DNA from: Bacteroidetes bacterium 43-93
Lineage (GTDB): Bacteria; Bacteroidota; Bacteroidia; Chitinophagales; Chitinophagaceae
NCBI GenBank assembly: GCA_001897855.1
Contig: MKUO01000027.1
Coordinates: 1 to 64,000, forward strand
Length of the DNA stretch: 64,000 nucleotides
Direction of reading: 5' to 3'
Shown: piece after piece, positions 1 through 64,000 of the stretch
Layout: each line of letters starts with the position of its first letter
Position numbering within the stretch: the first letter of the stretch is position 1
Notes under the pieces: generated by a model
The model's input: the letters and a program-made list of their open reading frames with translations, nothing else
The model's database searches: none
What the model was told of the DNA's origin: nothing
Position numbers and translations under genes: made by a program

Positions 1-69
1 ACAGAGAAGTTAAGCCCCTCATGGCCGATGGTACTGCACCACAATGCGGGAGAGTAGGTAGCTGCCATA
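1..69 (+). rRNA. rrf: 5S ribosomal RNA, 3' part (5' end outside window)
   Basis: The first 69 bases match the 3' portion of bacterial 5S rRNA: GAGAAGTTAAGCCCCTCATG, then the GATGGTACTGC helix and the closing GGGAGAGTAGGTAGCTGCC. The 5' roughly 40 bases lie before the window. A rho-independent terminator follows within 15 bases, so this is the end of an rRNA operon. The exact 3' end is set by eye to within a few bases. Confidence 0.93.
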
Positions 70-79
70 TTTATTATCA

Positions 80-110
80 AAGCCGTTGTCCATAAGACAA
101 CGGCTTTTTT
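80..110 (+). terminator. rRNA operon terminator
   Basis: An 11-bp perfect stem (AAGCCGTTGTC, 80-90; GACAACGGCTT, 96-106) with loop CATAA is followed by a T run. It lies directly behind the 5S rRNA and ends that operon. Confidence 0.93.
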
Positions 111-207
111 GTGCTTAGAAGTGGCTGATCCTCTGACCAGATTATATTTTCCGTAACATTCTGGCTGTTATTTTAGAGTAGATTTAAACTCCAAACGATC
201 CTATTCG

Positions 208-819
208 ATGAAGTATTTATTATTCCTCTGTTCCATTTTGGCTTGTGCCAGTTGCCATACTTTTAATTTAAGCAATGGCAGAAAGCACAGGCAACTTTTC
301 CCGGCAAAAGATCATATAGTTGCTCAACAATATGACACCAGTAAGTTCATTGTACGTCCCTTCAACTTATCTGATTTTGAAAATAAAATTGCCCATAGAG
401 ATAATAGAAGAATTATTGAGCCTATAACCGGTTCTGATATCCGATCTATTATAAATATCAAAGGCAAATATTACCTGTACTTTTGGAATCCTATATGTCG
501 TGGAACTTCGCCAGATCTGCATAAGCTAGACAGCATCTCAAGGTTGGGAATTTCTATCATGATTGTTTCATTGCGCAGAGATTACGATCAAATGGATAAG
601 TTGCTTCGTCACACAAGTTTTTCGGCATATCCATACTATACAATTGAAAATGATCGTACCCAAATACTGCTCGTCCGTAAGATTAACTTTATACGCGAAG
701 CTTGCAATACTTGTTATGAAAGATACAAAGACGATCTGGCTGTAGCCGATTATTTATCTTTTGGCGATAGTACAACTAGAGTGCTCTTCTTTCCTGAATG
801 CCCTTCGATAGCAAAATAA
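208..819 (+). CDS. lipoprotein with degenerate thioredoxin-like fold
   Basis: This is a 203-residue protein of unknown function. It starts with a hydrophobic signal segment and a probable lipobox (ILAC, Cys13, or Cys16), which suggests a lipid anchor and transfer to the envelope. Residues about 86-150 resemble a thioredoxin-like core: a strand ending in YLYFW (89-93), a helix, a second strand (SIMIVSL, 116-122) and a possible cis-Pro near 142. The catalytic CXXC is not kept: after Trp93 the sequence is NPICRGTSP, with only Cys97. A separate C-N-T-C pair occurs at 166-169. A redox role is therefore uncertain. The gene stands alone between the rRNA terminator and a convergent gene. Confidence 0.72.
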   Translation: MKYLLFLCSILACASCHTFNLSNGRKHRQLFPAKDHIVAQQYDTSKFIVRPFNLSDFENKIAHRDNRRIIEPITGSDIRSIINIKGKYYLYFWNPICRGTSPDLHKLDSISRLGISIMIVSLRRDYDQMDKLLRHTSFSAYPYYTIENDRTQILLVRKINFIREACNTCYERYKDDLAVADYLSFGDSTTRVLFFPECPSIAK

Positions 820-827
820 TTGCTATC
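807..827. terminator. hairpin spanning the stop codon between convergent genes
   Basis: GATAGCAA (807-814) and TTGCTATC (820-827) form a perfect 8-bp stem. The loop AATAA contains the TAA stop of the upstream lipoprotein gene. The stem is followed on the plus strand only by a mixed CCTTTAAACTGTTTTT, so termination is probably modest. Confidence 0.45.
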
Positions 828-840
828 CTTTAAACTGTTT

Positions 841-1503
841 TTACTGGCTATTGGTATTGAACTTATTCTTATTTCGGAAATCACCCCGCTTCCAGGCATC
901 GAAAAATTCCGCCCAGGCAAGCGGGTTAAATATGTTCATCGGTTTTTGCTGCCCATAGTACGTAGCACTTTGTGCCTGTAGCGATTGATATGCTGCCTGG
1001 CTCTCCCTTCCATCTCTTGGTAATGAATATGCCAGTGCACGCAGCATTAAGGCATTCGTGTTTCTACGTGCGATCTCATATTTATCATCAGGTATGCTCC
1101 AGTGTTTGAAGGCATAATCAAATTGCTCACGCGAAGGTAATGGACGTATAATCGTCTCAGGCAAATAGAAAGTATCCTGGGTCATTAACTGTATCAAAGA
1201 AAAATAATGACCGGCGAGATTTTTAGGGATGACATAATCCTTTGAGCGAAAGCCAATTTGAGAAAACTGTAAAGTATCGCCTTTATAAGCAACTATAGAA
1301 AACACACCCATGTCGCTGGATTCTACACCTCTGTTCTTGCCTTTAACTACTACCACTACGTTGGGTACAGCCCTTAAGCTATCAGCAGTCATGGTTACAC
1401 CATTGATCTGTATGATATTTTCATAAGGATCTTGTGCATGAGCTTTCAAGAGCACAGCCATAAGGCATAATAAGCAGGTAAGTTGTTTTAACCTTCTCGA
1501 CAT
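841..1503 (-). CDS. secreted protein with carboxypeptidase-like regulatory domain
   Basis: The product has 220 residues. I chose the ATG at 1503, which begins with MSRRLK and a signal peptide ending AHAQ, rather than the in-frame TTG three codons upstream. After the signal peptide, residues about 30-110 look like a CarboxypepD_reg-like (Ig-like) domain: a VVVVVKGKNRGVESSDMGVFSI strand pattern is spread over this part, followed by GDTLQFSQIGF. This beta-sandwich is common in Bacteroidota surface proteins and at the N-termini of TonB-dependent receptors. The C-terminal half is charged and helical, with no recognised domain. No enzymatic residues are visible, so a structural or periplasmic role is only a guess. 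Confidence 0.75.
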   Translation of the reverse strand: MSRRLKQLTCLLCLMAVLLKAHAQDPYENIIQINGVTMTADSLRAVPNVVVVVKGKNRGVESSDMGVFSIVAYKGDTLQFSQIGFRSKDYVIPKNLAGHYFSLIQLMTQDTFYLPETIIRPLPSREQFDYAFKHWSIPDDKYEIARRNTNALMLRALAYSLPRDGRESQAAYQSLQAQSATYYGQQKPMNIFNPLAWAEFFDAWKRGDFRNKNKFNTNSQ

Positions 1504-1597
1504 GGTACCCAAATTTACGTTCTTTTAAACGTTTCATAAATATATTAATACGACGAATATACCTATGTCGTTATTGATACGCCTATTGATGAATTAA

Positions 1598-1630
1598 TTG
1601 TACAAAGAAAGCTTCTGTGGCGTACTTTTG
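1598..1630 (+). promoter_or_regulatory. Bacteroidota-type promoter of mrp
   Basis: A TACTTTTG element (1623-1630) fits the -7 consensus TAnnTTTG of this phylum. A TTG (1598-1600) lies 22 bases before it as a weak -33 element. The start codon of mrp is 35 bases downstream. Confidence 0.5.
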
Positions 1631-1664
1631 CATCACGGAAAAATCACTTTAACAAAGGTTTAGT

Positions 1665-2759
1665 ATGATAAGTAAAGAGCAGGTTTTGAAGGCTTTAGGA
1701 ACAGTGCAGGAACCCGATCTGGGCAAAGACCTTGTAACCCTCAATATGGTACAGGATGTAGAAATTGATGGCAAGAATATCAGTTTCACAGTAGTGTTAA
1801 CTACTCCTGCCTGTCCCCTGAAAGAATTGATAGAAAGAGATTGTATCAAAGCGATACATGAGCATGTAGATGCAGATGCAAATGTTACTGTGAAGATGAC
1901 ATCTAATGTAAATACAAATCGTAAAGATAATATAGTGCTGCCTGGGGTAAAGAACATCATCATGGTGGCGTCTGGCAAAGGTGGTGTCGGTAAATCTACT
2001 GTATCTGTAAATCTAGCGCTGGGCCTGGCCCAGGAAGGTGCATCCGTTGGCTTGCTGGATGCTGATATCTACGGCCCATCCGTTCCCATTATGTTGGGCA
2101 TACGCGATGAGCGCCCTAAGATGATGGACGTTAATGGCAAGGGAATGATCGTCCCTATTGAACGTTACGATATCAAAGCAATGTCTATAGGTTTATTGGT
2201 GGATGAAAAGCAGGCTGTTATCTGGCGTGGCCCAATGGCAAGCTCAGCTTTAAAACAATTCATCAGTGATGTGTACTGGGGCGAGCTGGATTATTTAATC
2301 ATAGATCTCCCACCGGGCACAGGAGATGTACATCTTACGCTGGTACAGGCCGTACCTGTTACGGGCGCTGTGATCGTATCTACCCCTCAGGCGGTTGCCG
2401 CGGCGGACGCTAAGAAAGCAATTATGATGTTCAAGCAACCGCAAATAAACGTACCTATACTCGGCATCGTAGAAAATATGGCCTACTTCACTCCTGCGGA
2501 GTTGCCGGAAAACAAGTATTATATATTCGGTAAGGGTGGAGCTGCGCAAATGGCAGATCAGTTTGACTTGCCATTCCTGGGCGAGATACCATTAGTACAA
2601 AGCATTCGCGAAGGCGGCGATAAGGGCATCCCTGCGGTGCTGGATGATGAATCAATCACGCAGAATATTTTCGAGCAACTTGCACAGAATGTAGCGCGAA
2701 ATGTATCGCTGCGCAACGCAAATCTGCAGCCTACAAAGATTGTAGAGATACAATATTAG
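1665..2759 (+). CDS. apbC: Mrp/NBP35 family Fe-S cluster carrier ATPase
   Basis: This 364-residue P-loop ATPase belongs to the Mrp/ApbC family, which carries and delivers Fe-S clusters in the cytoplasm. Residues 1-80 form the MIP18/DUF59 domain, with the conserved TTPACP (Cys50). The deviant Walker A motif GKGGVGKST is at 104-112, followed by the DADIYGPS switch segment near 132-140 and a DLPPGTGD motif. The paired cysteines (CXXC) that bridge a cluster in E. coli Mrp and NBP35 are absent: the stretch after ENMAYF reads TPAELPE. I recall this as usual for Bacteroidota homologues. The gene has its own promoter and is probably monocistronic. Confidence 0.93.
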   Translation: MISKEQVLKALGTVQEPDLGKDLVTLNMVQDVEIDGKNISFTVVLTTPACPLKELIERDCIKAIHEHVDADANVTVKMTSNVNTNRKDNIVLPGVKNIIMVASGKGGVGKSTVSVNLALGLAQEGASVGLLDADIYGPSVPIMLGIRDERPKMMDVNGKGMIVPIERYDIKAMSIGLLVDEKQAVIWRGPMASSALKQFISDVYWGELDYLIIDLPPGTGDVHLTLVQAVPVTGAVIVSTPQAVAAADAKKAIMMFKQPQINVPILGIVENMAYFTPAELPENKYYIFGKGGAAQMADQFDLPFLGEIPLVQSIREGGDKGIPAVLDDESITQNIFEQLAQNVARNVSLRNANLQPTKIVEIQY

Positions 2760-2813
2760 GAACATACTGATATTACATGAATTGTTTATCTTGTAATATC
2801 AAACCTGAGTTCC

Positions 2814-3575
2814 ATGTTTCGTAAGCAAGTTGCTAAAAAGAAATACAAAGACCATATCATATGGCGAGGGCAGGAAGTAACGCGTATAGAGGCGTTTAGC
2901 GATGCTGTATTTGCATTTGCCGTTACGTTGCTCATCGTTTCCCTTGAGGTACCGCATGATTACGAAGAACTGATGGATAACCTGAAGTTCTTTGTTCCTT
3001 TTGGCTTGTCGTTCCTAATCATGTTTACTATCTGGTACAGGCAGAATATCTTTTTCAGGAGATATGGCCTGCATGATATAAAAACGGTAGCGTTAAACGG
3101 ACTTTTGCTGTTCCTGGTTTTGGTGTATATGTTCCCTTTAAAGTTCCTGTTCGGTGCACTCTTCGGGCAAAAATTTCATTTCCAGAATACCGGACAGCTT
3201 TCAACCATATTTAGTTTGTACTGCGGCGGATTTGGAGCATTTTATTTATTATTTGGTCTTATGTATATGAATGCATACGCCCAAAGGGATCATATTAGGC
3301 TAAGCGAGGTTGAAGCTTTCCAGACCAAGACACATGCTTACACTAATATGATAGTAGCAGGAATAAGCTTATTGGCTGTTGGTGTAGCATTTTCCGGCGG
3401 CTATGGAGCTTATTTTGCTGGGTGGACGTTTTTCCTGGTATGGCCTTTTACAGCACTAATAGAAAGGAAAAGGAAGAAAAAATTCAACCTTCGTTTTGGT
3501 GATATAACTGCTCCTGAGGTACTCCACCAGATGCACGCGAACCATATCGAACAGGATGCAGAAATGAAGAATTAG
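2814..3575 (+). CDS. TMEM175-family potassium channel-like membrane protein (DUF1211)
   Basis: The 253-residue protein carries the TMEM175 signature at the start of its first helix: R24-I-E-A-F28-S29-D30-A-V-F-A-F-A-V-T-L-L. About six hydrophobic segments follow (roughly 26-45, 58-75, 93-113, 126-148, 165-185, 190-208), which fits a single six-helix repeat. Bacterial members assemble as tetramers and conduct K+ through a pore lined by hydrophobic residues of helix 1. The N- and C-termini are basic and cytoplasmic. It stands alone downstream of mrp and overlaps the tail of the convergent small gene by four bases. Confidence 0.85.
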   Translation: MFRKQVAKKKYKDHIIWRGQEVTRIEAFSDAVFAFAVTLLIVSLEVPHDYEELMDNLKFFVPFGLSFLIMFTIWYRQNIFFRRYGLHDIKTVALNGLLLFLVLVYMFPLKFLFGALFGQKFHFQNTGQLSTIFSLYCGGFGAFYLLFGLMYMNAYAQRDHIRLSEVEAFQTKTHAYTNMIVAGISLLAVGVAFSGGYGAYFAGWTFFLVWPFTALIERKRKKKFNLRFGDITAPEVLHQMHANHIEQDAEMKN

Positions 3576-3895
3576 CGGGGGAAGTTATAGCTCACACCAT
3601 TATCCTCGATGTATTTCCTGATATCTATTGTAGTGATATCGTTTATGTCTTGCATTTTAGAAGCAATGATTATTACATCATATTGGTCTCCCGTGTAATT
3701 ATCTAAAGCAGGCAGCATATTACCGGCCTCTCTGTATGATTGCATAAACAGTGCCTGGTCCGCTGTAGAAAAAGGGACTATTATGACGTGGTCTATATAG
3801 TGTTGTACGCCGTCAATTGCTAATTCTGTATCTACCAGGTCCTCAAAATCTTCACATATCTCTTCGGCTTGTTCGTAAGTAAATGGCTTATTCAT
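3572..3895 (-). CDS. small acidic protein of unknown function, last gene of the symporter operon
   Basis: The chosen ATG at 3895 gives 107 residues beginning MNKPFTYEQAEEI. A longer frame exists, but it reads back through the symporter gene. The start overlaps the end of the symporter gene by eight bases, which indicates translational coupling. The protein is acidic with predicted alternating helices and strands (HVIIVPF, DVIIIAS) and no signal peptide or membrane helix. No family is recognised. Its position suggests a cytosolic partner of the PIG-L/symporter operon, but that is inference only. Confidence 0.7.
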   Translation of the reverse strand: MNKPFTYEQAEEICEDFEDLVDTELAIDGVQHYIDHVIIVPFSTADQALFMQSYREAGNMLPALDNYTGDQYDVIIIASKMQDINDITTIDIRKYIEDNGVSYNFPR

Positions 3896-5582
3896 TAACT
3901 GGCGTTTCTTTGCCTGCAAATATAGAACCTGCAAGGCAAAGTAACGGAACAGATAACGCACCTATCACATTTAGCCAGAGAAAAGAGATAACATCAATGT
4001 TGTATATACCAACAACAAGAGCTTCTGTAACGATAGCTGCCGCGAAGACCATGGTCCCTGTTGCGCGTTTTAAATAAAAAGCTGTCAGAAATATTCCTAG
4101 TATCGTACCATAAAATAAAGATCCGAGAACATTTACTGCTTCTATCAGGGAGCCCATACGAGTAGCAAACATAGCTATGGCGATACAAAATATCCCCCAG
4201 CCTAATGTATGCAGACGGCCAAGCATTAATTGCTTAGTTTCACCTATTGCCGGCTTGTTTAGGAGGTGTATATCTACCAATGACGAGGAAGCAAGCGAAT
4301 TGATGGCCGCTGATATGGAGCCCCATGATGCGAGAAAGATGACTGCAAAAAGAAGGCCCACCAATCCTTTAGGCAATGTGTGTTTTACAAAATACAGGAA
4401 AATATAGTTGGTATCATTTGTATCTGTAGTGTATTGATCCTGTACAATTCTTGTCCTGATAGTATCATGTAATGAGCTTATTTCTTTTTGTGTTGCAATA
4501 AACGCTGTTAATAAGTTAGCAGGAACAATATGGTCGCCTGTTTTTCTATACTGTGCTATAGTTTGTGCCTGGAAGGTATATTGATTTTGAAGTGCGGTAT
4601 GTTTTAATTCTAGTTTACGGACTGCTTCATTGTTTTTGCTTTTATATTCGTTGTAGGCCCCTTCATTAAAGTATAATGGAGCTGGTTGAAAACTATAGAA
4701 AGCAAACAATAATGCACCTATCAATAATATCAGGAATTGCATAGGCACTTTTACAAGGCCATTTATCAATAAACCCATCCTGCTCTCCTGCAGGTCTTTT
4801 CCTGAGATATAGCGCCCCACCTGGCTTTGATCCGTTCCGAAATAGGAGAGCGCAAGGAAAAATCCACCAATAATGCCACTCCATATATTATACTTATCCT
4901 TCCAGTTAAATCCTGTGGTGATCACATTAAGCTTTCCCGATTTACCTGCTATGTATAATGCATCGCTCATGCCTACACCCTGCGGCAGATCAGCCACAAC
5001 AAGATATCCTGCAATCGCCATGCTGGCTAAAATGATAAGGAACTGAAGCTTCTGAGTATGTGCTATTGCTTTTGCACCACCGGCATAGGTATAGATGATC
5101 AGCAGCCCACCCATAATTACGTTAGTGGCGTAAATGTTCCATCCCATTATAGAGGATAGAATAATAGATGGTGCGTAAATACTGATACCGGTAGATAGGC
5201 CGCGGGATAATAAAAACAAGATGCTGGTTAGTATTCTCGTCTTTCTGTCAAACCTGCTCTCCAGGTATTCGTAAGCAGTGTACACATTCATCTTCCTGAA
5301 GATGGGTATGAATGTTATGCTGATGACCACCATCGCTATGGGCAGTCCGAAGTAATACTGAACAAAGCGCATACCATCCGTATACGCCTGCCCCGGTGCA
5401 GATAGAAATGTAATGGCACTGGCTTGTGTAGCCATAATCCCTAATAACACAATATACCAGGGCATATTTTTACCGGCCAGCAAATAAGTATTATTACCAT
5501 GCTGCCCACGGCTTTTGTACATGCCGTAAATGATCACAGTGGCAAGAGTGCCTAATAATATGATCCAGTCGATGGTGCTCAT
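3888..5582 (-). CDS. sodium:solute symporter (SSS family)
   Basis: The 564-residue integral membrane protein has the SSS architecture: TYLLAGKNMPWYIVLLG near residues 31-48, the ATQASAITFLSAPGQAY motif (51-67), and roughly 13 hydrophobic helices. A hydrophilic insert at about 300-375 (a charged stretch between helices) is longer than in many members. SSS proteins couple Na+ entry to uptake of sugars, amino acids, sialic acids or vitamins; the substrate cannot be read from the sequence. Neighbours suggest a sugar or sugar-derived substrate: the deacetylase lies upstream in the same operon, and a 29-residue membrane peptide overlaps this start by ATGA. Confidence 0.92.
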   Translation of the reverse strand: MSTIDWIILLGTLATVIIYGMYKSRGQHGNNTYLLAGKNMPWYIVLLGIMATQASAITFLSAPGQAYTDGMRFVQYYFGLPIAMVVISITFIPIFRKMNVYTAYEYLESRFDRKTRILTSILFLLSRGLSTGISIYAPSIILSSIMGWNIYATNVIMGGLLIIYTYAGGAKAIAHTQKLQFLIILASMAIAGYLVVADLPQGVGMSDALYIAGKSGKLNVITTGFNWKDKYNIWSGIIGGFFLALSYFGTDQSQVGRYISGKDLQESRMGLLINGLVKVPMQFLILLIGALLFAFYSFQPAPLYFNEGAYNEYKSKNNEAVRKLELKHTALQNQYTFQAQTIAQYRKTGDHIVPANLLTAFIATQKEISSLHDTIRTRIVQDQYTTDTNDTNYIFLYFVKHTLPKGLVGLLFAVIFLASWGSISAAINSLASSSLVDIHLLNKPAIGETKQLMLGRLHTLGWGIFCIAIAMFATRMGSLIEAVNVLGSLFYGTILGIFLTAFYLKRATGTMVFAAAIVTEALVVGIYNIDVISFLWLNVIGALSVPLLCLAGSIFAGKETPVNE

Positions 5583-5668
5583 TGCCAGTGCTGTGTAAAC
5601 AGGTAATAAAGAATTATCTGTGCTACCAGCACAGCAATCACGGTGATATACCAGGCGTTCAGTTTCAT
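5579..5668 (-). CDS. 29-residue single-helix membrane peptide coupled to the symporter
   Basis: A short frame starts at ATG 5668 and ends with TGA at 5579-5581. It encodes MKLNAWYITVIAVLV followed by AQIILYYLFTQHWQ: a single hydrophobic helix (about residues 6-24) flanked by polar ends. It begins 15 bases after the PIG-L stop and ends in an ATGA overlap with the symporter start, the arrangement of a translated, coupled gene. Small companion subunits are known for some SSS transporters (for example YhdT next to PanF), so this could be an accessory subunit. It is too short for routine gene callers. Expression is not proven. Confidence 0.6.
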   Translation of the reverse strand: MKLNAWYITVIAVLVAQIILYYLFTQHWQ

Positions 5669-5683
5669 CAAAGACACTTGACT

Positions 5684-8143
5684 TTACTTGCCTGTTGATA
5701 GCATATTCAGCATTAAACGTATAGCTCCTTTGTTACCAGCAGGCAATTGCCTGAAGAAAGATAGCGTTGTATATATATAATTGCCTTTGCCGTATTTAGT
5801 ATACAGCGTGCAGCCATCTAATGGAGATTCACCGGTATCGTTCATACGGAATAAAGGTTGATATTTAGGATCCCATTTCGAAGCAAAATAGAGTCCACGT
5901 TCCTGTACCCAGCCCTTAAAATCATCTTCTGTTATCTTGTTAGGGTAGTTAAGTACTTTGCTTTTAGGGTCAAGGAATGTTACCGGTGCATCTTCTTCGG
6001 TTACGCGTTGTGTTGACAGGGTAAACCCATAAGGTCCCATCTGTGTTGTAGCAAGATCCTGCAAAGTATTGTATTGCATTACAAGGGTGCCACCATTTTG
6101 CACGTAACGGTTTAGTACACGCATCCAGTTAGGCATATTCTTTTCTATGTTCACCAGCCTCACACCGGTTAATATCGCATCATATTGCCTGAGCTTTTCT
6201 TCACGTATGTCTTCAGGTTTCAGTACATCTACTTGTATGCCTGTTAGTTTTAGTATGTCAGCAACTTTGTCGCCGGCGCCCGGTATATAACCTATTTTCT
6301 TTGCTGTTACTTTCCAGTTGCTCCTCAGCACTTTCGCATATGCCGGTGTGAAATATTGCAACGTAGGTATATGCTCATAGCGAATGATGTGTTGTGTGCG
6401 AGGATAGATATGGTCGCCTACCATGAGATTGGTAAGCAGGTATAGATCAACTTTGCTTACAGAATTCAGTTCGGCAGCTGTGAATTTTGTTGTGACTGTT
6501 GTGTCGATTCCTTTTTTGAGATTCAATCCTTTGAATTCATGGCTCATGAGGAGGCTATAGATAACCAGGCTTCCGTTACTGATGTCTTTGTTAGGGTGTA
6601 TGAGTACAGATGCTTCTACACTGCCATCCGGTTTCGTAGCAAGTAAGCTTGTAGTAAAGTCGACTGACGCGTCGGGCACAATGCGCAGTTGTTCTATCAC
6701 ATCGCCATGTGTTGGATCGAGTTTCTTATAAGATAATGGCACGGGCACATTCAGATCTGTTCCGTAGATGTCTAACGTTACAATCGCATTGAGTGTATTG
6801 GGCGTTTCAGGATATCCGAGCAAAGTATCTTTTGGAATAATAAAGTGTGCATTGTCTTCACTGGTTTTAGCAAGCCAGTATGGTTCTGTGATCATGGCAG
6901 TGTCAGGTATGGTCACCGTATGAGTAAACGATACCAGGCTATCTTGTCCCAACCTTGCATTCAGCGTTGTGTCCGCGCCAGGCCAGTTGATCGCCTTAAC
7001 CGTTACCCTTGTATTTGCACGGCTGATCAGTTTTAATGTAAATGGTATTTGCTCCCCTCTTGTAGCCTCTGCCTGCGATGCATAAGCCTCTGCCATCAAC
7101 CCGCTGCAGTGCAGGATGATCTGATCCAGCTCCTGTAACTTCTGTGTGCGCCAGTAGCTATTTTTTACGGTTTGTATTTGTTTTCTAAGATGGAGTAGTG
7201 CTGGTAATGATGCTTCCGGATGATTGAAGTCATAAGTAGTCAATATGTCGCTGATCTCTTCGCCGATTTCCGGCCTGTGTACGCGGTTCCAGGTAATGTC
7301 TATACCATCGAACAACGATGTAGAAATCGAATCTCCGTCTACGAGTTTGAAATATTCTGTTTGTACCCCCGGTACACTGGGCGTCCCTGCACCCTGGCTG
7401 CGGTGTATGCTGCGGCTGATGCCTGCCAGCTCGCCATAACCCATACCCAGCGCAGGGCTGTATTGGCCTACAGGCAATTTAAACTGGTCTTCTGATGTAG
7501 TATTGGCACTGCCAAAGCGAAAAGAATTGAACAGTATACGCTTCGGTTGCCATGCTTTATAATATTGTAGCTGCTTCGGATACTTGGTTTTATCTCCGCT
7601 TACCTTAAATGCCTCTTGCGCCAATATTGCGGAAGCAGCGTGTTGGCCATGTCCCGCCATTGAGTTGGGCGGGAAGCGACATATAACTACATCCGGGCGA
7701 TATTTGCGGTATATCCATACCACATCTCCGGTCAGTAATTCTTTATTCCAATGCTTAAATGTTTCTTCATAATTCTTGGAGAAACCGAAATCTATGGCTC
7801 TCGAAAAATATTGTCCTGCACCATCCAACTTGCGTGCTTCCATCAGCTCGTGGGTGCGAATATAGCCGAGTGCAGCGCCTTGCTCATTGCCCAGTATATT
7901 TTGACCGCCATCCCCACGTGTAAGGGACAGGTAAGCCGTGCGTATGTTCTGGTCATTTACCAGCCATGCCAGCAGGCGTGTATTCTCGTCATCCGGGTGC
8001 GCAGCCAGGTATAGTACGTTTACAAGATTATTCAGTTGTGCTATCTCGTGATGTATCTGTGCTGAGGTTGCCGGGCGAACCTGTTGTGCCAATGAAGTGC
8101 TGTACAGCGCGATGGCTGTTAATGAGGAAAATAGCTTTTTCAT
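5684..8143 (-). CDS. PIG-L family deacetylase, large periplasmic form
   Basis: This is an 819-residue protein with a signal peptide (about 1-20, cleavage after SLAQ). The zinc-site signature AAHPDDE is at 47-53, and a later GHGQHAA segment supplies the second histidine of the LmbE/PIG-L metal site. This catalytic part covers about 40-270. PIG-L enzymes remove acetyl groups from N-acetylglucosamine-containing substrates. The remaining roughly 500 residues are beta-rich, with a final Rossmann-like segment (KVADILKLTG, GGTLVMQYN) resembling glutamine-amidotransferase-like domains fused to such proteins in Bacteroidota. It is the first gene of an operon with the small membrane peptide and the symporter, so the released product may be imported. 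Substrate unknown. Confidence 0.88.
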   Translation of the reverse strand: MKKLFSSLTAIALYSTSLAQQVRPATSAQIHHEIAQLNNLVNVLYLAAHPDDENTRLLAWLVNDQNIRTAYLSLTRGDGGQNILGNEQGAALGYIRTHELMEARKLDGAGQYFSRAIDFGFSKNYEETFKHWNKELLTGDVVWIYRKYRPDVVICRFPPNSMAGHGQHAASAILAQEAFKVSGDKTKYPKQLQYYKAWQPKRILFNSFRFGSANTTSEDQFKLPVGQYSPALGMGYGELAGISRSIHRSQGAGTPSVPGVQTEYFKLVDGDSISTSLFDGIDITWNRVHRPEIGEEISDILTTYDFNHPEASLPALLHLRKQIQTVKNSYWRTQKLQELDQIILHCSGLMAEAYASQAEATRGEQIPFTLKLISRANTRVTVKAINWPGADTTLNARLGQDSLVSFTHTVTIPDTAMITEPYWLAKTSEDNAHFIIPKDTLLGYPETPNTLNAIVTLDIYGTDLNVPVPLSYKKLDPTHGDVIEQLRIVPDASVDFTTSLLATKPDGSVEASVLIHPNKDISNGSLVIYSLLMSHEFKGLNLKKGIDTTVTTKFTAAELNSVSKVDLYLLTNLMVGDHIYPRTQHIIRYEHIPTLQYFTPAYAKVLRSNWKVTAKKIGYIPGAGDKVADILKLTGIQVDVLKPEDIREEKLRQYDAILTGVRLVNIEKNMPNWMRVLNRYVQNGGTLVMQYNTLQDLATTQMGPYGFTLSTQRVTEEDAPVTFLDPKSKVLNYPNKITEDDFKGWVQERGLYFASKWDPKYQPLFRMNDTGESPLDGCTLYTKYGKGNYIYTTLSFFRQLPAGNKGAIRLMLNMLSTGK

Positions 8144-8150
8144 ATAGTGC

Positions 8151-8184
8151 TCAAAAATAAACCCGCAACGGGTAAGTTGCGGGT
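8151..8184 (-). terminator. terminator after the DUF2911 gene
   Basis: ACCCGCAAC (8161-8169) pairs with GTTGCGGGT (8176-8184) around loop GGGTAA. Read on the minus strand, the stem is followed by TTATTTTTG, so it ends transcription of the DUF2911 gene just before the PIG-L start. Confidence 0.8.
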
Positions 8185-8219
8185 AAATAAAATTATTGAA
8201 TTATCGACAGAATATATGG

Positions 8220-9062
8220 TTATGATTTTTTCATTTCCGAGATCAGCTTATTGCCTTTGTGGATGTATTCTGATTCGAAAGCAGATCCTTTAGCAGTTTC
8301 CATTGATTTTTCTGCTGCTGCGATACCTTCTTCCTTCTTGCCCAATTTTTGAGCGATGCGTGCTTTCAGGTTCCACATATAGAAAGCTTTTGGGTTTGAT
8401 TCCAGTGCTTTGTTTACATAACTATATGCTTTATCCAGGTTTTGATTGGTTTCAAAATAGTAGTTTGCAGCCTGGAAGTAAGGAATGTTCGGGTTGTTGA
8501 TGGCTTTGTCAATAGCGGCATCAAGGCGCTGTTCGTTGTTCGCCTTAATTGGAATTACAAGCTTGGTTTTTTCCCATGCAAGGTCAAGTTTGCAAGAATT
8601 GTAAGTGATATTGCCTATACTGATGGTAAATGTCTGTACGTTGTTATCAGACATTTTAGGTGTTACTTTAAAGCGGGCTACATCTGATGATGTTTCATAC
8701 CCTGCAGCACCCCAGTTACCGGTACCTTTGTTCAGTATTACTGTCCATTCACTTTTGCCGGGTATAGTGTATAGCGCATATTCACCGGCTTTTACATCCT
8801 GTCCGCCGATGGTTACATCTTCACCAAATTTGATCTTGGTTGCTGAATTAGCACCCGTACGCCATACTTCGCCATAAGGCACCAGGTCGCCAAATACTTT
8901 ACGGCCACGCATAGATGGGCGGCTGTAGTTGATGTCGATGCTGGAAGTAGAAAATTCCTGGCTGATCTTGGCTGTCGGGCTCAGAGCCGGTAGTTTCAGG
9001 TCCTGGGCAAAAATGTTTGCGTTTAATGCAAATGTGAGTGCGATTAATGATAAATATCTCAT
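8220..9062 (-). CDS. DUF2911 domain protein with C-terminal TPR-like helices
   Basis: The 280-residue protein has a signal peptide ending NIFAQ. The DUF2911 domain covers about residues 28-170 and has the family hallmark pattern DINYSRPSMRGRKVFG, then VPYGEVWRTGAN and LYTIPGKSEWTVILN. Residues 185-275 form helical pairs typical of tetratricopeptide repeats (AANYYFETNQNLDKAYSYV and following). DUF2911 proteins are secreted and common in Bacteroidota; their function is unknown. It is monocistronic, with its own terminator. Confidence 0.88.
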   Translation of the reverse strand: MRYLSLIALTFALNANIFAQDLKLPALSPTAKISQEFSTSSIDINYSRPSMRGRKVFGDLVPYGEVWRTGANSATKIKFGEDVTIGGQDVKAGEYALYTIPGKSEWTVILNKGTGNWGAAGYETSSDVARFKVTPKMSDNNVQTFTISIGNITYNSCKLDLAWEKTKLVIPIKANNEQRLDAAIDKAINNPNIPYFQAANYYFETNQNLDKAYSYVNKALESNPKAFYMWNLKARIAQKLGKKEEGIAAAEKSMETAKGSAFESEYIHKGNKLISEMKKS

Positions 9063-9179
9063 ATGTAATGTGATTTGCGAATTGCGAATTTACGATATTA
9101 ATATACCCGCAAAAAAGATATTATCTATTGGCTATAGGCGCCATAAACGATACCTATATTGCATCCTTAAAATACTGTT

Positions 9180-9476
9180 ATGAGTTATAATGTAAATATG
9201 GCAATACAGGTATTGCCGCTTCATTTACCACAAATAGAGGCTTATAGCGTTGTAGATGCTGCAATTGCCTGCATACAGGCATCTGGCTTGCATTATGTTG
9301 TTTGTCCCTTCGAAACCGTAGTTGAGGGACCTTATGACAAGGTAATGCAGTTGTTGACGGATATACAGGATGCCTGCAATAAGGCCGGCGCCGATTCTGT
9401 GCTCATTAATATGAAACTACAACGCAGCTTTGTGAAAGATATAGCCATAGACGATAAGATAGGCAAGTATAAATAA
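9180..9476 (+). CDS. thiamine-binding protein, MTH1187/YkoF type (DUF77)
   Basis: The 98-residue cytosolic protein has the DUF77 ferredoxin-like pattern: a strand AIQVLPL, a helix starting YSVVDAAIACIQ, the central HYVVCPFETVVEGPYDKVM segment (residues about 39-57), and a last strand near SVLINMKLQR. Members bind thiamine or related ligands and form tetramers. The conserved E-x-x-V-E-G pattern is present as ETVVEG. The gene lies 31 bases before pyrF, but a promoter element sits between them. MSYNVNM offers two possible Met starts; the first is used. Confidence 0.85.
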   Translation: MSYNVNMAIQVLPLHLPQIEAYSVVDAAIACIQASGLHYVVCPFETVVEGPYDKVMQLLTDIQDACNKAGADSVLINMKLQRSFVKDIAIDDKIGKYK

Positions 9477-9482
9477 TGCCAT

Positions 9483-9490
9483 TAACTTTG
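9483..9490 (+). promoter_or_regulatory. -7 promoter element of pyrF
   Basis: TAACTTTG fits TAnnTTTG and lies 18 bases before the pyrF start codon. No clear -33 element is seen. Confidence 0.45.
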
Positions 9491-9507
9491 CAGCCCAATC
9501 GTTTAAT

Positions 9508-10308
9508 ATGAATCGCGAACAACTGGTAGCCGAAATAAAGAAGAAAAAATCTGTATTGTGTGTAGGTCTTGATACCGACCTGGAAAAGATACCGAAGCAT
9601 CTTTTTTCTTCTGAAGATCCTATGTTCGAGTTCAATAAGGCGATCATTGATGCTACCAAAGATTACACGGTGGCCTATAAGATCAACACTGCGTTTTATG
9701 AAGCGCAGGGCGTAAAAGGTTGGATCAGCCTGGGTAAGACCCTTGATTATATACCTAAAGATATCTTCACTATTGCCGATGCTAAAAGAGGGGATATAGG
9801 CAATACTGCAGAGCAGTATGCTAATACTTTCTTTAAAACTTATCCTTTTGATAGTGTCACCGTTGCGCCTTATATGGGTAAGGATAGTGTACAACCTTTT
9901 CTGCAATACGATGGCAACTGGGCTATTGTATTAGGTCTTACTTCCAACGCGGGTAGCGCTGATTTTCAATTGCAGCAATGTGGCGAGGAGCTTCTGTATG
10001 AGAAGGTATTAAAGACGGTTGCTTCATGGGGTAACACGGGTAATCTCATGTTTGTAATTGGTGCCACCCGCAAAGAGCAATTACAGCATATCAGGCAAAT
10101 GCTGCCGGACCATTTCTTCCTGGTACCGGGCGTTGGCGCACAGGGTGGGGATGTAGATACTGTATGCCAAAATGCTGTGAATAATGATGGCGGTATCCTT
10201 ATTAATGTTTCCCGCGGTGTTATCTATGTAAGCTCGGGAACTGATTTCGCGGAGCGTGCCGGCGTAGCTGCGGCAGATTATCAAATGCAAATGGCTGCTT
10301 ATTTGTAA
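9508..10308 (+). CDS. pyrF: orotidine 5'-phosphate decarboxylase
   Basis: The 266-residue enzyme catalyses the last step of de novo UMP synthesis, decarboxylation of OMP. The catalytic signature DAKRGDIGNT is at 91-100 (Asp91, Lys93, Asp96). The substrate-binding start LCVGLDTD is at 17-24, and the phosphate-binding loop PGVGAQGGD lies near 209-217. The length and the motif spacing fit the longer subfamily 2 form (about 270 residues). The DUF2851 gene follows after 23 bases and probably shares the transcript. Confidence 0.96.
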   Translation: MNREQLVAEIKKKKSVLCVGLDTDLEKIPKHLFSSEDPMFEFNKAIIDATKDYTVAYKINTAFYEAQGVKGWISLGKTLDYIPKDIFTIADAKRGDIGNTAEQYANTFFKTYPFDSVTVAPYMGKDSVQPFLQYDGNWAIVLGLTSNAGSADFQLQQCGEELLYEKVLKTVASWGNTGNLMFVIGATRKEQLQHIRQMLPDHFFLVPGVGAQGGDVDTVCQNAVNNDGGILINVSRGVIYVSSGTDFAERAGVAAADYQMQMAAYL

Positions 10309-10331
10309 TTTAACCGGCATAAACCAATGCC

Positions 10332-11609
10332 ATGCAGGAAAGATTATTGCAGTTTATCTGGCAATACAGCCTATACAATCCCACAGGACTTGTTACTAAT
10401 GATGGAGAGCAACTAACCATCATTCATCCCGGCATTTATAATACTAATTCCGGTCCGGATTTTTTGCAGGGCCGTATTAAAGTAGGGGATACGATACTTG
10501 CCGGCAATATCGAATTACATATCAACAGTAGCGATTGGGATAAACATGGACATCAGCATGATGATGCATACAAAAATATTGTCTTGCACGTGGTATATAA
10601 GGATGATGCAGCTACTGCGCTTGAGAATGTTCCTGTTCTAACTATTGCCCCTTATATCGCACCTGCATTACTGGGTAGATATGAGACCATGATGCAGGAT
10701 GTGAAACCAATTGCTTGTTCGGGGCAACTTAGTGCTGTGAAGGATATTATTAAAGAAAGCTGGTTAACAAGGCTGCTGGCAGAGCGATGGGAAGAAAAGC
10801 ACCTTAGCTGGAAAGAGTTGCTGGAGAAGTCTGCCGGCGACTGGCGCAATCTTCTTTATTGGCGTATGGCTGCAAATTTTGGGTTTAAGGTGAATGCAGA
10901 TCCGTTCCTGCAACTGGCTTTGTCCATTCCACTAAATGTATTTACCAAAGGCGGCAGCTTATTACAGGTAGAGGCTATCCTTTTTGGGCAGGCCGGGATG
11001 CTGAATGAAGAATTTAAGGATGATTATCCTAATAAGCTAAAGCAGGAATATAACTATCTGCGTCAGAAGTATAAGTTAGAGCCTATGCCTGCACATCTTT
11101 GGAAATTTCTGAGGATGCGCCCTGCTAATTTCCCCACCATACGAATTGCCCAGTTTGCCGCTTTAATACACCAGTCATTTCACTTGTTTTCTCAAATAAT
11201 AGAGAAGCATGAAGTAAAGGACATTCTGCCCTTGCTGGATGTGACTGCAAATGAATATTGGGATGATCACTATCGTTTTGATGAACTATCAGAGACATTT
11301 TCCAAAAAACATCTTGGAAAAGCATCTATTCAAAACATTATTATTAATACTATAGCGCCAACACAGTTCCTATACGCGTCATCCACGGGAGATGATGCTT
11401 TGCAGGAGAAAGCACTCCGCTTACTCGAAGTAGTAAATGCGGAGCGCAATAATATTATAGATCTTTGGCAGGATGTTGCATGGAAGCCTGCAAATGCAGC
11501 CCAATCACAAGCTTTGATACAGCTGTATAACAACTACTGCTCAAAAAAACGATGTCTTGATTGTGCCATCGGGCTTAGTTTGCTCAAATTAAGGCCAAAC
11601 GAAAGTTAA
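10332..11609 (+). CDS. DUF2851 family protein
   Basis: The 425-residue protein begins MQERLLQFIWQYSLYN and continues with a GPDFLQGRIKVGDTILAGNIELHI pattern spread over residues about 46-70, then DWDKHGHQHD; this conserved opening defines DUF2851 in Bacteroidota. The N-terminal segment with paired acidic residues and ELH resembles a nuclease-like fold, but no function is established. The C-terminus carries Cys-containing KKRCLDCAIG. It follows pyrF closely and overlaps the convergent OsmC gene by 21 bases. Confidence 0.85.
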   Translation: MQERLLQFIWQYSLYNPTGLVTNDGEQLTIIHPGIYNTNSGPDFLQGRIKVGDTILAGNIELHINSSDWDKHGHQHDDAYKNIVLHVVYKDDAATALENVPVLTIAPYIAPALLGRYETMMQDVKPIACSGQLSAVKDIIKESWLTRLLAERWEEKHLSWKELLEKSAGDWRNLLYWRMAANFGFKVNADPFLQLALSIPLNVFTKGGSLLQVEAILFGQAGMLNEEFKDDYPNKLKQEYNYLRQKYKLEPMPAHLWKFLRMRPANFPTIRIAQFAALIHQSFHLFSQIIEKHEVKDILPLLDVTANEYWDDHYRFDELSETFSKKHLGKASIQNIIINTIAPTQFLYASSTGDDALQEKALRLLEVVNAERNNIIDLWQDVAWKPANAAQSQALIQLYNNYCSKKRCLDCAIGLSLLKLRPNES

Positions 11610-11996
11610 TGTCTGCTTCAGGTCGGGATGCAGGCTACGTGCTACGGGACAGGTATTAGCCACATTTTCCAGCAACATCTTCTCCCTGTCTGTATACTGT
11701 TTGTCTTTAGGGAATGTCAGTTTGATCCTGATCTCGCCTATTTTCCGCGGATTAGAATCCATGATCTTTTCCACTTCACATTCGGTGCCTGTAATGTCTA
11801 TATCACGGGTATCTGACGCAATACCTATCGTGGTAACAATACATGTAGCTAGTGCTACAGAAACAAGGTCGGTTGGCGAAAAACGCTCACCCTTACCTTG
11901 ATTATCTACCGGCGCATCAGTTTCTATAGTAGTTCCTGAACGCAAATGTGTGGCTTCTGTACGAAGGCCTCCTTTATAAATTACCCTGGCTAACAC
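11589..11996 (-). CDS. OsmC/Ohr family peroxiredoxin-like protein
   Basis: This 135-residue OsmC-fold protein starts at a GTG immediately after an in-frame TAA, so no longer form is possible. It has the two cysteines expected of the family: one in SVALATCIVTT (about residue 52) and one in ANTCPVARSLHPD (about 119), plus the conserved ERFSPTDL. OsmC/Ohr proteins reduce organic hydroperoxides, often with lipoylated partners. lipA lies about 900 bases away, which may be coincidence. It is convergent with the DUF2851 gene, with overlapping ends. Confidence 0.9.
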   Translation of the reverse strand: MLARVIYKGGLRTEATHLRSGTTIETDAPVDNQGKGERFSPTDLVSVALATCIVTTIGIASDTRDIDITGTECEVEKIMDSNPRKIGEIRIKLTFPKDKQYTDREKMLLENVANTCPVARSLHPDLKQTLTFVWP

Positions 11997-12048
11997 TTAA
12001 TTTGAATTTTTGTTAAATTTACGATGTATCATTTATACATCTACCTAT

Positions 12049-12870
12049 ATGAAGGTATTTACACACATATGTCTTGCCGTTTTGTTACTGGGCACTACTG
12101 CCCGGGCGCAAACGAAAAATGACAGTAATTCGTTGAGAAGCGTACCTGTAAAGCAGCCCGTTAAGCATGTTGTACTTAAAAAACCTAAACCGCTCCATAC
12201 GGAATTAAGCTTTGGCCTGAGGCTAAATACAGATGGCTGGGGCATATTTGTAGATAAGGGCTGGGTAAAAAGCGAAGACCGGTATCGCGATTTTTTCTAT
12301 GATGTGAAATTGCTGCAAGTAGAACTGGATGAAAAAAAGGTACCTGCCGAAATTAAAAGGTCTAATACATCCGCCAGCTATAATAATGAAAAGCCTAAAC
12401 CATTCATATATGGCAAAATAAATAATTTCTACACCTTCAAAATTGGCTATGGTGGGCGTAAAATGTTAGCTGGCAAACCCGAGCCGGGTGCTATATCAAT
12501 GCATTTTGTTTATGTAGGTGGTTTATCGCTGGGGTTGTTAAAGCCATATTATTTGAGCGTTTCTGCGCCAACAACAGAGCCTGATATTACCTATTCAGAC
12601 TCAACAAAACAGTATTTCCTTGATAAAAGATATATCCTGGGCAGCTCCGGTTTTGGTAAAGGGCTGGGCGAAACCAAGATCATACCCGGTGTGCATCTGA
12701 AAGCTGCGATGCACTTTGATTTCGCGGCAAACAAAGCACGTGTTTGGGCACTGGAAACCGGTGTGAATTTCGAAGTATATAGTAAAGCGATCGAAATAAT
12801 GGCCAACAAAGACGCTAAAGCATATTTCTTAAATGCTTATTTGTCTTTGCAATTTGGCAAACGTTGGTGA
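12049..12870 (+). CDS. exported protein of unknown function upstream of lipA
   Basis: I take the ATG at 12049, because it begins a clean signal peptide (MKVFTHICLAVLLLG, cleavage after ARA-Q); the frame opens 13 codons earlier without one. This gives 273 residues. After a basic linker (KKPKPLH) the protein is rich in alternating aromatic and polar strands (TELSFGLRLNTDGWGIF, KINNFYTFKIGYG, AISMHFVYVGGLSLGLL), like a small outer-membrane beta-barrel. The last residues are LSLQFGKRW, ending in an aromatic residue as many barrels do. It lies 21 bases before lipA and is likely cotranscribed. Confidence 0.75.
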   Translation: MKVFTHICLAVLLLGTTARAQTKNDSNSLRSVPVKQPVKHVVLKKPKPLHTELSFGLRLNTDGWGIFVDKGWVKSEDRYRDFFYDVKLLQVELDEKKVPAEIKRSNTSASYNNEKPKPFIYGKINNFYTFKIGYGGRKMLAGKPEPGAISMHFVYVGGLSLGLLKPYYLSVSAPTTEPDITYSDSTKQYFLDKRYILGSSGFGKGLGETKIIPGVHLKAAMHFDFAANKARVWALETGVNFEVYSKAIEIMANKDAKAYFLNAYLSLQFGKRW

Positions 12871-12891
12871 TGATTGTAATTTGCATCTATT

Positions 12892-13821
12892 ATGCAGGAA
12901 TTACCGGTAATAAGTAGTACAGCGAATAGTACGGAAACAAGGGTGAAAAAGCCGGATTGGCTTAGGGTGAAATTGCCGATTGGTGAGAGTTATCGCAATG
13001 TTCGCAACCTCGTTGATACACACAAGCTACATACAATATGTGAGAGCGGTAACTGCCCAAACATGGGCGAGTGCTGGGGCGAAGGCACTGCGACTTTTAT
13101 GATTTTGGGTAATATATGCACCCGGTCGTGCGGTTTTTGTGCGGTGGCTACCGGCCGCCCCGAGCCCGTTGATTGGGACGAACCGCAGCGTGTTGCAGAG
13201 GCCATACACCTGATGCATGTAAAGCATGCGGTGATCACATCTGTAGATCGTGACGAACTGAAGGATGGTGGTTCTATAATTTGGGCAAATACGATCAAAG
13301 CGGTACGTGCATTGAATCCGGAGACAACGCTGGAAACGCTCATACCGGATTTTAAAGGTGAATGGGAGAACCTGGAGCGTATTATAGAAGTAGCGCCTGA
13401 GGTAGTGTCTCACAACCTGGAAACAGTAGAACGTATGACGCGCAAGGTGCGCATACAGGCCAAATATCACAGAAGCCTGGAAGTGATACGCCGCCTTAAA
13501 GATGGAGGTATGCGCACTAAGAGTGGTGTAATGCTGGGTATTGGTGAAGAGAAAGAAGAAGTATTGCAAACAATGCACGATCTCGTAGAGAATGGCTGCG
13601 ATGTTCTTACTTTAGGACAGTATTTACAACCTACACAAAAACATCTTCCTGTAATACGTTTTGTGCATCCTGATGAGTTTGCATTCTATCGCGAAGAAGG
13701 TTATAAAATGGGCTTTGATTATGTAGAAAGCGGCCCGCTGGTACGTTCTTCTTATCATAGCGAACGTCATGTGATTAAGGGAGAGGGACGAAGAGTCTGG
13801 GAAGCTTCTAAGAATATTTGA
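12892..13821 (+). CDS. lipA: lipoyl synthase
   Basis: The 309-residue radical-SAM enzyme inserts two sulfur atoms into octanoyl groups on lipoyl domains. The auxiliary [4Fe-4S] cluster cysteines are Cys50, Cys55 and Cys61 ([12 protein letters not shown]). The radical-SAM triad is Cys76, Cys80 and Cys83 (CTRSCGFC). The C-terminal RSSYHSE motif supplies the serine ligand of the auxiliary cluster. All required residues are present. A strong terminator follows. Confidence 0.97.
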
Positions 13822-13829
13822 TAAAATAA

Positions 13830-13855
13830 AAAGAGCACCAATTGGTGCTCTTTTT
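13830..13855. terminator. bidirectional terminator between lipA and the convergent porin-like gene
   Basis: AAAGAGCACC and GGTGCTCTTT (13830-13853) pair around AATT, flanked by T runs on both strands. Confidence 0.9.
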
Positions 13856-13863
13856 ATGTGTAC

Positions 13864-14565
13864 CTAAAACAATCTGTATCCAATAGCTATACCTGCGTAT
13901 CTTGATTTGAGTGATGTCGTTGCATCATCGCCAATTGTGGCCCGCATATCATACATACCATGTTCATAGTAAGCCAGGAAGGTGTATCGCTTCCAAACAT
14001 ATCGGGCTTGTATCCGCAGTGTAACGTCCAGCCCGTTTACATCGTAGCTGTTAGGGGTTTGTCCATATTTTGAAGGAGTGAAACGCCCTATCACGCGGTA
14101 GGTGTATCTATCGTGCCTGGTTTGCTGTCCATTGTCAAAAACGCTGAAATCATAAGCTGTTGTACCTGCAAGAAACAGGTTGTAGCACATGCCGCCATCT
14201 AACCAAAACTGTCTGTCATTACGGTCTGTTATTTTATAGGATATCAGTAATGGAAGAGATAATAAGTGCAGATTAGTAGTGGTAAGAAACACAGATTTGG
14301 TATAGCCCAGGTCCTGTGTCTGATTAGTATGATAACCTTTGGCAGTATAGCCCATGCCCAGTTGAATGGCTATCCGTGATGTAATAGGAAATGTGGTAAT
14401 CAAAGAAGCATTTGGCCTGATAACCGGCATAAATGACGTGTTCAGGTTTTTTGCAGTTACATAAGAGGCTCCTGCACCTAAATAGCTATTCAGTTGCACC
14501 TGTGCAAATAACCCTGAAGGGAAAATTAAGGCAAAAAATAAAAACGTCACATATCCTTTCATCAT
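13864..14565 (-). CDS. outer-membrane beta-barrel protein (porin family)
   Basis: The 233-residue protein has a signal peptide ending LFAQ and then repeated amphipathic strands (SYLGAGASYV, RIAIQLGMGYTAKGY, LHLLSLPLLISYKI, RYVWKRYTFLAYYEHGMYDM) ending in AIGYRLF, with the C-terminal Phe common to outer-membrane barrels. This matches the OMP_b-brl family of eight-stranded barrels widespread in Bacteroidota. Function is not known. It is monocistronic and ends at the shared lipA terminator. Confidence 0.82.
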   Translation of the reverse strand: MMKGYVTFLFFALIFPSGLFAQVQLNSYLGAGASYVTAKNLNTSFMPVIRPNASLITTFPITSRIAIQLGMGYTAKGYHTNQTQDLGYTKSVFLTTTNLHLLSLPLLISYKITDRNDRQFWLDGGMCYNLFLAGTTAYDFSVFDNGQQTRHDRYTYRVIGRFTPSKYGQTPNSYDVNGLDVTLRIQARYVWKRYTFLAYYEHGMYDMRATIGDDATTSLKSRYAGIAIGYRLF

Positions 14566-14644
14566 AGCTGTTTGTTTATCAACAGCATTGTAAAACTATG
14601 CCATAAACAAAAGCCAATTTTCAGGTTGTAATTATTTAACAATT

Positions 14645-15199
14645 TCAAGACAATAGAGAAAGGTGAGTAGGCAGCCCGTCTATACTTTGTTGGTTTTTCT
14701 CTTTTTTGTAAGTTTCAAGGCCTTCGGGGCCCTTCTTCTCTGCCCATTTATGCGCATGATCTCTTTCGCCTTCATAAGCGTATAGCGGAACGCTATAGCC
14801 GCAGGATGTCTGTACCTTATGAATATTGGCTGTGATAATTTGCCGGGTGCCGGGGGTGATATTAAAATGACCGGCGAGTTCGCTCCATTCAGATGTGTGG
14901 GGCAGAATCACCGACCCAATGCCATATAACCGCAGAATATTGGGCGGGCCATCATACGCGCAGAACATAAAAGTTACCCTGCCGTTCTCTAGTATGTGTG
15001 CAGATGTTTCATTGCCACTTCCAACTAGGTCCAGGTACGCAACTTTCGTTGGCGATAACACCCGAAAGCTATCGGAACCTTTTGGAGATAAATTGACATG
15101 TCCGCTGCCCGCTAACGGAGCCGTAGCTACAAAGAACATCTTTTGTGCTTCTATGAATTCCCGGTGAGCATTTTGAATACTGTCGCTGAATTTGGCCAT
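14645..15199 (-). CDS. pyridoxamine 5'-phosphate oxidase-like flavin protein
   Basis: The 184-residue protein has the split-barrel PPOX fold signature: an N-terminal helix, FFVATAPLAGSGHVNLSPKG spread over residues about 22-41, then VAYLDLVGSGNETSAHILEN (52-72) and VTFMFCAYDGPPNILRLYG. Members bind FMN or F420 and reduce small molecules, or act as flavin carriers. The substrate is not predictable. It is transcribed away from the glycosyltransferase-like membrane gene, from a 106-base intergenic region. Confidence 0.85.
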   Translation of the reverse strand: MAKFSDSIQNAHREFIEAQKMFFVATAPLAGSGHVNLSPKGSDSFRVLSPTKVAYLDLVGSGNETSAHILENGRVTFMFCAYDGPPNILRLYGIGSVILPHTSEWSELAGHFNITPGTRQIITANIHKVQTSCGYSVPLYAYEGERDHAHKWAEKKGPEGLETYKKEKNQQSIDGLPTHLSLLS

Positions 15200-15305
15200 A
15201 TCTTAAAGTTATGGAAATCATAACGAACAAATCCGCAGGAAATTATACGCCCCTATACTATACGAGACCATGAAGAATTGCTGAAAATGTATTTAATTTG
15301 ACTTC

Positions 15306-16565
15306 ATGAAATCTGTAAAACAGACTGCGGAAGTTCAACCGAAGCGCAAAGGGTATATTTCCTATTTGGTGAATTTGTGGGTTTTCTTACCTGCAGTATT
15401 GTTGTTTAAGGTAATAAATGAATATTCTGTAAACATTCCCTATGTTGATGACTATCCGGCAATACTGGGTTTTCTTTCAAGATACAAAAACGCATCTTTC
15501 AGAGATAGGATAGCTCTTTTTTGGGAACAGACTAATGAGCACAGGACGGTGTATTCTAAGATGATATATCTTATCTACTATAAACTCTATGGTGATGTTA
15601 ACTTCATTGATCTCATTATCGTTAACAATCTGCATTGGGTGGCGGCATTCGTCATGATGGTTGTCTTCATCAGGAAAATGTTACCCGCCAGGTGGAATAT
15701 TGCGGCATTTGTTACCGCAGTGGCTATGTTTGATATCAATAATTATGAAAACTCCAATGCGGCAATGTTTGGCATGGTCAATTACGCGCAGGTGTTCTTC
15801 TTTTTGCTGAGTTTATATTTTTATGAGAAAGAAAATAAAAAGTTTTTATGGCTGGCCGTCCTGTTTCAGGCTGTTTGCATTTTCTCAAGTGGCGCCGGCC
15901 TAATCATTTCTGTATCACTTTTGATATTTAATATCCTTCGCAGGAATAAGTTAAATACTATCATTTGTTTGGCAACTTCAGTAATATTCGGGGCTTTATA
16001 TTTTGTGAACTATATTAAACCTGCACCTCAGGGATCATCTGATTGGGGCGTGAGGATAGAGTTCTTTTTACACGAGTTGGGGGCCCATTTTGGTTATATT
16101 TATGGGGTTTATTTTGGCGTGCTGGTTGCTACAGCATTAGTGCTCGTGCTTCCCATAAAAAAAGGGAAAATTCCATCAGAGGCGCAGCCTTTTATAGCTA
16201 TATTGATATTTTGCCTGGCATCATTGGCTGCAACGGCTGTGCTTCGGAGCGGATTTAAAATGTTGGATTCTTATTCCAGCAGGTATTTTATCTATCCTCA
16301 TCTTATTGTGAGCATTATTTTCATTTTTATGCTGGCCAGGATAGAAGGTAAAAAATATCAGTGGCAACTAACTATTGGTTTTATATTGCTGATGTTATAT
16401 ACCTACCGTGAAAATTATGATTACGGTGTTGCCGGTTTTGAACGCGCGCAATACAGGTTACAGTACCAGGAATATTACTGGCCATTTCCTGATAAAGACA
16501 CCCCCAGGAAAATTGCGGAACAAGCCTGTAAAGAAGATATTTACTGTATACAAAATGAACGATAG
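15306..16565 (+). CDS. polytopic membrane protein of unknown function (glycosyltransferase-like topology)
   Basis: The 419-residue protein has about ten hydrophobic helices. After the first helix, residues about 45-90 form an outside loop with an acidic NIPYVDDYPAIL segment and FWEQTNEHRTVYSK, reminiscent of the first periplasmic loop of GT-C type glycosyltransferases, where acidic residues are catalytic. The C-terminal tail has two cysteines (EQACKEDIYC). No specific family can be named. The gene has its own terminator and no operon partners. Its most likely role is cell-surface polymer modification, which is inference from topology. Confidence 0.72.
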   Translation: MKSVKQTAEVQPKRKGYISYLVNLWVFLPAVLLFKVINEYSVNIPYVDDYPAILGFLSRYKNASFRDRIALFWEQTNEHRTVYSKMIYLIYYKLYGDVNFIDLIIVNNLHWVAAFVMMVVFIRKMLPARWNIAAFVTAVAMFDINNYENSNAAMFGMVNYAQVFFFLLSLYFYEKENKKFLWLAVLFQAVCIFSSGAGLIISVSLLIFNILRRNKLNTIICLATSVIFGALYFVNYIKPAPQGSSDWGVRIEFFLHELGAHFGYIYGVYFGVLVATALVLVLPIKKGKIPSEAQPFIAILIFCLASLAATAVLRSGFKMLDSYSSRYFIYPHLIVSIIFIFMLARIEGKKYQWQLTIGFILLMLYTYRENYDYGVAGFERAQYRLQYQEYYWPFPDKDTPRKIAEQACKEDIYCIQNER

Positions 16566-16566
16566 G

Positions 16567-16592
16567 AAAAGGTGCCAATGGCACCTTTTCAT
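16567..16592 (+). terminator. terminator after the polytopic membrane gene
   Basis: AAAAGGTGCC (16567-16576) and GGCACCTTTT (16580-16589) form a perfect 10-bp stem with loop AAT, ending in the T run of the stem itself. Confidence 0.88.
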
Positions 16593-16773
16593 TTAAGGCC
16601 GTTTGCCTACCATCATCCATGTCTTAAAAAGCGGAGAAAGTCAACATTGCAAATAGCGTGCGAGAGTGTATGAATGTAGCTGCTTTGCAGAAAACATAAC
16701 ACACGAAATGTGGCGACTTTTTACAATAACTATTGCCGGTACTGCATTTCAAAGCACCACGGGTTCCGCGCGT
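16593..16773. other. intergenic stretch without detectable gene
   Basis: This is the upstream part of the 313-base gap before the TonB-dependent receptor. No credible open frame, tRNA or strong hairpin was seen; all conspicuous structure in the gap lies downstream, in the repeat array and promoter. Confidence 0.6.
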
Positions 16774-16834
16774 TAAAGATTAAGTAACATTAACTTAATA
16801 TAGGGGAAACATTTTCATAACATTGACTGAACGC
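16774..16834 (+). promoter_or_regulatory. 11-bp-spaced TAACAT repeat array (Pho-box-like operator) of the TonB receptor
   Basis: Hexamers recur every 11 bases: TAAAGA (16774), TAACAT (16785), TAATAT (16796), AAACAT (16807), TAACAT (16818) and GAACGC (16829). Direct repeats spaced by one DNA turn are the binding pattern of OmpR/PhoB-family response regulators; the B. subtilis PhoP consensus TTAACA every 11 bp is very close. The array ends 20 bases before the -7 element, so it covers the -33 region, as expected for an activator site. The regulator is not encoded in this window. Confidence 0.75.
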
Positions 16835-16853
16835 AGGATTTTAAGGCTCGGGG

Positions 16854-16861
16854 TACTTTTG
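16854..16861 (+). promoter_or_regulatory. -7 promoter element of the TonB receptor
   Basis: TACTTTTG matches TAnnTTTG exactly, 18 bases before the ATG. No -33 TTTG is present; the repeat array occupies that place. Confidence 0.7.
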
Positions 16862-16878
16862 CACCACAATAAAATTTT

Positions 16879-19764
16879 ATGCGTAAACAGCTATTTATTA
16901 CTATTATTTTGTCTGCGTTTTGCCTGTTTTCTTCGTTCGATTTATTAGCGGCGAAGATATCCGGTACTGTTGTAGATGAGAAAAATGAACCCCTTGCCGG
17001 TGTAACTGTGGTGATCAAAAGCCTGCAAAAAGGTACACAAACAGATGCAGATGGTAAATATGAGATCGACGGAGTGGATGATGGTACCTACGAAGTGCTG
17101 TTTAGCTTGATAACATTTAAGAAATCATTACAAACGGTTACTATCCTGAAGGGTAAGGACGAAGAGTTAAACGCTACGTTAAAAGAAGAAGGCCGCAACC
17201 TTACTGAAGTAACTGTAAAGTCAACTAAACTCAGCAATACGGAAAATGCTGTGATCATGGAAATGCGTAAAAGCAATTCTATGGTAAGTGCCATTAGTGC
17301 ACAGCAAATCAGTAAAACAATGGACCGTAATGCTGCAGACGTGGTAAAGCGTGTACCTGGTGTTACTATTATGGATGATAAATTCATCATGGTGCGCGGT
17401 TTGTACGATAGATACAATAGTGTTTGGTTGAATGATGTAGGTGCACCAAGTAGCGAAGTAGACAAACGTGCTTTTTCCTTCGATGTAATTCCTAGTGGAC
17501 AGATAGACAGGATCATTATTGCTAAAACCCCTGCACCGGAGTTGCCTGGAGATTTTGCAGGTGGAATGGTAAAGCTATACACCACTTCAATCCCCGATAA
17601 AAATACTTATACCATAGGATATCAAATCTCAAGTCGCGAATACTCTACAGGAACCGATTTTAATTATACACCTAAATCTAAAACAGATTGGTTGGGATAT
17701 GATGATGGTAGCAGGTCTATGCCTTCTGCTGTGCCAGGTGCACCAAGCCTAGTTCCTTCTAGCTCAGGGCTTTTGCATAGTAATGATCCGGATATTAATT
17801 CTATTACTAAATCGTTCAAAAATACATGGGGGCTGCAAACTAAGAAACAGGCACCGGACACAAGATTGAATTTTTCAGCATCTAATATATTTAAAATAAA
17901 GAAAGTTAGGATCGGTAACACATTTGCGGTAAACTATACCAACACATCGACCAACTTTAAAAGAGAAAGGTGGGAATATGATTCTACAGACTTACAAAAG
18001 CACTTTAATGACGTGCTTTCTGTAAATAATGTAAATTCTGCTATACTGGAGAACGTGGCTGCTGCATGGGGAAATAATAAAATTGAGTTTAAAAATTTAT
18101 ATAATCAATCAGGTCGTTCTGCTGTAACTGTGCGCAATAATGCTTATGATACTAACATTGTAGCAAGAGATGAGCGTCAATATAACGAAAGCTATGAAAG
18201 TAGAGCTATTTATTCTACCCAGCTTAACGGTACACATAAAAGTAGCGACGATACAAGAAAATATAACTGGACATTAGGCTATACAGATCTGTTCCGGAAC
18301 ATGCCCGATCTTCGTCGTATTTCTTATTCCAAAATTCAGGGAACACCTGATTCTCAGTACGCAGCTGGTATCACAACTTATGGGGATTTTGTGTATGGTG
18401 GTGGACGAGTATACTCCCAGTTATATGAAAAGAGTTATTGTTTTAGTCATCAATATACTCAAAAAATTCGCATCAAGAATTATGAATTCGAAGCTAATTT
18501 GGGTAATTATCTTGAATATAAATCAAGAAGTTATTCTTTAAGGTCATTTGCCTATTCTTTAATAGTAGATAATCAAACTAAATTAGGATATAAAAGGCTC
18601 CCGCTGGATCAAATATTTTCTGATCAATATTTAGGAGACAATGGCTTCAAGATGCAGGAAAAAACAAATGACTTCGATCATTATGACGCAAATAATAAAT
18701 TGATCGCTAGTTATTTATCTGTGAAACTTCCTTTTTTGAATGATAAGCTGCAGGTCTATGGTGGTGTTCGTCATGAATATAATATATACTCGTTAACGGC
18801 TATTGTAAACATAGCCGAATTGACGCCTGTGATTAAGACAGAATACTTCTTGCCTTCATTGAATGTGTCTTACAACCTAACGGATAAGCAATTGGTTAGA
18901 TTAGCTTATGGTAAAACATTGAACCGTCCCGAGTTTAAAGAAAACTCGCCATTCTTCTTCTACGATTTGGAAAACAGGTGGGGCGTAAAAGGTGCATTGT
19001 TCCCAACCGTAGTATCTAAGGCATTAACTGGAAGAGAGGATGTAGGTGATACATTGAAAGTTTCTGAGATCCAAAATATAGATGCACGTTGGGAATGGTA
19101 TCCATCTGCGGGAGAAGTAATACAGGTTGGCTTGTTTTATAAGAGCTTTACAAATCCTATTCAGCAAGTTATTACAGTTGGTGGCGGCGATTCCCGTGAG
19201 TTTACCTATGCAAATCTGCAAAAAGCAACATGTTATGGACTTGAGATAGATGTAAGAAAAAATCTTATGTTTCTGGATGATGCTTTTAAGTCTAATTTTT
19301 TCAAAAATTTCTCTTTTGTAGGTAACGCTGCTTTCATCAAGAGTGAGGTTACTGCTCAGCCGGCATTAAACATACCAGCTTCCCCTCTTCAAGGGCAGTC
19401 ACCTTATATGTTTAATGCGGGGCTCTATTTTCAAAATGATAAAACCGGGTTGCAAGGCTCGTTGTTGTACAATGTGTTTGGGCCGCGTATTTATTTGTTA
19501 GGATCGGTTACACAACAAGCTGGCAGTATATGGGATTTACCATATAATATGGTTGATTTTGTAGTGTCCAAAAGGTTGTACAAGTTCATTGATATTAGTT
19601 TTGGTGTTCAGAATCTGTTGAACGCCACTATCAAGCAAGCACAAGATGTGAATTACGACGCTAAGATCGATACTAAATTCTCCGATACACAGAACGCCGA
19701 TCGTCAATTTACATCTTATAAACCAGGTCGCTATTTTACTTTCGGAGTAAAGCTGAAGTTCTAA
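16879..19764 (+). CDS. TonB-dependent outer-membrane receptor with carboxypeptidase-like domain
   Basis: The 961-residue protein has a signal peptide (1-24, FDLLAA), a CarboxypepD_reg-like domain (about 27-105, ISGTVVDEKNEPLAGVTVVI spread over the first strands), and a plug domain (about 115-225, with VVKRVPGVTIMDDKFIMVRGLYDR and PGDFAGG). A long beta-barrel ends at YFTFGVKLKF with terminal Phe. Such receptors move scarce ligands across the outer membrane using TonB energy. No SusD-like gene is adjacent, which argues against a classical polysaccharide locus. It shares its operator type with the T9SS gene downstream, so the two probably form one regulated uptake system. If the operator is a true Pho box, a phosphorus-containing ligand is likely. 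Confidence 0.93.
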   Translation: MRKQLFITIILSAFCLFSSFDLLAAKISGTVVDEKNEPLAGVTVVIKSLQKGTQTDADGKYEIDGVDDGTYEVLFSLITFKKSLQTVTILKGKDEELNATLKEEGRNLTEVTVKSTKLSNTENAVIMEMRKSNSMVSAISAQQISKTMDRNAADVVKRVPGVTIMDDKFIMVRGLYDRYNSVWLNDVGAPSSEVDKRAFSFDVIPSGQIDRIIIAKTPAPELPGDFAGGMVKLYTTSIPDKNTYTIGYQISSREYSTGTDFNYTPKSKTDWLGYDDGSRSMPSAVPGAPSLVPSSSGLLHSNDPDINSITKSFKNTWGLQTKKQAPDTRLNFSASNIFKIKKVRIGNTFAVNYTNTSTNFKRERWEYDSTDLQKHFNDVLSVNNVNSAILENVAAAWGNNKIEFKNLYNQSGRSAVTVRNNAYDTNIVARDERQYNESYESRAIYSTQLNGTHKSSDDTRKYNWTLGYTDLFRNMPDLRRISYSKIQGTPDSQYAAGITTYGDFVYGGGRVYSQLYEKSYCFSHQYTQKIRIKNYEFEANLGNYLEYKSRSYSLRSFAYSLIVDNQTKLGYKRLPLDQIFSDQYLGDNGFKMQEKTNDFDHYDANNKLIASYLSVKLPFLNDKLQVYGGVRHEYNIYSLTAIVNIAELTPVIKTEYFLPSLNVSYNLTDKQLVRLAYGKTLNRPEFKENSPFFFYDLENRWGVKGALFPTVVSKALTGREDVGDTLKVSEIQNIDARWEWYPSAGEVIQVGLFYKSFTNPIQQVITVGGGDSREFTYANLQKATCYGLEIDVRKNLMFLDDAFKSNFFKNFSFVGNAAFIKSEVTAQPALNIPASPLQGQSPYMFNAGLYFQNDKTGLQGSLLYNVFGPRIYLLGSVTQQAGSIWDLPYNMVDFVVSKRLYKFIDISFGVQNLLNATIKQAQDVNYDAKIDTKFSDTQNADRQFTSYKPGRYFTFGVKLKF

Positions 19765-19769
19765 GTAGT

Positions 19770-19830
19770 TAACATTGGGGTAACATTCTGCTAATCTTAT
19801 GGTAATATACACGTAACATGCCGGTAACCC
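19770..19830 (+). promoter_or_regulatory. 11-bp-spaced TAACAT repeat array upstream of the T9SS gene
   Basis: Six hexamers are exactly 11 bases apart: TAACAT (19770), TAACAT (19781), TAATCT (19792), TAATAT (19803), TAACAT (19814) and TAACCC (19825). Distances to the T of the -7 element are multiples of 11 plus 3 (25 bases from 19814, 36 from 19803). The receptor promoter has the same phase (36 bases from 16818), so both promoters present the repeats on the same DNA face. Confidence 0.78.
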
Positions 19831-19838
19831 CGGCATTT

Positions 19839-19846
19839 TACTTTTG
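19839..19846 (+). promoter_or_regulatory. -7 promoter element of the T9SS gene
   Basis: TACTTTTG, identical to the element before the TonB receptor and followed by GC in both, lies 17 bases before the start codon. Confidence 0.7.
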
Positions 19847-19862
19847 CGACAAATTATAAAAC

Positions 19863-21731
19863 ATGAAAAAACTTCTCTTCACAAGTATTTTAGCGCTTGC
19901 AATGGCCGGAACAGCTATTGCAGCGAGTTACACAACTGTGCCTGTAAGTGGTGAAATCACTTCCAGCACAACATGGTCAAGCGACAAACAATATTTACTG
20001 AAAGGTTATGTGTATGTTACGTCAGGTAATACGCTTACTATTCAGCCGGGTACTATTATCCGTGGCGATAAAGACACAAAGGGTGCATTGATCATCGAAC
20101 GTGGCGCTAAGATCATGGCTCAGGGAACTAAAGATTTGCCAATTATTTTTACTTCTAATCAACCACAAGGTAGCCGTACTTATGGCGACTGGGGTGGTGT
20201 TATCCTTTGCGGTAAAGCTCCTGTAAACTGGACAGTTGGTGAAGCGCAGGTTGAAGGTGGCCTTCGTTCTTTTTATGGTGGCACTGATGCTGCTGATAAC
20301 AGCGGTATTTTCCAATACGTACGTATCGAGTTCGGTGGTATAGCGTTCTCGCCAAATAATGAAGTAAATGGTCTTACACTTTGCGGTGTTGGTAACGGTA
20401 CTACTATCGATCACGTTCAGGTTTCTTATAGTGGTGATGATGGATACGAATGGTTTGGTGGTACTGTAAACGCCAAATATCTGATATCTCACCGTTCATG
20501 GGACGATGATTTTGATACAGATAACGGTTTCCGTGGTAAGGTTCAGTATGGTGTTATCCTGCGCGATCCTTATGCTGCTGACTATTCCGGTTCTCATGGT
20601 TGGGAATCTGATAGCTATCAGTCAGGTACAGCTTCAGGTCTTAGCGGTGATACTTCGAAAGCTACTGAACCGGTTTTCTCTAACGTAACAGCTATCGGCC
20701 CTGTTGTAAACCCTACTTCTACAAACTTTGATCCTCAGTTTGTTTCTGCTGCTCAGCCACGCCGTGGTAGCGGTATCAGCATTTTGAACTCTGTATTAGC
20801 TGGCTGGCCTTGCGGTATCGTAATCGATGAGTCTTCTTCTTCTTATGGTTCTACTGTTGCAAATATTGGTAATGGTATGTTACAAGTTCGCAACAACATT
20901 ATTGCCGGTATCACAAGCAATTCAACTCCTGCAAATAAAAGTGTTGTATTTGTATTCAATGGTGCACGTAGCCTTACGCCTACAACCGCTAATGCAGATA
21001 CTACTGCTTCAGGTACTAACTGGTCTGCTCTGGCTGGCTATCCTGGTCCATTCTCATGGTTGTATAATACTACTAACCTGAACTGGCAGTACACCCAGGT
21101 GCAAAATCTGCAGTTAGGTAGCCCATTCGATCTGCAAAACCCTAAATTCATCCCTAACTCTACTTCTCCTATCGTTTATAACGGAGGTAAAAACTGGTTA
21201 GGCCAAACAGTTTCTGGTTTGAAAGCGTTCGATCCTACAAAACCATTGAATCTGGATACTACAGGTAACTATGCTAACTATAATGCTCCGGCTTGTGTTC
21301 CTAACTTTACAGATTCAAAAGCTAAAGATGCTTTCTTCGATAAAGTTAACTATGTAGGTGCTTTCGCAGGTACAAGTCAGTCTTCTGACAACTGGGCTTT
21401 AGGTTGGGCTAACTTCGACCCTAACAATACTTTCTATGATTTCGTAGTTTCTGTAAAAGATATCAAAACTAACATCGAATCTGCTAAAGTATTCCCTAAC
21501 CCTGCTACCAACAACGCTGTTGTTAATGTAACGCTGACTGAATCTTCTGACCTGACTATCTCTATCGTAGATATGACCGGTAAGAAAATCAAAGAAGTGT
21601 ATACTGGTGCTAATGTTATCGGTGCTCACAGCTACAATGTTGATCTGACTGATCTGACTACAGGTCTTTACCTGGTGTCTATCACTTCAGGTGAAGCTCA
21701 TCAAAGCATTAAACTTTCTGTTATCAAATAA
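19863..21731 (+). CDS. T9SS-exported cell-surface protein, beta-helix-like
   Basis: The 622-residue protein has a signal peptide (MKKLLFTSILALAMAG..AIAA). The N-terminal part resembles parallel beta-helix proteins: LTIQPGTIIRGDK, LIIERGAKIMAQGTKDLPIIFTS, then SGIFQYVRIEFGG and TIDHVQVSYSGDDGYEWFGG. From residue 540 a type IX secretion C-terminal domain is clear: AKVFPNPATNN, LTISIVDMTGKKIKEVYTG, LTTGLYLVSI and a terminal IKLSVIK. T9SS cargo is exported through the outer membrane and usually anchored to the surface. Codons are strongly biased to GGT, GCT, CTG and AAC, which suggests high expression. It has its own inducible promoter and probably works with the receptor upstream, for example in ligand capture or hydrolysis. 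Confidence 0.9.
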   Translation: MKKLLFTSILALAMAGTAIAASYTTVPVSGEITSSTTWSSDKQYLLKGYVYVTSGNTLTIQPGTIIRGDKDTKGALIIERGAKIMAQGTKDLPIIFTSNQPQGSRTYGDWGGVILCGKAPVNWTVGEAQVEGGLRSFYGGTDAADNSGIFQYVRIEFGGIAFSPNNEVNGLTLCGVGNGTTIDHVQVSYSGDDGYEWFGGTVNAKYLISHRSWDDDFDTDNGFRGKVQYGVILRDPYAADYSGSHGWESDSYQSGTASGLSGDTSKATEPVFSNVTAIGPVVNPTSTNFDPQFVSAAQPRRGSGISILNSVLAGWPCGIVIDESSSSYGSTVANIGNGMLQVRNNIIAGITSNSTPANKSVVFVFNGARSLTPTTANADTTASGTNWSALAGYPGPFSWLYNTTNLNWQYTQVQNLQLGSPFDLQNPKFIPNSTSPIVYNGGKNWLGQTVSGLKAFDPTKPLNLDTTGNYANYNAPACVPNFTDSKAKDAFFDKVNYVGAFAGTSQSSDNWALGWANFDPNNTFYDFVVSVKDIKTNIESAKVFPNPATNNAVVNVTLTESSDLTISIVDMTGKKIKEVYTGANVIGAHSYNVDLTDLTTGLYLVSITSGEAHQSIKLSVIK

Positions 21732-21752
21732 TAACAGTTAGGTATAGATCGT

Positions 21753-21789
21753 AAAAAGGGATGGCATAACGCCATCCCTTTTACTTTTT
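21753..21789. terminator. bidirectional terminator between the T9SS gene and LOG gene
   Basis: AAAGGGATGGC (21755-21765) pairs with GCCATCCCTTT (21771-21781) around ATAAC. T-rich sequence follows on the plus strand and A-rich sequence precedes, so it can serve both genes; it touches the LOG stop codon. Confidence 0.85.
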
Positions 21790-22563
21790 TATGCCCTTCT
21801 TTTCTCCCAATAATGGTATAGGCTTCATATACCTTATTGGTTTTAGGCCAAAGCCCTCAATGGCATATTTTCTTATGTGGGCAACGGCCTCCTGCACAGA
21901 ATCTGTAAACAGGAATAGCTGAGGATCTGTTTCCGCAATTGCTTTATTTTTCACCATGCCCTGTATATGCTCATACAGATCTTTATGGTATTCTGTACCC
22001 ATTAATACCACAGGGAATTTCTGAAACTTGCCGGTCTGTATTAATGTTATAGACTCGAAGAATTCATCCAGTGTTCCGTACCCGCCTGGTAATACTACAA
22101 ATGCATAAGAGTATTTGCATAGCAGTACTTTTCTCACAAAAAAGTAGTCAAAATCTACCCAGTGATCCAGGTAAGGATTAGGCTTTTGTTCATGTGGTAA
22201 AATAATGTTACACCCTATAGATCTTCCATCTACATCTTTAGCGCCCCTGTTTGCAGCTTCCATAATGCCTGGTCCGCCGCCTGTCATTACGGTAAAGCCA
22301 AGGTTAGCTATCTCGCTGCCCATTTCACGTGCCAGCTTATAGTAGGGGTGATCTTCTGTAAAACGTGCCGAGCCAAACACCGTAACGCACGGCCCCAGGA
22401 AATGTAGTTTTCTAAAGCCATACACAAACTCTTTCATCACGTTCACTACAAAGCTCAGCTCTTTCCACCTGGAGTGCGGGCCATCTAAAAACACCCGCTC
22501 TTTCTCTGATCCTTTTGGTGTAAAATCCTTGTTTGTATCGTCAGCTGGTTGAATTGTATCCAT
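21781..22563 (-). CDS. LOG-family Rossmann protein (TIGR00730, putative nucleotide phosphoribohydrolase)
   Basis: The ATG at 22563 (MDTIQPADD) is preferred over an upstream TTG that lies inside a hairpin; it gives 260 residues. The two LOG signatures are present: GGGPGIMEAANRGA and PGGYGTLDEFFE, with a conserved Arg in between. LOG proteins hydrolyse nucleoside 5'-monophosphates, releasing ribose 5-phosphate, and some make cytokinins. The 50-residue N-terminal extension before FGSARF is seen in this bacterial subgroup. It is downstream of an unusual 14-bp hairpin. Confidence 0.9.
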   Translation of the reverse strand: MDTIQPADDTNKDFTPKGSEKERVFLDGPHSRWKELSFVVNVMKEFVYGFRKLHFLGPCVTVFGSARFTEDHPYYKLAREMGSEIANLGFTVMTGGGPGIMEAANRGAKDVDGRSIGCNIILPHEQKPNPYLDHWVDFDYFFVRKVLLCKYSYAFVVLPGGYGTLDEFFESITLIQTGKFQKFPVVLMGTEYHKDLYEHIQGMVKNKAIAETDPQLFLFTDSVQEAVAHIRKYAIEGFGLKPIRYMKPIPLLGEKKGIKK

Positions 22564-22568
22564 AAATA

Positions 22569-22601
22569 GCAAATCCTTGTAACTAAATTACAAGGATTTG
22601 C
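22569..22601 (-). promoter_or_regulatory. 14-bp perfect hairpin in the LOG leader
   Basis: GCAAATCCTTGTAA (22569-22582) and TTACAAGGATTTGC (22588-22601) pair perfectly around CTAAA. The stem ends five bases before the LOG start codon. On the minus strand it is followed by TATTT and then ATG, so it could act as a weak terminator for the upstream lipoprotein gene, or it could hide the LOG ribosome-binding region. Confidence 0.55.
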
Positions 22602-22649
22602 TTATTGTAAAACATATATATAAAATGGGCAACCGCCCGTATCTCCTCG

Positions 22650-23282
22650 TTACCATTGCACCGTCAGGTAATCAGCATAGCCCGTCGTATTTTCCGGCAC
22701 AATAAAGCCTATTTTAGAACCGTATAACGGCTGCGCCTGTATCTCAAAAACTTTGGTGCCGTTAATATATCCATCCCAATAGTTACCCACCTGTTCCAGC
22801 TCTACGGTGTTCCAGCCTTGTTTAATAGCGTTGCTTTGCTGCCAGTCGAGCAGGGCTTTATATGGGGTGTTGGCATTACCTTCCTTATATACGGCAAAAT
22901 ACCCCTGGTCATCTATAAAGAATGAATAGCCATAATCGCCGTTAGATACGCCAAATACGAGCCCCATAGAATTGTTGGATTGTATACTGGTCTGCAGGAG
23001 GAAGTCGTGATACATATTTGCACCGGTATTAATCGCTACGGTATTAGTACCTTTTACAGCCGGCATATATACATATTTCAATGTACCATTGCTAACTGTT
23101 ACATATGCATTATTGGCCGGGTCGCTAAAAGACCAGTTATGGTTATCATAGTTGAAATCATCGTTAAAAATGTTTTGGTATCCTACAGGTTCAGGCTGGG
23201 TATTATAATATTCCTTTTTAACGCAGGAAGTAAACAGCATTGCAGATGTAAGAAGTAACAATAATAATTTAACCGGTTTCAT
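22650..23282 (-). CDS. lipoprotein with concanavalin A-like (LamG-type) domain
   Basis: The ATG at 23282 begins a lipoprotein signal: MKPVKLLLLLLTSAMLFTSC, with Cys20 as the lipidated residue, giving 210 residues. The body reads as a jelly-roll beta sandwich: FNDDFNYDNHNWSF, NGTLKYVYMP, MYHDFLLQTSIQSN, SMGLVFGVSNGDYGYSFFID, WNTVELEQVGNYWDGYINGTKVFEI. This is the pattern of LamG/DUF1080-like carbohydrate-binding or glucanase-fold modules. Catalytic glutamates cannot be assigned. It is likely an outer-membrane lipoprotein that binds a glycan. It lies upstream of the LOG gene on the same strand. Confidence 0.78.
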   Translation of the reverse strand: MKPVKLLLLLLTSAMLFTSCVKKEYYNTQPEPVGYQNIFNDDFNYDNHNWSFSDPANNAYVTVSNGTLKYVYMPAVKGTNTVAINTGANMYHDFLLQTSIQSNNSMGLVFGVSNGDYGYSFFIDDQGYFAVYKEGNANTPYKALLDWQQSNAIKQGWNTVELEQVGNYWDGYINGTKVFEIQAQPLYGSKIGFIVPENTTGYADYLTVQW

Positions 23283-23428
23283 AAATATCAATTCTATTAT
23301 TGGAATAAAATCAACAAACATGCCACACGAAAATTAAGTCCTCTATTTAACACCGTTCTAACATAACTCAATCTGCTTAAGTTATATCGGTGGCATAGTT
23401 GTTTTACCCCTTATCAAAAACAATTTTT

Positions 23429-23617
23429 ATGGATAAGCTGGATCTAAAAGGAAAATGGAACGAAATGAAAGGTAAAGCCAAGCAATCTTATGCAGACCTT
23501 ACTGACGATGACCTAAAGTATGAAGAAGGAAAAGATGATGAACTGATAGGGCGCTTACAGCAAAAGTTGGGCAAAACACGCGAAGATGTTATCGATTGGC
23601 TGAAATCACTAGGCTAG
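23429..23617 (+). CDS. CsbD family stress protein
   Basis: The ATG at 23429 gives a 62-residue protein starting [19 protein letters not shown], the CsbD signature, followed by [19 protein letters not shown] and a helical tail [17 protein letters not shown]. CsbD-like proteins are abundant general-stress proteins of unknown biochemical role. The first ten codons of the open frame are excluded, because the family always starts at the MDKLDLKG position. Two TAACA(C/T) hexamers 11 bases apart lie upstream (23348, 23359), but the rest of the array pattern is missing. Confidence 0.9.
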
Positions 23618-23636
23618 TTTTAAGAAGCACTAAATG

Positions 23637-23672
23637 GCGGGTACATATTAATTATGTACCCGCATTGTTTTA
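23637..23672. terminator. bidirectional terminator after csbD-like gene
   Basis: GCGGGTACATA (23637-23647) pairs with TATGTACCCGC (23653-23663) around TTAAT and is followed by ATTGTTTTATT. Confidence 0.85.
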
Positions 23673-24215
23673 TTCTTTACCACCCATGCCTTTAAACTGG
23701 TGATGGGTTTCTTTAAATAGTACATTGAATGTGGTAAGAGACCCATATACCGCAGTAATGTATTGTTCCAGGTCTATCTTCTCTTCATCGGTAAGCACCT
23801 TATGTGCATTTATTTTTTGCTCTATTAATCTTAGCCTATCTCTCACCATCACTATTTTATGGAAAAAGGTTTCTATCGGTATTTCTTTGGGCTGCAGAGT
23901 AGTGTCTGCGGGCTTTAATATTAGCAGGCCGTTATTCCATCGGTTACCCATAGGCACTATCTGCATCTCATGCAGGCGTCGCTCCAGGATATTGTCTAAT
24001 GCCTGTTCTACATCAGATAATGTAATGTTTTGCGCCACAGTCTCGCCAGCGTCTTTTGCCTCTAATACCTTCAGATCATAATCCTTACCAATGGTCTTAG
24101 CCATATTCTGAGACTTAAACCAGATTGAATATGCCTCGCTGGATACATCTACGATTACACCTTTGCCAAAATGAGCATGCTCTACCCGGGAGCCGATACC
24201 TAAATTTGTTTCCAT
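23670..24215 (-). CDS. protein with N-terminal Tudor/CarD-like domain
   Basis: The ATG at 24215 (METNLGIGSRVEHAHFGKG) gives 181 residues. Residues 5-50 form a small barrel like the C-terminal Tudor domain of UvrD/PcrA helicases or CarD: GSRVEHAHFGKGVIVDV, then AYSIWF. The remaining part is helical, with a conserved-looking PIETFFHKIVMVRDRLRLIEQKINAH segment spread over about 118-145, and resembles no named domain. A nucleic-acid or RNA-polymerase contact is plausible from the barrel only. Confidence 0.72.
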   Translation of the reverse strand: METNLGIGSRVEHAHFGKGVIVDVSSEAYSIWFKSQNMAKTIGKDYDLKVLEAKDAGETVAQNITLSDVEQALDNILERRLHEMQIVPMGNRWNNGLLILKPADTTLQPKEIPIETFFHKIVMVRDRLRLIEQKINAHKVLTDEEKIDLEQYITAVYGSLTTFNVLFKETHHQFKGMGGKE

Positions 24216-24396
24216 AGCTGCAATATAGATCATCAAAGCATTTTAAAGTATTTTTATAATTCCGGGTTAAACGCTTTGATTTTGGCAAAAAATTTGTTCT
24301 ATATTGTTGTGAATGAATTGTTAATGAGCGTGAAGATGTATTGTGTAAATTTAAATTCGTTACATATTTACCCTTGCACAAACCCTTGGATAAAAA

Positions 24397-24579
24397 ATGA
24401 AAAAGTATTTTTTAACAGCAATATTAGTGTCGGCTACCTTTTTAGCAAATGCACAATCTCATGGCGAGCCCAAGCTCAACTCATGGTTAACTCTCAGCAT
24501 CGCGGTAGCTGTGGCAATATACAGCGCTAAGCTGGTATCAGACAGGCAAAAAGGCCCGGGTAAGAAAGCAGAAGGCTAG
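24397..24579 (+). CDS. 60-residue exported or membrane-anchored small protein
   Basis: The gene encodes a signal peptide (MKKYFLTAILVSATFLANAQ), a short polar linker, one hydrophobic helix (SWLTLSIAVAVAIYSAKLV, about 30-48) and a lysine-rich tail. No family is recognised. It stands alone, converging on the YjbR gene with one base between the stop codons. A clear signal peptide and a start following an A-rich leader support it as real. Confidence 0.65.
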   Translation: MKKYFLTAILVSATFLANAQSHGEPKLNSWLTLSIAVAVAIYSAKLVSDRQKGPGKKAEG

Positions 24580-24580
24580 T

Positions 24581-24913
24581 CTAATTTTTTTTCTTTTTAG
24601 GTGCTACCAGTTCATACGAATGCTGCACCATTTCCTTTAATTGTTTATTGGTTAGGGTACCATCAACTATAATAGTGTTCCAGTGTTTCTTATTCATATG
24701 ATAACCGGGGCGCACACTTTCATATTCTTCTCTCAGTTCAATAGCTCTTTCGGGGTCACATTTCACGTTAAATTGTAAAGGATCACTATCCAGGCTTACA
24801 AGCAGAAATATTTTGTTATTGGTTTTGCAAACCAGTGTTTCTTCTCCAAATGGAAAGCCTTCTGTTACATCGGGCAGGCTTATGGCAAAGTTTCTGAGGT
24901 CTTCTATGTTCAT
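24581..24913 (-). CDS. MmcQ/YjbR family protein
   Basis: The 110-residue protein has the YjbR (DUF419) pattern: an N-terminal LPDVTEGFPFGEETLVCK, a KIFLLVSLD strand, NVKCDPERAIELREEY, then the hallmark PGYHMNKKHWNTIIVDG (about 70-87). The fold is a double-wing helix related to DNA-binding CyaY-like domains. Its function is unknown. The C-terminus is lysine-rich (PKKKKN). Confidence 0.9.
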   Translation of the reverse strand: MNIEDLRNFAISLPDVTEGFPFGEETLVCKTNNKIFLLVSLDSDPLQFNVKCDPERAIELREEYESVRPGYHMNKKHWNTIIVDGTLTNKQLKEMVQHSYELVAPKKKKN

Positions 24914-25023
24914 GGCTTAGCTGTATTTATGATGATGCTTCACAAAGATATATACGTCGCATTTCATCCACTAAAATGTTTATGGTTGGCCATGGTAAAT
25001 GGGTTGCACTGACCACGCCCAAA

Positions 25024-25058
25024 AATATAATAAAGATGCCGGCTTAGCCGGCATCTTT
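25024..25058 (-). terminator. terminator overlapping the end of the ribbon-helix-helix gene
   Basis: AAAGATGCCGGC (25032-25043) and GCCGGCATCTTT (25047-25058) make a perfect 12-bp stem whose three-base loop TTA is the stop codon of the gene on the minus strand. Minus-strand sequence after the stem is TTATATTTTT. Confidence 0.88.
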
Positions 25059-25232
25059 ATTAGTATTGTTACTTTTTTTCTTTTCAGGATTTTTTCGCCC
25101 GGCGTCCTTCAGCGCTTTATCCAGTATCCACTCTATCTGCCCGTTTGCACTGCGAAACTCATCCGCAGCCCATTTCTCAATGGCCTTGAATGTGTCTTCA
25201 TCAATTCGCAGTACAAAACTTTTTTTAGGCAT
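25044..25232 (-). CDS. Arc-like ribbon-helix-helix DNA-binding protein
   Basis: The 62-residue protein begins MPKKSFVLRIDEDTFKAIEKW, the strand-then-helix opening of an Arc/MetJ ribbon-helix-helix domain, and ADEFRSANGQIEWILDKAL supplies the second helix. The tail is basic. It would bind DNA as a dimer. It follows the SPFH gene after 17 bases and probably autoregulates or tunes that operon; SPFH proteins are often paired with such small Arc-type proteins. Its last codons lie inside the terminator stem. Confidence 0.85.
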   Translation of the reverse strand: MPKKSFVLRIDEDTFKAIEKWAADEFRSANGQIEWILDKALKDAGRKNPEKKKSNNTNKDAG

Positions 25233-25249
25233 TTTCTCTTATTATATCA

Positions 25250-26113
25250 TTATTGATAAATAGTACCAGTATTCAATACGGGTTGCGCTCCACGCTCGCC
25301 GCACAGTACCACCATCAGGTTGCTTACCATCGCTGCCTTCTTTTCTTCATCAAGCTCTACAATGTTTTTCTTGCTCAGATGCTCCAGCGCCATTTCTACC
25401 ATGCCCACCGCGCCTTCCACTATTTTATAGCGGGCAGCAACAATGGCTGTTGCCTGCTGACGTTGCAGCATAGCGCCTGCAATTTCCTGCGCATATGCAA
25501 GGTGGCTAATGCGGGCTTCAATGATGGTAATACCTGCAGTTGCTAACCTGTCGGTCAATTCTTTTTCCAAAATCTCATTCACTTTGGCGCCACCTTCGCG
25601 CAGGGTAATAGTCGCCGTTTCATCTTCAATATTATCATAGGCAAAGCCCATAGCCAATGTGCGGAGTGCAGCTTCGCTTTGTGTTTTAACATACGCTACA
25701 TAATCCGATACTTCGTACGCAGCCTTATACGTATCAGATATCTGCCATACCATTACAGATGCGATCTCTATAGGGTTGCCCATTTTATCGTTCACCTTCA
25801 AAGTAGGGGTCGCCTGGTTTTGTGCACGCTGAGATATGCGTTGTGTTGCATACAATGGGTTTACGAAAAACATGCCGTTTTCTTTAACACTGCCTACGTA
25901 CTTTCCAAAGAAGTTAAGTACACGTGCATGATTTGGCTGCACGATCATTAAACCTTTCAGCAGGAAAATGGCAATCGCAAAAGACAAGAATCCCGGGATC
26001 GCAATAGCAGGCATGCCCGGTGTCATACTAAATAAGAAGATTGATAGTAAAATAAGTGCTAAGGCGATCACTAATGCCAGGTAACCGTTCATAGGCCTGA
26101 TTACTTTTTCCAT
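25250..26113 (-). CDS. SPFH/Band 7 domain protein
   Basis: The 287-residue protein has two closely spaced hydrophobic helices (about 10-27 and 32-56) and an SPFH domain with [23 protein letters not shown] (about 58-80), [25 protein letters not shown] and a long helical coiled region carrying [25 protein letters not shown] proteins form membrane-bound oligomeric rings that organise lipid domains and regulate proteases. It is the first gene of a two-gene operon with an Arc-like regulator. Confidence 0.9.
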
Positions 26114-26202
26114 ATTATTGTGATTTTTTTGGTTGAATTATTATGATATTATTTTGATATCACAAAGATATAATGGTTTCTATGTTGTTTCCAAAATATT
26201 AA

Positions 26203-26225
26203 CAAAAAATCCCCCTTTCGGGGGA
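26203..26225 (-). terminator. terminator after the NAD(P)-binding protein gene
   Basis: TCCCCC (26210-26215) and GGGGGA (26220-26225) pair around TTTC. On the minus strand the stem is followed by TTTTTTG. Confidence 0.85.
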
Positions 26226-26256
26226 CTGTTGCCATGGATATATCTTACAACTGCAA

Positions 26257-26910
26257 TTATGGAACCAATGCTTTCAATTCTTCATTATCTAAAACGCGCT
26301 TATCGCAGCCTTTTATTGCCAGTTGCAGCAATGCCTTTGCTAAAAGATCCGATTTGATCACTTTGCTGGGCAGTATCCTGGATAATAATGGAAACAACGG
26401 CGCTACAAGTTTATTCATAAGCGCCATGTTGGGATTCTTATGCACGGGCCAGATACCTCCGGGCCTCGCGAAGTATAGTTGTTTGAACTCAAGGCTGGAA
26501 AGCGCCTTTTCTGTTCTGCCTTTTATCCTTGCAAATATCGTTCGGCTTTTTTCTTCAGGATCTGCACCATCTCCGCTAAGAAAAACAAATTTCATGTTAT
26601 GATTTGCATGGAGCATTGCCTGCGCAGCCTTCATGGTATACAGATAGGTGATCACTTCGTACTGTTCTTTGCTTACCTGCGTTTGAGAAACCCCAAGACA
26701 CCAAATGCAAGCATCATGACTTTGAAAGATACTATCAAGGCCCGTGTAGTCCAGGAAGTCTTTATGGATAATGGTGTTGAGTTTAGGATCTTGTATATCC
26801 AATGGCCTGCGTACTATTGCAGTTACAGAAGTAATATTATCATCTGCTATAGCCTGTCTTATTACCTCCGATCCCGCGGTGCCGGTTGCACCTGTCACTA
26901 TGATCTTCAT
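26257..26910 (-). CDS. NAD(P)-binding Rossmann-fold protein (SDR, NmrA-like)
   Basis: The ATG at 26910 gives a 217-residue protein with the dinucleotide motif GATGTAGSEV right after the first strand (MKIIVTGATG). VFLSGDGADPEEKSR and KGRTEKALSSLEFKQLYFARPGGIW resemble atypical short-chain dehydrogenases such as the HTATIP2/NmrA group. The active-site Tyr-x-x-x-Lys is not evident, so it may be a redox sensor or isomerase rather than a dehydrogenase. It is monocistronic. Confidence 0.86.
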   Translation of the reverse strand: MKIIVTGATGTAGSEVIRQAIADDNITSVTAIVRRPLDIQDPKLNTIIHKDFLDYTGLDSIFQSHDACIWCLGVSQTQVSKEQYEVITYLYTMKAAQAMLHANHNMKFVFLSGDGADPEEKSRTIFARIKGRTEKALSSLEFKQLYFARPGGIWPVHKNPNMALMNKLVAPLFPLLSRILPSKVIKSDLLAKALLQLAIKGCDKRVLDNEELKALVP

Positions 26911-26991
26911 ACCTCTAAAGTTCGGCAATACGTTTAGTAAATAATATACTCTGAAGGCTTATTTTGCGTTTTTATTGCCAAATCTATCTTC

Positions 26992-27504
26992 ATGTCCAGT
27001 AATACCATGCTACATTATCGTGCCGCCGATGAAACAGATATTGATAAACTTATTCCTTTAGGTGTATTGGCGTATGGGCAATACCGCCCATTCATGTCAG
27101 AAGATGAGTGGCAGACAATGCTCCATTCCTTGCAAAGCCGGGAGATGTATATAGGCTTGCTTGGTACAGGTAAAGGGTTTGTTTGCATGTCAGAGGAGAA
27201 GATTATTGGTATGGCGTTTTTGATATATCATGGCAATCCATGGTCTTTTTATCCTGCCGAATGGAGTTATGTAAGAATGGTAGGTGCAGATCCCTGCTAC
27301 AAAGGCGCTGGCGTTGGCCGACAGCTAATGCAGTTGTGTATTAACGAAGCTATCGGATCAGGTGAGCAGGTAATCGCCCTGCATACCTCTGAGCAAATGC
27401 ACGCTGCCCGGCATATTTATGAATCCTTAGGCTTTACAGTAGAGCAAGAGTTACCTGTTAAATATGGTATGAAGTACTGGCTATATAAAATGCCATTGCA
27501 GTAA
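26992..27504 (+). CDS. GNAT family N-acetyltransferase
   Basis: The 170-residue protein has the GNAT fold. The acetyl-CoA binding motif appears as GVGRQLMQLCINEA (about 107-120), following WSYVRMVGADPCYKGAG. The final strand-helix pair AARHIYESLGFTVEQELPVKYG is typical. The substrate is not predictable. It is upstream of ndh with a 93-base gap containing a promoter-like element, so probably separate. Confidence 0.9.
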   Translation: MSSNTMLHYRAADETDIDKLIPLGVLAYGQYRPFMSEDEWQTMLHSLQSREMYIGLLGTGKGFVCMSEEKIIGMAFLIYHGNPWSFYPAEWSYVRMVGADPCYKGAGVGRQLMQLCINEAIGSGEQVIALHTSEQMHAARHIYESLGFTVEQELPVKYGMKYWLYKMPLQ

Positions 27505-27566
27505 GGCATAATTTTTATGCATAGCTATTATCGTCAGACTCGATATAGTTTGATGTCAAACAGTAG

Positions 27567-27574
27567 TAGCTTTG
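27567..27574 (+). promoter_or_regulatory. -7 promoter element of ndh
   Basis: TAGCTTTG fits TAnnTTTG, 24 bases before the ndh start. A TTTG at 27549-27552 is only 14 bases upstream, closer than expected for -33. Confidence 0.4.
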
Positions 27575-27597
27575 CATCACTTTAAAACATCACTTCT

Positions 27598-28890
27598 ATG
27601 GCACAGCAGAAATTAGTAATACTCGGTGCCGGTTTCGCAGGCCTCAGCCTCGCTAAAAAACTGCGAAAAACTGATCTTGAAATCACCTTGATCGATCAAT
27701 ATAACTTCCACCAGTTCCAACCTTTATTTTACCAGGTAGCTACAGCAAGGCTAGAGCCAAGCTCTATATCTTTTCCACTCAGAAAGGTGTTCCAGCGCTG
27801 CAAAAACGTACATATACGCGTTACTAGAGTAGATGAGGTAGATACTCTAAATAATGTTGTCCATACAGAAGATGGCGATTTCGCCTATGATCACCTTGTG
27901 ATAGCCACCGGGTGTACCACCAACTTCTTCGGTAACAAGAATGTGGAGAAGTATGGTTATACTATGAAGTCCACCCCCGAGGCAATTACACTCCGCAACC
28001 GTATCCTATTGAATTTTGAAGAAGCGTTGAAGGCTACTCCTGAAGAGTTGGAACGAATTATGAATATAGTAGTTGTTGGTGGCGGGCCAACAGGGGTGGA
28101 ACTTTGCGGCGCACTTGCCGAGATGCGTAAAAATGTATTACCTCGTGATTATCCGGATATGGATTTTTCAAGGTTAAAAATATACCTGCTGGAAGGCACA
28201 GATAAAACATTGGGTGCAATGAGCCCGGTTTCGCAAAGAAAGTCTCAACAGTATCTCGAGCAGTTAGGGGTGCAGGTGTGGACAGGCGCTTTAATGCAAG
28301 ACTACGATGGCAAAACCGTAACGGTTAAAGATGGTAGAAGCATACCCACTCAAAACCTGATATGGACGGCTGGGGTAATGGGCAATGTACCTAAGGGGAT
28401 CAGCAAAGATGTAATAGTAAAGGGCAATCGCATAAAGGTCGATGAAACGCATCATATTTTCGGTTCTTCAAATGTGTATGCTATTGGTGACGTGTCTTAT
28501 ATGGAAACAGCCGAATGGCCTAAAGGACACCCGCAACTGGCCAATGTTGCCAATCATCAGGCGGCTAACCTCGCCTCCAATTTTAAGGCGATGTTGAAAG
28601 GTAGAGCGCCCAAACCTTTTAAATATAAATCTCCCGGAACGATGGCCACGGTGGGCAAAAGAAAAGCAGTTTGCGATCTTCCTTTCATCAGCTACCAGGG
28701 TGTGCTGGCGTGGCTTACCTGGATGTTCCTGCACCTGATGCTGATACTCAATACCAAGAACAAGCTGTTTATCTTCATCAACTGGGCAATTAGCTATTTT
28801 ACCAACGATACTACGCTGCGGTTGATCTTGTTACCAACTCGCAAGCAGGTAGAGTTAGGCAAAGAGCATCATACTTTAGATGCAGCATGA
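27598..28890 (+). CDS. ndh: type II NADH dehydrogenase (NDH-2)
   Basis: The 430-residue flavoprotein passes electrons from NADH to quinone without pumping protons. The N-terminal FAD motif GAGFAGLSLAKKL is at 9-21; the second nucleotide motif VVVGGGPTGVELCGAL is near 158-173; NVYAIGDVSY closes the FAD site. The C-terminal amphipathic/hydrophobic segment (WLTWMFLHLMLILNTKNKLFIFINW is split over 376-400) attaches it to the inner membrane. It is probably monocistronic. Confidence 0.94.
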   Translation: MAQQKLVILGAGFAGLSLAKKLRKTDLEITLIDQYNFHQFQPLFYQVATARLEPSSISFPLRKVFQRCKNVHIRVTRVDEVDTLNNVVHTEDGDFAYDHLVIATGCTTNFFGNKNVEKYGYTMKSTPEAITLRNRILLNFEEALKATPEELERIMNIVVVGGGPTGVELCGALAEMRKNVLPRDYPDMDFSRLKIYLLEGTDKTLGAMSPVSQRKSQQYLEQLGVQVWTGALMQDYDGKTVTVKDGRSIPTQNLIWTAGVMGNVPKGISKDVIVKGNRIKVDETHHIFGSSNVYAIGDVSYMETAEWPKGHPQLANVANHQAANLASNFKAMLKGRAPKPFKYKSPGTMATVGKRKAVCDLPFISYQGVLAWLTWMFLHLMLILNTKNKLFIFINWAISYFTNDTTLRLILLPTRKQVELGKEHHTLDAA

Positions 28891-28893
28891 CGG

Positions 28894-29613
28894 CTAAGCG
28901 GCCCTATCGACGCTTACTTGTTTGGCAAGCATTCTTTTGGCAATTGGTAGCAGCGTTTCATCCAGCGGTACAGTGAGGTTGCTTTCCAGCGCGTATACTG
29001 CCGGGTTGGGCAGTGTGCGTATTTTCTGAATGATATCTTTTTTAATGTTCTGGTAAGTATTGATGAGGTTCTTTGTCCAGCTATCAATGTACTCTATCCG
29101 TATACCTTTGTACATTGCTTCCCTATGTTCAAAAAGCGTAACGTTATAGAAATAAGCCCTGACTTCCTGGTATTGATCGTAGCGTATTAGGAGGTAACCT
29201 TCATTTTTGTACAAGGGTAGTATGCCAACCGGCTGTATCACTATGTTATTTTCAATCAGGTCATACAGCTGGGCGCCGCTTTCTATGGTGCCTTTCATTT
29301 CTTCTGCCGCATAGGTCGTGATCTCCTCCAACTCTTTCATAATATCATCATCCTTCAATATCTGCTCATACACCAACTCCAGCTTTTTCACGTTAACGCT
29401 ATTCAGTTGTTTGGGAAAGTTATCCTGCAATAACTTCTTGTTTTCCCGGAATGATACCAGGTTATTGTAATGAAAGATCACATCGGCAAGCTTGGGGTAA
29501 AGCTTATTTTCATTAAAATAGCTGTTCACTTCTTTCAGGTAGGCGAGCAGTTTATATTTCTGCAGTTCAAAATCAATATATCCTTCCATAAACCATGTTT
29601 CACTGAGTGTCAT
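28894..29613 (-). CDS. conserved hypothetical protein, helical
   Basis: The 239-residue cytosolic protein is acidic and largely helical over residues 1-115 (FELQKYKLLAYLKEVNSYF, ADVIFHYNNLVSF, VKKLELVYEQIL). A central beta part (IVIQPVGILPLYKNEGYLLI, VRAYFYNVTLF) is followed by a helical end. No signal peptide, metal site or known motif is visible. It is three bases from the convergent ndh stop. I do not recognise a family; the opening residues through LYPKLADVI look like a conserved Bacteroidota-specific protein. Confidence 0.72.
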   Translation of the reverse strand: MTLSETWFMEGYIDFELQKYKLLAYLKEVNSYFNENKLYPKLADVIFHYNNLVSFRENKKLLQDNFPKQLNSVNVKKLELVYEQILKDDDIMKELEEITTYAAEEMKGTIESGAQLYDLIENNIVIQPVGILPLYKNEGYLLIRYDQYQEVRAYFYNVTLFEHREAMYKGIRIEYIDSWTKNLINTYQNIKKDIIQKIRTLPNPAVYALESNLTVPLDETLLPIAKRMLAKQVSVDRAA

Positions 29614-29747
29614 AAGATCTCCTTTTTATCTATCCTAATTTAATGAAAATCAAATTCAATGCCATCATGCATTTTATTGACACATGTGCGTAAAAAATGG
29701 ATGTTAAAAAATGAACTGTCATTGGGCTTCTGGCATGGGTGTTTTTA

Positions 29748-29755
29748 TATCTTTG
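29748..29755 (+). promoter_or_regulatory. -7 promoter element of holB
   Basis: TATCTTTG fits TAnnTTTG and ends only five bases before the ATG at 29760, which would give a nearly leaderless transcript. Confidence 0.4.
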
Positions 29756-29759
29756 CCAC

Positions 29760-30890
29760 ATGCAGTTCAGCCAGGTAGTAGATCAGCAATTAGCGAAGCA
29801 GGGATTGGTCCATATGTTCAATAGCGGGCATTTTCCGCATGCTTTGTTGCTGGCAGGCAATGAGGGCACCGGCGGCCTACCGCTGGCATTGGCATTAACA
29901 CAATATATTTTTTGTGAGAACAGAAGCGCTACAGATTCTTGTGGTGTATGTGCTAACTGCAATAAAGTAAGCAAACTGGAACATGCCGATCTGCATATCA
30001 GCTATCCCAGCATCCCGCCTAAGCCCGGTACCAAGGCTATGAGCCGTTATTATATCAACGACTTCCGTGAGTTTGTTCACCAAACTCCTTATGGCTCTAC
30101 TTACGACTGGCTGCAGTTCATTAATGCTGAAAACAAGCAGGGAAATATTACAGCAGAGGAGTGCAGGGATATTATCGATACACTGAACCTTAAATCTTAC
30201 GAGGGAAGCAAAAAAGTGCTGGTAATGTGGCGCCCCGAATACCTTGGCAAGGAAGGTAATATACTGCTGAAACTCATCGAAGAACCGCCTGCTGACACGT
30301 TTATCATCTTCGTTGCCGAAGACACGGAAGATATCCTTCCTACTATATTATCACGCACGCAAATGGTTCGCCTGGCGCCATTGTCGCCTGCTTCTATTGC
30401 CAGTGTATTAATGCAGCGCAATGGTATAGACGAACGTCGTGCCTTGCAGGTAGGACAAATGGCAAATGGCAGCTTTTCAGAAGCGCTCCGGCTAATGCAG
30501 CACGCGGAGAACGATCTGTTTCCTGATGTCCGAAACTGGTTCAACGCCTTATTTACTAACAACGGTATTGCCATAGCCAAATTTGCCGACGATTGGAGTA
30601 AATCCGGGCGGGAGCAGCAAAAGAATTTTTTGCATTATGTTGTTCAACTGTTAGAGAACGCTATCCGTTATAGGTACATGCCACAAATGCCGCCTGCATT
30701 ACCTGCCGAGGAAACTCAGTTTGCCCAAAGGCTGGCCGGTATGAAGCTGGGTACGAAAGCACTGCAATCCATGGCGGAGGCCATTTCTAAGACTATTTAT
30801 TTTATTGAACGCAATGCCCATGGTAAAACACAGTTACATGCATTGTCAATAAAGTTGGTGTACATCATCCAGGGCAGAAAGGTTGCTTAA
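29760..30890 (+). CDS. holB: DNA polymerase III delta prime-type subunit
   Basis: Starting at ATG 29760 (MQFSQVVDQQL) gives 376 residues; an upstream GTG in the same frame would place seven extra residues over the promoter. The N-terminal AAA+ fold has a degenerate Walker A, GNEGTGGL, without the lysine, as is usual for the non-hydrolysing delta prime subunit. A zinc module follows (FCENRSATDSCGVCANC). The AAA+ sensor segments KLIEEPPADTFIIFVAED and ILSRTQMVRL are clear. It is part of the clamp loader. In many bacteria holB is next to ricT; here one inverted gene lies between them. Confidence 0.93.
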   Translation: MQFSQVVDQQLAKQGLVHMFNSGHFPHALLLAGNEGTGGLPLALALTQYIFCENRSATDSCGVCANCNKVSKLEHADLHISYPSIPPKPGTKAMSRYYINDFREFVHQTPYGSTYDWLQFINAENKQGNITAEECRDIIDTLNLKSYEGSKKVLVMWRPEYLGKEGNILLKLIEEPPADTFIIFVAEDTEDILPTILSRTQMVRLAPLSPASIASVLMQRNGIDERRALQVGQMANGSFSEALRLMQHAENDLFPDVRNWFNALFTNNGIAIAKFADDWSKSGREQQKNFLHYVVQLLENAIRYRYMPQMPPALPAEETQFAQRLAGMKLGTKALQSMAEAISKTIYFIERNAHGKTQLHALSIKLVYIIQGRKVA

Positions 30891-30892
30891 TT

Positions 30893-31498
30893 TCAGGCGG
30901 TTTTCAGATCAGATTTCAGCAATAGTATTTCTTTCACCAGGTTTTGCAGTAATATTTGCCCGCCCCGTTTCGACCGGTATTGCTGATTATGTTCATTACA
31001 CTCAAATCCACCCTTGACGGATATGCCGCTGTGTTTGTCGGTTAATATCCAATATTGCAATTTTGTTTCGGCCATGTAGGCCAGTTGGGTATCATCAATA
31101 AAGCAACTGTTCACTGTCAGGTAGCCATTGGGCCTGCTTTCAGTTTTGAATTCAAACATCAACTCCCCGTTGTTTTCAAAAACTAAAGTAATGCGATCTC
31201 CTTTGCTTAGTTTGAAAGACCTGATAGATGAATAAAATTCCACATAATTAACATTGGTATATGATGTGGCGCTGATGCCCAGGAATCCTTTTGTTGTTCC
31301 GGGTTCCAGTTCTTCACCAAGTCTTCTTACAGCGTTAATATTTGCCTTATCAATTAGTAATACGCAGGTTTTTACAAAGAAGCCCCCATCATTAGGCAGG
31401 GAAATAATTCTGGCGGCCAGTCGCTCTACAGACGTCTTACTTTCATTTACAATGGCAGCCTTTATTTTCTTCCTGTCGGTCATATTTATATCTTTCAT
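30893..31498 (-). CDS. hypothetical protein inverted between holB and ricT
   Basis: The 201-residue protein has no signal peptide. MKDINM offers a second start at 31483 (MTDRKKIK). An N-terminal basic helix is followed by beta-rich sequence (FFVKTCVLLID, DRITLVFENNGELMFEF, LQYWILTDKHSGISVKG) and a helical end. No family is recognised. It sits on the opposite strand between holB and ricT, two bases from the holB stop. Confidence 0.7.
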   Translation of the reverse strand: MKDINMTDRKKIKAAIVNESKTSVERLAARIISLPNDGGFFVKTCVLLIDKANINAVRRLGEELEPGTTKGFLGISATSYTNVNYVEFYSSIRSFKLSKGDRITLVFENNGELMFEFKTESRPNGYLTVNSCFIDDTQLAYMAETKLQYWILTDKHSGISVKGGFECNEHNQQYRSKRGGQILLQNLVKEILLLKSDLKTA

Positions 31499-31643
31499 TG
31501 CATGTAATTAAATTCTATGCCAATATTTCTTAAAGCAGGCAAGTGGGACTTAAATTTTAATGGAATACTAATAGTGAATTTTTAGATATTAATTGATTAA
31601 CCGTTAAAAACACTATTTTCGCAACTATCACGCAGGAGGCGGG

Positions 31644-31666
31644 TACCGGGGAGCTGGTATTTTTTT
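31644..31666 (+). terminator. terminator-like hairpin in the ricT leader
   Basis: TACCGG (31644-31649) pairs with CTGGTA (31654-31659; one G-T wobble) around GGAG, followed by seven T. It lies 55 bases before the ricT start and shortly after a TATTTTCG promoter-like element (about 31612-31619), so transcripts could stop early. Confidence 0.5.
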
Positions 31667-31720
31667 CAAAACGATAGATGTATCTCGTTCTACTGCTGTC
31701 AATATAAATACATATATATA

Positions 31721-33235
31721 ATGGGATGTGGCAACTGTGGGACAGGTGCTAACGGTAAACCTAATGGTTGTAAAGGAAACGGTGGATGTAGTTCTGGTGG
31801 TTGCAACCGAATGAATGTTTTTGACTGGCTTAGCGCATTGCCCCTATATGATACTGCAAAACCTTACCCGGTAATAGAGGTAAGTTTTAATAAAGGAAGC
31901 AGGAAGGATTTTTATCGCAATACTACCAGCAACATCTACGAGAAGGGTGATTTTATCACCGTTGAAGGTGTTGGCGGCTTTGATGTGGGGCAGGTAAGCC
32001 TCACAGGCGAGCTGGTAAAATTGCAGATGAAGAAATACAACGTATCGGAAAGCGACGAAATGAAGCGCGTTCTGCGCCGAGCTACTGATGACGACCTGGC
32101 GATTTTCAATAAAAACAAGGAACGAGAACCGGAACTGTTAACCAATAGCCGCGCTATTGCCCGCCGTCTGAACCTGGAAATGAAGCTTTGCGAGGTGGAA
32201 TTACAGGCAGATGGTAAAAAGGCAACGTTCTTTTATACTGCCGACGCACGCGTCGATTTCCGGGAACTGATCAAGGTATATGCCGGCGACTTTAAAGTGC
32301 GCGTAGAGATGAAGCAGATTGGTGCGCGCCAGGAGAGTGGCAAAGTAGGGGGCATCGGTAGTTGCGGCCGTGAATTGTGTTGCAGCACCTGGCTTACTGA
32401 TTTTAAGAGCGTTAATACCACTGCTGCGCGTTACCAGAATTTATCTATCAACCAGGCGAAACTCAGTGGTCAGTGTGGCAGGCTTAAATGCTGCCTGAAC
32501 TATGAGTTAGATACCTATATGGATGCACTGCGCGTATTCCCGGAACACGCGGAAACGCTCGAAACAATAAAAGGTACAGCTACACTACAAAAACGTGATA
32601 TATTTAAAAATCTGATGTGGTATAGCTTTAGCGATAGCAATAAGCAATATCCATTAAGCATCGTTCGCGTTAAAGAGATTCAGCAACAAAACAGGCAGGG
32701 CATTAAACCGGAAGAATTGCAGCCGGTAGAACTCGAAGCTGCCCATCCGGATAAGCCTAAGGTTAAAGTGGATGTTGGTTTTGTAAACGACGTAGGCCAG
32801 ATAAGCCTGAAATCGCTGGAAAAAAATAGTAATAAAAAACGCAAAGGCGGACAGAAGCCAGAAGGTGGCAGGCCACAAGGTCAGCGCCCTGATAGAGGGC
32901 CGCGTCCTGAAGGCAGGCCACAACAGAATGCCGGCGGCAATCAGCCAAGACCTCAGCAAGGCCAGCGCCCGCAACAGGGTCAGCAACGTCCTGCCCCTCA
33001 ACAGCAAAATAAACCGCAGCAGGGTGGTGCGCCACGGCCTCCACGCCCGCAGCAGCAGCAACAGCAGCAGCAAGGGCAGCAGGGAAATGCCAGACCACAG
33101 CAACAGGGTGGGCCGCAAAACAGGCCACAGCCCCAAGGTCAGTCTCGTCCTCCGCAGCAACCAAGGCCTAAGCCCCAGGGGAATAGGCCACCACAAAAAC
33201 CAAAACCGCCGCAGCAAGGCGAGCAAGCTTCATAA
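31721..33235 (+). CDS. ricT: RicT/YaaT-type PSP1 domain protein with Cys-rich head and Q/P-rich tail
   Basis: The 504-residue protein has three parts. Residues 1-30 are Gly/Cys-rich (Cys3, 6, 17, 23, 28). Residues about 45-275 are the PSP1/RicT core, with VEVSF-like VIEVSFNKGSRKDF, RADARVDFRELIK-like ARVDFRELIK, and the conserved cysteines Cys215, 220, 221 (GSCGRELCC) and Cys252, 257, 258 (GQCGRLKCC). From about 374 to 504 the protein is low-complexity, rich in Gln, Pro, Arg and Gly, with an eight-Gln run. RicT in Bacillus forms an Fe-S complex with RicA/RicF and affects RNA maturation. The tail suggests RNA binding or phase separation, which is inference. Confidence 0.88.
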   Translation: MGCGNCGTGANGKPNGCKGNGGCSSGGCNRMNVFDWLSALPLYDTAKPYPVIEVSFNKGSRKDFYRNTTSNIYEKGDFITVEGVGGFDVGQVSLTGELVKLQMKKYNVSESDEMKRVLRRATDDDLAIFNKNKEREPELLTNSRAIARRLNLEMKLCEVELQADGKKATFFYTADARVDFRELIKVYAGDFKVRVEMKQIGARQESGKVGGIGSCGRELCCSTWLTDFKSVNTTAARYQNLSINQAKLSGQCGRLKCCLNYELDTYMDALRVFPEHAETLETIKGTATLQKRDIFKNLMWYSFSDSNKQYPLSIVRVKEIQQQNRQGIKPEELQPVELEAAHPDKPKVKVDVGFVNDVGQISLKSLEKNSNKKRKGGQKPEGGRPQGQRPDRGPRPEGRPQQNAGGNQPRPQQGQRPQQGQQRPAPQQQNKPQQGGAPRPPRPQQQQQQQQGQQGNARPQQQGGPQNRPQPQGQSRPPQQPRPKPQGNRPPQKPKPPQQGEQAS

Positions 33236-33240
33236 AAAAG

Positions 33241-33275
33241 AATAAGGCATTACTTTTCAGGTAATGCCTTATTTA
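33241..33275. terminator. bidirectional terminator between ricT and porin gene
   Basis: AATAAGGCATTAC (33241-33253) and GTAATGCCTTATT (33261-33273) form a perfect 13-bp stem with loop TTTTCAG, A-rich on the left and T-rich on the right. Confidence 0.88.
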
Positions 33276-33293
33276 ATATTAAGTATTTGAGCG

Positions 33294-34682
33294 TTACATT
33301 TCTACATGCACACGTACGGAAAAAATGCTTACAGGTCCCCTGTCTGCATTATAGCCGGGGTTCATACAATATTGGTAATCGCCACTCAGCCAAATCCCTG
33401 ATTTTATTGGTTTGAAGTTGTAATAAATTTCACCAACCGCTTCCGGTGCATAATTCAGTTTACCGTCTCCCAGCATAAAACCGCTGCCTCCGCTTGCCAG
33501 GTAATCGCGGTGATCTTTGGAAATGCCATTTACTACTATCGCTACGCCACAATTATCATTCGGACGTTTCCATTTAGCGCCATTGGCAGATAATCCTACC
33601 GATGCTGTCTGATCAATTTCGGTAAAACACCAGGTTTCATTTTTGCCATCATTCCACCCGATGCGTGCAAACAAGCCAAATGTATTGCTGAGTTCCTGGT
33701 CCATATTCAGGCCAAAGCCCAGTTTGGTGCGGCCAGGCGCTTGTGTAGCGTCGATATCAGGTTTCGGCATATAAGTGGCAACAGCATAGCTGCCCAATGT
33801 GGTGCGATTATAATATCCCAGCAAGCGTATGTTACCATTCCTTTTATGAATTTTAATAACGCGACTGATCTCAGCATTTAACGAAATAGCTTCCGAGAAG
33901 TCAGTATTAAGATCTGGCCCGTTGGCAACTTTGGGCAAGGCAGCAGCACCTACCTTATAGTTCATTTTGCCCAATTGTAATTCTGTAACAAAAGAAAGTG
34001 TATAGCCACGTGTGTTAGCCGCATAATCCCATGCTCCGTTGTTCATGAGCGACCAGTTCATGAATTGCATCCGTGGTGTATTGCTATACTCATTGTTGTC
34101 AAAAAGATCCCCCAGGCATAGCTTACCCACATAAAAACGCAGGTATTCTTTAGGGTCGTACCCTGCAAGTTGATCTTGCCCGCTTTCAACGGCTTCTGCA
34201 TTTACTACACCTATCTTTCTGGCGTGTTTATTACGCAGGCTGAAGGTTTGCTTATAATAAGCACGTGCCAGGTATAGTGTTGGTGCCGGGTTGCCTACAC
34301 GGAATGTCTCTCCGTTCGATGATCCTGCCATGCCTAATGCGCCGCTAAGGCCACTGCCGCCTGCCAGTTCAGGGTTCACATATAGTTCCGCACCCTTCCA
34401 GAGGCGCACGCCCGCAAACAAGGTAGCAGTCAATGAATTTTGATGTTCTTCATCCGCGCTAAGGCTATTGGTGCCCGAATATTTCGCGTTAAATGAAGGT
34501 TTGTATTGGTAGATATAAGTGGTCTGGAAATGCAGGCCGAAACGTTCTATGCCACTTTGGTCGGCGTTGTCTTTTTGCTCCATTACACGATCTTCTTTTC
34601 TCTGAAAATCGTATTGCTGTGCATGTGCTACGGTTGCTTGTATTAATAATGCGGGTGCGAGAATGAGTATGTTTTTGTTCAT
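33294..34682 (-). CDS. carbohydrate porin-like outer-membrane protein (OprB family)
   Basis: The 462-residue protein has a signal peptide (ending VAHAQ) and OprB-like features: IERFGLHFQTTYIYQYKPSFNAKYSG spread over residues about 45-70, then SLTATLFAGVRLWKGAELYVNPELAGGSGLS, the typical start of this porin family in Bacteroidota. Strands continue to VSIFSVRVHVEM at the end. It would form a sugar-permeable channel or receptor in the outer membrane. It is monocistronic, with its end at the ricT terminator. Confidence 0.85.
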   Translation of the reverse strand: MNKNILILAPALLIQATVAHAQQYDFQRKEDRVMEQKDNADQSGIERFGLHFQTTYIYQYKPSFNAKYSGTNSLSADEEHQNSLTATLFAGVRLWKGAELYVNPELAGGSGLSGALGMAGSSNGETFRVGNPAPTLYLARAYYKQTFSLRNKHARKIGVVNAEAVESGQDQLAGYDPKEYLRFYVGKLCLGDLFDNNEYSNTPRMQFMNWSLMNNGAWDYAANTRGYTLSFVTELQLGKMNYKVGAAALPKVANGPDLNTDFSEAISLNAEISRVIKIHKRNGNIRLLGYYNRTTLGSYAVATYMPKPDIDATQAPGRTKLGFGLNMDQELSNTFGLFARIGWNDGKNETWCFTEIDQTASVGLSANGAKWKRPNDNCGVAIVVNGISKDHRDYLASGGSGFMLGDGKLNYAPEAVGEIYYNFKPIKSGIWLSGDYQYCMNPGYNADRGPVSIFSVRVHVEM

Positions 34683-34748
34683 TAGTTATTTAATAATGAA
34701 GTAAAGGTAAATATTTTAGATTAACCTAAAAATAAATTTAGTTAACCC

Positions 34749-34783
34749 ATAAAAAATAAACCGTAGCGGGTGCTGCGGTTTAT
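34749..34783 (-). terminator. recQ terminator
   Basis: ATAAACCGTAGC (34756-34767) and GCTGCGGTTTAT (34772-34783) pair over 12 positions with one wobble; the minus strand continues TTTTTTAT. Confidence 0.82.
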
Positions 34784-34805
34784 TATAGTAGTTTTTTAAC
34801 AGTAA

Positions 34806-37025
34806 CTAGTTGGCATACTCACTCATGAATTTAATACGCATCATCTGCAACTGTTCTATCGTCACATCGCGATCTTTAAATTCTTCATACGCACTATCTA
34901 ATGTATCATCGTGGCTCGATCGGAAGAAATCAAAAATATCTTCCTGCTCATATTCATCCAGTTCCTGTTCCAGGCAATAGTCAAGATTCAGCCTCGTACC
35001 ACTTGCCACAATGGTTTCCATTTCTATAAGCAGGTCTTGCAGCGTCAGGTCCTTATTACGTGCTATAGTTTCCAGCGGTATCTTTTTATCAATGTTCTGG
35101 ATGATAAAGACTTTCATGCCGCTTTTATTCACTACGCTCTTCATCACAAAATCATCCGGCTTGGTAATGTCATTCTCCTCTACGTATTTGGCTATCAGGT
35201 CTATAAACTTCCTGCCGTAACGCATGGCTTTACCCTTACTTACACCTTGTATCTTTTCCAGCTCTTCCATCGTTGTAGGATAGTTGATGGACATATCCTC
35301 CAGCGAGTTTTCCAGGAATATTACAAAAGGTGGCAGGCCTTTTTCCTTGGCTACCTGTTTGCGCAGGCTTTTCAGCATTTCAAACAGCTGCATATCTACT
35401 GCTGCCGGTCCGCCACCGCCTGATACTTCTTCATCATCACCATCAGCATCTTCATAATTATGGTTTAATACCACCATAATGGAGAATGGCTTTTTCAGGA
35501 ACTTATGTCCTTTTTCGGTGATCTTCAGCAGGCCATACTCTTCAATGTCCTTACGCACCAGGCCTTCCAGCATCATCTGGCGTATCAGCGAGAACCAGAA
35601 ATTATCTTCCATGTTCATGATACGGCCGGAACCGAAAGATTTCAGCTTATCATGACGGAATGTTTTGATCTGCGGGTTGCTTTTACCTTGTATAATGTTT
35701 ACAACGTAGTCTATATTAAAGCGTTCATCCAGTTCGTTAATAGTATCCAATACTATCTTCGAGCTGTCGCGTACTTCCAGTTTTTCTTTAGGGTTCAGGC
35801 AGTTGTCGCAGTTGCCGCAGTTGTCTTGTTTCAGTTCCTCCCCAAAGTAATAGAGCAGTAGTTTTCTGCGGCATACGCCACTCTCCGCATAGGCAACTGT
35901 TTCAGATATCAGCTGTGCGCCCATTTCGCGTTCGCTCAATGGCTTGTCGCGCATCAGGTGCTCCAGTTTCTGCACATCTTTGTGAGAATAGTAGAGGATG
36001 CATTTACCTTCAAGGCCGTCACGTCCAGCACGTCCTGTTTCCTGGTAATAGTTTTCCAGTGATTTAGGTATGTTATAATGTATTACAAAACGTACATCCG
36101 GTTTGTCTATGCCCATACCAAATGCGATCGTTGCCACGATCACATCTACATCTTCCATCAAAAACTGGTCCTGCCTTTGTGCGCGCACCCCTGCATCCAG
36201 GCCTGCGTGGTAAGCAACTGCTGATATTCCGTTTGCCTGCAATGTGCTGGCCAGTTCTTCTGTGGTTTTGCGGTTCAGCGTATAGATAATGCCACTCTTA
36301 CCCTTCATGCTGTGTATGAACTTCACTATGTTTTTCAGCACGCTTTCCTTCTTGCCCTTCGGCATTATTTCATAATACAGGTTGGGCCTGTTGAAGGAGT
36401 CTATAAATATTTCAGGTTTGCGAAGCGATAAGTTCTTTACTATATCATCCTGCACCTTCGGAGTAGCTGTTGCAGTAAGTGCGATGATAGGCAGGTCGGG
36501 GTTGATCTCATCTATCATATCGCGCAGCTTGCGGTATTCAGGACGGAAATCGTGCCCCCATTCAGATATACAGTGCGCTTCGTCTACAGCAATAAAAGAT
36601 ATATTGATGTCTGAGAAGAAAGCGATGTTTTCCTGTTTGGTAAGTGTTTCCGGCGCTACGTACAGCATCTTGGTATGCCCGTCCACAAGGTCGGCTTTTA
36701 CCTTTTTTTGCTGTGCTTTTGTCAGGGTAGAGTTCAGGAAGTGCGCTATATGATCCTTCGAACTGTAGCCACGTATCAGGTCTACCTGGTTTTTCATCAA
36801 GGCTATCAGCGGAGATACGATGATAGCTACGCCTTCGCTCAGTAATGCGGGCAATTGATAGCAAAGTGACTTACCACCACCTGTAGGCATGATTACGAAC
36901 GTATCCTTGCCCGATAATATGCTTGAAATTATTTTTTCCTGTTGTCCTTTGAAATTTTCAAATCCAAAATGCTCCTGTAGCGCACTTTTTAAGTTCACTT
37001 TCGTCTTAGATGTAACGGCAGCCAT
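34806..37025 (-). CDS. recQ: ATP-dependent DNA helicase RecQ
   Basis: This is a 739-residue 3'-5' helicase. Walker A PTGGGKS is at 47-53, and DEAH at 148-151 is followed by the aromatic-rich loop CISEWGHDFRPEY. The RecQ-Ct region has the zinc cysteines in CRRKLLLYYFGEE and CGNCDNC (about 385-412). An HRDC domain lies near 540-620 (LRKQVAKEKGLPPFVIF). The last 120 residues add a further helical region found in longer RecQ forms. It repairs and restarts stalled forks. The gene is monocistronic. Confidence 0.96.
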   Translation of the reverse strand: MAAVTSKTKVNLKSALQEHFGFENFKGQQEKIISSILSGKDTFVIMPTGGGKSLCYQLPALLSEGVAIIVSPLIALMKNQVDLIRGYSSKDHIAHFLNSTLTKAQQKKVKADLVDGHTKMLYVAPETLTKQENIAFFSDINISFIAVDEAHCISEWGHDFRPEYRKLRDMIDEINPDLPIIALTATATPKVQDDIVKNLSLRKPEIFIDSFNRPNLYYEIMPKGKKESVLKNIVKFIHSMKGKSGIIYTLNRKTTEELASTLQANGISAVAYHAGLDAGVRAQRQDQFLMEDVDVIVATIAFGMGIDKPDVRFVIHYNIPKSLENYYQETGRAGRDGLEGKCILYYSHKDVQKLEHLMRDKPLSEREMGAQLISETVAYAESGVCRRKLLLYYFGEELKQDNCGNCDNCLNPKEKLEVRDSSKIVLDTINELDERFNIDYVVNIIQGKSNPQIKTFRHDKLKSFGSGRIMNMEDNFWFSLIRQMMLEGLVRKDIEEYGLLKITEKGHKFLKKPFSIMVVLNHNYEDADGDDEEVSGGGGPAAVDMQLFEMLKSLRKQVAKEKGLPPFVIFLENSLEDMSINYPTTMEELEKIQGVSKGKAMRYGRKFIDLIAKYVEENDITKPDDFVMKSVVNKSGMKVFIIQNIDKKIPLETIARNKDLTLQDLLIEMETIVASGTRLNLDYCLEQELDEYEQEDIFDFFRSSHDDTLDSAYEEFKDRDVTIEQLQMMRIKFMSEYAN

Positions 37026-37190
37026 AAATCACTATTTTGTCCTGGTAAAGGTCAAATCATCCGCATGTATTGAAAATTATTTTAATGCAAAGACCTCAAC
37101 GGTGCGCGAATTTAACGATAATCAAGTTAATAATAATTAAATTATTATACAAGACAATTTTTTAATTCGATAGCTGCAACAACATGATTT

Positions 37191-37685
37191 TCACAGTTGT
37201 AAGTCTTTAAGTTTTGTAACAGGCAATGGATCAGTGCATTCCGCTAAAAGTGTACTGATGTCTTTTTTGATTTTAGGGTGTATTAACTTAGGGTTAATGT
37301 CATTTAAAGGCTGCAATACAAATCGCCGATCCTGCAGATGAGGATGAGGAATCACCAGGTTTGTGCTATCGATGATATCATTTCCGAAAAAAAGGATGTC
37401 AATATCTATTGTTCTCTGGCCCCATTTTTCTGTTCGGTGCCGGCCCAGTTCCTGCTCCGTTCCCAGTATGGCATTTAATAGCTGTTCTGCCGGTAAGCTG
37501 GTACTGATTTCTACTGCTATATTGTAAAAGTCAGGTTGGTCGGTTTTCCCCCATGCTGCTGTTTGGTAAATGGGCGAAACTTTTGTTACCGTACCGGCTT
37601 TTTTGCTCAATATTTCCAGTGCTCTTTTCAGGTATTCTATCCTGTCTCCCTTGTTGCTGCCGAGGGAAAGGTATGCTGTGGTCAT
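37191..37685 (-). CDS. folK: 2-amino-4-hydroxy-6-hydroxymethyldihydropteridine diphosphokinase
   Basis: The 164-residue enzyme transfers pyrophosphate from ATP in folate synthesis. SLGSNKGDR (7-15), SPIYQTAAWGKTDQPDFYN (41-59), the catalytic GRHRTEKWGQRTIDIDILFFG (about 97-117, with the two Asp metal ligands) and PHPHLQDRRFVLQPL are all present. It is two bases after the methyltransferase gene stop and cotranscribed with it. folK beside sppA is common in Bacteroidota; here they are separated by two genes and diverge. Confidence 0.96.
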   Translation of the reverse strand: MTTAYLSLGSNKGDRIEYLKRALEILSKKAGTVTKVSPIYQTAAWGKTDQPDFYNIAVEISTSLPAEQLLNAILGTEQELGRHRTEKWGQRTIDIDILFFGNDIIDSTNLVIPHPHLQDRRFVLQPLNDINPKLIHPKIKKDISTLLAECTDPLPVTKLKDLQL

Positions 37686-37687
37686 GT

Positions 37688-38473
37688 TTATTTGGTCGCT
37701 ATATAAAACAGGTAATCGCCAAGATCATTCTGATACTTGCGCATAATATCGTTTATACTTCCAGTATTTATATCATGTTCCAGCATCGCAAGCCCCGCCG
37801 ATACTTCTTCGGGTGTAGAAAATGCGGTAAATGAGGAAATGCCTTGTCTTATAGAAGCATCAAGATATGCCGCCGGGTTGTATTTATTGGAATAAAGGAA
37901 ATGATCCTGGAGTCCCTCATGTACAAAGTATTTTTCAGTATTAACCAAACTAAATCCCGCGGTTGTACACATGCTTATCATTTCATCCCGTGCAGGTACT
38001 ATTTCTCCTGATCGATGGATCATTTTTGGGAAATAATGCGCCAGCCAGTACCCGTCCATTTGTTCTGCGGTAAAACTTAGGAATACGGCCCTTGATCCGG
38101 GTTTTAACACACGGTATAGTTCATTAAGCCCTTCCTGTTGATTGCCCCAATGATGCATGGTAAACATTATCGTTGCGCCATCAAAACCAGCGTTTCCAAA
38201 GGGCAATGCTTCGGCCGTTGCTTTTACAATGGTTGCGTCCTTACATCTTTCTTTCGCAATATCCAGCATTCTGTCTGAAGGATCAACGCCGTAAAACTGG
38301 TAGCCTTCGTTAATAAATGCCTTTAGATAATTGCCGGTACCACAGCCAAGGTCCAGGTATATGCCGTTTTGGGTTGGCCCCAGGTTAGCCAGCATGCGGC
38401 CGGTAATATAAGGATCGGCCCTGCGGTTAGTATTATAGCCCCGGCCTATTGTATTGTAAATTGGTTCCGTCAT
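37688..38473 (-). CDS. class I SAM-dependent methyltransferase
   Basis: The 261-residue protein has motif I as LDLGCGTGNYLKAF (about 38-51), the acidic motif II GVDPSDRMLDIA, then DGATIMFTMHHW and the post-motif ELYRVLKPGSRAVF. This is the Methyltransf_11/UbiE-like pattern. Substrate unknown. It lies between a signal-peptide protein gene and folK on the same strand, with gaps of 9 and 2 bases, so the three form an operon. Confidence 0.92.
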   Translation of the reverse strand: MTEPIYNTIGRGYNTNRRADPYITGRMLANLGPTQNGIYLDLGCGTGNYLKAFINEGYQFYGVDPSDRMLDIAKERCKDATIVKATAEALPFGNAGFDGATIMFTMHHWGNQQEGLNELYRVLKPGSRAVFLSFTAEQMDGYWLAHYFPKMIHRSGEIVPARDEMISMCTTAGFSLVNTEKYFVHEGLQDHFLYSNKYNPAAYLDASIRQGISSFTAFSTPEEVSAGLAMLEHDINTGSINDIMRKYQNDLGDYLFYIATK

Positions 38474-38482
38474 AAAAACTAT

Positions 38483-39064
38483 TTAGTGCGATTGTCCTTT
38501 CGCCCTCACCAGCCTGCCCGATATATTATATGCGCCAATATCCTGCAGGTTTTTGATCAGGTCTTTGTATAAAGAGCAGAGTGGATTTTGTTCTACATCA
38601 GCAAGGTAAGTTACCGTTGGTGCAATTTCTTTCTTCCGCAGCAGGTAGATCTCATTTACAAAAGATTCGGGATGGCTGGCGGCTACTTCCAGTATTGCTT
38701 GCTGCAGGTCTTCAGACGGCCCGGTGGCCCACTTCATCTGCTTGGCAATGCCCAGTCCTATTCTTAGTACGCTATCAGGAAAATTGGTTGCGATCTCTTT
38801 GAAGGCTTCTATATACTGATGGCTGACTTTATGTAGTTGCTTGCCATCGTCCGGGTCAAAGACGGCAACAAAGTCGTCTTTGGTTTTAGGAAACCGCTGC
38901 AGGTATAGCAATTGCGAATTGGTAGCCAGTTTATTCTTCATCAATACTTCATACGCCAGGCTCAGCCTTTCCGCATCGGTACGCAGGGGCGCCGGTGTGA
39001 TATGCTGTGCATATATACCTATCGAACTGATGAATAGAAAGAAAAACAGGTATATTTTCTTCAT
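38483..39064 (-). CDS. exported protein of unknown function
   Basis: The 193-residue protein has a signal peptide (FFFLFISSIGIYAQ). The mature part is helical (ERLSLAYEVLMKNKLA, NSQLLYLQRFPKTKDDFVAVF, QQAILEVAASHPESFVNEIYLL) and has one cysteine. No family is recognised. It is first in an operon with the methyltransferase and folK and divergent from sppA across a 140-base region. Confidence 0.72.
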   Translation of the reverse strand: MKKIYLFFFLFISSIGIYAQHITPAPLRTDAERLSLAYEVLMKNKLATNSQLLYLQRFPKTKDDFVAVFDPDDGKQLHKVSHQYIEAFKEIATNFPDSVLRIGLGIAKQMKWATGPSEDLQQAILEVAASHPESFVNEIYLLRKKEIAPTVTYLADVEQNPLCSLYKDLIKNLQDIGAYNISGRLVRAKGQSH

Positions 39065-39154
39065 GCAATAAAGTTATAACGTTCTTTGAGTTTTTAACCC
39101 CTCAATTCACCCATAGCCGGCGCATTCTCACCATGCGCTATGGATATATCATCT

Positions 39155-39162
39155 TATATTTG
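39155..39162 (+). promoter_or_regulatory. -7 promoter element of sppA
   Basis: TATATTTG fits TAnnTTTG, 43 bases before the sppA start codon. Confidence 0.4.
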
Positions 39163-39204
39163 TCATGTTATTGATATAACGCTGAAAAACAAAACTTTAA
39201 ACTA

Positions 39205-40995
39205 ATGAAACAGTTTTTTAAGATGTTCTTCGCTTCTATGCTGGCGATGATCGTCACCGGGGTGATCGTTGTGGCTGTATTTATCGGCCTGATAGTGGCG
39301 GCAATATCCAAATCCATGAAGACCGAAAAGCAGGTTATCGTTGCGCAGAATAGTGTTTTAGTGGTAGATCTTGATAAAAAGTTCCACGAAGTAGGAGAGA
39401 AAAATTCCTTTGCGGCATTTGCTAACGGAGATGCCTACAATGCCGGTTTGTATGATGCATTGAAAGCCATAGATGATGCGGCCGACGATAATAACATAAA
39501 AGGTATACTCATAAAGCTGAATGGCAATGCCAACGGCTGGGCTACATCACAGCAATTAAGGAAGTCTCTTATTGATTTCAGGAAAAGCCGCAAGTTCGTT
39601 TATGCCTATGGTGAGGATATCAGCCAGGGCGCATATTATGTAGCGACTGCTGCGGATAGCGTTTATTTAAATCCTGTGGGCGGTATGGAATTGAAGGGCT
39701 TTGCAACCGTAATGCCTTTCTTTAAAGGTACGTTAGACAAGCTGGAGATACAGCCGGAGATATTCTATGCAGGCCGCTTTAAAAGTGCAACTGAGCCCTT
39801 CCGTACCGATAAGATGAGCGATGCTAACCGCGAACAGGTTACGGAGTTTCAAAAAGATTTTTGGAATGAGTTTGTAAAGGCTGTTACGGAACATACGGCT
39901 TTAAGTGCCGACCAGGTGCAGCAGTTGACTAATAGTGGTGCTATTCAGTTTCCTCAGGATGCATTAAGCAATAAACTGGTAGACGGGCTGATGTACTGGG
40001 ACCAGGTAGAGTCGCGCATTAAGGCGAAAACGGGAACTGCCGAAGATAAGGGTATAAAATATGTAACACTGGATGATTATGCAGAAAACAACAGGGATGA
40101 AATTGTTACCGGCAATAATCGTGTTGCGATCTTGTTTGCCGAAGGTGAAATTAAAGATGGTGAAAGCAATGACGATTACCAGATAGCATCTCAGTCCATC
40201 ATCAAACAGATTCGTAAACTGCGCAATAACGATAAGATAAAGGCAGTAGTGCTTCGGGTTAATTCTCCGGGCGGTAGCGCATTGGCTTCCGAAGTGATAT
40301 TGCGTGAATTGCAACTGCTAAAAGCTAAAAAGCCATTGGTGGTATCTATGGGCGATCTTGCCGCTTCAGGTGGTTATTACATTTCCTGCCAGGCTGATAG
40401 CATTTTTGCGCTGCCTAATACCATCACCGGCAGCATAGGTGTATTTGGTATGATGTTCAATTTTGAGAATGCCCTAAAAAATAAACTGGGTGTTACTTTT
40501 GATGGTGTAAAGACCGCCCCCTATGCCGACTTCCCGAATGCAACGCGTGCTATGACCCCCGACGAAGCAGCACGCATGCAGCGTTCCGTTGATAATATTT
40601 ATTCCATCTTCAAATCTCGCGTAGCAGCAGGCCGAAAAATAGACCCGGTAATGGTGGATAGCATTGCACAAGGCCGCGTATGGACCGGTACGGACGCATT
40701 ACAGATTCACCTGGTAGATGCCTTAGGCGATCTGCCAAGGGCAGTAAAGAGCGCAGCCAGCATAGCTAAGCTCAGCGACTACAAGATCGTCACTTACCCG
40801 GCGCCGGTTGATAAATTTGAAACGCTGTTAAAGCGTATCAACGGCAATACCGACGAAGCAGCGGCAAAGGCAATGCAATCTGCCATGAAAAGCGAAATGG
40901 GCGAAGAATACCAATGGTATAAACGCCTGAAGAGCTTAAAGGATATGAGCGGCAAGGCCATGATGTTGCTGCCGTTTGAATGGGAGACAAAATAA
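39205..40995 (+). CDS. sppA: signal peptide peptidase SppA, long (67K) type
   Basis: This 596-residue membrane-anchored serine protease cleaves leftover signal peptides. One N-terminal helix (about 12-34) is followed by two S49 domains. The catalytic Lys193 is in AGRFKSATEPF and the nucleophile Ser388 is in LAASGGYYIS, matching the Lys/Ser dyad of E. coli SppA, whose tandem-domain form forms a tetramer. A strong terminator follows. Confidence 0.95.
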   Translation: MKQFFKMFFASMLAMIVTGVIVVAVFIGLIVAAISKSMKTEKQVIVAQNSVLVVDLDKKFHEVGEKNSFAAFANGDAYNAGLYDALKAIDDAADDNNIKGILIKLNGNANGWATSQQLRKSLIDFRKSRKFVYAYGEDISQGAYYVATAADSVYLNPVGGMELKGFATVMPFFKGTLDKLEIQPEIFYAGRFKSATEPFRTDKMSDANREQVTEFQKDFWNEFVKAVTEHTALSADQVQQLTNSGAIQFPQDALSNKLVDGLMYWDQVESRIKAKTGTAEDKGIKYVTLDDYAENNRDEIVTGNNRVAILFAEGEIKDGESNDDYQIASQSIIKQIRKLRNNDKIKAVVLRVNSPGGSALASEVILRELQLLKAKKPLVVSMGDLAASGGYYISCQADSIFALPNTITGSIGVFGMMFNFENALKNKLGVTFDGVKTAPYADFPNATRAMTPDEAARMQRSVDNIYSIFKSRVAAGRKIDPVMVDSIAQGRVWTGTDALQIHLVDALGDLPRAVKSAASIAKLSDYKIVTYPAPVDKFETLLKRINGNTDEAAAKAMQSAMKSEMGEEYQWYKRLKSLKDMSGKAMMLLPFEWETK

Positions 40996-41014
40996 GATAA
41001 TTCATAAGAGCTGT

Positions 41015-41057
41015 TTGAAGCCCGCTGAACTTGTTTCGGCGGGCTTCAATTTTTTTT
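41015..41057 (+). terminator. sppA terminator
   Basis: TTGAAGCCCGC (41015-41025) and GCGGGCTTCAA (41039-41049) form an 11-bp stem followed by eight T. Confidence 0.9.
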
Positions 41058-41137
41058 GACTGTTCAAAAATCCAAAATCATAGGGTTACCGTATTTGTAT
41101 TTGTAAAACGATTTTCAAAACCAAAACTTCAACTTTT

Positions 41138-41695
41138 ATGAAACGTATCTTTTTAATTCCCGTACTGGCAGCCGCGGTATTTGCTGCAGCTCCGCAAACA
41201 ACATTCGCAAAAGAAAAAACGGTAATGGTGGGCGGCGCGCCAATGTATCCCTCAAAGAACATTGTGCAAAACGCAGTTAATTCCAAAGATCATACCACAC
41301 TCGTGGCTGCAGTTAAGGCTGCCGGCCTGGTGGAAACTCTGGAAGGGCCGGGTCCGTTTACTGTATTTGCGCCAACAAACGAAGCATTCAACATGCTGCC
41401 AAAAGGCGCGGTAGACAACCTGTTGAAACCGGAAAATAAATCAAAACTTACCGCGGTGCTCACTTATCATGTAGTTGCCGGCAGGATGAGCGCTAAAGAC
41501 CTGATGGATAAGGTAAAAGCAGGTAATGGCATGGCAATGCTCAAAACGGTACAGGGCGAAGACCTTACTGTTATGTGGAAGGATAAAAGCCTTTGGATCA
41601 AGGATGCAAAAGGTGGCGTGGCTAAAGTGACTATCAAAGACGTTAATCAGAGTAATGGTGTCATTCATGTAATAGATCATGTGCTGATGCCATAA
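41138..41695 (+). CDS. secreted fasciclin (FAS1) domain protein
   Basis: The 185-residue protein has a signal peptide (ending TFAKEK or near ATFAA) and a single FAS1 domain (about 47-184): LVAAVKAAGLVETLEGPGPFTVFAPTNEAF is spread over the H1 region, then GAVDNLLKPENKSKL and the H2 motif VIHVIDHVLMP at the C-terminus. FAS1 proteins mediate adhesion. A Bacteroidota-style MVGGAPMYPSKNI segment precedes the domain. Monocistronic, with its own terminator. Confidence 0.93.
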   Translation: MKRIFLIPVLAAAVFAAAPQTTFAKEKTVMVGGAPMYPSKNIVQNAVNSKDHTTLVAAVKAAGLVETLEGPGPFTVFAPTNEAFNMLPKGAVDNLLKPENKSKLTAVLTYHVVAGRMSAKDLMDKVKAGNGMAMLKTVQGEDLTVMWKDKSLWIKDAKGGVAKVTIKDVNQSNGVIHVIDHVLMP

Positions 41696-41740
41696 TCATC
41701 AGGTTTTATGAAATCTTTTGTAAGCTTCATAGTATCTTTA

Positions 41741-41767
41741 GGGGGAATTTTTATTCTCCCTTTTTTA
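41741..41767 (+). terminator. terminator after the fasciclin gene
   Basis: GGGGGAAT (41741-41748) pairs with ATTCTCCC (41753-41760), with one G-T pair, around TTTT, followed by six T. Confidence 0.82.
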
Positions 41768-41794
41768 TTACAATAGATTTAGATATTTCATACG

Positions 41795-43219
41795 GTGAAA
41801 AAAGAATGCATATCGGTATTCGATATATTTAAGATAGGTGTAGGTCCCAGCAGTTCTCATACATTAGGCCCATGGCGCGCTGCATTGCGTTTTTTGGAAA
41901 CAGTCAAACAGAAAGGTATAGAAAAGGTTACCTCTGCCCGTGTGTTATTATATGGCTCTCTGGCCAAGACAGGTAAAGGCCACGGTACTGATGTGGCAGT
42001 GATTTTGGGTTTATGTGGTGAAGATCCTGTTACTTTTGATGTCAATGAGATCACACCACGCATTCAGCAGATCACCAATCACAAAAAAATGTTGCTTGGC
42101 GGCATTGCAGATATAGGTTTTGACCCCGCTGAGGACGTGGTGTTTTTAATGGATGAAAGCCTGCCGTACCATCCTAATGCGGTTACTTTCCTTTGCTCTT
42201 TTGAGGATGGCGAAGAAATAGCGGAAACCTATTACTCTATTGGCGGTGGCTTTGTAGTGAAGGAGGGTGAAGAAAATGCAGGTGGTGCGGATGTCGATCT
42301 TCCGTTCCCGATACAGAAAGCCGATGACCTGCTGCACTGGTGCCGCAAAACAGGCTTGCATATACACGAAGTAGTAATGGAGAATGAGCACGCCTGGCGT
42401 AGCGAAGCTGCTACACGAGCAGGAGTGTTGAAGATATGGGAAGTGATGCGCGATTGCATGTACCGCGGTGCGCATATAGGGGGCGAACTGCCCGGAGGGC
42501 TGCATGTAATGCGTCGCGCGGCAGCGCTCAATAAAAAAATGCTCAACGGCAAAACCTATAATAACTACACAGAATGGGTAGACGCTATCCGTGCCGGTGG
42601 CTCCGACTTTCGTTATATCCTCGATTGGGTTAGTTGCTTTGCCCTTGCGGTCAACGAAGAGAATGCTTCCTTTAGCAGGGTAGTGACGGCGCCTACAAAC
42701 GGAGCTGCGGGTGTAGTGCCCGCTGTATTGCAATACTTTGTTACCTTCTGCGATGGCTTGCATGAGGATAAGATCATTCAATTCCTGCTTACGGCTTCAG
42801 AAATAGGCAGCATCTTTAAAAAAGGTGCTACGTTATCTGCTGCTATGGGTGGCTGCCAGGCAGAGATTGGTGTGTCGTCGTCAATGGCGGCTGCGGCGCT
42901 TACGGAAAGTTTAGGGGGTAATGCTCGTCAGTGTATGATGGCCGCCGAAATAGCTATGGAGCACCACCTGGGGCTTACCTGCGATCCCGTTGGCGGGCTG
43001 GTACAGGTGCCTTGCATCGAGCGTAACACTATGGGCGCTATCAAGGCTATTACAGCATCACAATTAGCCCTGCAAAGCAATCCGGACAATGCGAAAGTTT
43101 CCCTGGATCATGTAGTAAGCACTATGTGGCATACAGCAAAAGATATGAACCATAAATACAAGGAAACCGCCGAAGGGGGGTTGGCATTGCATATACCTAT
43201 CAGTTTGCCGGAGTGTTAG
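41795..43219 (+). CDS. sdaA: L-serine ammonia-lyase (Fe-S type)
   Basis: The 474-residue enzyme converts serine to pyruvate and ammonia. It starts at GTG 41795 directly at the family start ([26 protein letters not shown]). The beta domain (about 1-150) and alpha domain (about 180-470) are fused as in the single-chain form. Fe-S cysteines are in [19 protein letters not shown] and VQVPCIERN. It precedes waaA by 26 bases, but the two need not share a function. Confidence 0.94.
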
Positions 43220-43245
43220 TGGTATAAATTTTATATTTTTCCACT

Positions 43246-44496
43246 GTGCAGCTTTTCTTTTATAACATATTTCTCGCTCTATACACGTTTGGCATCCGTG
43301 TCACGGCCTTGTTCAATAAAAAAGCAAAGCAGTGGCTGGCTGGCAGAAAGAACATCCTGCGCATAGCAAAAGAAAGGCTGGCGGATAATAAAGAGCAGCG
43401 GATATGGGTTCACTGTTCCTCTTTGGGCGAGTTCGAGCAGGGACGACCTTTGATCGAAGCCATCAAAAAGCAATACCCTGCTTACAAGATCGTACTTACT
43501 TTTTTTTCGCCTTCCGGCTACGAAGTTCGCAAGGATTATAAATACGCTGATTATATCTTTTACCTGCCAATGGATGGCCGCAAAACAGCCGAAGAATTTA
43601 TTGGCATGGTCAACCCTAAGCTGGCCATATTCGTTAAGTACGAATTCTGGCACTACTATCTCGATCAGCTCCGAAAAAGGAATATACCAACCGTATTGGT
43701 GTCTGCGGCCTTCCGTCCGTCCCAGGCATTTTTTAAATGGCATGGTGGCCTTTTCCGCAACATGCTGCAATGTTTCACGCTCATTTTTGTGCAGGATGTA
43801 GAATCCAAAAGATTGTTGCAAACAATAGGCATAGACGATAACGTACTGCTTTCAGGCGATACTCGGTACGATCGGGTTTCTGAAATAGCAGAGATAGCTA
43901 AAAAGTTTCCTTTAATAGAAAAGTTTAAAGGCAAGGATTGCCTCTTGATAGCCGGTAGCACCTGGCCCGATGACGAAAAATTGCTGAAAAAGATACTACC
44001 TACGCTTCCCGACGACTGGGGGCTTATTATAGCACCGCACGAGATTAATAGCAACCATATAGAATATCTGCAGAATCTTTTTGAGAGCCATTGTGTGTTA
44101 TATTCAGAGCTATCCACGGAACCCAAGGGTTTCAGGGTGCTCATTATAGACAATATTGGGATGCTTTCCAGCCTGTACAGTTACGGCGAAATTGCATATA
44201 TAGGGGGTGGTTTCCAGAAGGGGGGCATCCATAACGTGCTGGAACCTGCTGTTTTTGGTCTGCCGGTATTTTTTGGCCCCCGGTACGATAAGTTTATTGA
44301 GGCCAAAGCCCTTGTTTCTCACCAGTTCGCATTTCCGGTATCAAATGTTACGGAATTTAACAATTTGTTGCAGCAGCTCATTCATGATGAGATCCATCTC
44401 AAAGCGCTGCAAAAGTCAATACGGGCCTATGTTTCATCGCAGGTAGGGGCTGCCGACAAGATAATGCAGGAGCTATCCGCCCGGTGGCTCCGCTAG
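43246..44496 (+). CDS. waaA: 3-deoxy-D-manno-octulosonic acid transferase
   Basis: The 416-residue inner-membrane glycosyltransferase (GT30) adds Kdo residues to lipid A precursor. It begins at GTG 43246, with one N-terminal hydrophobic anchor. IWVHCSSLGEFEQGRPLIEAI (about 53-73) contains the catalytic Glu of the family, and GGGFQKGGIHNVLEPAVFGLPVFFGP (about 322-347) is the CMP-Kdo binding region. It lies immediately before the Kdo-modification operon, which has its own promoter, and supports the LPS role of that cluster. With Kdo8N as donor it may attach the amino sugar. Confidence 0.95.
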   Translation: MQLFFYNIFLALYTFGIRVTALFNKKAKQWLAGRKNILRIAKERLADNKEQRIWVHCSSLGEFEQGRPLIEAIKKQYPAYKIVLTFFSPSGYEVRKDYKYADYIFYLPMDGRKTAEEFIGMVNPKLAIFVKYEFWHYYLDQLRKRNIPTVLVSAAFRPSQAFFKWHGGLFRNMLQCFTLIFVQDVESKRLLQTIGIDDNVLLSGDTRYDRVSEIAEIAKKFPLIEKFKGKDCLLIAGSTWPDDEKLLKKILPTLPDDWGLIIAPHEINSNHIEYLQNLFESHCVLYSELSTEPKGFRVLIIDNIGMLSSLYSYGEIAYIGGGFQKGGIHNVLEPAVFGLPVFFGPRYDKFIEAKALVSHQFAFPVSNVTEFNNLLQQLIHDEIHLKALQKSIRAYVSSQVGAADKIMQELSARWLR

Positions 44497-44531
44497 CTAT
44501 ATCCTTTCTTCAGGCTGTCGGGCTAAATGCT

Positions 44532-44539
44532 TACTTTTG
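44532..44539 (+). promoter_or_regulatory. -7 promoter element of the Kdo8N operon
   Basis: TACTTTTG, identical to the elements at 16854 and 19839, lies 18 bases before the kdnA start. No 11-bp repeat array precedes it. Confidence 0.55.
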
Positions 44540-44557
44540 CCATCTAAATTTTAAGAT

Positions 44558-45766
44558 ATGCCAGGTACAGAATTATTTGGTGCTGAAGAGAGGAAAGAGG
44601 TGAATGATGTATTGGAGACAGGTATCCTGTTTCGTTACGGCCATGATGCACAGCGCAATGGCCATTGGAAGGCCCGGGAATTCGAAGAAGAAGTTAAGAA
44701 AATAACCGGCGCTAAGTATGCACATGCCATGAGCAGTGGCTCTACTGCGGTAGCTACGGCATTGGCAGCTGCAGGCATCGGTACCGGCGACGAGGTGATT
44801 GTACCACCGTTTACTTTCATTGCCACTATAGAAGCTGTACTTTTTGTAGGTGCTTTGCCTGTATTTGCAGAGGTAGACGAAACACTTTGCCTCAGTGCGG
44901 AGGGCATTAAGAAATCTATTACACCAAAGACCAAAGGCGTATGCCTGGTGCACATGTGCGGCGGCATGGCAGAGATGGATAGCATCATGCAGGTAGTAAA
45001 TGAAAATAATCTTATTCTCGTAGAAGATGCCGGCCAGGCTTTTGCATCTTCTTACAAGGGCACATCTACCGGTTTGTTTGGCAAGGCAGGTAGCTATTCT
45101 TTCGATTTCTTTAAGATAGCAACTGCCGGTGAAGGCGGTGTGCTTGTTACCAATGACGAAGAGACTTATAACAAAGCAGATTATTATTCAGACCACGGCC
45201 ACAGCCACGTAGGTGCTAAGCGCGGTATGGAACAACATCCTATCCTCGGCTTCAACTACCGCATCGGCGAATTGAATGCTGCTGTAGGTGTAGCGCAAAC
45301 AAGGCGTGTGCCGCATATCCGCGAGGTAAACAGGAAGTATAAGAAAATGCTTACAGAGTTGTTGTCACAAACTCCGGGTATTGGCTTTGCTACCATTGCC
45401 GACCCTGATGGCGATTCTGCTACCTTCCTGAATATATTGATGGAAACACCGGAAGCTGCACAACGCACGGTAGATGAAATGAACAACGCAGGTGTTGCAG
45501 GATTCGACTATTGGTATAAGAACATGTATCATTTCATCAATCAGTGGGATCATATCAAGGAGATGCGCACAGCATCTAAGCTGGCTGTAGAAGTGCTCGG
45601 CGCTCCACAGGATTATGCAAACCTGCAGCTGCCTAAGACGCAGAACGTCATCGGCCGCCTGATATCTTTCGGTATCCGCTGCACATGGACAGAAGAACAA
45701 GTGCGCGACCTGGCTGCTAAGATCTCTGATTGTGTAAAAAAAGCATTAGCAACAGCACATGCATAA
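44558..45766 (+). CDS. kdnA: KdnA-like aminotransferase (8-amino-3,8-dideoxy-Kdo synthesis)
   Basis: The 402-residue PLP enzyme of the DegT/DnrJ/EryC1/StrS family has the cofactor Lys186 in SFDFFKIATAGEGG and the pyridine-binding Asp157 in VEDAGQAFASS, with SSGSTAVATAL at 59-69. On its own this family would only indicate a sugar aminotransferase. The adjacent iron alcohol dehydrogenase, kdsA and kdsB match the Shewanella KdnA/KdnB system, where KdnA adds an amino group from glutamate to the C8 aldehyde of Kdo. Start overlap with kdnB is eight bases. First gene of the operon. Confidence 0.85.
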   Translation: MPGTELFGAEERKEVNDVLETGILFRYGHDAQRNGHWKAREFEEEVKKITGAKYAHAMSSGSTAVATALAAAGIGTGDEVIVPPFTFIATIEAVLFVGALPVFAEVDETLCLSAEGIKKSITPKTKGVCLVHMCGGMAEMDSIMQVVNENNLILVEDAGQAFASSYKGTSTGLFGKAGSYSFDFFKIATAGEGGVLVTNDEETYNKADYYSDHGHSHVGAKRGMEQHPILGFNYRIGELNAAVGVAQTRRVPHIREVNRKYKKMLTELLSQTPGIGFATIADPDGDSATFLNILMETPEAAQRTVDEMNNAGVAGFDYWYKNMYHFINQWDHIKEMRTASKLAVEVLGAPQDYANLQLPKTQNVIGRLISFGIRCTWTEEQVRDLAAKISDCVKKALATAHA

Positions 45767-46838
45767 GAATTTTAAGAACATAGAAAAAGTAGTGTACGGA
45801 CGCGGAGCGTTCAGCACTATGGATAGCATATTAGAGCCTGTAAGAAAGGAGAACGATCACTTCGTAGTTTATCTTATCGATAACTATTTCATAGATAGTG
45901 ATCTTTCAAAGCGCTTAAACGCTCAACCCGGTGACGTAATTAAATTTATCGACGTAGAACCTTCTGAACCTACCACAGACCAGATCGACAATCTTCGCGA
46001 TGAGATATTGGGCGATAAGGGCTTGCCTTCAGGAGTGGTAGGCATCGGTGGCGGTAGCATTATGGATATTGCTAAGGCATTATCGCTGATGTTTACCAAT
46101 GAAGGTTCATCTACTTTATACCAGGGGCTTAATCTTATCAAAAAGCCCGGTATTTATCACCTTGGCGTACCTACCATTTCGGGTACAGGGGCAGAGGTAT
46201 CTATGACTGCTGTGCTTACAGGGCCTGAAAAGAAGTTGGGACTCAAATGCGACTGGACGGTATTTAACCAGGTGATCCTCGATCCGGAGCTGATTGCATC
46301 TGTGCCAAGAGATAAATGGTTCTATACCGGTATGGATACATATATTCACTGCATAGAGTCAGAAAATGGTATCCTCAACAATGCTTTTAGTCATGCTTAT
46401 GCTGAGCAGTCATTAAAACTTTGCCGCGATATATTCCTTGGGGATGTTGCGGGACAAACTGCTGAGAATGATGATAAGCTGATGGTTGCATCCCTGATGG
46501 GCGGCCTTAGCCTCACTTATTCAGAAGTAGGTGTTTGTCATGCCTTGTCTTATGGCTTATCTAAGATACTCGGAGAAAAGCACTGCTATGCAAATTGTGT
46601 AGCCTTCCAGCACCTGGAAGATTACTACCCGCAGGGCGTTGCGGAATTTAAGACAATGCTGAAGAAGCATGACGTAACGCTTCCACAGGGCCTTAGCAAA
46701 GATTGGAGCGACGCAACGGTAACAGCGATGGCACAGGTGGCGTATAACCTTACGCACATGTGGAACCACGCCATCGGCACCGACTGGAAAGACAAAATAA
46801 CTTTAGATACAATAAAAGCGCTGTACAGGCGCATGTAA
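45759..46838 (+). CDS. kdnB: KdnB-like metal-dependent Kdo 8-dehydrogenase
   Basis: This 359-residue iron-type alcohol dehydrogenase has the NAD motif GGGSIMD (97-103) and complete metal ligands Asp193, His197, His261 and His275. In Shewanella, KdnB oxidises the C8 hydroxyl of Kdo to an aldehyde that KdnA then aminates. The overlap with kdnA shows that the two are made together. The fold also serves glycerol or butanol dehydrogenases, so the assignment depends on the operon. Confidence 0.85.
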   Translation: MHKNFKNIEKVVYGRGAFSTMDSILEPVRKENDHFVVYLIDNYFIDSDLSKRLNAQPGDVIKFIDVEPSEPTTDQIDNLRDEILGDKGLPSGVVGIGGGSIMDIAKALSLMFTNEGSSTLYQGLNLIKKPGIYHLGVPTISGTGAEVSMTAVLTGPEKKLGLKCDWTVFNQVILDPELIASVPRDKWFYTGMDTYIHCIESENGILNNAFSHAYAEQSLKLCRDIFLGDVAGQTAENDDKLMVASLMGGLSLTYSEVGVCHALSYGLSKILGEKHCYANCVAFQHLEDYYPQGVAEFKTMLKKHDVTLPQGLSKDWSDATVTAMAQVAYNLTHMWNHAIGTDWKDKITLDTIKALYRRM

Positions 46839-46840
46839 TT

Positions 46841-47674
46841 ATGAGCGCAAAAAAAATAGCAGTAGGCAATATTAGCTGCGGTGCCGACGAATTGTTCCTC
46901 ATTTCCGGCCCTTGTGTTATAGAGGATGAAACTGTGATGATGAAAACGGCTGAAATGCTGAAAGAGGTCAGTAGTCGGCTGAATATTCCTGTTATCTACA
47001 AATCTTCTTTTTCTAAAGATAACCGAAGCAGCCTGAAGTATTATGATGGACCGGGTCTTGATAAAGGTGTAAAAATGCTGGCTAAGGTCAAGGAGCAATT
47101 TGGTTTCCCTGTACTTACAGATATTCACTACCCCGACCAGGCAGCACCAGCCGCTGAGGTTTGCGATGTTTTACAGATACCAGCTTATTTATGTATGCAG
47201 TCTGGCTTGTTAAAAGCAGCAGCTGCTACAGGCAAAGTGATCAATATCAAACACGGCCAGTTTCTTGCTCCTGAGAACATGAAACACCCGGTGGGCAAAT
47301 GCGTAGATGCAGGTAACGATAAGATCATCCTTACAGAGCGTGGCTACACCATGGGTTATAACGATCTGGTCGTAGATCCTAGGAGTTTCTACCATATGAA
47401 CCAATTGGGTTATCCTGTTGTGTTCGATATCACGCACTCCATCCGCAAATACGGTATTCCAAGCGCAGATGCAAAAGGAGGTGCCCGCGAATTCCTTCCT
47501 GTATTGGGTAGGGCAGGGGTTGCTTCCGGCGTAGATGGTGTATTCATAGAAACACACCCCGAACCGGAAAAGGCGCTTTGCGATGCCGCCAGCCAGCTTT
47601 GCGTGTATGACCTGGAAGAATATTTAAAACCATTAATTGAAATCCATAATTTGGAAGTCAAGTACCGTAACTAA
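46841..47674 (+). CDS. kdsA: 3-deoxy-8-phosphooctulonate synthase
   Basis: The ATG at 46841, two bases after the kdnB stop, gives 277 residues beginning MSAKKIAVGN; a longer frame runs into kdnB. The enzyme condenses arabinose 5-phosphate with PEP. ISGPCVIEDE (21-30) places Cys25 where metal-dependent KdsA enzymes have their ligand; metal-free forms such as that of E. coli carry Asn there. YKSSFSKDNRSS, the GGAREFLPVLGRAG loop and FIETHPEPEKALCD are typical. It needs arabinose 5-phosphate, yet no standard kdsD is in the operon. Confidence 0.96.
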   Translation: MSAKKIAVGNISCGADELFLISGPCVIEDETVMMKTAEMLKEVSSRLNIPVIYKSSFSKDNRSSLKYYDGPGLDKGVKMLAKVKEQFGFPVLTDIHYPDQAAPAAEVCDVLQIPAYLCMQSGLLKAAAATGKVINIKHGQFLAPENMKHPVGKCVDAGNDKIILTERGYTMGYNDLVVDPRSFYHMNQLGYPVVFDITHSIRKYGIPSADAKGGAREFLPVLGRAGVASGVDGVFIETHPEPEKALCDAASQLCVYDLEEYLKPLIEIHNLEVKYRN

Positions 47675-47683
47675 ATTCCAATC

Positions 47684-48168
47684 TCTAATTTCTAAATCCT
47701 AAAGGATGGAAAATAAGGTTTACGATTTAGAGAAAAGGACATGGTTGTTTGCCCGTAATGTGAGGCAGTTTGTAAAGAAGCTGCAACTTACAATTCCTAA
47801 TAGAGAAGACATTAAGCAGGTTGTAAGAAGTTCTGGATCAATTGGAGCGAATTATATTGAGGCAAATGAGTCTTTAGGAGATAAGGACTTTTTGATGAAG
47901 ATTAAGATATGTAGAAAGGAAGCTAAGGAGACTGGGTATTGGTTGTCTTTGATAGATACAGAGGATATTTTAGTTGGCGAAAGGAACGAATTGGTTCAGG
48001 AGGCAACAGAATTGAGGAAAATATTTGGAGCTATTTTGACTAAATCACAGGCAAAATTGAACTTAGACAAATAAAAATTACTCTATTTCGGATTTTGTTT
48101 AGAATTTAGCGTCGAATTTCAAAATACACGAGATTTTAAAATTCTGATATTAGGATTTAGATATTAGA
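47684..48168. mobile_element. putative inserted cassette with 19-bp inverted ends around a four-helix-bundle gene
   Basis: The left end TCTAATTTCTAAATCCTAA (47684-47702) is matched at 18 of 19 positions by the reverse complement of 48150-48168 (TTAGGATTTAGATATTAGA). The ends enclose one AT-rich gene and separate kdsA from the next operon gene, whereas all other junctions in the operon are 2-4 bases or overlaps. A further partial copy of the repeat (AGAATTTAGGATTTAAAATT) lies at 48166-48185. No transposase is present. Mobility is inferred from structure only. Confidence 0.5.
47706..48074 (+). CDS. four-helix bundle protein (23S rRNA intervening-sequence/S23 family)
   Basis: This 122-residue protein has the S23/IVP pattern: YDLEKRTWLFARNVRQFVKKL, SSGSIGANYIEANESLGDKDFLMKIKICRKEAKETGYW spread over residues about 38-76, and a final helix TELRKIFGAIL. 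The fold is a four-helix bundle related to the Avd accessory protein of diversity-generating retroelements; members are found as inserts in 23S rRNA genes and as lone genes in operons. Its role is unknown. It is visibly more AT-rich than its operon neighbours and is bounded by inverted repeats. It has no expected role in Kdo synthesis. Confidence 0.88.
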   Translation: MENKVYDLEKRTWLFARNVRQFVKKLQLTIPNREDIKQVVRSSGSIGANYIEANESLGDKDFLMKIKICRKEAKETGYWLSLIDTEDILVGERNELVQEATELRKIFGAILTKSQAKLNLDK

Positions 48169-48190
48169 ATTTAGGATTTAAAATTATATC

Positions 48191-49201
48191 ATGGAATTAT
48201 ACTTGGATTCTGCCAATCTCAAAGAGATTGAAGAAGGATTTAAACTGGGTTTTCTGGATGGTCTTACCACCACACCCACATTTATGCAACGCGAAGGCAT
48301 TACCGATATAGATGGCACTATTGTGCAATTATCTAAAATGGTACCTGTACTGCAAATCGAAGCACTGGGCAATACTGCCGAAGATGTGTTGAAAGAGGCA
48401 CACCGTCAGCTAAACCTGGGCCTTGATCCGAAGAGGACAGTATTTAAAATACCTGTTTCGCTGGAAGGTGTTCGCGCTTGCAACCTGTTGCGTAAAGAAG
48501 GTCTGCTGGTAAATGTACACCTGGTATATACGCTGCAGCAAGCTTATATGGCTATGCACGCCGGAGCTACTTATGTATGCCCGCTGGTTGGCCGCCTGCA
48601 AGATCAGGGTCACGATGCACTGGCATTGGTAGAGCAATGTGTGGATGCTGTTGAAACATACGGTTACGATACTAAGATCATGTTCAGTTCTGTACGTCAT
48701 GCAGAGCACGTGCGTAACGCTATCAACATAGGCGTACACACTATTACAGTACCGCTGAAAGTATTGAAAGGACTTACTGAAAACAACTTTACTACCGTTG
48801 GTACAGACCAATTCCTTGCTGATACACGTTTAATGACCGTAAGGGTTAGGGAAGCTGCTAATGGCGTTAACCCGGTGGTAAGTGCAGATGACACCCTGCA
48901 GAATGCATTGGTAAAAATGACTGGTTACGGCTTCGGTGCTGTAACGGTTGTTAATGGCGATGGCTCTGTAAAGGGTGTATTTACAGATGGCGATATCCGC
49001 AGGCTGTTGCAAAAAGATGGTGAGCATATCCTTGGCAAGAAAATGGGCGAGATGGAATATAAAACGCCTATCACGGTAGATGCAAATGCACTGCTGAATG
49101 ATGCAGCGGTTATCTTCAAGAAAACAAGTGTAGATACCATCCTGATTACAGAAGACGGCAAACCGGTAGGTATGCTCGATATCCAGGATATTAAAGGTTA
49201 A
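48191..49201 (+). CDS. transaldolase/fructose-6-phosphate aldolase-like domain fused to KdsD-like CBS pair
   Basis: The 336-residue protein joins two domains. Residues 1-216 align with the TalC/FSA family: MELYLDSAN (Asp6), TTTPTFM, the Schiff-base Lys86 in FKIPVSLEGV, AGATYVCPLVGRLQDQGHD and IRH-like VRHAEHVRNA. Gln55 (LQIEA) agrees with fructose-6-phosphate aldolase (Gln) rather than transaldolase (Glu), but the aldolase Tyr position is Leu (CPLVGR). Residues about 224-336 are two CBS motifs closely like the C-terminal half of KdsD: GVFTDGDIRRLL and GMLDIQDI. The SIS isomerase domain of KdsD is missing. In its operon place it may supply arabinose 5-phosphate. Confidence 0.85.
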   Translation: MELYLDSANLKEIEEGFKLGFLDGLTTTPTFMQREGITDIDGTIVQLSKMVPVLQIEALGNTAEDVLKEAHRQLNLGLDPKRTVFKIPVSLEGVRACNLLRKEGLLVNVHLVYTLQQAYMAMHAGATYVCPLVGRLQDQGHDALALVEQCVDAVETYGYDTKIMFSSVRHAEHVRNAINIGVHTITVPLKVLKGLTENNFTTVGTDQFLADTRLMTVRVREAANGVNPVVSADDTLQNALVKMTGYGFGAVTVVNGDGSVKGVFTDGDIRRLLQKDGEHILGKKMGEMEYKTPITVDANALLNDAAVIFKKTSVDTILITEDGKPVGMLDIQDIKG

Positions 49202-49205
49202 TACC

Positions 49206-49895
49206 ATGACTGAAATTATCAGCCATTTTAAAGGAATATTTGTGACAGAGCCTTTGCAATTACAGCAGAGGCTCTCACATGTTAAAGCCTATGTGTTCGA
49301 TTGGGATGGTGTGTTCAATGATGGCATGAAGGATGAGCATGGCTCCAGCCCGTTCAGCGAGGTAGATTCTATGGGTACCAACCTGCTGCGATATAATTTT
49401 TATCAGCAGCACAAAAATATTCCTGTTGTTGCCATTATATCCGGCGAGCAAAACAAAGCTGCCAATGCCCTGGCAACACGTGAACGTTTTCATTCTGTAT
49501 ATGGTGGTATCAAGTTCAAGGTAGAAGCGTTGAATCACATCTGCAGCACGTACGATATACACCCGTCTGAAGTAGCATTTGTGTTTGATGATGTCCTCGA
49601 TCTCTCCATAGCTGAAAAATGTGGTGTTCGTATAATGGTGCCACGTGCCTGCAATCCTTTATTGGTAGAGTTTGCTGTGCAAAATAACATGGTAGATTAT
49701 CTTACTGCCTGCGATGGTAGCAAAGGTGCTGTGCGTGAAGCAACCGAGTTGATAAGCGGCTTGTCCGGCATCTACCAGGAGACCCTGCACAATCGCATGA
49801 ACTTTACAGAATCTTACCGGGAATATTTGAGTACAAGGCAGCAATGCATCACCCGTTTCTATACCTCAAGAGAAGGTAAAATAACAGAGTTATAA
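49206..49895 (+). CDS. kdsC: KdsC-like HAD phosphatase (Kdo-8-phosphate phosphatase)
   Basis: The 229-residue HAD protein has the KdsC-type motif I YVFDWDGVFNDG (Asp32, Asp34), motif II IISGE, motif III Lys in GGIKFKVEAL and motif IV FVFDDVLDLSI. KdsC removes phosphate from Kdo 8-phosphate as a capless tetramer of about 170-190 residues. This protein has about 25 extra residues before the core and about 45 helical residues after it. The start is four bases after the transaldolase-CBS stop, and kdsB follows after three bases. Function is supported mainly by motif and operon. Confidence 0.85.
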   Translation: MTEIISHFKGIFVTEPLQLQQRLSHVKAYVFDWDGVFNDGMKDEHGSSPFSEVDSMGTNLLRYNFYQQHKNIPVVAIISGEQNKAANALATRERFHSVYGGIKFKVEALNHICSTYDIHPSEVAFVFDDVLDLSIAEKCGVRIMVPRACNPLLVEFAVQNNMVDYLTACDGSKGAVREATELISGLSGIYQETLHNRMNFTESYREYLSTRQQCITRFYTSREGKITEL

Positions 49896-49898
49896 TTT

Positions 49899-50642
49899 AT
49901 GATAGTTGGTATAATACCTGCACGTTATGCTTCCACCCGTTTCCCGGGAAAGCCATTGATTGACATTCGAGGCAAGTCGATGATACAGCGTGTATATGAA
50001 CAGGCATCTAAATCTTCTTCGCTTGATAAAGTGGTGGTAGCAACAGATGATGAGCGCATCAAAGAACATGTGCTTGCATTTGGAGGCAATGTAGTGATGA
50101 CTGCAGAAGATCATCCGAGCGGCACCGACCGCTGTTGGGATGCACTGCAGCAAATAGAAGGTAAATACGATTACGTGATCAACATCCAGGGTGATGAACC
50201 TTTTATCGACCCTTCACAAATAGATACATTGGCTGCTGTTCTTAAAGATGGTACAACAGAACTGGCCACGCTGATTATTCCTGTTGATAATCACGAAGTG
50301 TTGTTTGATATGGGCGAAGTGAAGGTGGTGCTGAACGACAATATGGAAGGGATGTACTTCAGCCGTATGGTCATTCCATACATCAAAGGTGTGCCGCAGG
50401 AAAGCTGGCATCAGCATCACGATTATTATCGACATGTGGGCATGTACGCTTATCGTACAGATGTGCTCGAACAGCTTACTGCATTGCCTGTTTCTTCTTT
50501 AGAAAAAGCCGAATCACTCGAGCAGCTTCGCTGGTTGCAAAAAGGCTTTAAGATCAAATGCGCTATCACTCAGTTTGACAGCCATTGCATTGATACACCT
50601 GAAGATGTTGAGAAGGTGCTGCGATTAATGAATATCGGGTAA
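49899..50642 (+). CDS. kdsB: CMP-Kdo (or CMP-Kdo8N) synthetase
   Basis: The 247-residue nucleotidyltransferase activates Kdo with CTP. IIPARYASTRFPGKPLIDIRGK spreads over 4-25, followed by VVVATDDERI, NVVMTAEDHPSGTDR, INIQGDEPFI and HVGMYAYR, all KdsB features. In Shewanella the KdsB homologue prefers the amino sugar Kdo8N; the same may hold here because kdnAB begin the operon. Its 3' end overlaps the convergent hydrolase-like gene by 18 bases. Confidence 0.95.
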   Translation: MIVGIIPARYASTRFPGKPLIDIRGKSMIQRVYEQASKSSSLDKVVVATDDERIKEHVLAFGGNVVMTAEDHPSGTDRCWDALQQIEGKYDYVINIQGDEPFIDPSQIDTLAAVLKDGTTELATLIIPVDNHEVLFDMGEVKVVLNDNMEGMYFSRMVIPYIKGVPQESWHQHHDYYRHVGMYAYRTDVLEQLTALPVSSLEKAESLEQLRWLQKGFKIKCAITQFDSHCIDTPEDVEKVLRLMNIG

Positions 50643-51695
50643 TATATCCCAGCCTACATGTTTATAGTTCGTTGGTCTGTATAATCGCTCGTCCTGCAGG
50701 TTCACATCTGCCCCATGCAGCAATGCACTATAATGCCTGATGGCTTCCACCTTAGCAGGTGCCCTTCCGGGTATAGATAAGAAGTTGCTATGATCGCGGT
50801 CGCATAGCATGTTGAAGTTAATATAGATCACGTCTTTACAGGTCTTTCTTAGTGGCCTTTGCCCCAACTGCAGTCTTTTGCTCACCAGGTAAGCTCCGCC
50901 CAATGTATAATCGTGGGTGTTATAGTGCACATAGATATGGCGTGCATAATGTATCTCATTCAGCCATTTACCGGTTCCTCTTCTCGGTACGCAGGGCGCA
51001 TTTAATATTAGGTTATCTACCCACACTTCGTTATTCAGTGTTCCTAATTTATGATGCAATACCATATCCCGCTGCAGGTTATTGCCCATGCTATGATAAA
51101 ACAGTGATATCTTTCCGCTGCCCATTTTATGCTCATCTCTTAGCTTCTTAATATGTTCCATTGCGGGTGAAAAATCCTTGTAATTAGTGCGCGCATTTTT
51201 CATGGCGAAGAAATAATTACCAAGGCTTCTCTTTGTGCTGCTAATACTCGGGTAGTCCAGCAATATCACATTCACTTTGTATTCGCCCGCCATACCTATG
51301 CCCCTTGCAATGTCAGATGTGAAAAGTTTACCCATCCCTTCTGTATATACCACCCAGTCATCATTTTTCTTTGGCTCTAAAGCTATCGCTTGTTCTAATG
51401 TAGCCACCGGCAGCACATGCCAAACGCCTCCACCAGAATAAACAAAGAAATAATGTAGCTGTGTTCCGTCGCGCTCCTCCGTCATATATCGCAGGCTGTC
51501 GAAATTTGCCTTACGGTTACTGATAACAACAATGGTAGTGTCCTTATCTGTGATCGACCTGTTGGGTATTGACTTTTCTAGTTTTACCATTTTCCAGAAT
51601 GCTTCCGAATTGAAATTGCCTATTGGGTTAGGTAATGGTTTTCCATAGCCCGTAGAGGTCATCAAAAGCAGTAATATCAGGATGATGTTGCGCAT
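50625..51695 (-). CDS. exported alpha/beta-hydrolase-like protein
   Basis: The 356-residue protein has a signal peptide (MRNIILILLLLMTSTGYG). DTTIVVISNRKANFDSLRY and later ISLFYHSMGNNLQRDMV (about 199-215) match the DUF900-type alpha/beta hydrolases, where the Ser of HSMGN is the nucleophile. DHSNFLSIPG near the end could give the His. The substrate is unknown. It is monocistronic and convergent with kdsB. Confidence 0.78.
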   Translation of the reverse strand: MRNIILILLLLMTSTGYGKPLPNPIGNFNSEAFWKMVKLEKSIPNRSITDKDTTIVVISNRKANFDSLRYMTEERDGTQLHYFFVYSGGGVWHVLPVATLEQAIALEPKKNDDWVVYTEGMGKLFTSDIARGIGMAGEYKVNVILLDYPSISSTKRSLGNYFFAMKNARTNYKDFSPAMEHIKKLRDEHKMGSGKISLFYHSMGNNLQRDMVLHHKLGTLNNEVWVDNLILNAPCVPRRGTGKWLNEIHYARHIYVHYNTHDYTLGGAYLVSKRLQLGQRPLRKTCKDVIYINFNMLCDRDHSNFLSIPGRAPAKVEAIRHYSALLHGADVNLQDERLYRPTNYKHVGWDILPDIH

Positions 51696-51811
51696 AATGT
51701 ATTAACGAACTTAAGTATAAAAATGTTCGAAATGCAGTCTAACCCCATTAGGGTTATAGGTATTTGGCCAATTTATCAATATTTTGAGGCACATTTTAAT
51801 ATTACGGTTTT

Positions 51812-53950
51812 ATGAATCATGCAAAATACCTTGCCATTACAGGCGCGGTACTGATCTCGTGCAGCGTGTACGCCCAAAAGAAGCAATTCACTATGGCAGA
51901 GGCTACTAACGGTATGGCTACAACTTTAGCTCCTAAAGGCATCAAGGATGCCAGCTGGGAGCCGGGCACAAACAAACTATATTTCATGGCCAATGATGCC
52001 TGGGTATCTATGCATTTCCCTGATAAGCGCGTGGATACGGTAATGCGATTGGCTGAATTTAATAAAGCGGCGAATAAGAACAGTAAAAAGCTTCCTTCCT
52101 TTAAGTGGATCAGCAAGGATGAGGTCTATTACCAGGAAGGTGATGACATCTACAGGGGAATGCATGTAAAAGTTGGATTCATGTGGGAACACTGGAACAC
52201 CTTGCCTGGCAATGCAGACAATGTTACGGTCGACAAGAGCAAGAACATTGCTTATACGATAGATAACAACTTGTATATGGTTACGGCGGATAAAAAGACT
52301 TTTGCCGTTACCAATGCGCGTAATAAAAATATTATAAGCGGTCATTCCGTTCACCGCGAAGAGTTCGGCATCAACGGTGGTATCTTCTTCTCGCCTGAAG
52401 GTAATTATCTCGCGTATTATTACATGGATCAGACCATGGTCAAAGATTATCCTGTAATGCATTGGATGGATATCCCCGCTACCGATAGCCTGATCAAATA
52501 TCCAATGGCGGGTGGCACCTCTCACCAGGTGCAGGTACGTGTGTTCAATCCCCGTACGGATAAATCTGTTACATTAAACATTAGTGGCCCCAAAGATCAA
52601 TACCTCACTTGCGTTAGCTGGAGCCCTGATGAACGCTATGTATTCGTAGCTGTTCTCAATCGCGACCAGGATCATCTTTCGCTGAATAAATACAGTGCAG
52701 AAACAGGCGCGTTCATCAGCACTCTATTCGAAGAGAAAAGCAAAAAATACGTAGAGCCTCAGCATCCGCTCACATTTCTTAAAGGCAGTAAAGATCAGTT
52801 CCTGTGGTGGAGCCAGCGGGATGGTTATATGCATTTGTATCTCTACAATACAGAAGGTAAACTCATCAGGCAGGTTACCAAAGGCAATTGGGTAGTAAAT
52901 GATATCTTGGGCATGAACCCCGAAAAGCAAGAAGTGCTGATCGCTGCAGCCAAGGAATCTCCTATGGAGAAACACAGCTATACGGTTAACTGGAATACCG
53001 GTAAAATGCACCGTATAGATGCAGAGCCGGGTGTGCATAGCGCCATGCCAAACGAGAACGGCGATTATGTTTATGATGTATTCAGCGCCGCGGGCGTGCC
53101 TAAACGCACACAGGTATTGTCTGCTTCCGGTAACTTCAATCATGTGATGTTGGAAGCTGCTAATCCATTATACGATTACGACAGGCCGGAGATCAAACCT
53201 GTTACACTTTATGCAGAAGATGGTACACCTCTATATGGCAAGCTGATATTGCCCACTAACTTCAATACAAAAAAGAAATATCCTGTTATCGTGTATCTAT
53301 ATAATGGTCCACACGTGCAGCTGATCAAAAATACATTCCCTGAAAGCGGTAACCTGTGGTATGAATATATGGCACAGCACGGCTATGCGGTATTTACTAT
53401 GGATGGCAGGGGCAGCGGCAACCGAGGCCTGAAGTTTGAGAATGCAACTTTCGGTAAACTGGGTACGGTAGAAATGGAAGACCAGTTGCGTGGTGTAGCT
53501 TACCTGAAATCATTGCCTTATGTAGATAGCAACCGCATGGGCGTACACGGCTGGAGCTTTGGCGGTTTCATGACCACATCTCTTATGTTGCGTCACCCAG
53601 GTGTGTTTAAGTGCGCGGTAGCAGGTGGCCCTGTTATGGACTGGAAGATGTACGAGGTGATGTACACCGAGCGTTATATGAATACGCCGGAACAAAACCC
53701 GCAAGGCTATGCAGATGCCTGCCTGTTCGATAAAGTAAAGAACCTGAAGGGTAAATTATTGTTGATACACGGCACCGATGATATCACGGTGGTATGGCAG
53801 CAATCTGTTTTGTTCCTGAAGAAAGCTATTGATGCCAATGTGCAGTTAGACTATTTTATCTACCCGGGTTATGAGCACAATGTACGTGGCAAAGACCGCG
53901 TACACCTGATGCAGAAGATCACAGATTACTTTGATACGTATCTCAAATAA
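51812..53950 (+). CDS. S9 family peptidase (dipeptidyl peptidase IV-like)
   Basis: The 712-residue secreted peptidase has a signal peptide (SCSVYAQ), an N-terminal beta-propeller (about 40-460) with the DPP IV glutamate region HREEFGINGG and DQTMVKDYPVMHW, and a C-terminal alpha/beta hydrolase. Catalytic residues are Ser582 (GWSFGG), Asp656 (HGTDD) and His689 (GYEHNV). It removes Xaa-Pro-type dipeptides from peptide N-termini in the periplasm. Monocistronic, with a strong terminator. Confidence 0.95.
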   Translation: MNHAKYLAITGAVLISCSVYAQKKQFTMAEATNGMATTLAPKGIKDASWEPGTNKLYFMANDAWVSMHFPDKRVDTVMRLAEFNKAANKNSKKLPSFKWISKDEVYYQEGDDIYRGMHVKVGFMWEHWNTLPGNADNVTVDKSKNIAYTIDNNLYMVTADKKTFAVTNARNKNIISGHSVHREEFGINGGIFFSPEGNYLAYYYMDQTMVKDYPVMHWMDIPATDSLIKYPMAGGTSHQVQVRVFNPRTDKSVTLNISGPKDQYLTCVSWSPDERYVFVAVLNRDQDHLSLNKYSAETGAFISTLFEEKSKKYVEPQHPLTFLKGSKDQFLWWSQRDGYMHLYLYNTEGKLIRQVTKGNWVVNDILGMNPEKQEVLIAAAKESPMEKHSYTVNWNTGKMHRIDAEPGVHSAMPNENGDYVYDVFSAAGVPKRTQVLSASGNFNHVMLEAANPLYDYDRPEIKPVTLYAEDGTPLYGKLILPTNFNTKKKYPVIVYLYNGPHVQLIKNTFPESGNLWYEYMAQHGYAVFTMDGRGSGNRGLKFENATFGKLGTVEMEDQLRGVAYLKSLPYVDSNRMGVHGWSFGGFMTTSLMLRHPGVFKCAVAGGPVMDWKMYEVMYTERYMNTPEQNPQGYADACLFDKVKNLKGKLLLIHGTDDITVVWQQSVLFLKKAIDANVQLDYFIYPGYEHNVRGKDRVHLMQKITDYFDTYLK

Positions 53951-53954
53951 AATT

Positions 53955-53984
53955 AGAAGCCCGCTCAATGAGCGGGCTTCTTTA
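53955..53984. terminator. terminator between S9 peptidase and dapB
   Basis: GAAGCCCGCT (53956-53965) and AGCGGGCTTC (53971-53980) pair around CAATG and are followed by TTTAT. The same GAAGCCCGC core is used behind sppA. Confidence 0.88.
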
Positions 53985-54713
53985 TAATGTGGTTTTCTTT
54001 ATTCCCAGCACATCCCGCATTTCAAACACACCTTTCTTTCCGTGGATAAACTCGGCAGCCAATACAGCGCCTAAAGCAAACCCTTTACGGTTATGTGCAG
54101 TGTGTATGATCTCAATATCGTCTATGTCTGATGAATATTTAATGTTGTGCGTGCCGGGTACATTTTCTATCCTGTGTGCTATGATAGGGAATGCTTCGGG
54201 GTTATCCGTTTCTTCCTTAGCCCAGTGTTTTTTGCGCGGCATGTTCTCCAATATCTGCTCTGCGAGTGTTATGGCTGTACCGCTTGGTGCGTCTTTCTTT
54301 TGCGTATGGTGTGTTTCTTCAATGCTCACATCATAAGATGGCTGGTCATTCATCAGTGTGGCCAGTATCTTATTTACTTCAAAGAATATATTCACCCCAA
54401 TGCTGAAGTTGGATGCCTGCAGAAACGCTACGCCTTCTTCCACCGCCTTCATTTTAGCAAGCGATACACCTTCATTCCAACCTGTAGATCCGCAAACTAC
54501 GGATAAGCCTGCTTCCATACATTTATGCACGTTCTCACGCGCAGCTTCGGGATTGGTGAATTCTATCGCTACGTCTGCTCTCTTTAAATTCTCTGGCGTC
54601 ATCTCATACGCATTCGATGAGCTGATACGCAACGTAATATTATGTCCGCGTTCCAGGGCTATTTCTTCGATGGCTTTCCCCATTTTACCATAGCCTATCA
54701 GTGCAATATTCAT
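53982..54713 (-). CDS. dapB: 4-hydroxy-tetrahydrodipicolinate reductase
   Basis: This 243-residue enzyme of lysine and diaminopimelate synthesis begins MNIALIGYGKMGKAIEEIA, the NAD(P) motif. The catalytic EETHHTQKKDAPSGTAITLAE segment (about 132-152, His pair plus Lys) is present. It forms an operon behind the DUF1573 and prenyltransferase genes (three-base gap). Confidence 0.96.
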   Translation of the reverse strand: MNIALIGYGKMGKAIEEIALERGHNITLRISSSNAYEMTPENLKRADVAIEFTNPEAARENVHKCMEAGLSVVCGSTGWNEGVSLAKMKAVEEGVAFLQASNFSIGVNIFFEVNKILATLMNDQPSYDVSIEETHHTQKKDAPSGTAITLAEQILENMPRKKHWAKEETDNPEAFPIIAHRIENVPGTHNIKYSSDIDDIEIIHTAHNRKGFALGAVLAAEFIHGKKGVFEMRDVLGIKKTTL

Positions 54714-54716
54714 TCT

Positions 54717-55601
54717 TTATAAAGTAAACAGTGAGATAATGGTAAATACAGCGAATATGACGCTGGCAACGCCGTTGGTGTTACCAAACGCAATGCCCAC
54801 TTTGCTCAGGTCGTTTGGCTTCACCAGCATATGCTGGTAAATAAGAAGTCCTATATAAAAAGCGCATCCTATCCAGTATATCCAGTTAAAGCCTCCTTCA
54901 ACGCCTGCCCATATTACAAAGCTGGCAGATAATACATGCAGTATGTTCGACACCCATAGTGCGCGCCTGGTACCCAATGCAGCAGGTATCGAATGCAATT
55001 TCTGGCTCTTGTCAAAGTCTTCATCCTGCAGTGCATAGATAATGTCAAAACCCGATACCCATGTTACCACTGCAAATGAAAAAAGCAATGGCAATAATTT
55101 AAAATATCCTGTTACTGCAAGGTAGGCACCTATTGGCGATAGGGATAAACCAATGCCTAGTACTATATGGCACAAAGCCGTAATGCGCTTGGTATAGCTG
55201 TAGAACAGTATCACAAATAGTGCAAACACCGACAGGTAAAACACAGTTTTGTTGATGAACAACGTAGTGATAATAAACAATGCAGAGTTGATGATGGTAA
55301 ACAGGAGCGCATGCTCAGGTTTGATAATACCCGCAGGTATCTCTCTTTTAGCAGTACGCGGGTTCATCGCATCAAACTTCCTGTCCAGGTAGCGGTTAAA
55401 GGCCATGGCTGCTGTCCGGGCAAACACCATACACAGCAATACCTTTACAAACAGGCTCCATTCAAAATCGTGATGCTCATATAACACCGCCAGCGTAAAG
55501 CCTATCATGGCAAATGGTAGTGCAAATACCGTGTGGCTGAATTTTATCAGCGACAGATAGTTCTTTATATGTTGTCCTATACTCAAATTGGCTGTTGTCA
55601 T
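54717..55601 (-). CDS. mqnP: UbiA-family polyprenyltransferase (MqnP-like)
   Basis: The 294-residue membrane enzyme has about eight helices, the first Asp-rich motif NRYLDRKFD with following ARTAKRE-like PRTAKREIPAG (about 69-88), and the second YALQDEDFDKSQKLHSIPAALG (about 190-211). This is the UbiA_other type used in the futalosine menaquinone pathway to prenylate the quinone ring. The specific step is inferred from family resemblance. Its start overlaps the DUF1573 stop by ATGA. Confidence 0.88.
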   Translation of the reverse strand: MTTANLSIGQHIKNYLSLIKFSHTVFALPFAMIGFTLAVLYEHHDFEWSLFVKVLLCMVFARTAAMAFNRYLDRKFDAMNPRTAKREIPAGIIKPEHALLFTIINSALFIITTLFINKTVFYLSVFALFVILFYSYTKRITALCHIVLGIGLSLSPIGAYLAVTGYFKLLPLLFSFAVVTWVSGFDIIYALQDEDFDKSQKLHSIPAALGTRRALWVSNILHVLSASFVIWAGVEGGFNWIYWIGCAFYIGLLIYQHMLVKPNDLSKVGIAFGNTNGVASVIFAVFTIISLFTL

Positions 55602-56098
55602 TTCTTTACTACATCTGCGTCAAAACCTATAGACATTGCTTCCTGCTGGGCATTAGAATAGATCATAATATTCTTTTGCTGATGCCCGTCTTTATTATGG
55701 CTGTTGAATTGTACAGTGATATCGCCCTCACCACCGGGAGCGACAGGCTCCTTGGGATAAGAAGGCACTGTGCAACCGCAAGATGCTACAGCATTGTTTA
55801 TCAGCAAAGGATTAGTTCCGGTGTTCTTAAAGTGGTAAACATGTTTTACAACATCTCCTTCTTTGATGGTGCCAAAGCTATACTTCGTTTCAGTAAATTC
55901 TATAGTTGTCTTTGGCATAGCCTTTAGTTCCTGCTCTTTCTTCTGCATGGCGTTCAGCTCAGGATCATTTGTTTTAGAATTACTGCCATACTTATTTACA
56001 AAGGCAGTTGTGCTTACACCGCTTAGCTCTACCAATGCAATGGTAAATGCAGAAAGCGTCAATATTGTTAGTAGTATTGTTTTTAATTGAGCGTTCAT
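55598..56098 (-). CDS. DUF1573 domain protein
   Basis: The 166-residue protein has an N-terminal membrane or signal helix and a DUF1573 Ig-like domain in the C-terminal half: FGTIKEGDVVKHVYHFKNTG (about 75-94), LLINNAVASCGCTVPSYPKEPVAPG (with the hallmark Cys-Gly-Cys) and GDITVQFNSHNKDG. Such proteins are periplasmic and of unknown role. It is the first gene of the operon with prenyltransferase and dapB. Confidence 0.92.
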   Translation of the reverse strand: MNAQLKTILLTILTLSAFTIALVELSGVSTTAFVNKYGSNSKTNDPELNAMQKKEQELKAMPKTTIEFTETKYSFGTIKEGDVVKHVYHFKNTGTNPLLINNAVASCGCTVPSYPKEPVAPGGEGDITVQFNSHNKDGHQQKNIMIYSNAQQEAMSIGFDADVVKK

Positions 56099-56135
56099 TG
56101 ATTGTTTATATTAATTGTTAACGGGTAAAAACCAA

Positions 56136-57386
56136 TTATGCATTCTCTTCCCAAATCTGTGCCAGGTGCACCAGCATTTCTACGGCCTTCTCCATATCCT
56201 GTACACTCACATACTCTTGCTTGGAGTGTATGCCCATTTCGCCGGTAAAAAGGTTAGGGCAAGGCAGCCCCATGAAAGATAGCCTTGATCCGTCAGTACC
56301 GCCGCGTATACTCATGCGTTTTGCCTGCATGCCCGAGCGTGTATAGGCCTCCTCTGCATAATCCATCACTTGCGGATGATTATCCAGTACTTCTTTCATG
56401 TTCCTGTACTGCTCTTTTACCATAAATACGGTTGTTATTCCGGGAAATTCCCTTACTGTTTCATCAACCAGTGATCTCAGCCTTTCCTCATGTTGTGCGA
56501 GCTTTGAGGTATCAAAGTCACGAACAATGAACTGAACCTTTGCTTGTTCCAGCACACCTTCTATAGATACCGGGTGCACAAACCCTTCCATGCCTTCGGT
56601 AACTTCGGGGCACCATTCGTTCCTTGGCAGCTTAGCTACAAAGGCAGATGCAGCTTTAATTGCGCTCACCATCTTGCCTTTAGCATAGCCTGGGTGGGCA
56701 CTTACTCCGTTAAAGACTACCGTAACGCCATCGGCAGAGAAGGTTTCACCTTCCAGATGTGCACGCTCGCCGCCATCCAGTGTATAGCCGTAAGAGGCAC
56801 CAAGTTTCGCCATATCCACCTTAGCAACTCCTCGTCCCACTTCTTCATCAGGGGTGAAGAGTATGCGTATCGCGCCATGTTTTATCTCCGGGTGCTGTAT
56901 CAGGTAGGCTGCCAGGTCCATAATAATGGCAACGCCGGCTTTGTCGTCTGCGCCCAGCAGGGTAGTGCCCGATGCGGTAATGATATCGTCACCTATCCTT
57001 TCTGCAAGGTAAGGGTGGTCTTTAGTGGTAATTACTACGGTTGGGTCATCGGGTAGTACAATGTCCTTACCATCATAGCTTTTATGGAGTATCGGTTTTA
57101 CGCCGGCGCCACTGCAATCGGGGGCTGTGTCCACGTGCGAGCAGTAGCACAATACGGGTACATTTTTATCAGTTGTGGCAGGTATCGTAGCATATACATA
57201 GCCATATTCGTCCAGTTCAGCATCTTGTATGCCTATGGCCTTCAGTTCCTGCACCAGTATGCGGCTCAGGTCTTTTTGCTTTTCTGTAGATGGCTGGCTT
57301 TCTGAGGTTGGATCACTTTGCGTGTCAACCTGTACATAACGCATAAAACGTTCTGCTGCTGTATGGGTATAATTGCTGATGGACAT
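56136..57386 (-). CDS. pepT: peptidase T (tripeptide aminopeptidase)
   Basis: The 416-residue M20B dizinc peptidase removes N-terminal residues from tripeptides in the cytoplasm. Metal and catalytic segments are visible: YCSHVDTAPDCSG (His, Asp), GADDKAG, FTPDEEVGRG (Glu-Glu) and a late IRGGTDGSRLSFMGLPCPN and GIHSKQEYV. It begins MSISNYTHTAAERFMRYVQVDTQSDP split over 1-26. It lies on the same strand as the DUF1573 operon, 37 bases upstream. Confidence 0.96.
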   Translation of the reverse strand: MSISNYTHTAAERFMRYVQVDTQSDPTSESQPSTEKQKDLSRILVQELKAIGIQDAELDEYGYVYATIPATTDKNVPVLCYCSHVDTAPDCSGAGVKPILHKSYDGKDIVLPDDPTVVITTKDHPYLAERIGDDIITASGTTLLGADDKAGVAIIMDLAAYLIQHPEIKHGAIRILFTPDEEVGRGVAKVDMAKLGASYGYTLDGGERAHLEGETFSADGVTVVFNGVSAHPGYAKGKMVSAIKAASAFVAKLPRNEWCPEVTEGMEGFVHPVSIEGVLEQAKVQFIVRDFDTSKLAQHEERLRSLVDETVREFPGITTVFMVKEQYRNMKEVLDNHPQVMDYAEEAYTRSGMQAKRMSIRGGTDGSRLSFMGLPCPNLFTGEMGIHSKQEYVSVQDMEKAVEMLVHLAQIWEENA

Positions 57387-57441
57387 ATTTTTATTTATGG
57401 GCGTAAAAATAAGGATAATGCACGCTTCTTTTTAACTATTG

Positions 57442-57449
57442 TAACTTTG
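57442..57449 (+). promoter_or_regulatory. -7 promoter element of the MarC gene
   Basis: TAACTTTG fits TAnnTTTG and ends four bases before the start codon, suggesting a very short leader. Confidence 0.4.
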
Positions 57450-57453
57450 CGTC

Positions 57454-58035
57454 ATGTTAGGTTTAAACAGCGCAGATATTTCAGAAATATTTACTGTGTC
57501 TTTTGCCCTTTTTGCGGTGATAGATATGCTGGGTTCTATTCCGGTGCTGCTGTCGCTCAAAAAACGCATGGGCGAGATCAGCGCGGTGCAGGCTACGCTG
57601 GTTTCGGGCATTCTGATGTTGCTGTTTTTCTTTATTGGCGAGCAGGTGCTCAATTTCATGGGGTTGGATATCCATTCCTTTGCCATTGCGGGTTCTATCG
57701 TTGTATTTATCCTGGGGCTCGAAATGGTTCTGGGGCTGGAAATATTCAGGGCAGAAAAAGACAATAAGTCAGGAAATGTGGTACCTATCGCTTTCCCTCT
57801 GATAGCAGGTTCCGGTACGCTCACGACTGTTATGTCCCTGAAAGCTACTTATCATGCCTATAATATACTCATAGCCATCTTCATAAATCTCATATTTGTG
57901 TATATCACGTTGCGTTCCCTCAATCTGTTAGAACGCGCATTGGGGCCGTCCGGCATCCTTGTAGTCCGCAAGTTTTTTGGGGTGATATTATTGGCTATCG
58001 CGGTTAAGATGTTCCGTGGTAATATCGGCTTTTAA
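57454..58035 (+). CDS. MarC family integral membrane protein
   Basis: The 193-residue protein has six hydrophobic helices and family motifs: FALFAVIDMLGSIPVLLSL (about 16-34), and AFPLIAGSGTLTTVMSLKA (about 112-130). MarC proteins were once linked to antibiotic resistance, but their function is unknown. The first gene of a likely plus-strand group with two glycosyltransferases, though the gap of 56 bases leaves room for a separate promoter. Confidence 0.92.
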   Translation: MLGLNSADISEIFTVSFALFAVIDMLGSIPVLLSLKKRMGEISAVQATLVSGILMLLFFFIGEQVLNFMGLDIHSFAIAGSIVVFILGLEMVLGLEIFRAEKDNKSGNVVPIAFPLIAGSGTLTTVMSLKATYHAYNILIAIFINLIFVYITLRSLNLLERALGPSGILVVRKFFGVILLAIAVKMFRGNIGF

Positions 58036-58091
58036 TATACATACATTCCATATTCAACCGTTTTACATTAAATTCGCACGTTTAATCCCTT

Positions 58092-58850
58092 ATGATCAAT
58101 AATAAAAAGCTGGTGATCGTACTGCCGGCATACAAAGCTGCATTAACCTTGGAGAGGACCTACAATGAGATCCCTTTTGACATTGTTGACGATGTGGTAT
58201 TGGTAGATGACAACAGCCCGGATAATACAGTCGAGGTAGCTAAGCAGATCGGGATTAAGCATATCATTAAGCATGAGGCTAACAAAGGCTATGGTGGTAA
58301 TCAGAAGAGTTGTTATCGTAAGGCAATGGAATTAAACGCGGATATTGTAGTGATGCTGCACCCCGATTACCAGTACACTCCCAAGCTGATACATACGCTG
58401 GCTTCAATGATCGCATACGATGTATACCCGGTGTCTTTCGGATCGCGTATATTAGGCAAAGGCGCCCTAAAGGGTGGCATGCCAATGTACAAATACATTG
58501 CTAACAGATGCCTTACTCTATTCCAAAATATTATGCTTGGACAAAAGCTGAGCGAATATCATACCGGTTACAGGGCTTTCTCGGCAGACGTGATTAAATC
58601 AATAGATTTTACACACAACAGTGATGATTTCGTGTTTGATAACGAAATGATCTCCCAGATATTCATGAATGGTTACGAGATTGGGGAGGCAACATGCCCC
58701 ACCAAGTATTTCGAGGAAGCATCCAGCATTAATTTCAGCCGTAGTATGAAGTACGGTAGGGGAGTACTTAGGGTTTCTGTTATTCATCGCCTGCACAAAT
58801 GGGGTATTGTTAAGAGTAAATTATATAGCAAACCCGGCCATTTGCAATAA
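58092..58850 (+). CDS. family 2 glycosyltransferase (polyprenyl-phosphate sugar synthase type)
   Basis: The 252-residue GT-A enzyme has VIVLPAYKAALTLERTY (8-24), VLVDDNSPDNT (36-46, the first Asp pair), GYGGNQKSCYRKAMELNADIVVMLHPD (metal-binding LHPD rather than DXD) and the acceptor loop SEYHTGYRAFS. It resembles dolichol-phosphate mannose synthases without the membrane tail and would charge undecaprenyl phosphate. The GT39-like gene 11 bases downstream would use that lipid-linked sugar. Confidence 0.9.
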   Translation: MINNKKLVIVLPAYKAALTLERTYNEIPFDIVDDVVLVDDNSPDNTVEVAKQIGIKHIIKHEANKGYGGNQKSCYRKAMELNADIVVMLHPDYQYTPKLIHTLASMIAYDVYPVSFGSRILGKGALKGGMPMYKYIANRCLTLFQNIMLGQKLSEYHTGYRAFSADVIKSIDFTHNSDDFVFDNEMISQIFMNGYEIGEATCPTKYFEEASSINFSRSMKYGRGVLRVSVIHRLHKWGIVKSKLYSKPGHLQ

Positions 58851-58861
58851 TCCTTTTTCTT

Positions 58862-60730
58862 ATGAACAATATTGACTTGAACGACAAAAAGTACAATAGG
58901 CTTGTATCTGTTTTGTTCGTTCTCATCCTGCTAGGTGGGTTGTTTCTTAGGTTCTATCAGCATTTTATGGGGCGCAGCCTTTGGGAAGACGAATGTCATT
59001 TCGCGCTCAATTTTATCAAGTATGGTTTTTGGAGGCTTACCAAACCGTTAGATGATATACAGGCTGGGCCAATTTTCTTCCTTTGGGGTGTCAAAGCGTT
59101 TGTAAAAGTCTTCGGATATAATGAGATAGCATTTCGATCATTAACCTGGCTGTTTTCTATCGGCACGTTGCCACTTATGTACTATGTAACGCTCGAACTC
59201 ACTAAAAAACGAACTGTTGCGTTAATTGCGTTCCTTGTTTTTTCGGTTAATCTGTCCATCCTTTATTTTTCTTCGGAGCTAAAGCCATACGGTATAGATG
59301 TTGCAGTTTACCTGCTTATTACTTTTTTAACGGTAAGCAACAACCCCTACGTTCAACGAAACAGAAATAAATTGTTGCTGACTGTAGGCGCATTGTCTAT
59401 TTTATTCTCCAATGTTTCTTTTATACTGTTGTTCTGCTCCGGTTGTTACATGTTTCTCAATTGGTATGAGCACAAAAAGGTTCTGAAGAAGGATATACCG
59501 GTCTTGCTGGTTTGGGCCGTTGTATTTCTTGCCAACTTTTTCATTTTTATATATGATCACCCGGCTACCGCAGATCAGCGGCAGAATTACGCATTTGCTT
59601 TTTTACCCACGGAGCTATTGAGTTGCGAACAAACTATGTTTCTAAAGCAACGCATTGAAGAGATATTTTTTACCAGGCTCTTATATTTCTGGAAAATATG
59701 GCATTTTTCGTGGGTTATATTTTTAGCTATAGGGTGCGCAACCGTTCGGGCTATTAGCAAGAAAAACTATTTGCTGCTGTTGTTTACATGGGTACCTATT
59801 CTGCTCCATTTAGGGTTGTCAGCAATGCACCTTTATCCATTTTGGTTTCGCCTGATCCTTTACTTGCTGCCTCCTTTCATTATCCTTATATGCTATGGCG
59901 TCTATTTAATAGCCAGTTTCTTTAGTAACAAGATTCATTATTTTATTGGCATCTTATTTATTGCCTATTGCCTGGTGTTCTTTACTAAAGAAAACTTTCA
60001 GCGTTTCCCGCTATGGCCATTAGAGATCAAGCCTGCAATTAAGTTTGTTAACGATAATGTGCCTCCGCAAATGCATGTTTATATGTCTACACCTATTAAT
60101 TCATATAAATATTACACATATCGCGGCTATGCAAAAGATACTATTTATAGGGCTGTACCATGGACTATTTCTCCGGATGAGTTTTATGAATTTGTTTCAG
60201 AGGAAAAATCGAACTATCTGTTTTTTTATGGCTCATCTTATCCTGAGTTTGGTTATAAAGATGTCATAGAAGATATTCATAAAAGAGGGTTGGTAGTTAA
60301 GGATTTTGAATATGGCGGATATAAAGTGAGTATTGTTAAACCACTTATGTTGCCTGGTTTTTCAGATAGCGCTTACAAAGAGATCCGCCCGGCAGAATTT
60401 GGGCATCCGCAGGATTATGAAGAGCCCATATGGAGCGGCAGTATTACATCTCAACCCATAACATTGCCCAAAGGCAAATACGCGTTTGTAGTTGTAGCAA
60501 AGGGTTCTCCGGTTAAGGATGTCTATCCTGTTTGCAGCTTTTTAGTCAATGATAAAAGACTTGGAGAATTCACTACGGGTAATCTTTATGGAAGGAGCAG
60601 CCTCATGAACTTTGAGCAAACTACAGATGGCCCAGTTACCATTAAGATCAGTTTAGACAATGATGCAAGTGAAAACGGCCAGGATCGGAATGTGTTTATC
60701 AAAAAAATATTGATAATAAAAGTTAACTAA
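58862..60730 (+). CDS. GT-C (GT39/ArnT-like) membrane glycosyltransferase
   Basis: The 622-residue protein has about 11-12 transmembrane helices over residues 14-390 and a soluble C-terminal region. The first periplasmic loop carries SLWEDECHFALNF with paired acidic residues, typical for the catalytic Asp/Glu of GT39/PMT_2 enzymes. FSVNLSILYFSSELKPYG is another family feature. The C-terminal about 130 residues are beta-rich and may bind glycan or protein. It probably transfers a sugar from polyprenyl phosphate (made by the GT2 upstream) to a surface polymer. Confidence 0.86.
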   Translation: MNNIDLNDKKYNRLVSVLFVLILLGGLFLRFYQHFMGRSLWEDECHFALNFIKYGFWRLTKPLDDIQAGPIFFLWGVKAFVKVFGYNEIAFRSLTWLFSIGTLPLMYYVTLELTKKRTVALIAFLVFSVNLSILYFSSELKPYGIDVAVYLLITFLTVSNNPYVQRNRNKLLLTVGALSILFSNVSFILLFCSGCYMFLNWYEHKKVLKKDIPVLLVWAVVFLANFFIFIYDHPATADQRQNYAFAFLPTELLSCEQTMFLKQRIEEIFFTRLLYFWKIWHFSWVIFLAIGCATVRAISKKNYLLLLFTWVPILLHLGLSAMHLYPFWFRLILYLLPPFIILICYGVYLIASFFSNKIHYFIGILFIAYCLVFFTKENFQRFPLWPLEIKPAIKFVNDNVPPQMHVYMSTPINSYKYYTYRGYAKDTIYRAVPWTISPDEFYEFVSEEKSNYLFFYGSSYPEFGYKDVIEDIHKRGLVVKDFEYGGYKVSIVKPLMLPGFSDSAYKEIRPAEFGHPQDYEEPIWSGSITSQPITLPKGKYAFVVVAKGSPVKDVYPVCSFLVNDKRLGEFTTGNLYGRSSLMNFEQTTDGPVTIKISLDNDASENGQDRNVFIKKILIIKVN

Positions 60731-60748
60731 AGACCGCCGGGCGCCTGG

Positions 60749-60803
60749 TATATAATAAAAAGAAGAGCTTGCAAAATTTGCAAGCTCTTCTTTTTATTAT
60801 ATA
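60749..60803. terminator. very long bidirectional terminator (27-bp perfect inverted repeat)
   Basis: Bases 60749-60775 and 60777-60803 are exact reverse complements with one base between them. The core is GAAGAGCTTGC/GCAAGCTCTTC, flanked by A and T runs, so it works for both the GT39 gene and the convergent small gene. Confidence 0.88.
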
Positions 60804-60808
60804 AATCG

Positions 60809-61153
60809 TTAGTGTCCTGCAGGTACAGGCTTAGTTTTTGGATAAAGCGTTATGTCAAATGGTATGTCTTTATCTGCAGCTATTGTTATTCCGGGGTAGA
60901 ACCTTCCATTATGGTCCAGGCTTCGGGCTTTAAGCTCATATCGCCCAACAGGTACGTTCTTAAGTATATAATAACCCGTACTGTCAGTCGTAGTTCCATA
61001 CTTGGGCATCGCATGGTCCATTAAAGATACAATGGCACCTTGCACAGGTTGTTTCTTGTCATCTGTTATCTTTCCGGATATGCTTCCTGTTTGCGCCGAT
61101 AATTTACCAGCAAGGCAGGTTGTTAATAGTAATGTTGCAATAATGTATTTCAT
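60809..61153 (-). CDS. secreted carboxypeptidase-regulatory-domain protein
   Basis: The ATG at 61153 begins a signal peptide (MKYIIATLLLTTCLAGKLSAQ), giving 114 residues or nearly so. The whole mature part is one CarboxypepD_reg domain: GSISGKITDDKKQPVQGAIVSL, then TTTDSTGYYILKNVPVGRYELKAR. Alone, without a receptor or peptidase, it is probably a periplasmic or surface structural module. It ends at the palindromic terminator and lies downstream of the M13 peptidase on the same strand after another terminator on its upstream side. Confidence 0.82.
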   Translation of the reverse strand: MKYIIATLLLTTCLAGKLSAQTGSISGKITDDKKQPVQGAIVSLMDHAMPKYGTTTDSTGYYILKNVPVGRYELKARSLDHNGRFYPGITIAADKDIPFDITLYPKTKPVPAGH

Positions 61154-61210
61154 AAAACTGTAGTAGTAATAGTCCTGTCTGTAATTTACCAACTGTTACC
61201 CAATTATACG

Positions 61211-61243
61211 AAAATAGCCCGGCATCGCCGGGCTATTTTTATC
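61211..61243. terminator. terminator after the M13 peptidase gene
   Basis: AAAATAGCCCGGC (61211-61223) and GCCGGGCTATTTT (61227-61239) form a perfect 13-bp stem with loop ATC. Confidence 0.9.
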
Positions 61244-61259
61244 GGAATATTAACTTGTT

Positions 61260-63314
61260 TTACCAAACCTTAGCACGTGTTGCATCATCACGATACATTT
61301 TATCACCCGGCTTGATGTCAAATGCTTTATAGAACTCCGGCATATTGCTCAGCGGGCTGTTACAACGCCAGATGTTCGGAGAGTGGGGATCAGTTTTGAT
61401 TCGTGAAGCCAGCTCTTCAGGAGTAGTATTTGCCCTCCAAACTTGCGCCCAGCTCAGGAAGAAACGTTGGTCAGGAGTAAAGCCATCTATCTTGTCTGTG
61501 CTTTGTCCTTGTTTTGTTTTCTTAAATGCTTCGTATGCAATAGCAATACCACCAAGGTCAGCCAGGTTTTCACCAAGCGTCAGGTGGCCGTTTACATGTA
61601 TACTATCCAATACAGTATAGCCGTCAAATTGACTTACTACAACATTCGCTTTCTGCATGAATTTAGCAGAGTCTTCAGATGTCCACCAGTTGTTCAGGTT
61701 GCCATCTGCATCATACAGGCGGCCCTGGTCGTCAAATCCGTGGGTCATTTCGTGGCCTATTACAGCGCCAATACCACCATAGTTTACCGCATCATCAGCA
61801 TTCATATCAAAGAAAGGATATTGCAGGATGCCCGCAGGGAATACGATCTCGTTGAATGCTGGATTGTAGTATGCATTTACTGTCGGTGGTGTCATACCCC
61901 ATTCTGTTTTGTCAACAGGTTTGCCCAGTTTATTGATCATGTAATCGTATTCAAATGCAGATGCTGCTACGATGTTCTGTACATAATCGTTCCCTTTGAT
62001 GGTAAGCTTGCTGTAGTCCTTCCATTTGTCAGGGTACCCGATCTTTTTCAGGAATGCATTCAGTTTAGTGATCGCTTTTTGCTTGGTAGCAGCAGACATC
62101 CAGTCAAGACGGTTAATGCGATCCGCATACGTTTTTTGCAGGTTGTCCAGCAATTCCATCATGCGTTGTTTCGCTTCCGGTTTAAAGTGTTTGTCAACGT
62201 ACATCTGTCCCAGCAATTCGCCTACAGAGCCGTCAACTACAGCTAATACTCTTTGCCAACGTGGCTTTTGTTCTTTCTGTCCGCGTACAGTTGTGCCGTA
62301 GAAAGCAAAACGTGCATCTGCAACATTTTGGCTCAGATATGGTGCCATATCGTTCAGCGTGTGGAACTTCAGGTATTTTTTCCATACTTCCAGCGGTGTA
62401 GCTTTCAGTTGTTTGCTTACTTCTGTAAAGAATTTAGGCATACCAACAAGGAAAGAATCCTGGTTGCCAACTTTCATGTTAGCGAACATTACCTTCCAGT
62501 CAATGCCGGGTGTCAGTTTATTGAAGCTTTCAAAATTGTATTTGTTATATAGTTTGTAAGGGTCGCGCATTTCAACGCGTGTCATAGATGCATTAGCTAA
62601 AGCACTTTCCAGCTTAAATACATCTGCCGCATCTTTCATTGCAGTAACGCTGTCTTCGCCCAGCTCTTTGAAAACTGTCACCTGGTACTGCTTATATGCA
62701 TCGCGGATTTTAGTAGTACGCTCGTCCTTATCAAAATAATAGTCGCGGTCTGGTAAGCCTAATCCGCCTTGCCCCATCTGGCATATTTCTGTAGTTACAT
62801 GTTTGTCATCCGGTCCTACATAGAAGCCGAATAACTGGCCCATACCTTCGGTTTGGCTTTGCGCTATTTCAGCAAGCAGTCCGTTTACGTCTTTGATATC
62901 ATCGATGCGTTTCAGCATGCCGTTGATAGGCGTAATGCCTGCTTTATCGATAGTCGCGCTATCCATACCGCTGCGGTACAGGTCACCAACTTTCTGGTCT
63001 GCGCTTCCGGGCTTTGCATCTTTGTTAGAAGCAGCGGCATCCAGCAGTTCATGTAATGCTTTATAGTTATTTTCCTGCAGTTCGTTAAAGCTGCCCCAGC
63101 GTGTTTGGGATGCAGGTATCGGGTTGTTCTTCAGCCATGTACCGTTTGCATACAGGAAGAAGTTATCACCCGGGTGAACTGTAGTATCCATGTTGGCAGG
63201 ATCCAGCAATTTGCGCTCAGACTTTGCCTCGCTGTTATCTTTCTTGCCGTTTTGCTGGCAGGAAGCCAAAGCCAGCAGGCTCAGGCCTGCCGCAAAAGTG
63301 TACTTAAAATTCAT
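61260..63314 (-). CDS. pepO: M13 family zinc metallopeptidase lipoprotein (PepO/neprilysin-like)
   Basis: The ATG at 63314 is preferred over a longer frame because it starts a lipoprotein signal (LLALASC, Cys19); this gives 684 residues. Zinc motif HEMTH is at 521-525, with the third ligand Glu582 in ENLADLGG. The substrate-binding NAYYNP is at 480-485, and the chain ends in KVW, as in neprilysin-type enzymes. It degrades peptides in the periplasm, anchored to a membrane. Confidence 0.95.
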   Translation of the reverse strand: MNFKYTFAAGLSLLALASCQQNGKKDNSEAKSERKLLDPANMDTTVHPGDNFFLYANGTWLKNNPIPASQTRWGSFNELQENNYKALHELLDAAASNKDAKPGSADQKVGDLYRSGMDSATIDKAGITPINGMLKRIDDIKDVNGLLAEIAQSQTEGMGQLFGFYVGPDDKHVTTEICQMGQGGLGLPDRDYYFDKDERTTKIRDAYKQYQVTVFKELGEDSVTAMKDAADVFKLESALANASMTRVEMRDPYKLYNKYNFESFNKLTPGIDWKVMFANMKVGNQDSFLVGMPKFFTEVSKQLKATPLEVWKKYLKFHTLNDMAPYLSQNVADARFAFYGTTVRGQKEQKPRWQRVLAVVDGSVGELLGQMYVDKHFKPEAKQRMMELLDNLQKTYADRINRLDWMSAATKQKAITKLNAFLKKIGYPDKWKDYSKLTIKGNDYVQNIVAASAFEYDYMINKLGKPVDKTEWGMTPPTVNAYYNPAFNEIVFPAGILQYPFFDMNADDAVNYGGIGAVIGHEMTHGFDDQGRLYDADGNLNNWWTSEDSAKFMQKANVVVSQFDGYTVLDSIHVNGHLTLGENLADLGGIAIAYEAFKKTKQGQSTDKIDGFTPDQRFFLSWAQVWRANTTPEELASRIKTDPHSPNIWRCNSPLSNMPEFYKAFDIKPGDKMYRDDATRAKVW

Positions 63315-63406
63315 TACCGTGTAGTTTTGAGCGTCAAATGTACAAAACAAAGAATACAGATTACATATATGTAATTTGTTGTCAAGGGTGAAAAATCGGG
63401 GGAAAC

Positions 63407-64000
63407 TTATGCAGTCTTTCGCCTGTCGCGCCTGATGTGCTTCACTTCTACAATGCTATGGAATAGGTATATCTTACCGGTAGACAGTTGTTTGCAGCGA
63501 GACCGGGTACGCAGATGCTCTACTATCTCATAAATGTGGCCATCTTCCGTTTCAAACCAATGGCCTACTTCCAGGTCATCAACAAGATAATGGCTTGGCT
63601 TAGGTTCGTCATACCTATATAGCGCTTTATATAATGCCTGGTCTGTACAGGTGCTTGCCGCCGGGTTTTTAATATACGCTATCAGCGCTTTTTCTACATC
63701 GGCAGGAAATATCTTCTTGCCTATAAAAGGTATCAGCACATGCCTGAACTGTGTTTTCCATTCCTTGCCATGTGGTGGTATGCTGTTCTTAAAATGATTG
63801 TAGGTAAGCATATGTGCCAGCTCATGCAGCAAGGTTATCAGGAAGCTATATTGGTTCAGCGTAATGTTTACAGTTATACGATGGTGTGGATCCTCTTTTG
63901 TTGGGTTACGGTAATCGCCCAGCACAGATTTGCGTTCCTGTGTCAGGGTCAGGTGTACGGTGTTATCTCTGAAGTAGGGCGCCACCAGGTCAAAGGTACC
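63407..64000 (-). CDS. SprT-like zinc metalloprotease domain protein, 5' end outside window
   Basis: The frame stays open to the last base of the window (the codons before the first GTG read GTFDL), so the start lies beyond it and the visible part has 197 residues. HELAHMLTYNHF is the HExxH zinc motif of SprT-like proteins, followed by GKEWKTQFR, where the third histidine precedes as PPHGKEW. The C-terminal 80 residues are beta-rich with basic ends (VKHIRRDRRKTA). SprT-like proteins act on protein-DNA crosslinks or are uncharacterised; no specific role is claimed. Confidence 0.85.
   Translation of the reverse strand, partial: GTFDLVAPYFRDNTVHLTLTQERKSVLGDYRNPTKEDPHHRITVNITLNQYSFLITLLHELAHMLTYNHFKNSIPPHGKEWKTQFRHVLIPFIGKKIFPADVEKALIAYIKNPAASTCTDQALYKALYRYDEPKPSHYLVDDLEVGHWFETEDGHIYEIVEHLRTRSRCKQLSTGKIYLFHSIVEVKHIRRDRRKTA

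Follow-up and report, generated by a model that had tools for sequence, protein, structure and literature searches.

The gene at 48191..49201 on the + strand of the window (the whole 64,000-nucleotide stretch of DNA analysed here) encodes a protein of 336 amino acids in which a transaldolase/fructose 6-phosphate aldolase (TAL/FSA) barrel is fused to a pair of CBS domains resembling those of KdsD. Its sequence and genomic setting suggest that this fusion probably supplies KdsA with arabinose 5-phosphate (A5P) in place of KdsD, and that it would do so as a Schiff-base aldolase under CBS control. The replacement of KdsD by the fusion is strongly supported by genome-wide evidence, and an A5P-forming aldolase mechanism is the most likely candidate for its chemistry. 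Kdo is commonly essential in Gram-negative bacteria. Excerpts of PMC10448790 describe A5P formation as the first committed step of Kdo synthesis and cite an E. coli kdsD gutQ double mutant as nonviable.

Architecture of the fusion protein

Residues 3-201 match the Pfam family TAL_FSA (E 2.9e-34; 119.2 bits against a cut-off of 27), and two CBS stretches follow this domain (Pfam, 1.4e-16). The barrel spans residues 1-212 (48191..48826, + strand); the KdsD-like CBS pair occupies residues 218-336 (48842..49198, + strand). The best NCBIfam match of the whole protein is fsa_talC_mipB (TIGR00875), at 162.5 bits below the equivalog cut-off of 245.95. Further, residues 193-329 align with positions 133-267 of kpsF (TIGR00393), with 48.1 bits and thus below that model's cut-off of 203.7. 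By sequence, the top solved-structure match of the CBS pair is 4o9k, an entry named arabinose 5-phosphate isomerase, which we take to have CMP-Kdo bound. An AlphaFold2 model built from 51 fusions (mean pLDDT 86.6, pTM 0.57) is closest among solved folds to bacterial and archaeal transaldolases (1vpx, 3r8r and 3s0c; TM 0.85-0.91, target-normalised).

The fusion is not a chance joining, given that 80 full-length relatives share 78-100% identity with it (the best 80 of 491 relatives) and that the 51 aligned fusions, namely the window's, those from 47 of the 80 fetched relatives' loci and three from a 296-genome sample of the phylum, occupy an identical 336 columns. The domain make-up given in the preliminary description, a TalC/FSA-type aldolase domain with KdsD-like CBS motifs and no SIS domain, is therefore confirmed by Pfam, NCBIfam, the model and the 80 relatives. 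The protein belongs to the TAL/FSA superfamily by profile score, model fold, Schiff-base Lys and catalytic Asp. It stands outside the KdsD/KpsF/GutQ family, having the C-terminal CBS pair of KdsD type but neither the SIS catalytic domain nor a score above the kpsF cut-off. Among plasmid records, 201 match the fusion, none over more than 80% of the query, and the 20 matches listed involve the TAL half only.

Active site

The alignment set the fusion beside FsaA of E. coli, TalB, the TalC encoded in the same genome and the 25 unfused relatives nearest to it in the phylum sample (L024-L048; labels of this form, and those beginning with G or g, are our handles for loci, genomes and genera). Asp6, Glu57, Lys86, Asn108, Arg135, Ser167 and Arg169 are retained. 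Lys86 and Asp6, the Schiff-base lysine and the aspartate that the preliminary description had reported as kept, are present in 51 of 51 aligned fusions. Six pocket positions are changed: TalB Asn35 corresponds to Thr28 of the fusion, Ser94 to Gln55, Thr156 to His110, Ser176 to Cys130, Phe178 to Leu132 and Ala225 to Ser166. At these positions the TalB residue is found in all 25 unfused relatives and the new residue in all 51 aligned fusions.

The preliminary description had also noted Leu in place of the aldolase Tyr, and this reading stands: the position of FsaA Tyr131 is Leu132, neither the Phe of transaldolases nor the Tyr of aldolases. Its assignment of Gln55 as aldolase-like was an error of register. 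The equivalent of FsaA Gln59 is Glu57, which lies at the position of TalB Glu96 and is thus transaldolase-like, and Gln55 falls at the position of FsaA Phe57 and TalB Ser94. The register of Glu57 and Leu132 is supported by a published T. acidophilum variant, E60Q/F132Y (structure title and alignment). The preliminary description did not list four further changes: Thr for Asn28, and His110, Cys130 and Ser166 in place of Thr, Ser and Ala. The protein is therefore not a fructose 6-phosphate aldolase by its TIGR00875 score or by the Gln59/Tyr131 pair, which Glu57/Leu132 replaces, and it does not have the classical transaldolase donor pocket either, with Thr28, Cys130 and Leu132 in place of TalB Asn35, Ser176 and Phe178.

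We take bound dihydroxyacetone to contact Asn35 and Ser176 of TalB through its C1 hydroxyl and Asp17 and Asn154 through its C3 hydroxyl, and the acceptor phosphate to be held by Arg181, Ser226 and Arg228. If these roles apply, the fusion would have preserved the phosphate site for the acceptor and the contacts to one hydroxyl and rebuilt the place of the extra hydroxymethyl group, and the changes to Thr28 and Cys130 would be those expected for a two-carbon donor.

Operon context

On the + strand, the gene order is waaA, KdnA, KdnB, kdsA, a four-helix-bundle gene, the fusion, a KdsC-like HAD phosphatase and kdsB. The waaA/kdtA-like Kdo transferase (43246..44496) is over the cut-off of Pfam Glycos_transf_N and below those of the NCBIfam equivalogs. 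Orthologues of both Kdo8N-pathway enzymes follow: KdnA, the 8-amino-3,8-dideoxy-manno-octulosonate transaminase, a DegT-type aminotransferase (44558..45766; 5k8b, 3.2e-127), and KdnB, the Kdo 8-oxidase, an iron alcohol dehydrogenase (45759..46838; 5k8c, 8.4e-122). The product of kdsA (46838..47674), identified by Pfam, NCBIfam and alignments, passes the Kdo8P synthase cut-off with 329.6 bits against 314, and that of kdsB, the CMP-Kdo synthetase (49899..50642), passes its NCBIfam cut-off and is recognized by Pfam. The homology of KdnA and KdnB indicates Kdo as an intermediate, and Kdo needs A5P. Thus, by homology, this is a Kdo8N operon whose steps after A5P all have candidates; the A5P step alone is without its usual enzyme.

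The remaining two genes of the run are less regular. The KdsC-like phosphatase (49206..49895, + strand), recognized through NCBIfam and comparison with E. coli KdsC, is divergent, gives no Pfam match at 0.001 and carries a C-terminal extension of about 30 residues relative to the E. coli protein. The four-helix-bundle protein between kdsA and the fusion (47706..48074, + strand) is of the 23S rRNA IVP type (Pfam, NCBIfam). Its gene has a GC content of 0.36, occurs in 3 of the 80 relatives' loci (L057, L063, L065) and is probably outside the system.

The preliminary description proposed checking whether the kdsA/kdsB neighbourhood is conserved, and it is in most relatives. Among the 68 of 80 loci with enough flanking sequence, kdsA lies within 2.5 kb upstream of the fusion in 42, and downstream a KdsC-like gene lies within 2 kb in 54 and kdsB within 4 kb in 49; searching with the window's proteins, we found no kds gene beside the fusion in 7 of the 68. 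The statement that the fusion sits at the position of KdsD holds for the pathway; for the chromosome it gains no support from the five genomes whose kdsD locus was inspected (G380, G371, G412, G397, G408), in which the available sequence around kdsD, reaching at most about 10 kb to either side, gave no kdsA.

Two loci deserve separate mention. In the closed genome of Chitinophagaceae bacterium LGM1 (L058, 7529-9020), a DNA methylase (N6_N4_Mtase, 6.8e-18) and a 237-residue protein with no Pfam match stand where close relatives have KdnA and KdnB; as far as this locus goes, the role of the fusion seems not to be tied to the 8-amino step. The fusion protein of LGM1 is 93% identical to the window's. 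In a locus labelled Azovibrio restrictus (L065), KdnA, KdnB, kdsA, the fusion and kdsB are 84-95% identical to the window's, and waaA and KdsC 64%; this is probably a mislabelled or mixed MAG.

The surroundings of the operon bear on its history. In G380, from the window's genus, the order is sppA, serine ammonia-lyase, an ordinary kdsA, a 349-residue protein, a dipeptidyl-peptidase-like protein and dapB. The flanks of this lone ordinary kdsA are those that enclose the gene cassette in the window, where an L-serine ammonia-lyase (41795..43219, + strand), whose homologue is the one in G380, lies upstream, and a 356-residue alpha/beta-hydrolase-like protein (50625..51695, - strand), 52% identical to the 349-residue protein of G380, lies downstream. 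The family-wide majority suggests that the cassette is the newcomer in genus g1. The GC content of the cassette genes (0.44-0.48) is similar to that of the flanks (0.43-0.49), and composition thus gives no signal of recent transfer.

Absence of KdsD and occurrence of the fusion

In the genome that contains the window, which is 98.84% complete at 3.99 Mb in 27 contigs, searches with SIS and kpsF profiles yielded no SIS-type KdsD. The preliminary description had named an ordinary SIS-CBS kdsD elsewhere in the genome, together with a lack of A5P activity in the fusion protein, as evidence that would speak against it; the first of these was not found. Four SIS domain matches are present: two in GlmS, one in a phosphoglucose/phosphomannose isomerase and one in a GmhA-like protein. 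None of them is taken for a SIS-only KdsD. The GlmS matches are two domains of one protein that scores 826.8 bits to TIGR01135, over the cut-off, and the phosphoglucose/phosphomannose isomerase is over its cut-off with 348.5 bits. The GmhA-like protein has GmhA models as its top matches, with 205.0 bits to TIGR00441, just below the cut-off of 209.45. With the kpsF profile itself, the matches are the CBS half of the fusion, CBS segments in two further proteins and part of GlmS at 16.5 bits. The genome also encodes an ordinary TalC, as a gene of its own beside that for the phosphoglucose/phosphomannose isomerase.

Across the phylum sample, the full-length fusion occurs in 5 of 296 genomes (G000, G091, G146, G190, G292). 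All five lack KdsD in the sample of their class (n = 73), their best kpsF matches (E 1.5e-12 to 3.0e-19) having the strength of a CBS part. In 67 of the other 68 genomes of the class there is a kpsF match with an E of at most 2e-44 (at most 1e-82 in 65; the two weaker matches are those of G230 and G238); G041, the remaining one, is also without a KdsA that reaches the cut-off. Many genomes in other classes of the phylum are without KdsD. KdsA was sought in 80 of the 84 phylum genomes without a kpsF match better than 1e-25 (G250, G274, G282 and G286 were omitted) and was over the cut-off in eight: the five fusion genomes and G023, G200 and G272.

The family sample (n = 195) shows the same reciprocity. 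With KdsD called at E 1e-30 or better (166 genomes), and the fusion in 19 genomes, 17 have the fusion only, 2 both (G371, G413), 164 KdsD only and 12 neither, an association with a Fisher p of 6.7e-15, uncorrected for kinship. Four of the fusion-only genomes (G456, G461, G467, G473) were called KdsD-less by their absence from the 166 matching rows, these four being among nine genomes for which no row was listed, and several of the 12 with neither enzyme are poorly complete. The two enzymes swap within four genera (g1, g5, g150, g161), each of which has fusion-only and KdsD-only species. Among 50 named fusion genomes, taken from the 80 loci and overlapping the family sample (L058/G454, L127/G091, L077/G413), 46 have no kpsF match over the cut-off, and the closed LGM1 genome has the fusion and no KdsD. 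Five checked genomes in which no kds gene was found beside the fusion, four of them from the 7 loci mentioned above, are part of this pattern. In L120, L121 and L129 the scanned neighbours are unrelated genes (CoA transferase, peptidase, phosphoglycerate kinase, fumarase, arginase and others), yet in these and in L098 KdsD is absent by the kpsF cut-off; in G190 the fusion and kdsA are on different contigs, and KdsD is again absent. Lone hitch-hiking with the operon is weakened as an explanation by these five genomes.

Exceptions exist on both sides. KdsD is kept in 2 of the 19 family genomes with the fusion (G371, G413) and in 4 of the 50 named relatives (L077, L096, L100, L105); L077 and G413 are apparently one genome, and thus five distinct fusion genomes have KdsD. 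One of them, G371, combines the cassette, an ordinary kdsA and KdsD (L138, L139, L150) and is possibly an intermediate of the replacement. Four drafts (G200, G272, G023, G374; loci L156, L157, L158, L159) have an ordinary KdsA with neither KdsD nor the fusion. Either gaps in the assemblies or a further source of A5P would account for this, so the absence of KdsD is by itself no proof of a different source. The non-orthologous replacement put forward in the preliminary description is thus upheld by the KdsD-less genome, the reciprocal occurrence and the kds neighbourhood, and is qualified by the five fusion genomes that keep KdsD.

The KdsA of the cassette

The fusion travels with a KdsA of its own kind. 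KdsA of the window's type (E 1e-100 or better) is present in 18 of the 195 family genomes, which are 18 of the 19 fusion genomes and none of the 176 others. In the nineteenth, G316 (L147), the cassette kdsA is in two pieces in the draft. When kdsA was searched for in 25 genomes, the KdsA of the 16 with KdsD, a match and no fusion shared 42-48% identity with that of the window; in G408 and G476 (85% complete) there was no kdsA match at 1e-50. Of the two family genomes with KdsD and the fusion, G371 has both types of KdsA (82% and 44% identity to the window's) and G413 the cassette type only (88%).

Cassette KdsA differs from ordinary KdsA at four conserved columns. The Ala of KANR is Asp in 57 of 57 cassette sequences with a letter there (58 aligned, one gap) and Ala in 11 of 11 ordinary ones; the Arg of CRQ is Met, the second Lys of KKGQF is His and the Gln after THSx is Arg, each in 58 of 58 against 11 of 11 ordinary KdsA, and at none of the four does E. 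coli KdsA depart from the ordinary residue. The KxNRS stretch and the GPC, TH and ETHPEP stretches of solved metal-type enzymes are kept. Four of the 11 ordinary sequences come from the KdsD-less G200, G272, G023 and G374; the altered KdsA therefore marks the fusion and not the loss of KdsD. The alterations may reflect use of a different acceptor, a change in how PEP is bound or an adaptation to the fusion.

Proposed chemistry and alternatives

In the proposed mechanism, Lys86 would react with glycolaldehyde to form a Schiff base, or would do so at C1 of ribose 5-phosphate and give an enzyme-bound glycolaldehyde enamine. The enamine would add to glyceraldehyde 3-phosphate held by Arg135, Ser167 and Arg169, yielding A5P. 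Thr28 and Cys130 would fit the two-carbon donor, and Asp6 and Asn108, whose predicted place is beside the hydroxyl that remains, are unchanged. Through the CBS pair of KdsD type, a pathway nucleotide, either CMP-Kdo or CMP-Kdo8N, could exert feedback control, and A5P would pass to KdsA, the KdsC-like phosphatase, KdnB/KdnA and KdsB. The condensation of glycolaldehyde with glyceraldehyde 3-phosphate would fit the changed donor pocket of the fusion. Glycolaldehyde is not an abundant metabolite, which counts against the proposal. There is precedent for the reaction: according to excerpts of the cited papers, E. coli FsaA forms A5P from these two substrates (PMC9947464, PMC6298115) and cleaves it with a KM of 0.65 mM and a kcat of 3.6 per s (PMC6900487), and the TalB variant F178Y yields A5P and also ribose 5-phosphate (PMC9947464). 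The products of TalB F178Y, as those excerpts give them, imply that one transaldolase-type site reaches both epimers; ribose 5-phosphate could therefore donate the two-carbon unit, and free glycolaldehyde would be unneeded.

A bolder form of this idea, which we hold only tentatively, is that the fusion is a natural aldose 2-epimerase converting ribose 5-phosphate to A5P and that, with the reshaped KdsA, it makes up a mobile second entry into Kdo synthesis. Lys86 would take the aldehyde of ribose 5-phosphate, a retro-aldol step would leave the glycolaldehyde enamine and glyceraldehyde 3-phosphate both bound, and their recombination on the opposite face would give A5P, without free glycolaldehyde at any stage. 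If true, the fusion and its own KdsA would be a second, independently evolved Kdo entry that moves between genomes as a cassette. Direct isomerization of ribulose 5-phosphate on the transaldolase scaffold, giving A5P with no aldol chemistry, would explain why the pathway slot, the kind of regulatory tail and the occurrence pattern are all the same as for KdsD, and His110, the new invariant residue at the TalB Thr156 position, could be its acid-base catalyst. We nonetheless regard this as quite improbable, for Lys86, Asp6 and Glu57 are all retained and, on chemical reasoning, a Schiff base at C2 of a ketose has no simple route to an aldose.

The proposal of an A5P-forming aldolase has also to be weighed against readings in which the fusion makes something else. 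That it is an ordinary transaldolase or fructose 6-phosphate aldolase that merely resides in the cassette, with A5P coming from an unrecognised enzyme, would suit its family fold and sequence and the genomes that have KdsA and neither known A5P source. But the same genome has a separate ordinary TalC, six pocket positions differ from the residues that all 25 unfused relatives share, the protein bears a CBS pair of KdsD type, and KdsD is missing even from the five checked genomes in which no kds neighbour of the fusion was found (L098, L120, L121, L129, G190); we give this reading little credence. It is somewhat less improbable, though still unlikely, that the cassette KdsA uses a different aldose phosphate made by the fusion and that the product is an isomer or relative of Kdo. 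We keep this possibility mainly on account of the altered residues of that KdsA: with four conserved active-site columns changed, in a protein confined to fusion genomes (18 of 195, all among the 19), its acceptor might not be A5P. Against it, the KdsA is over the Kdo8P synthase cut-off with KxNRS, GPC, TH and ETHPEP in place, kdsB is over its own cut-off, and the operon holds KdnA and KdnB, whose relatives act on Kdo and which match the solved enzymes at E below 1e-120.

Comparison with known systems

None of the open-access papers listed by our searches describes the fusion in its title or abstract. The Kdo8N pathway (5k8b, 5k8c) is represented by KdnA and KdnB, both upstream of the fusion in the window; to our knowledge, an aldolase-CBS fusion at its A5P step has not been described. 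The fusion resembles KdsD/KpsF/GutQ (TIGR00393) in that the C-terminus of kpsF aligns with its CBS pair and in that it holds the same place in the Kdo pathway. Further, it often adjoins a kdsC-like gene, as kdsD and kdsC adjoin in E. coli. It differs in having no SIS isomerase domain, with 48.1 against 203.7 bits to the family model. If our proposal is correct, this would be a clear case of non-orthologous displacement in which the old enzyme's kind of regulatory tail was grafted onto the new one, and the regulation was conserved.

With TalC/FSA (TIGR00875, FsaA), the fusion shares the fold, Asp6, the Schiff-base Lys, Arg135 and Ser167. Unlike those enzymes, it has a C-terminal CBS pair, scores 162.5 bits against the cut-off of 245.95 and has Thr28, Gln55, Glu57, His110, Cys130 and Leu132 where FsaA has Asn28, Phe57, Gln59, Thr109, Ala129 and Tyr131. 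In TalB F178Y, too, as described in excerpts of PMC9947464, the Glu at the catalytic position is kept, the Phe position is substituted and A5P is formed from glycolaldehyde and glyceraldehyde 3-phosphate; that enzyme, however, is engineered, has Tyr in place of the fusion's Leu and also makes ribose 5-phosphate. If true, the activity proposed here would make the fusion a natural counterpart to the A5P aldolase that synthetic pathways borrow from FsaA.
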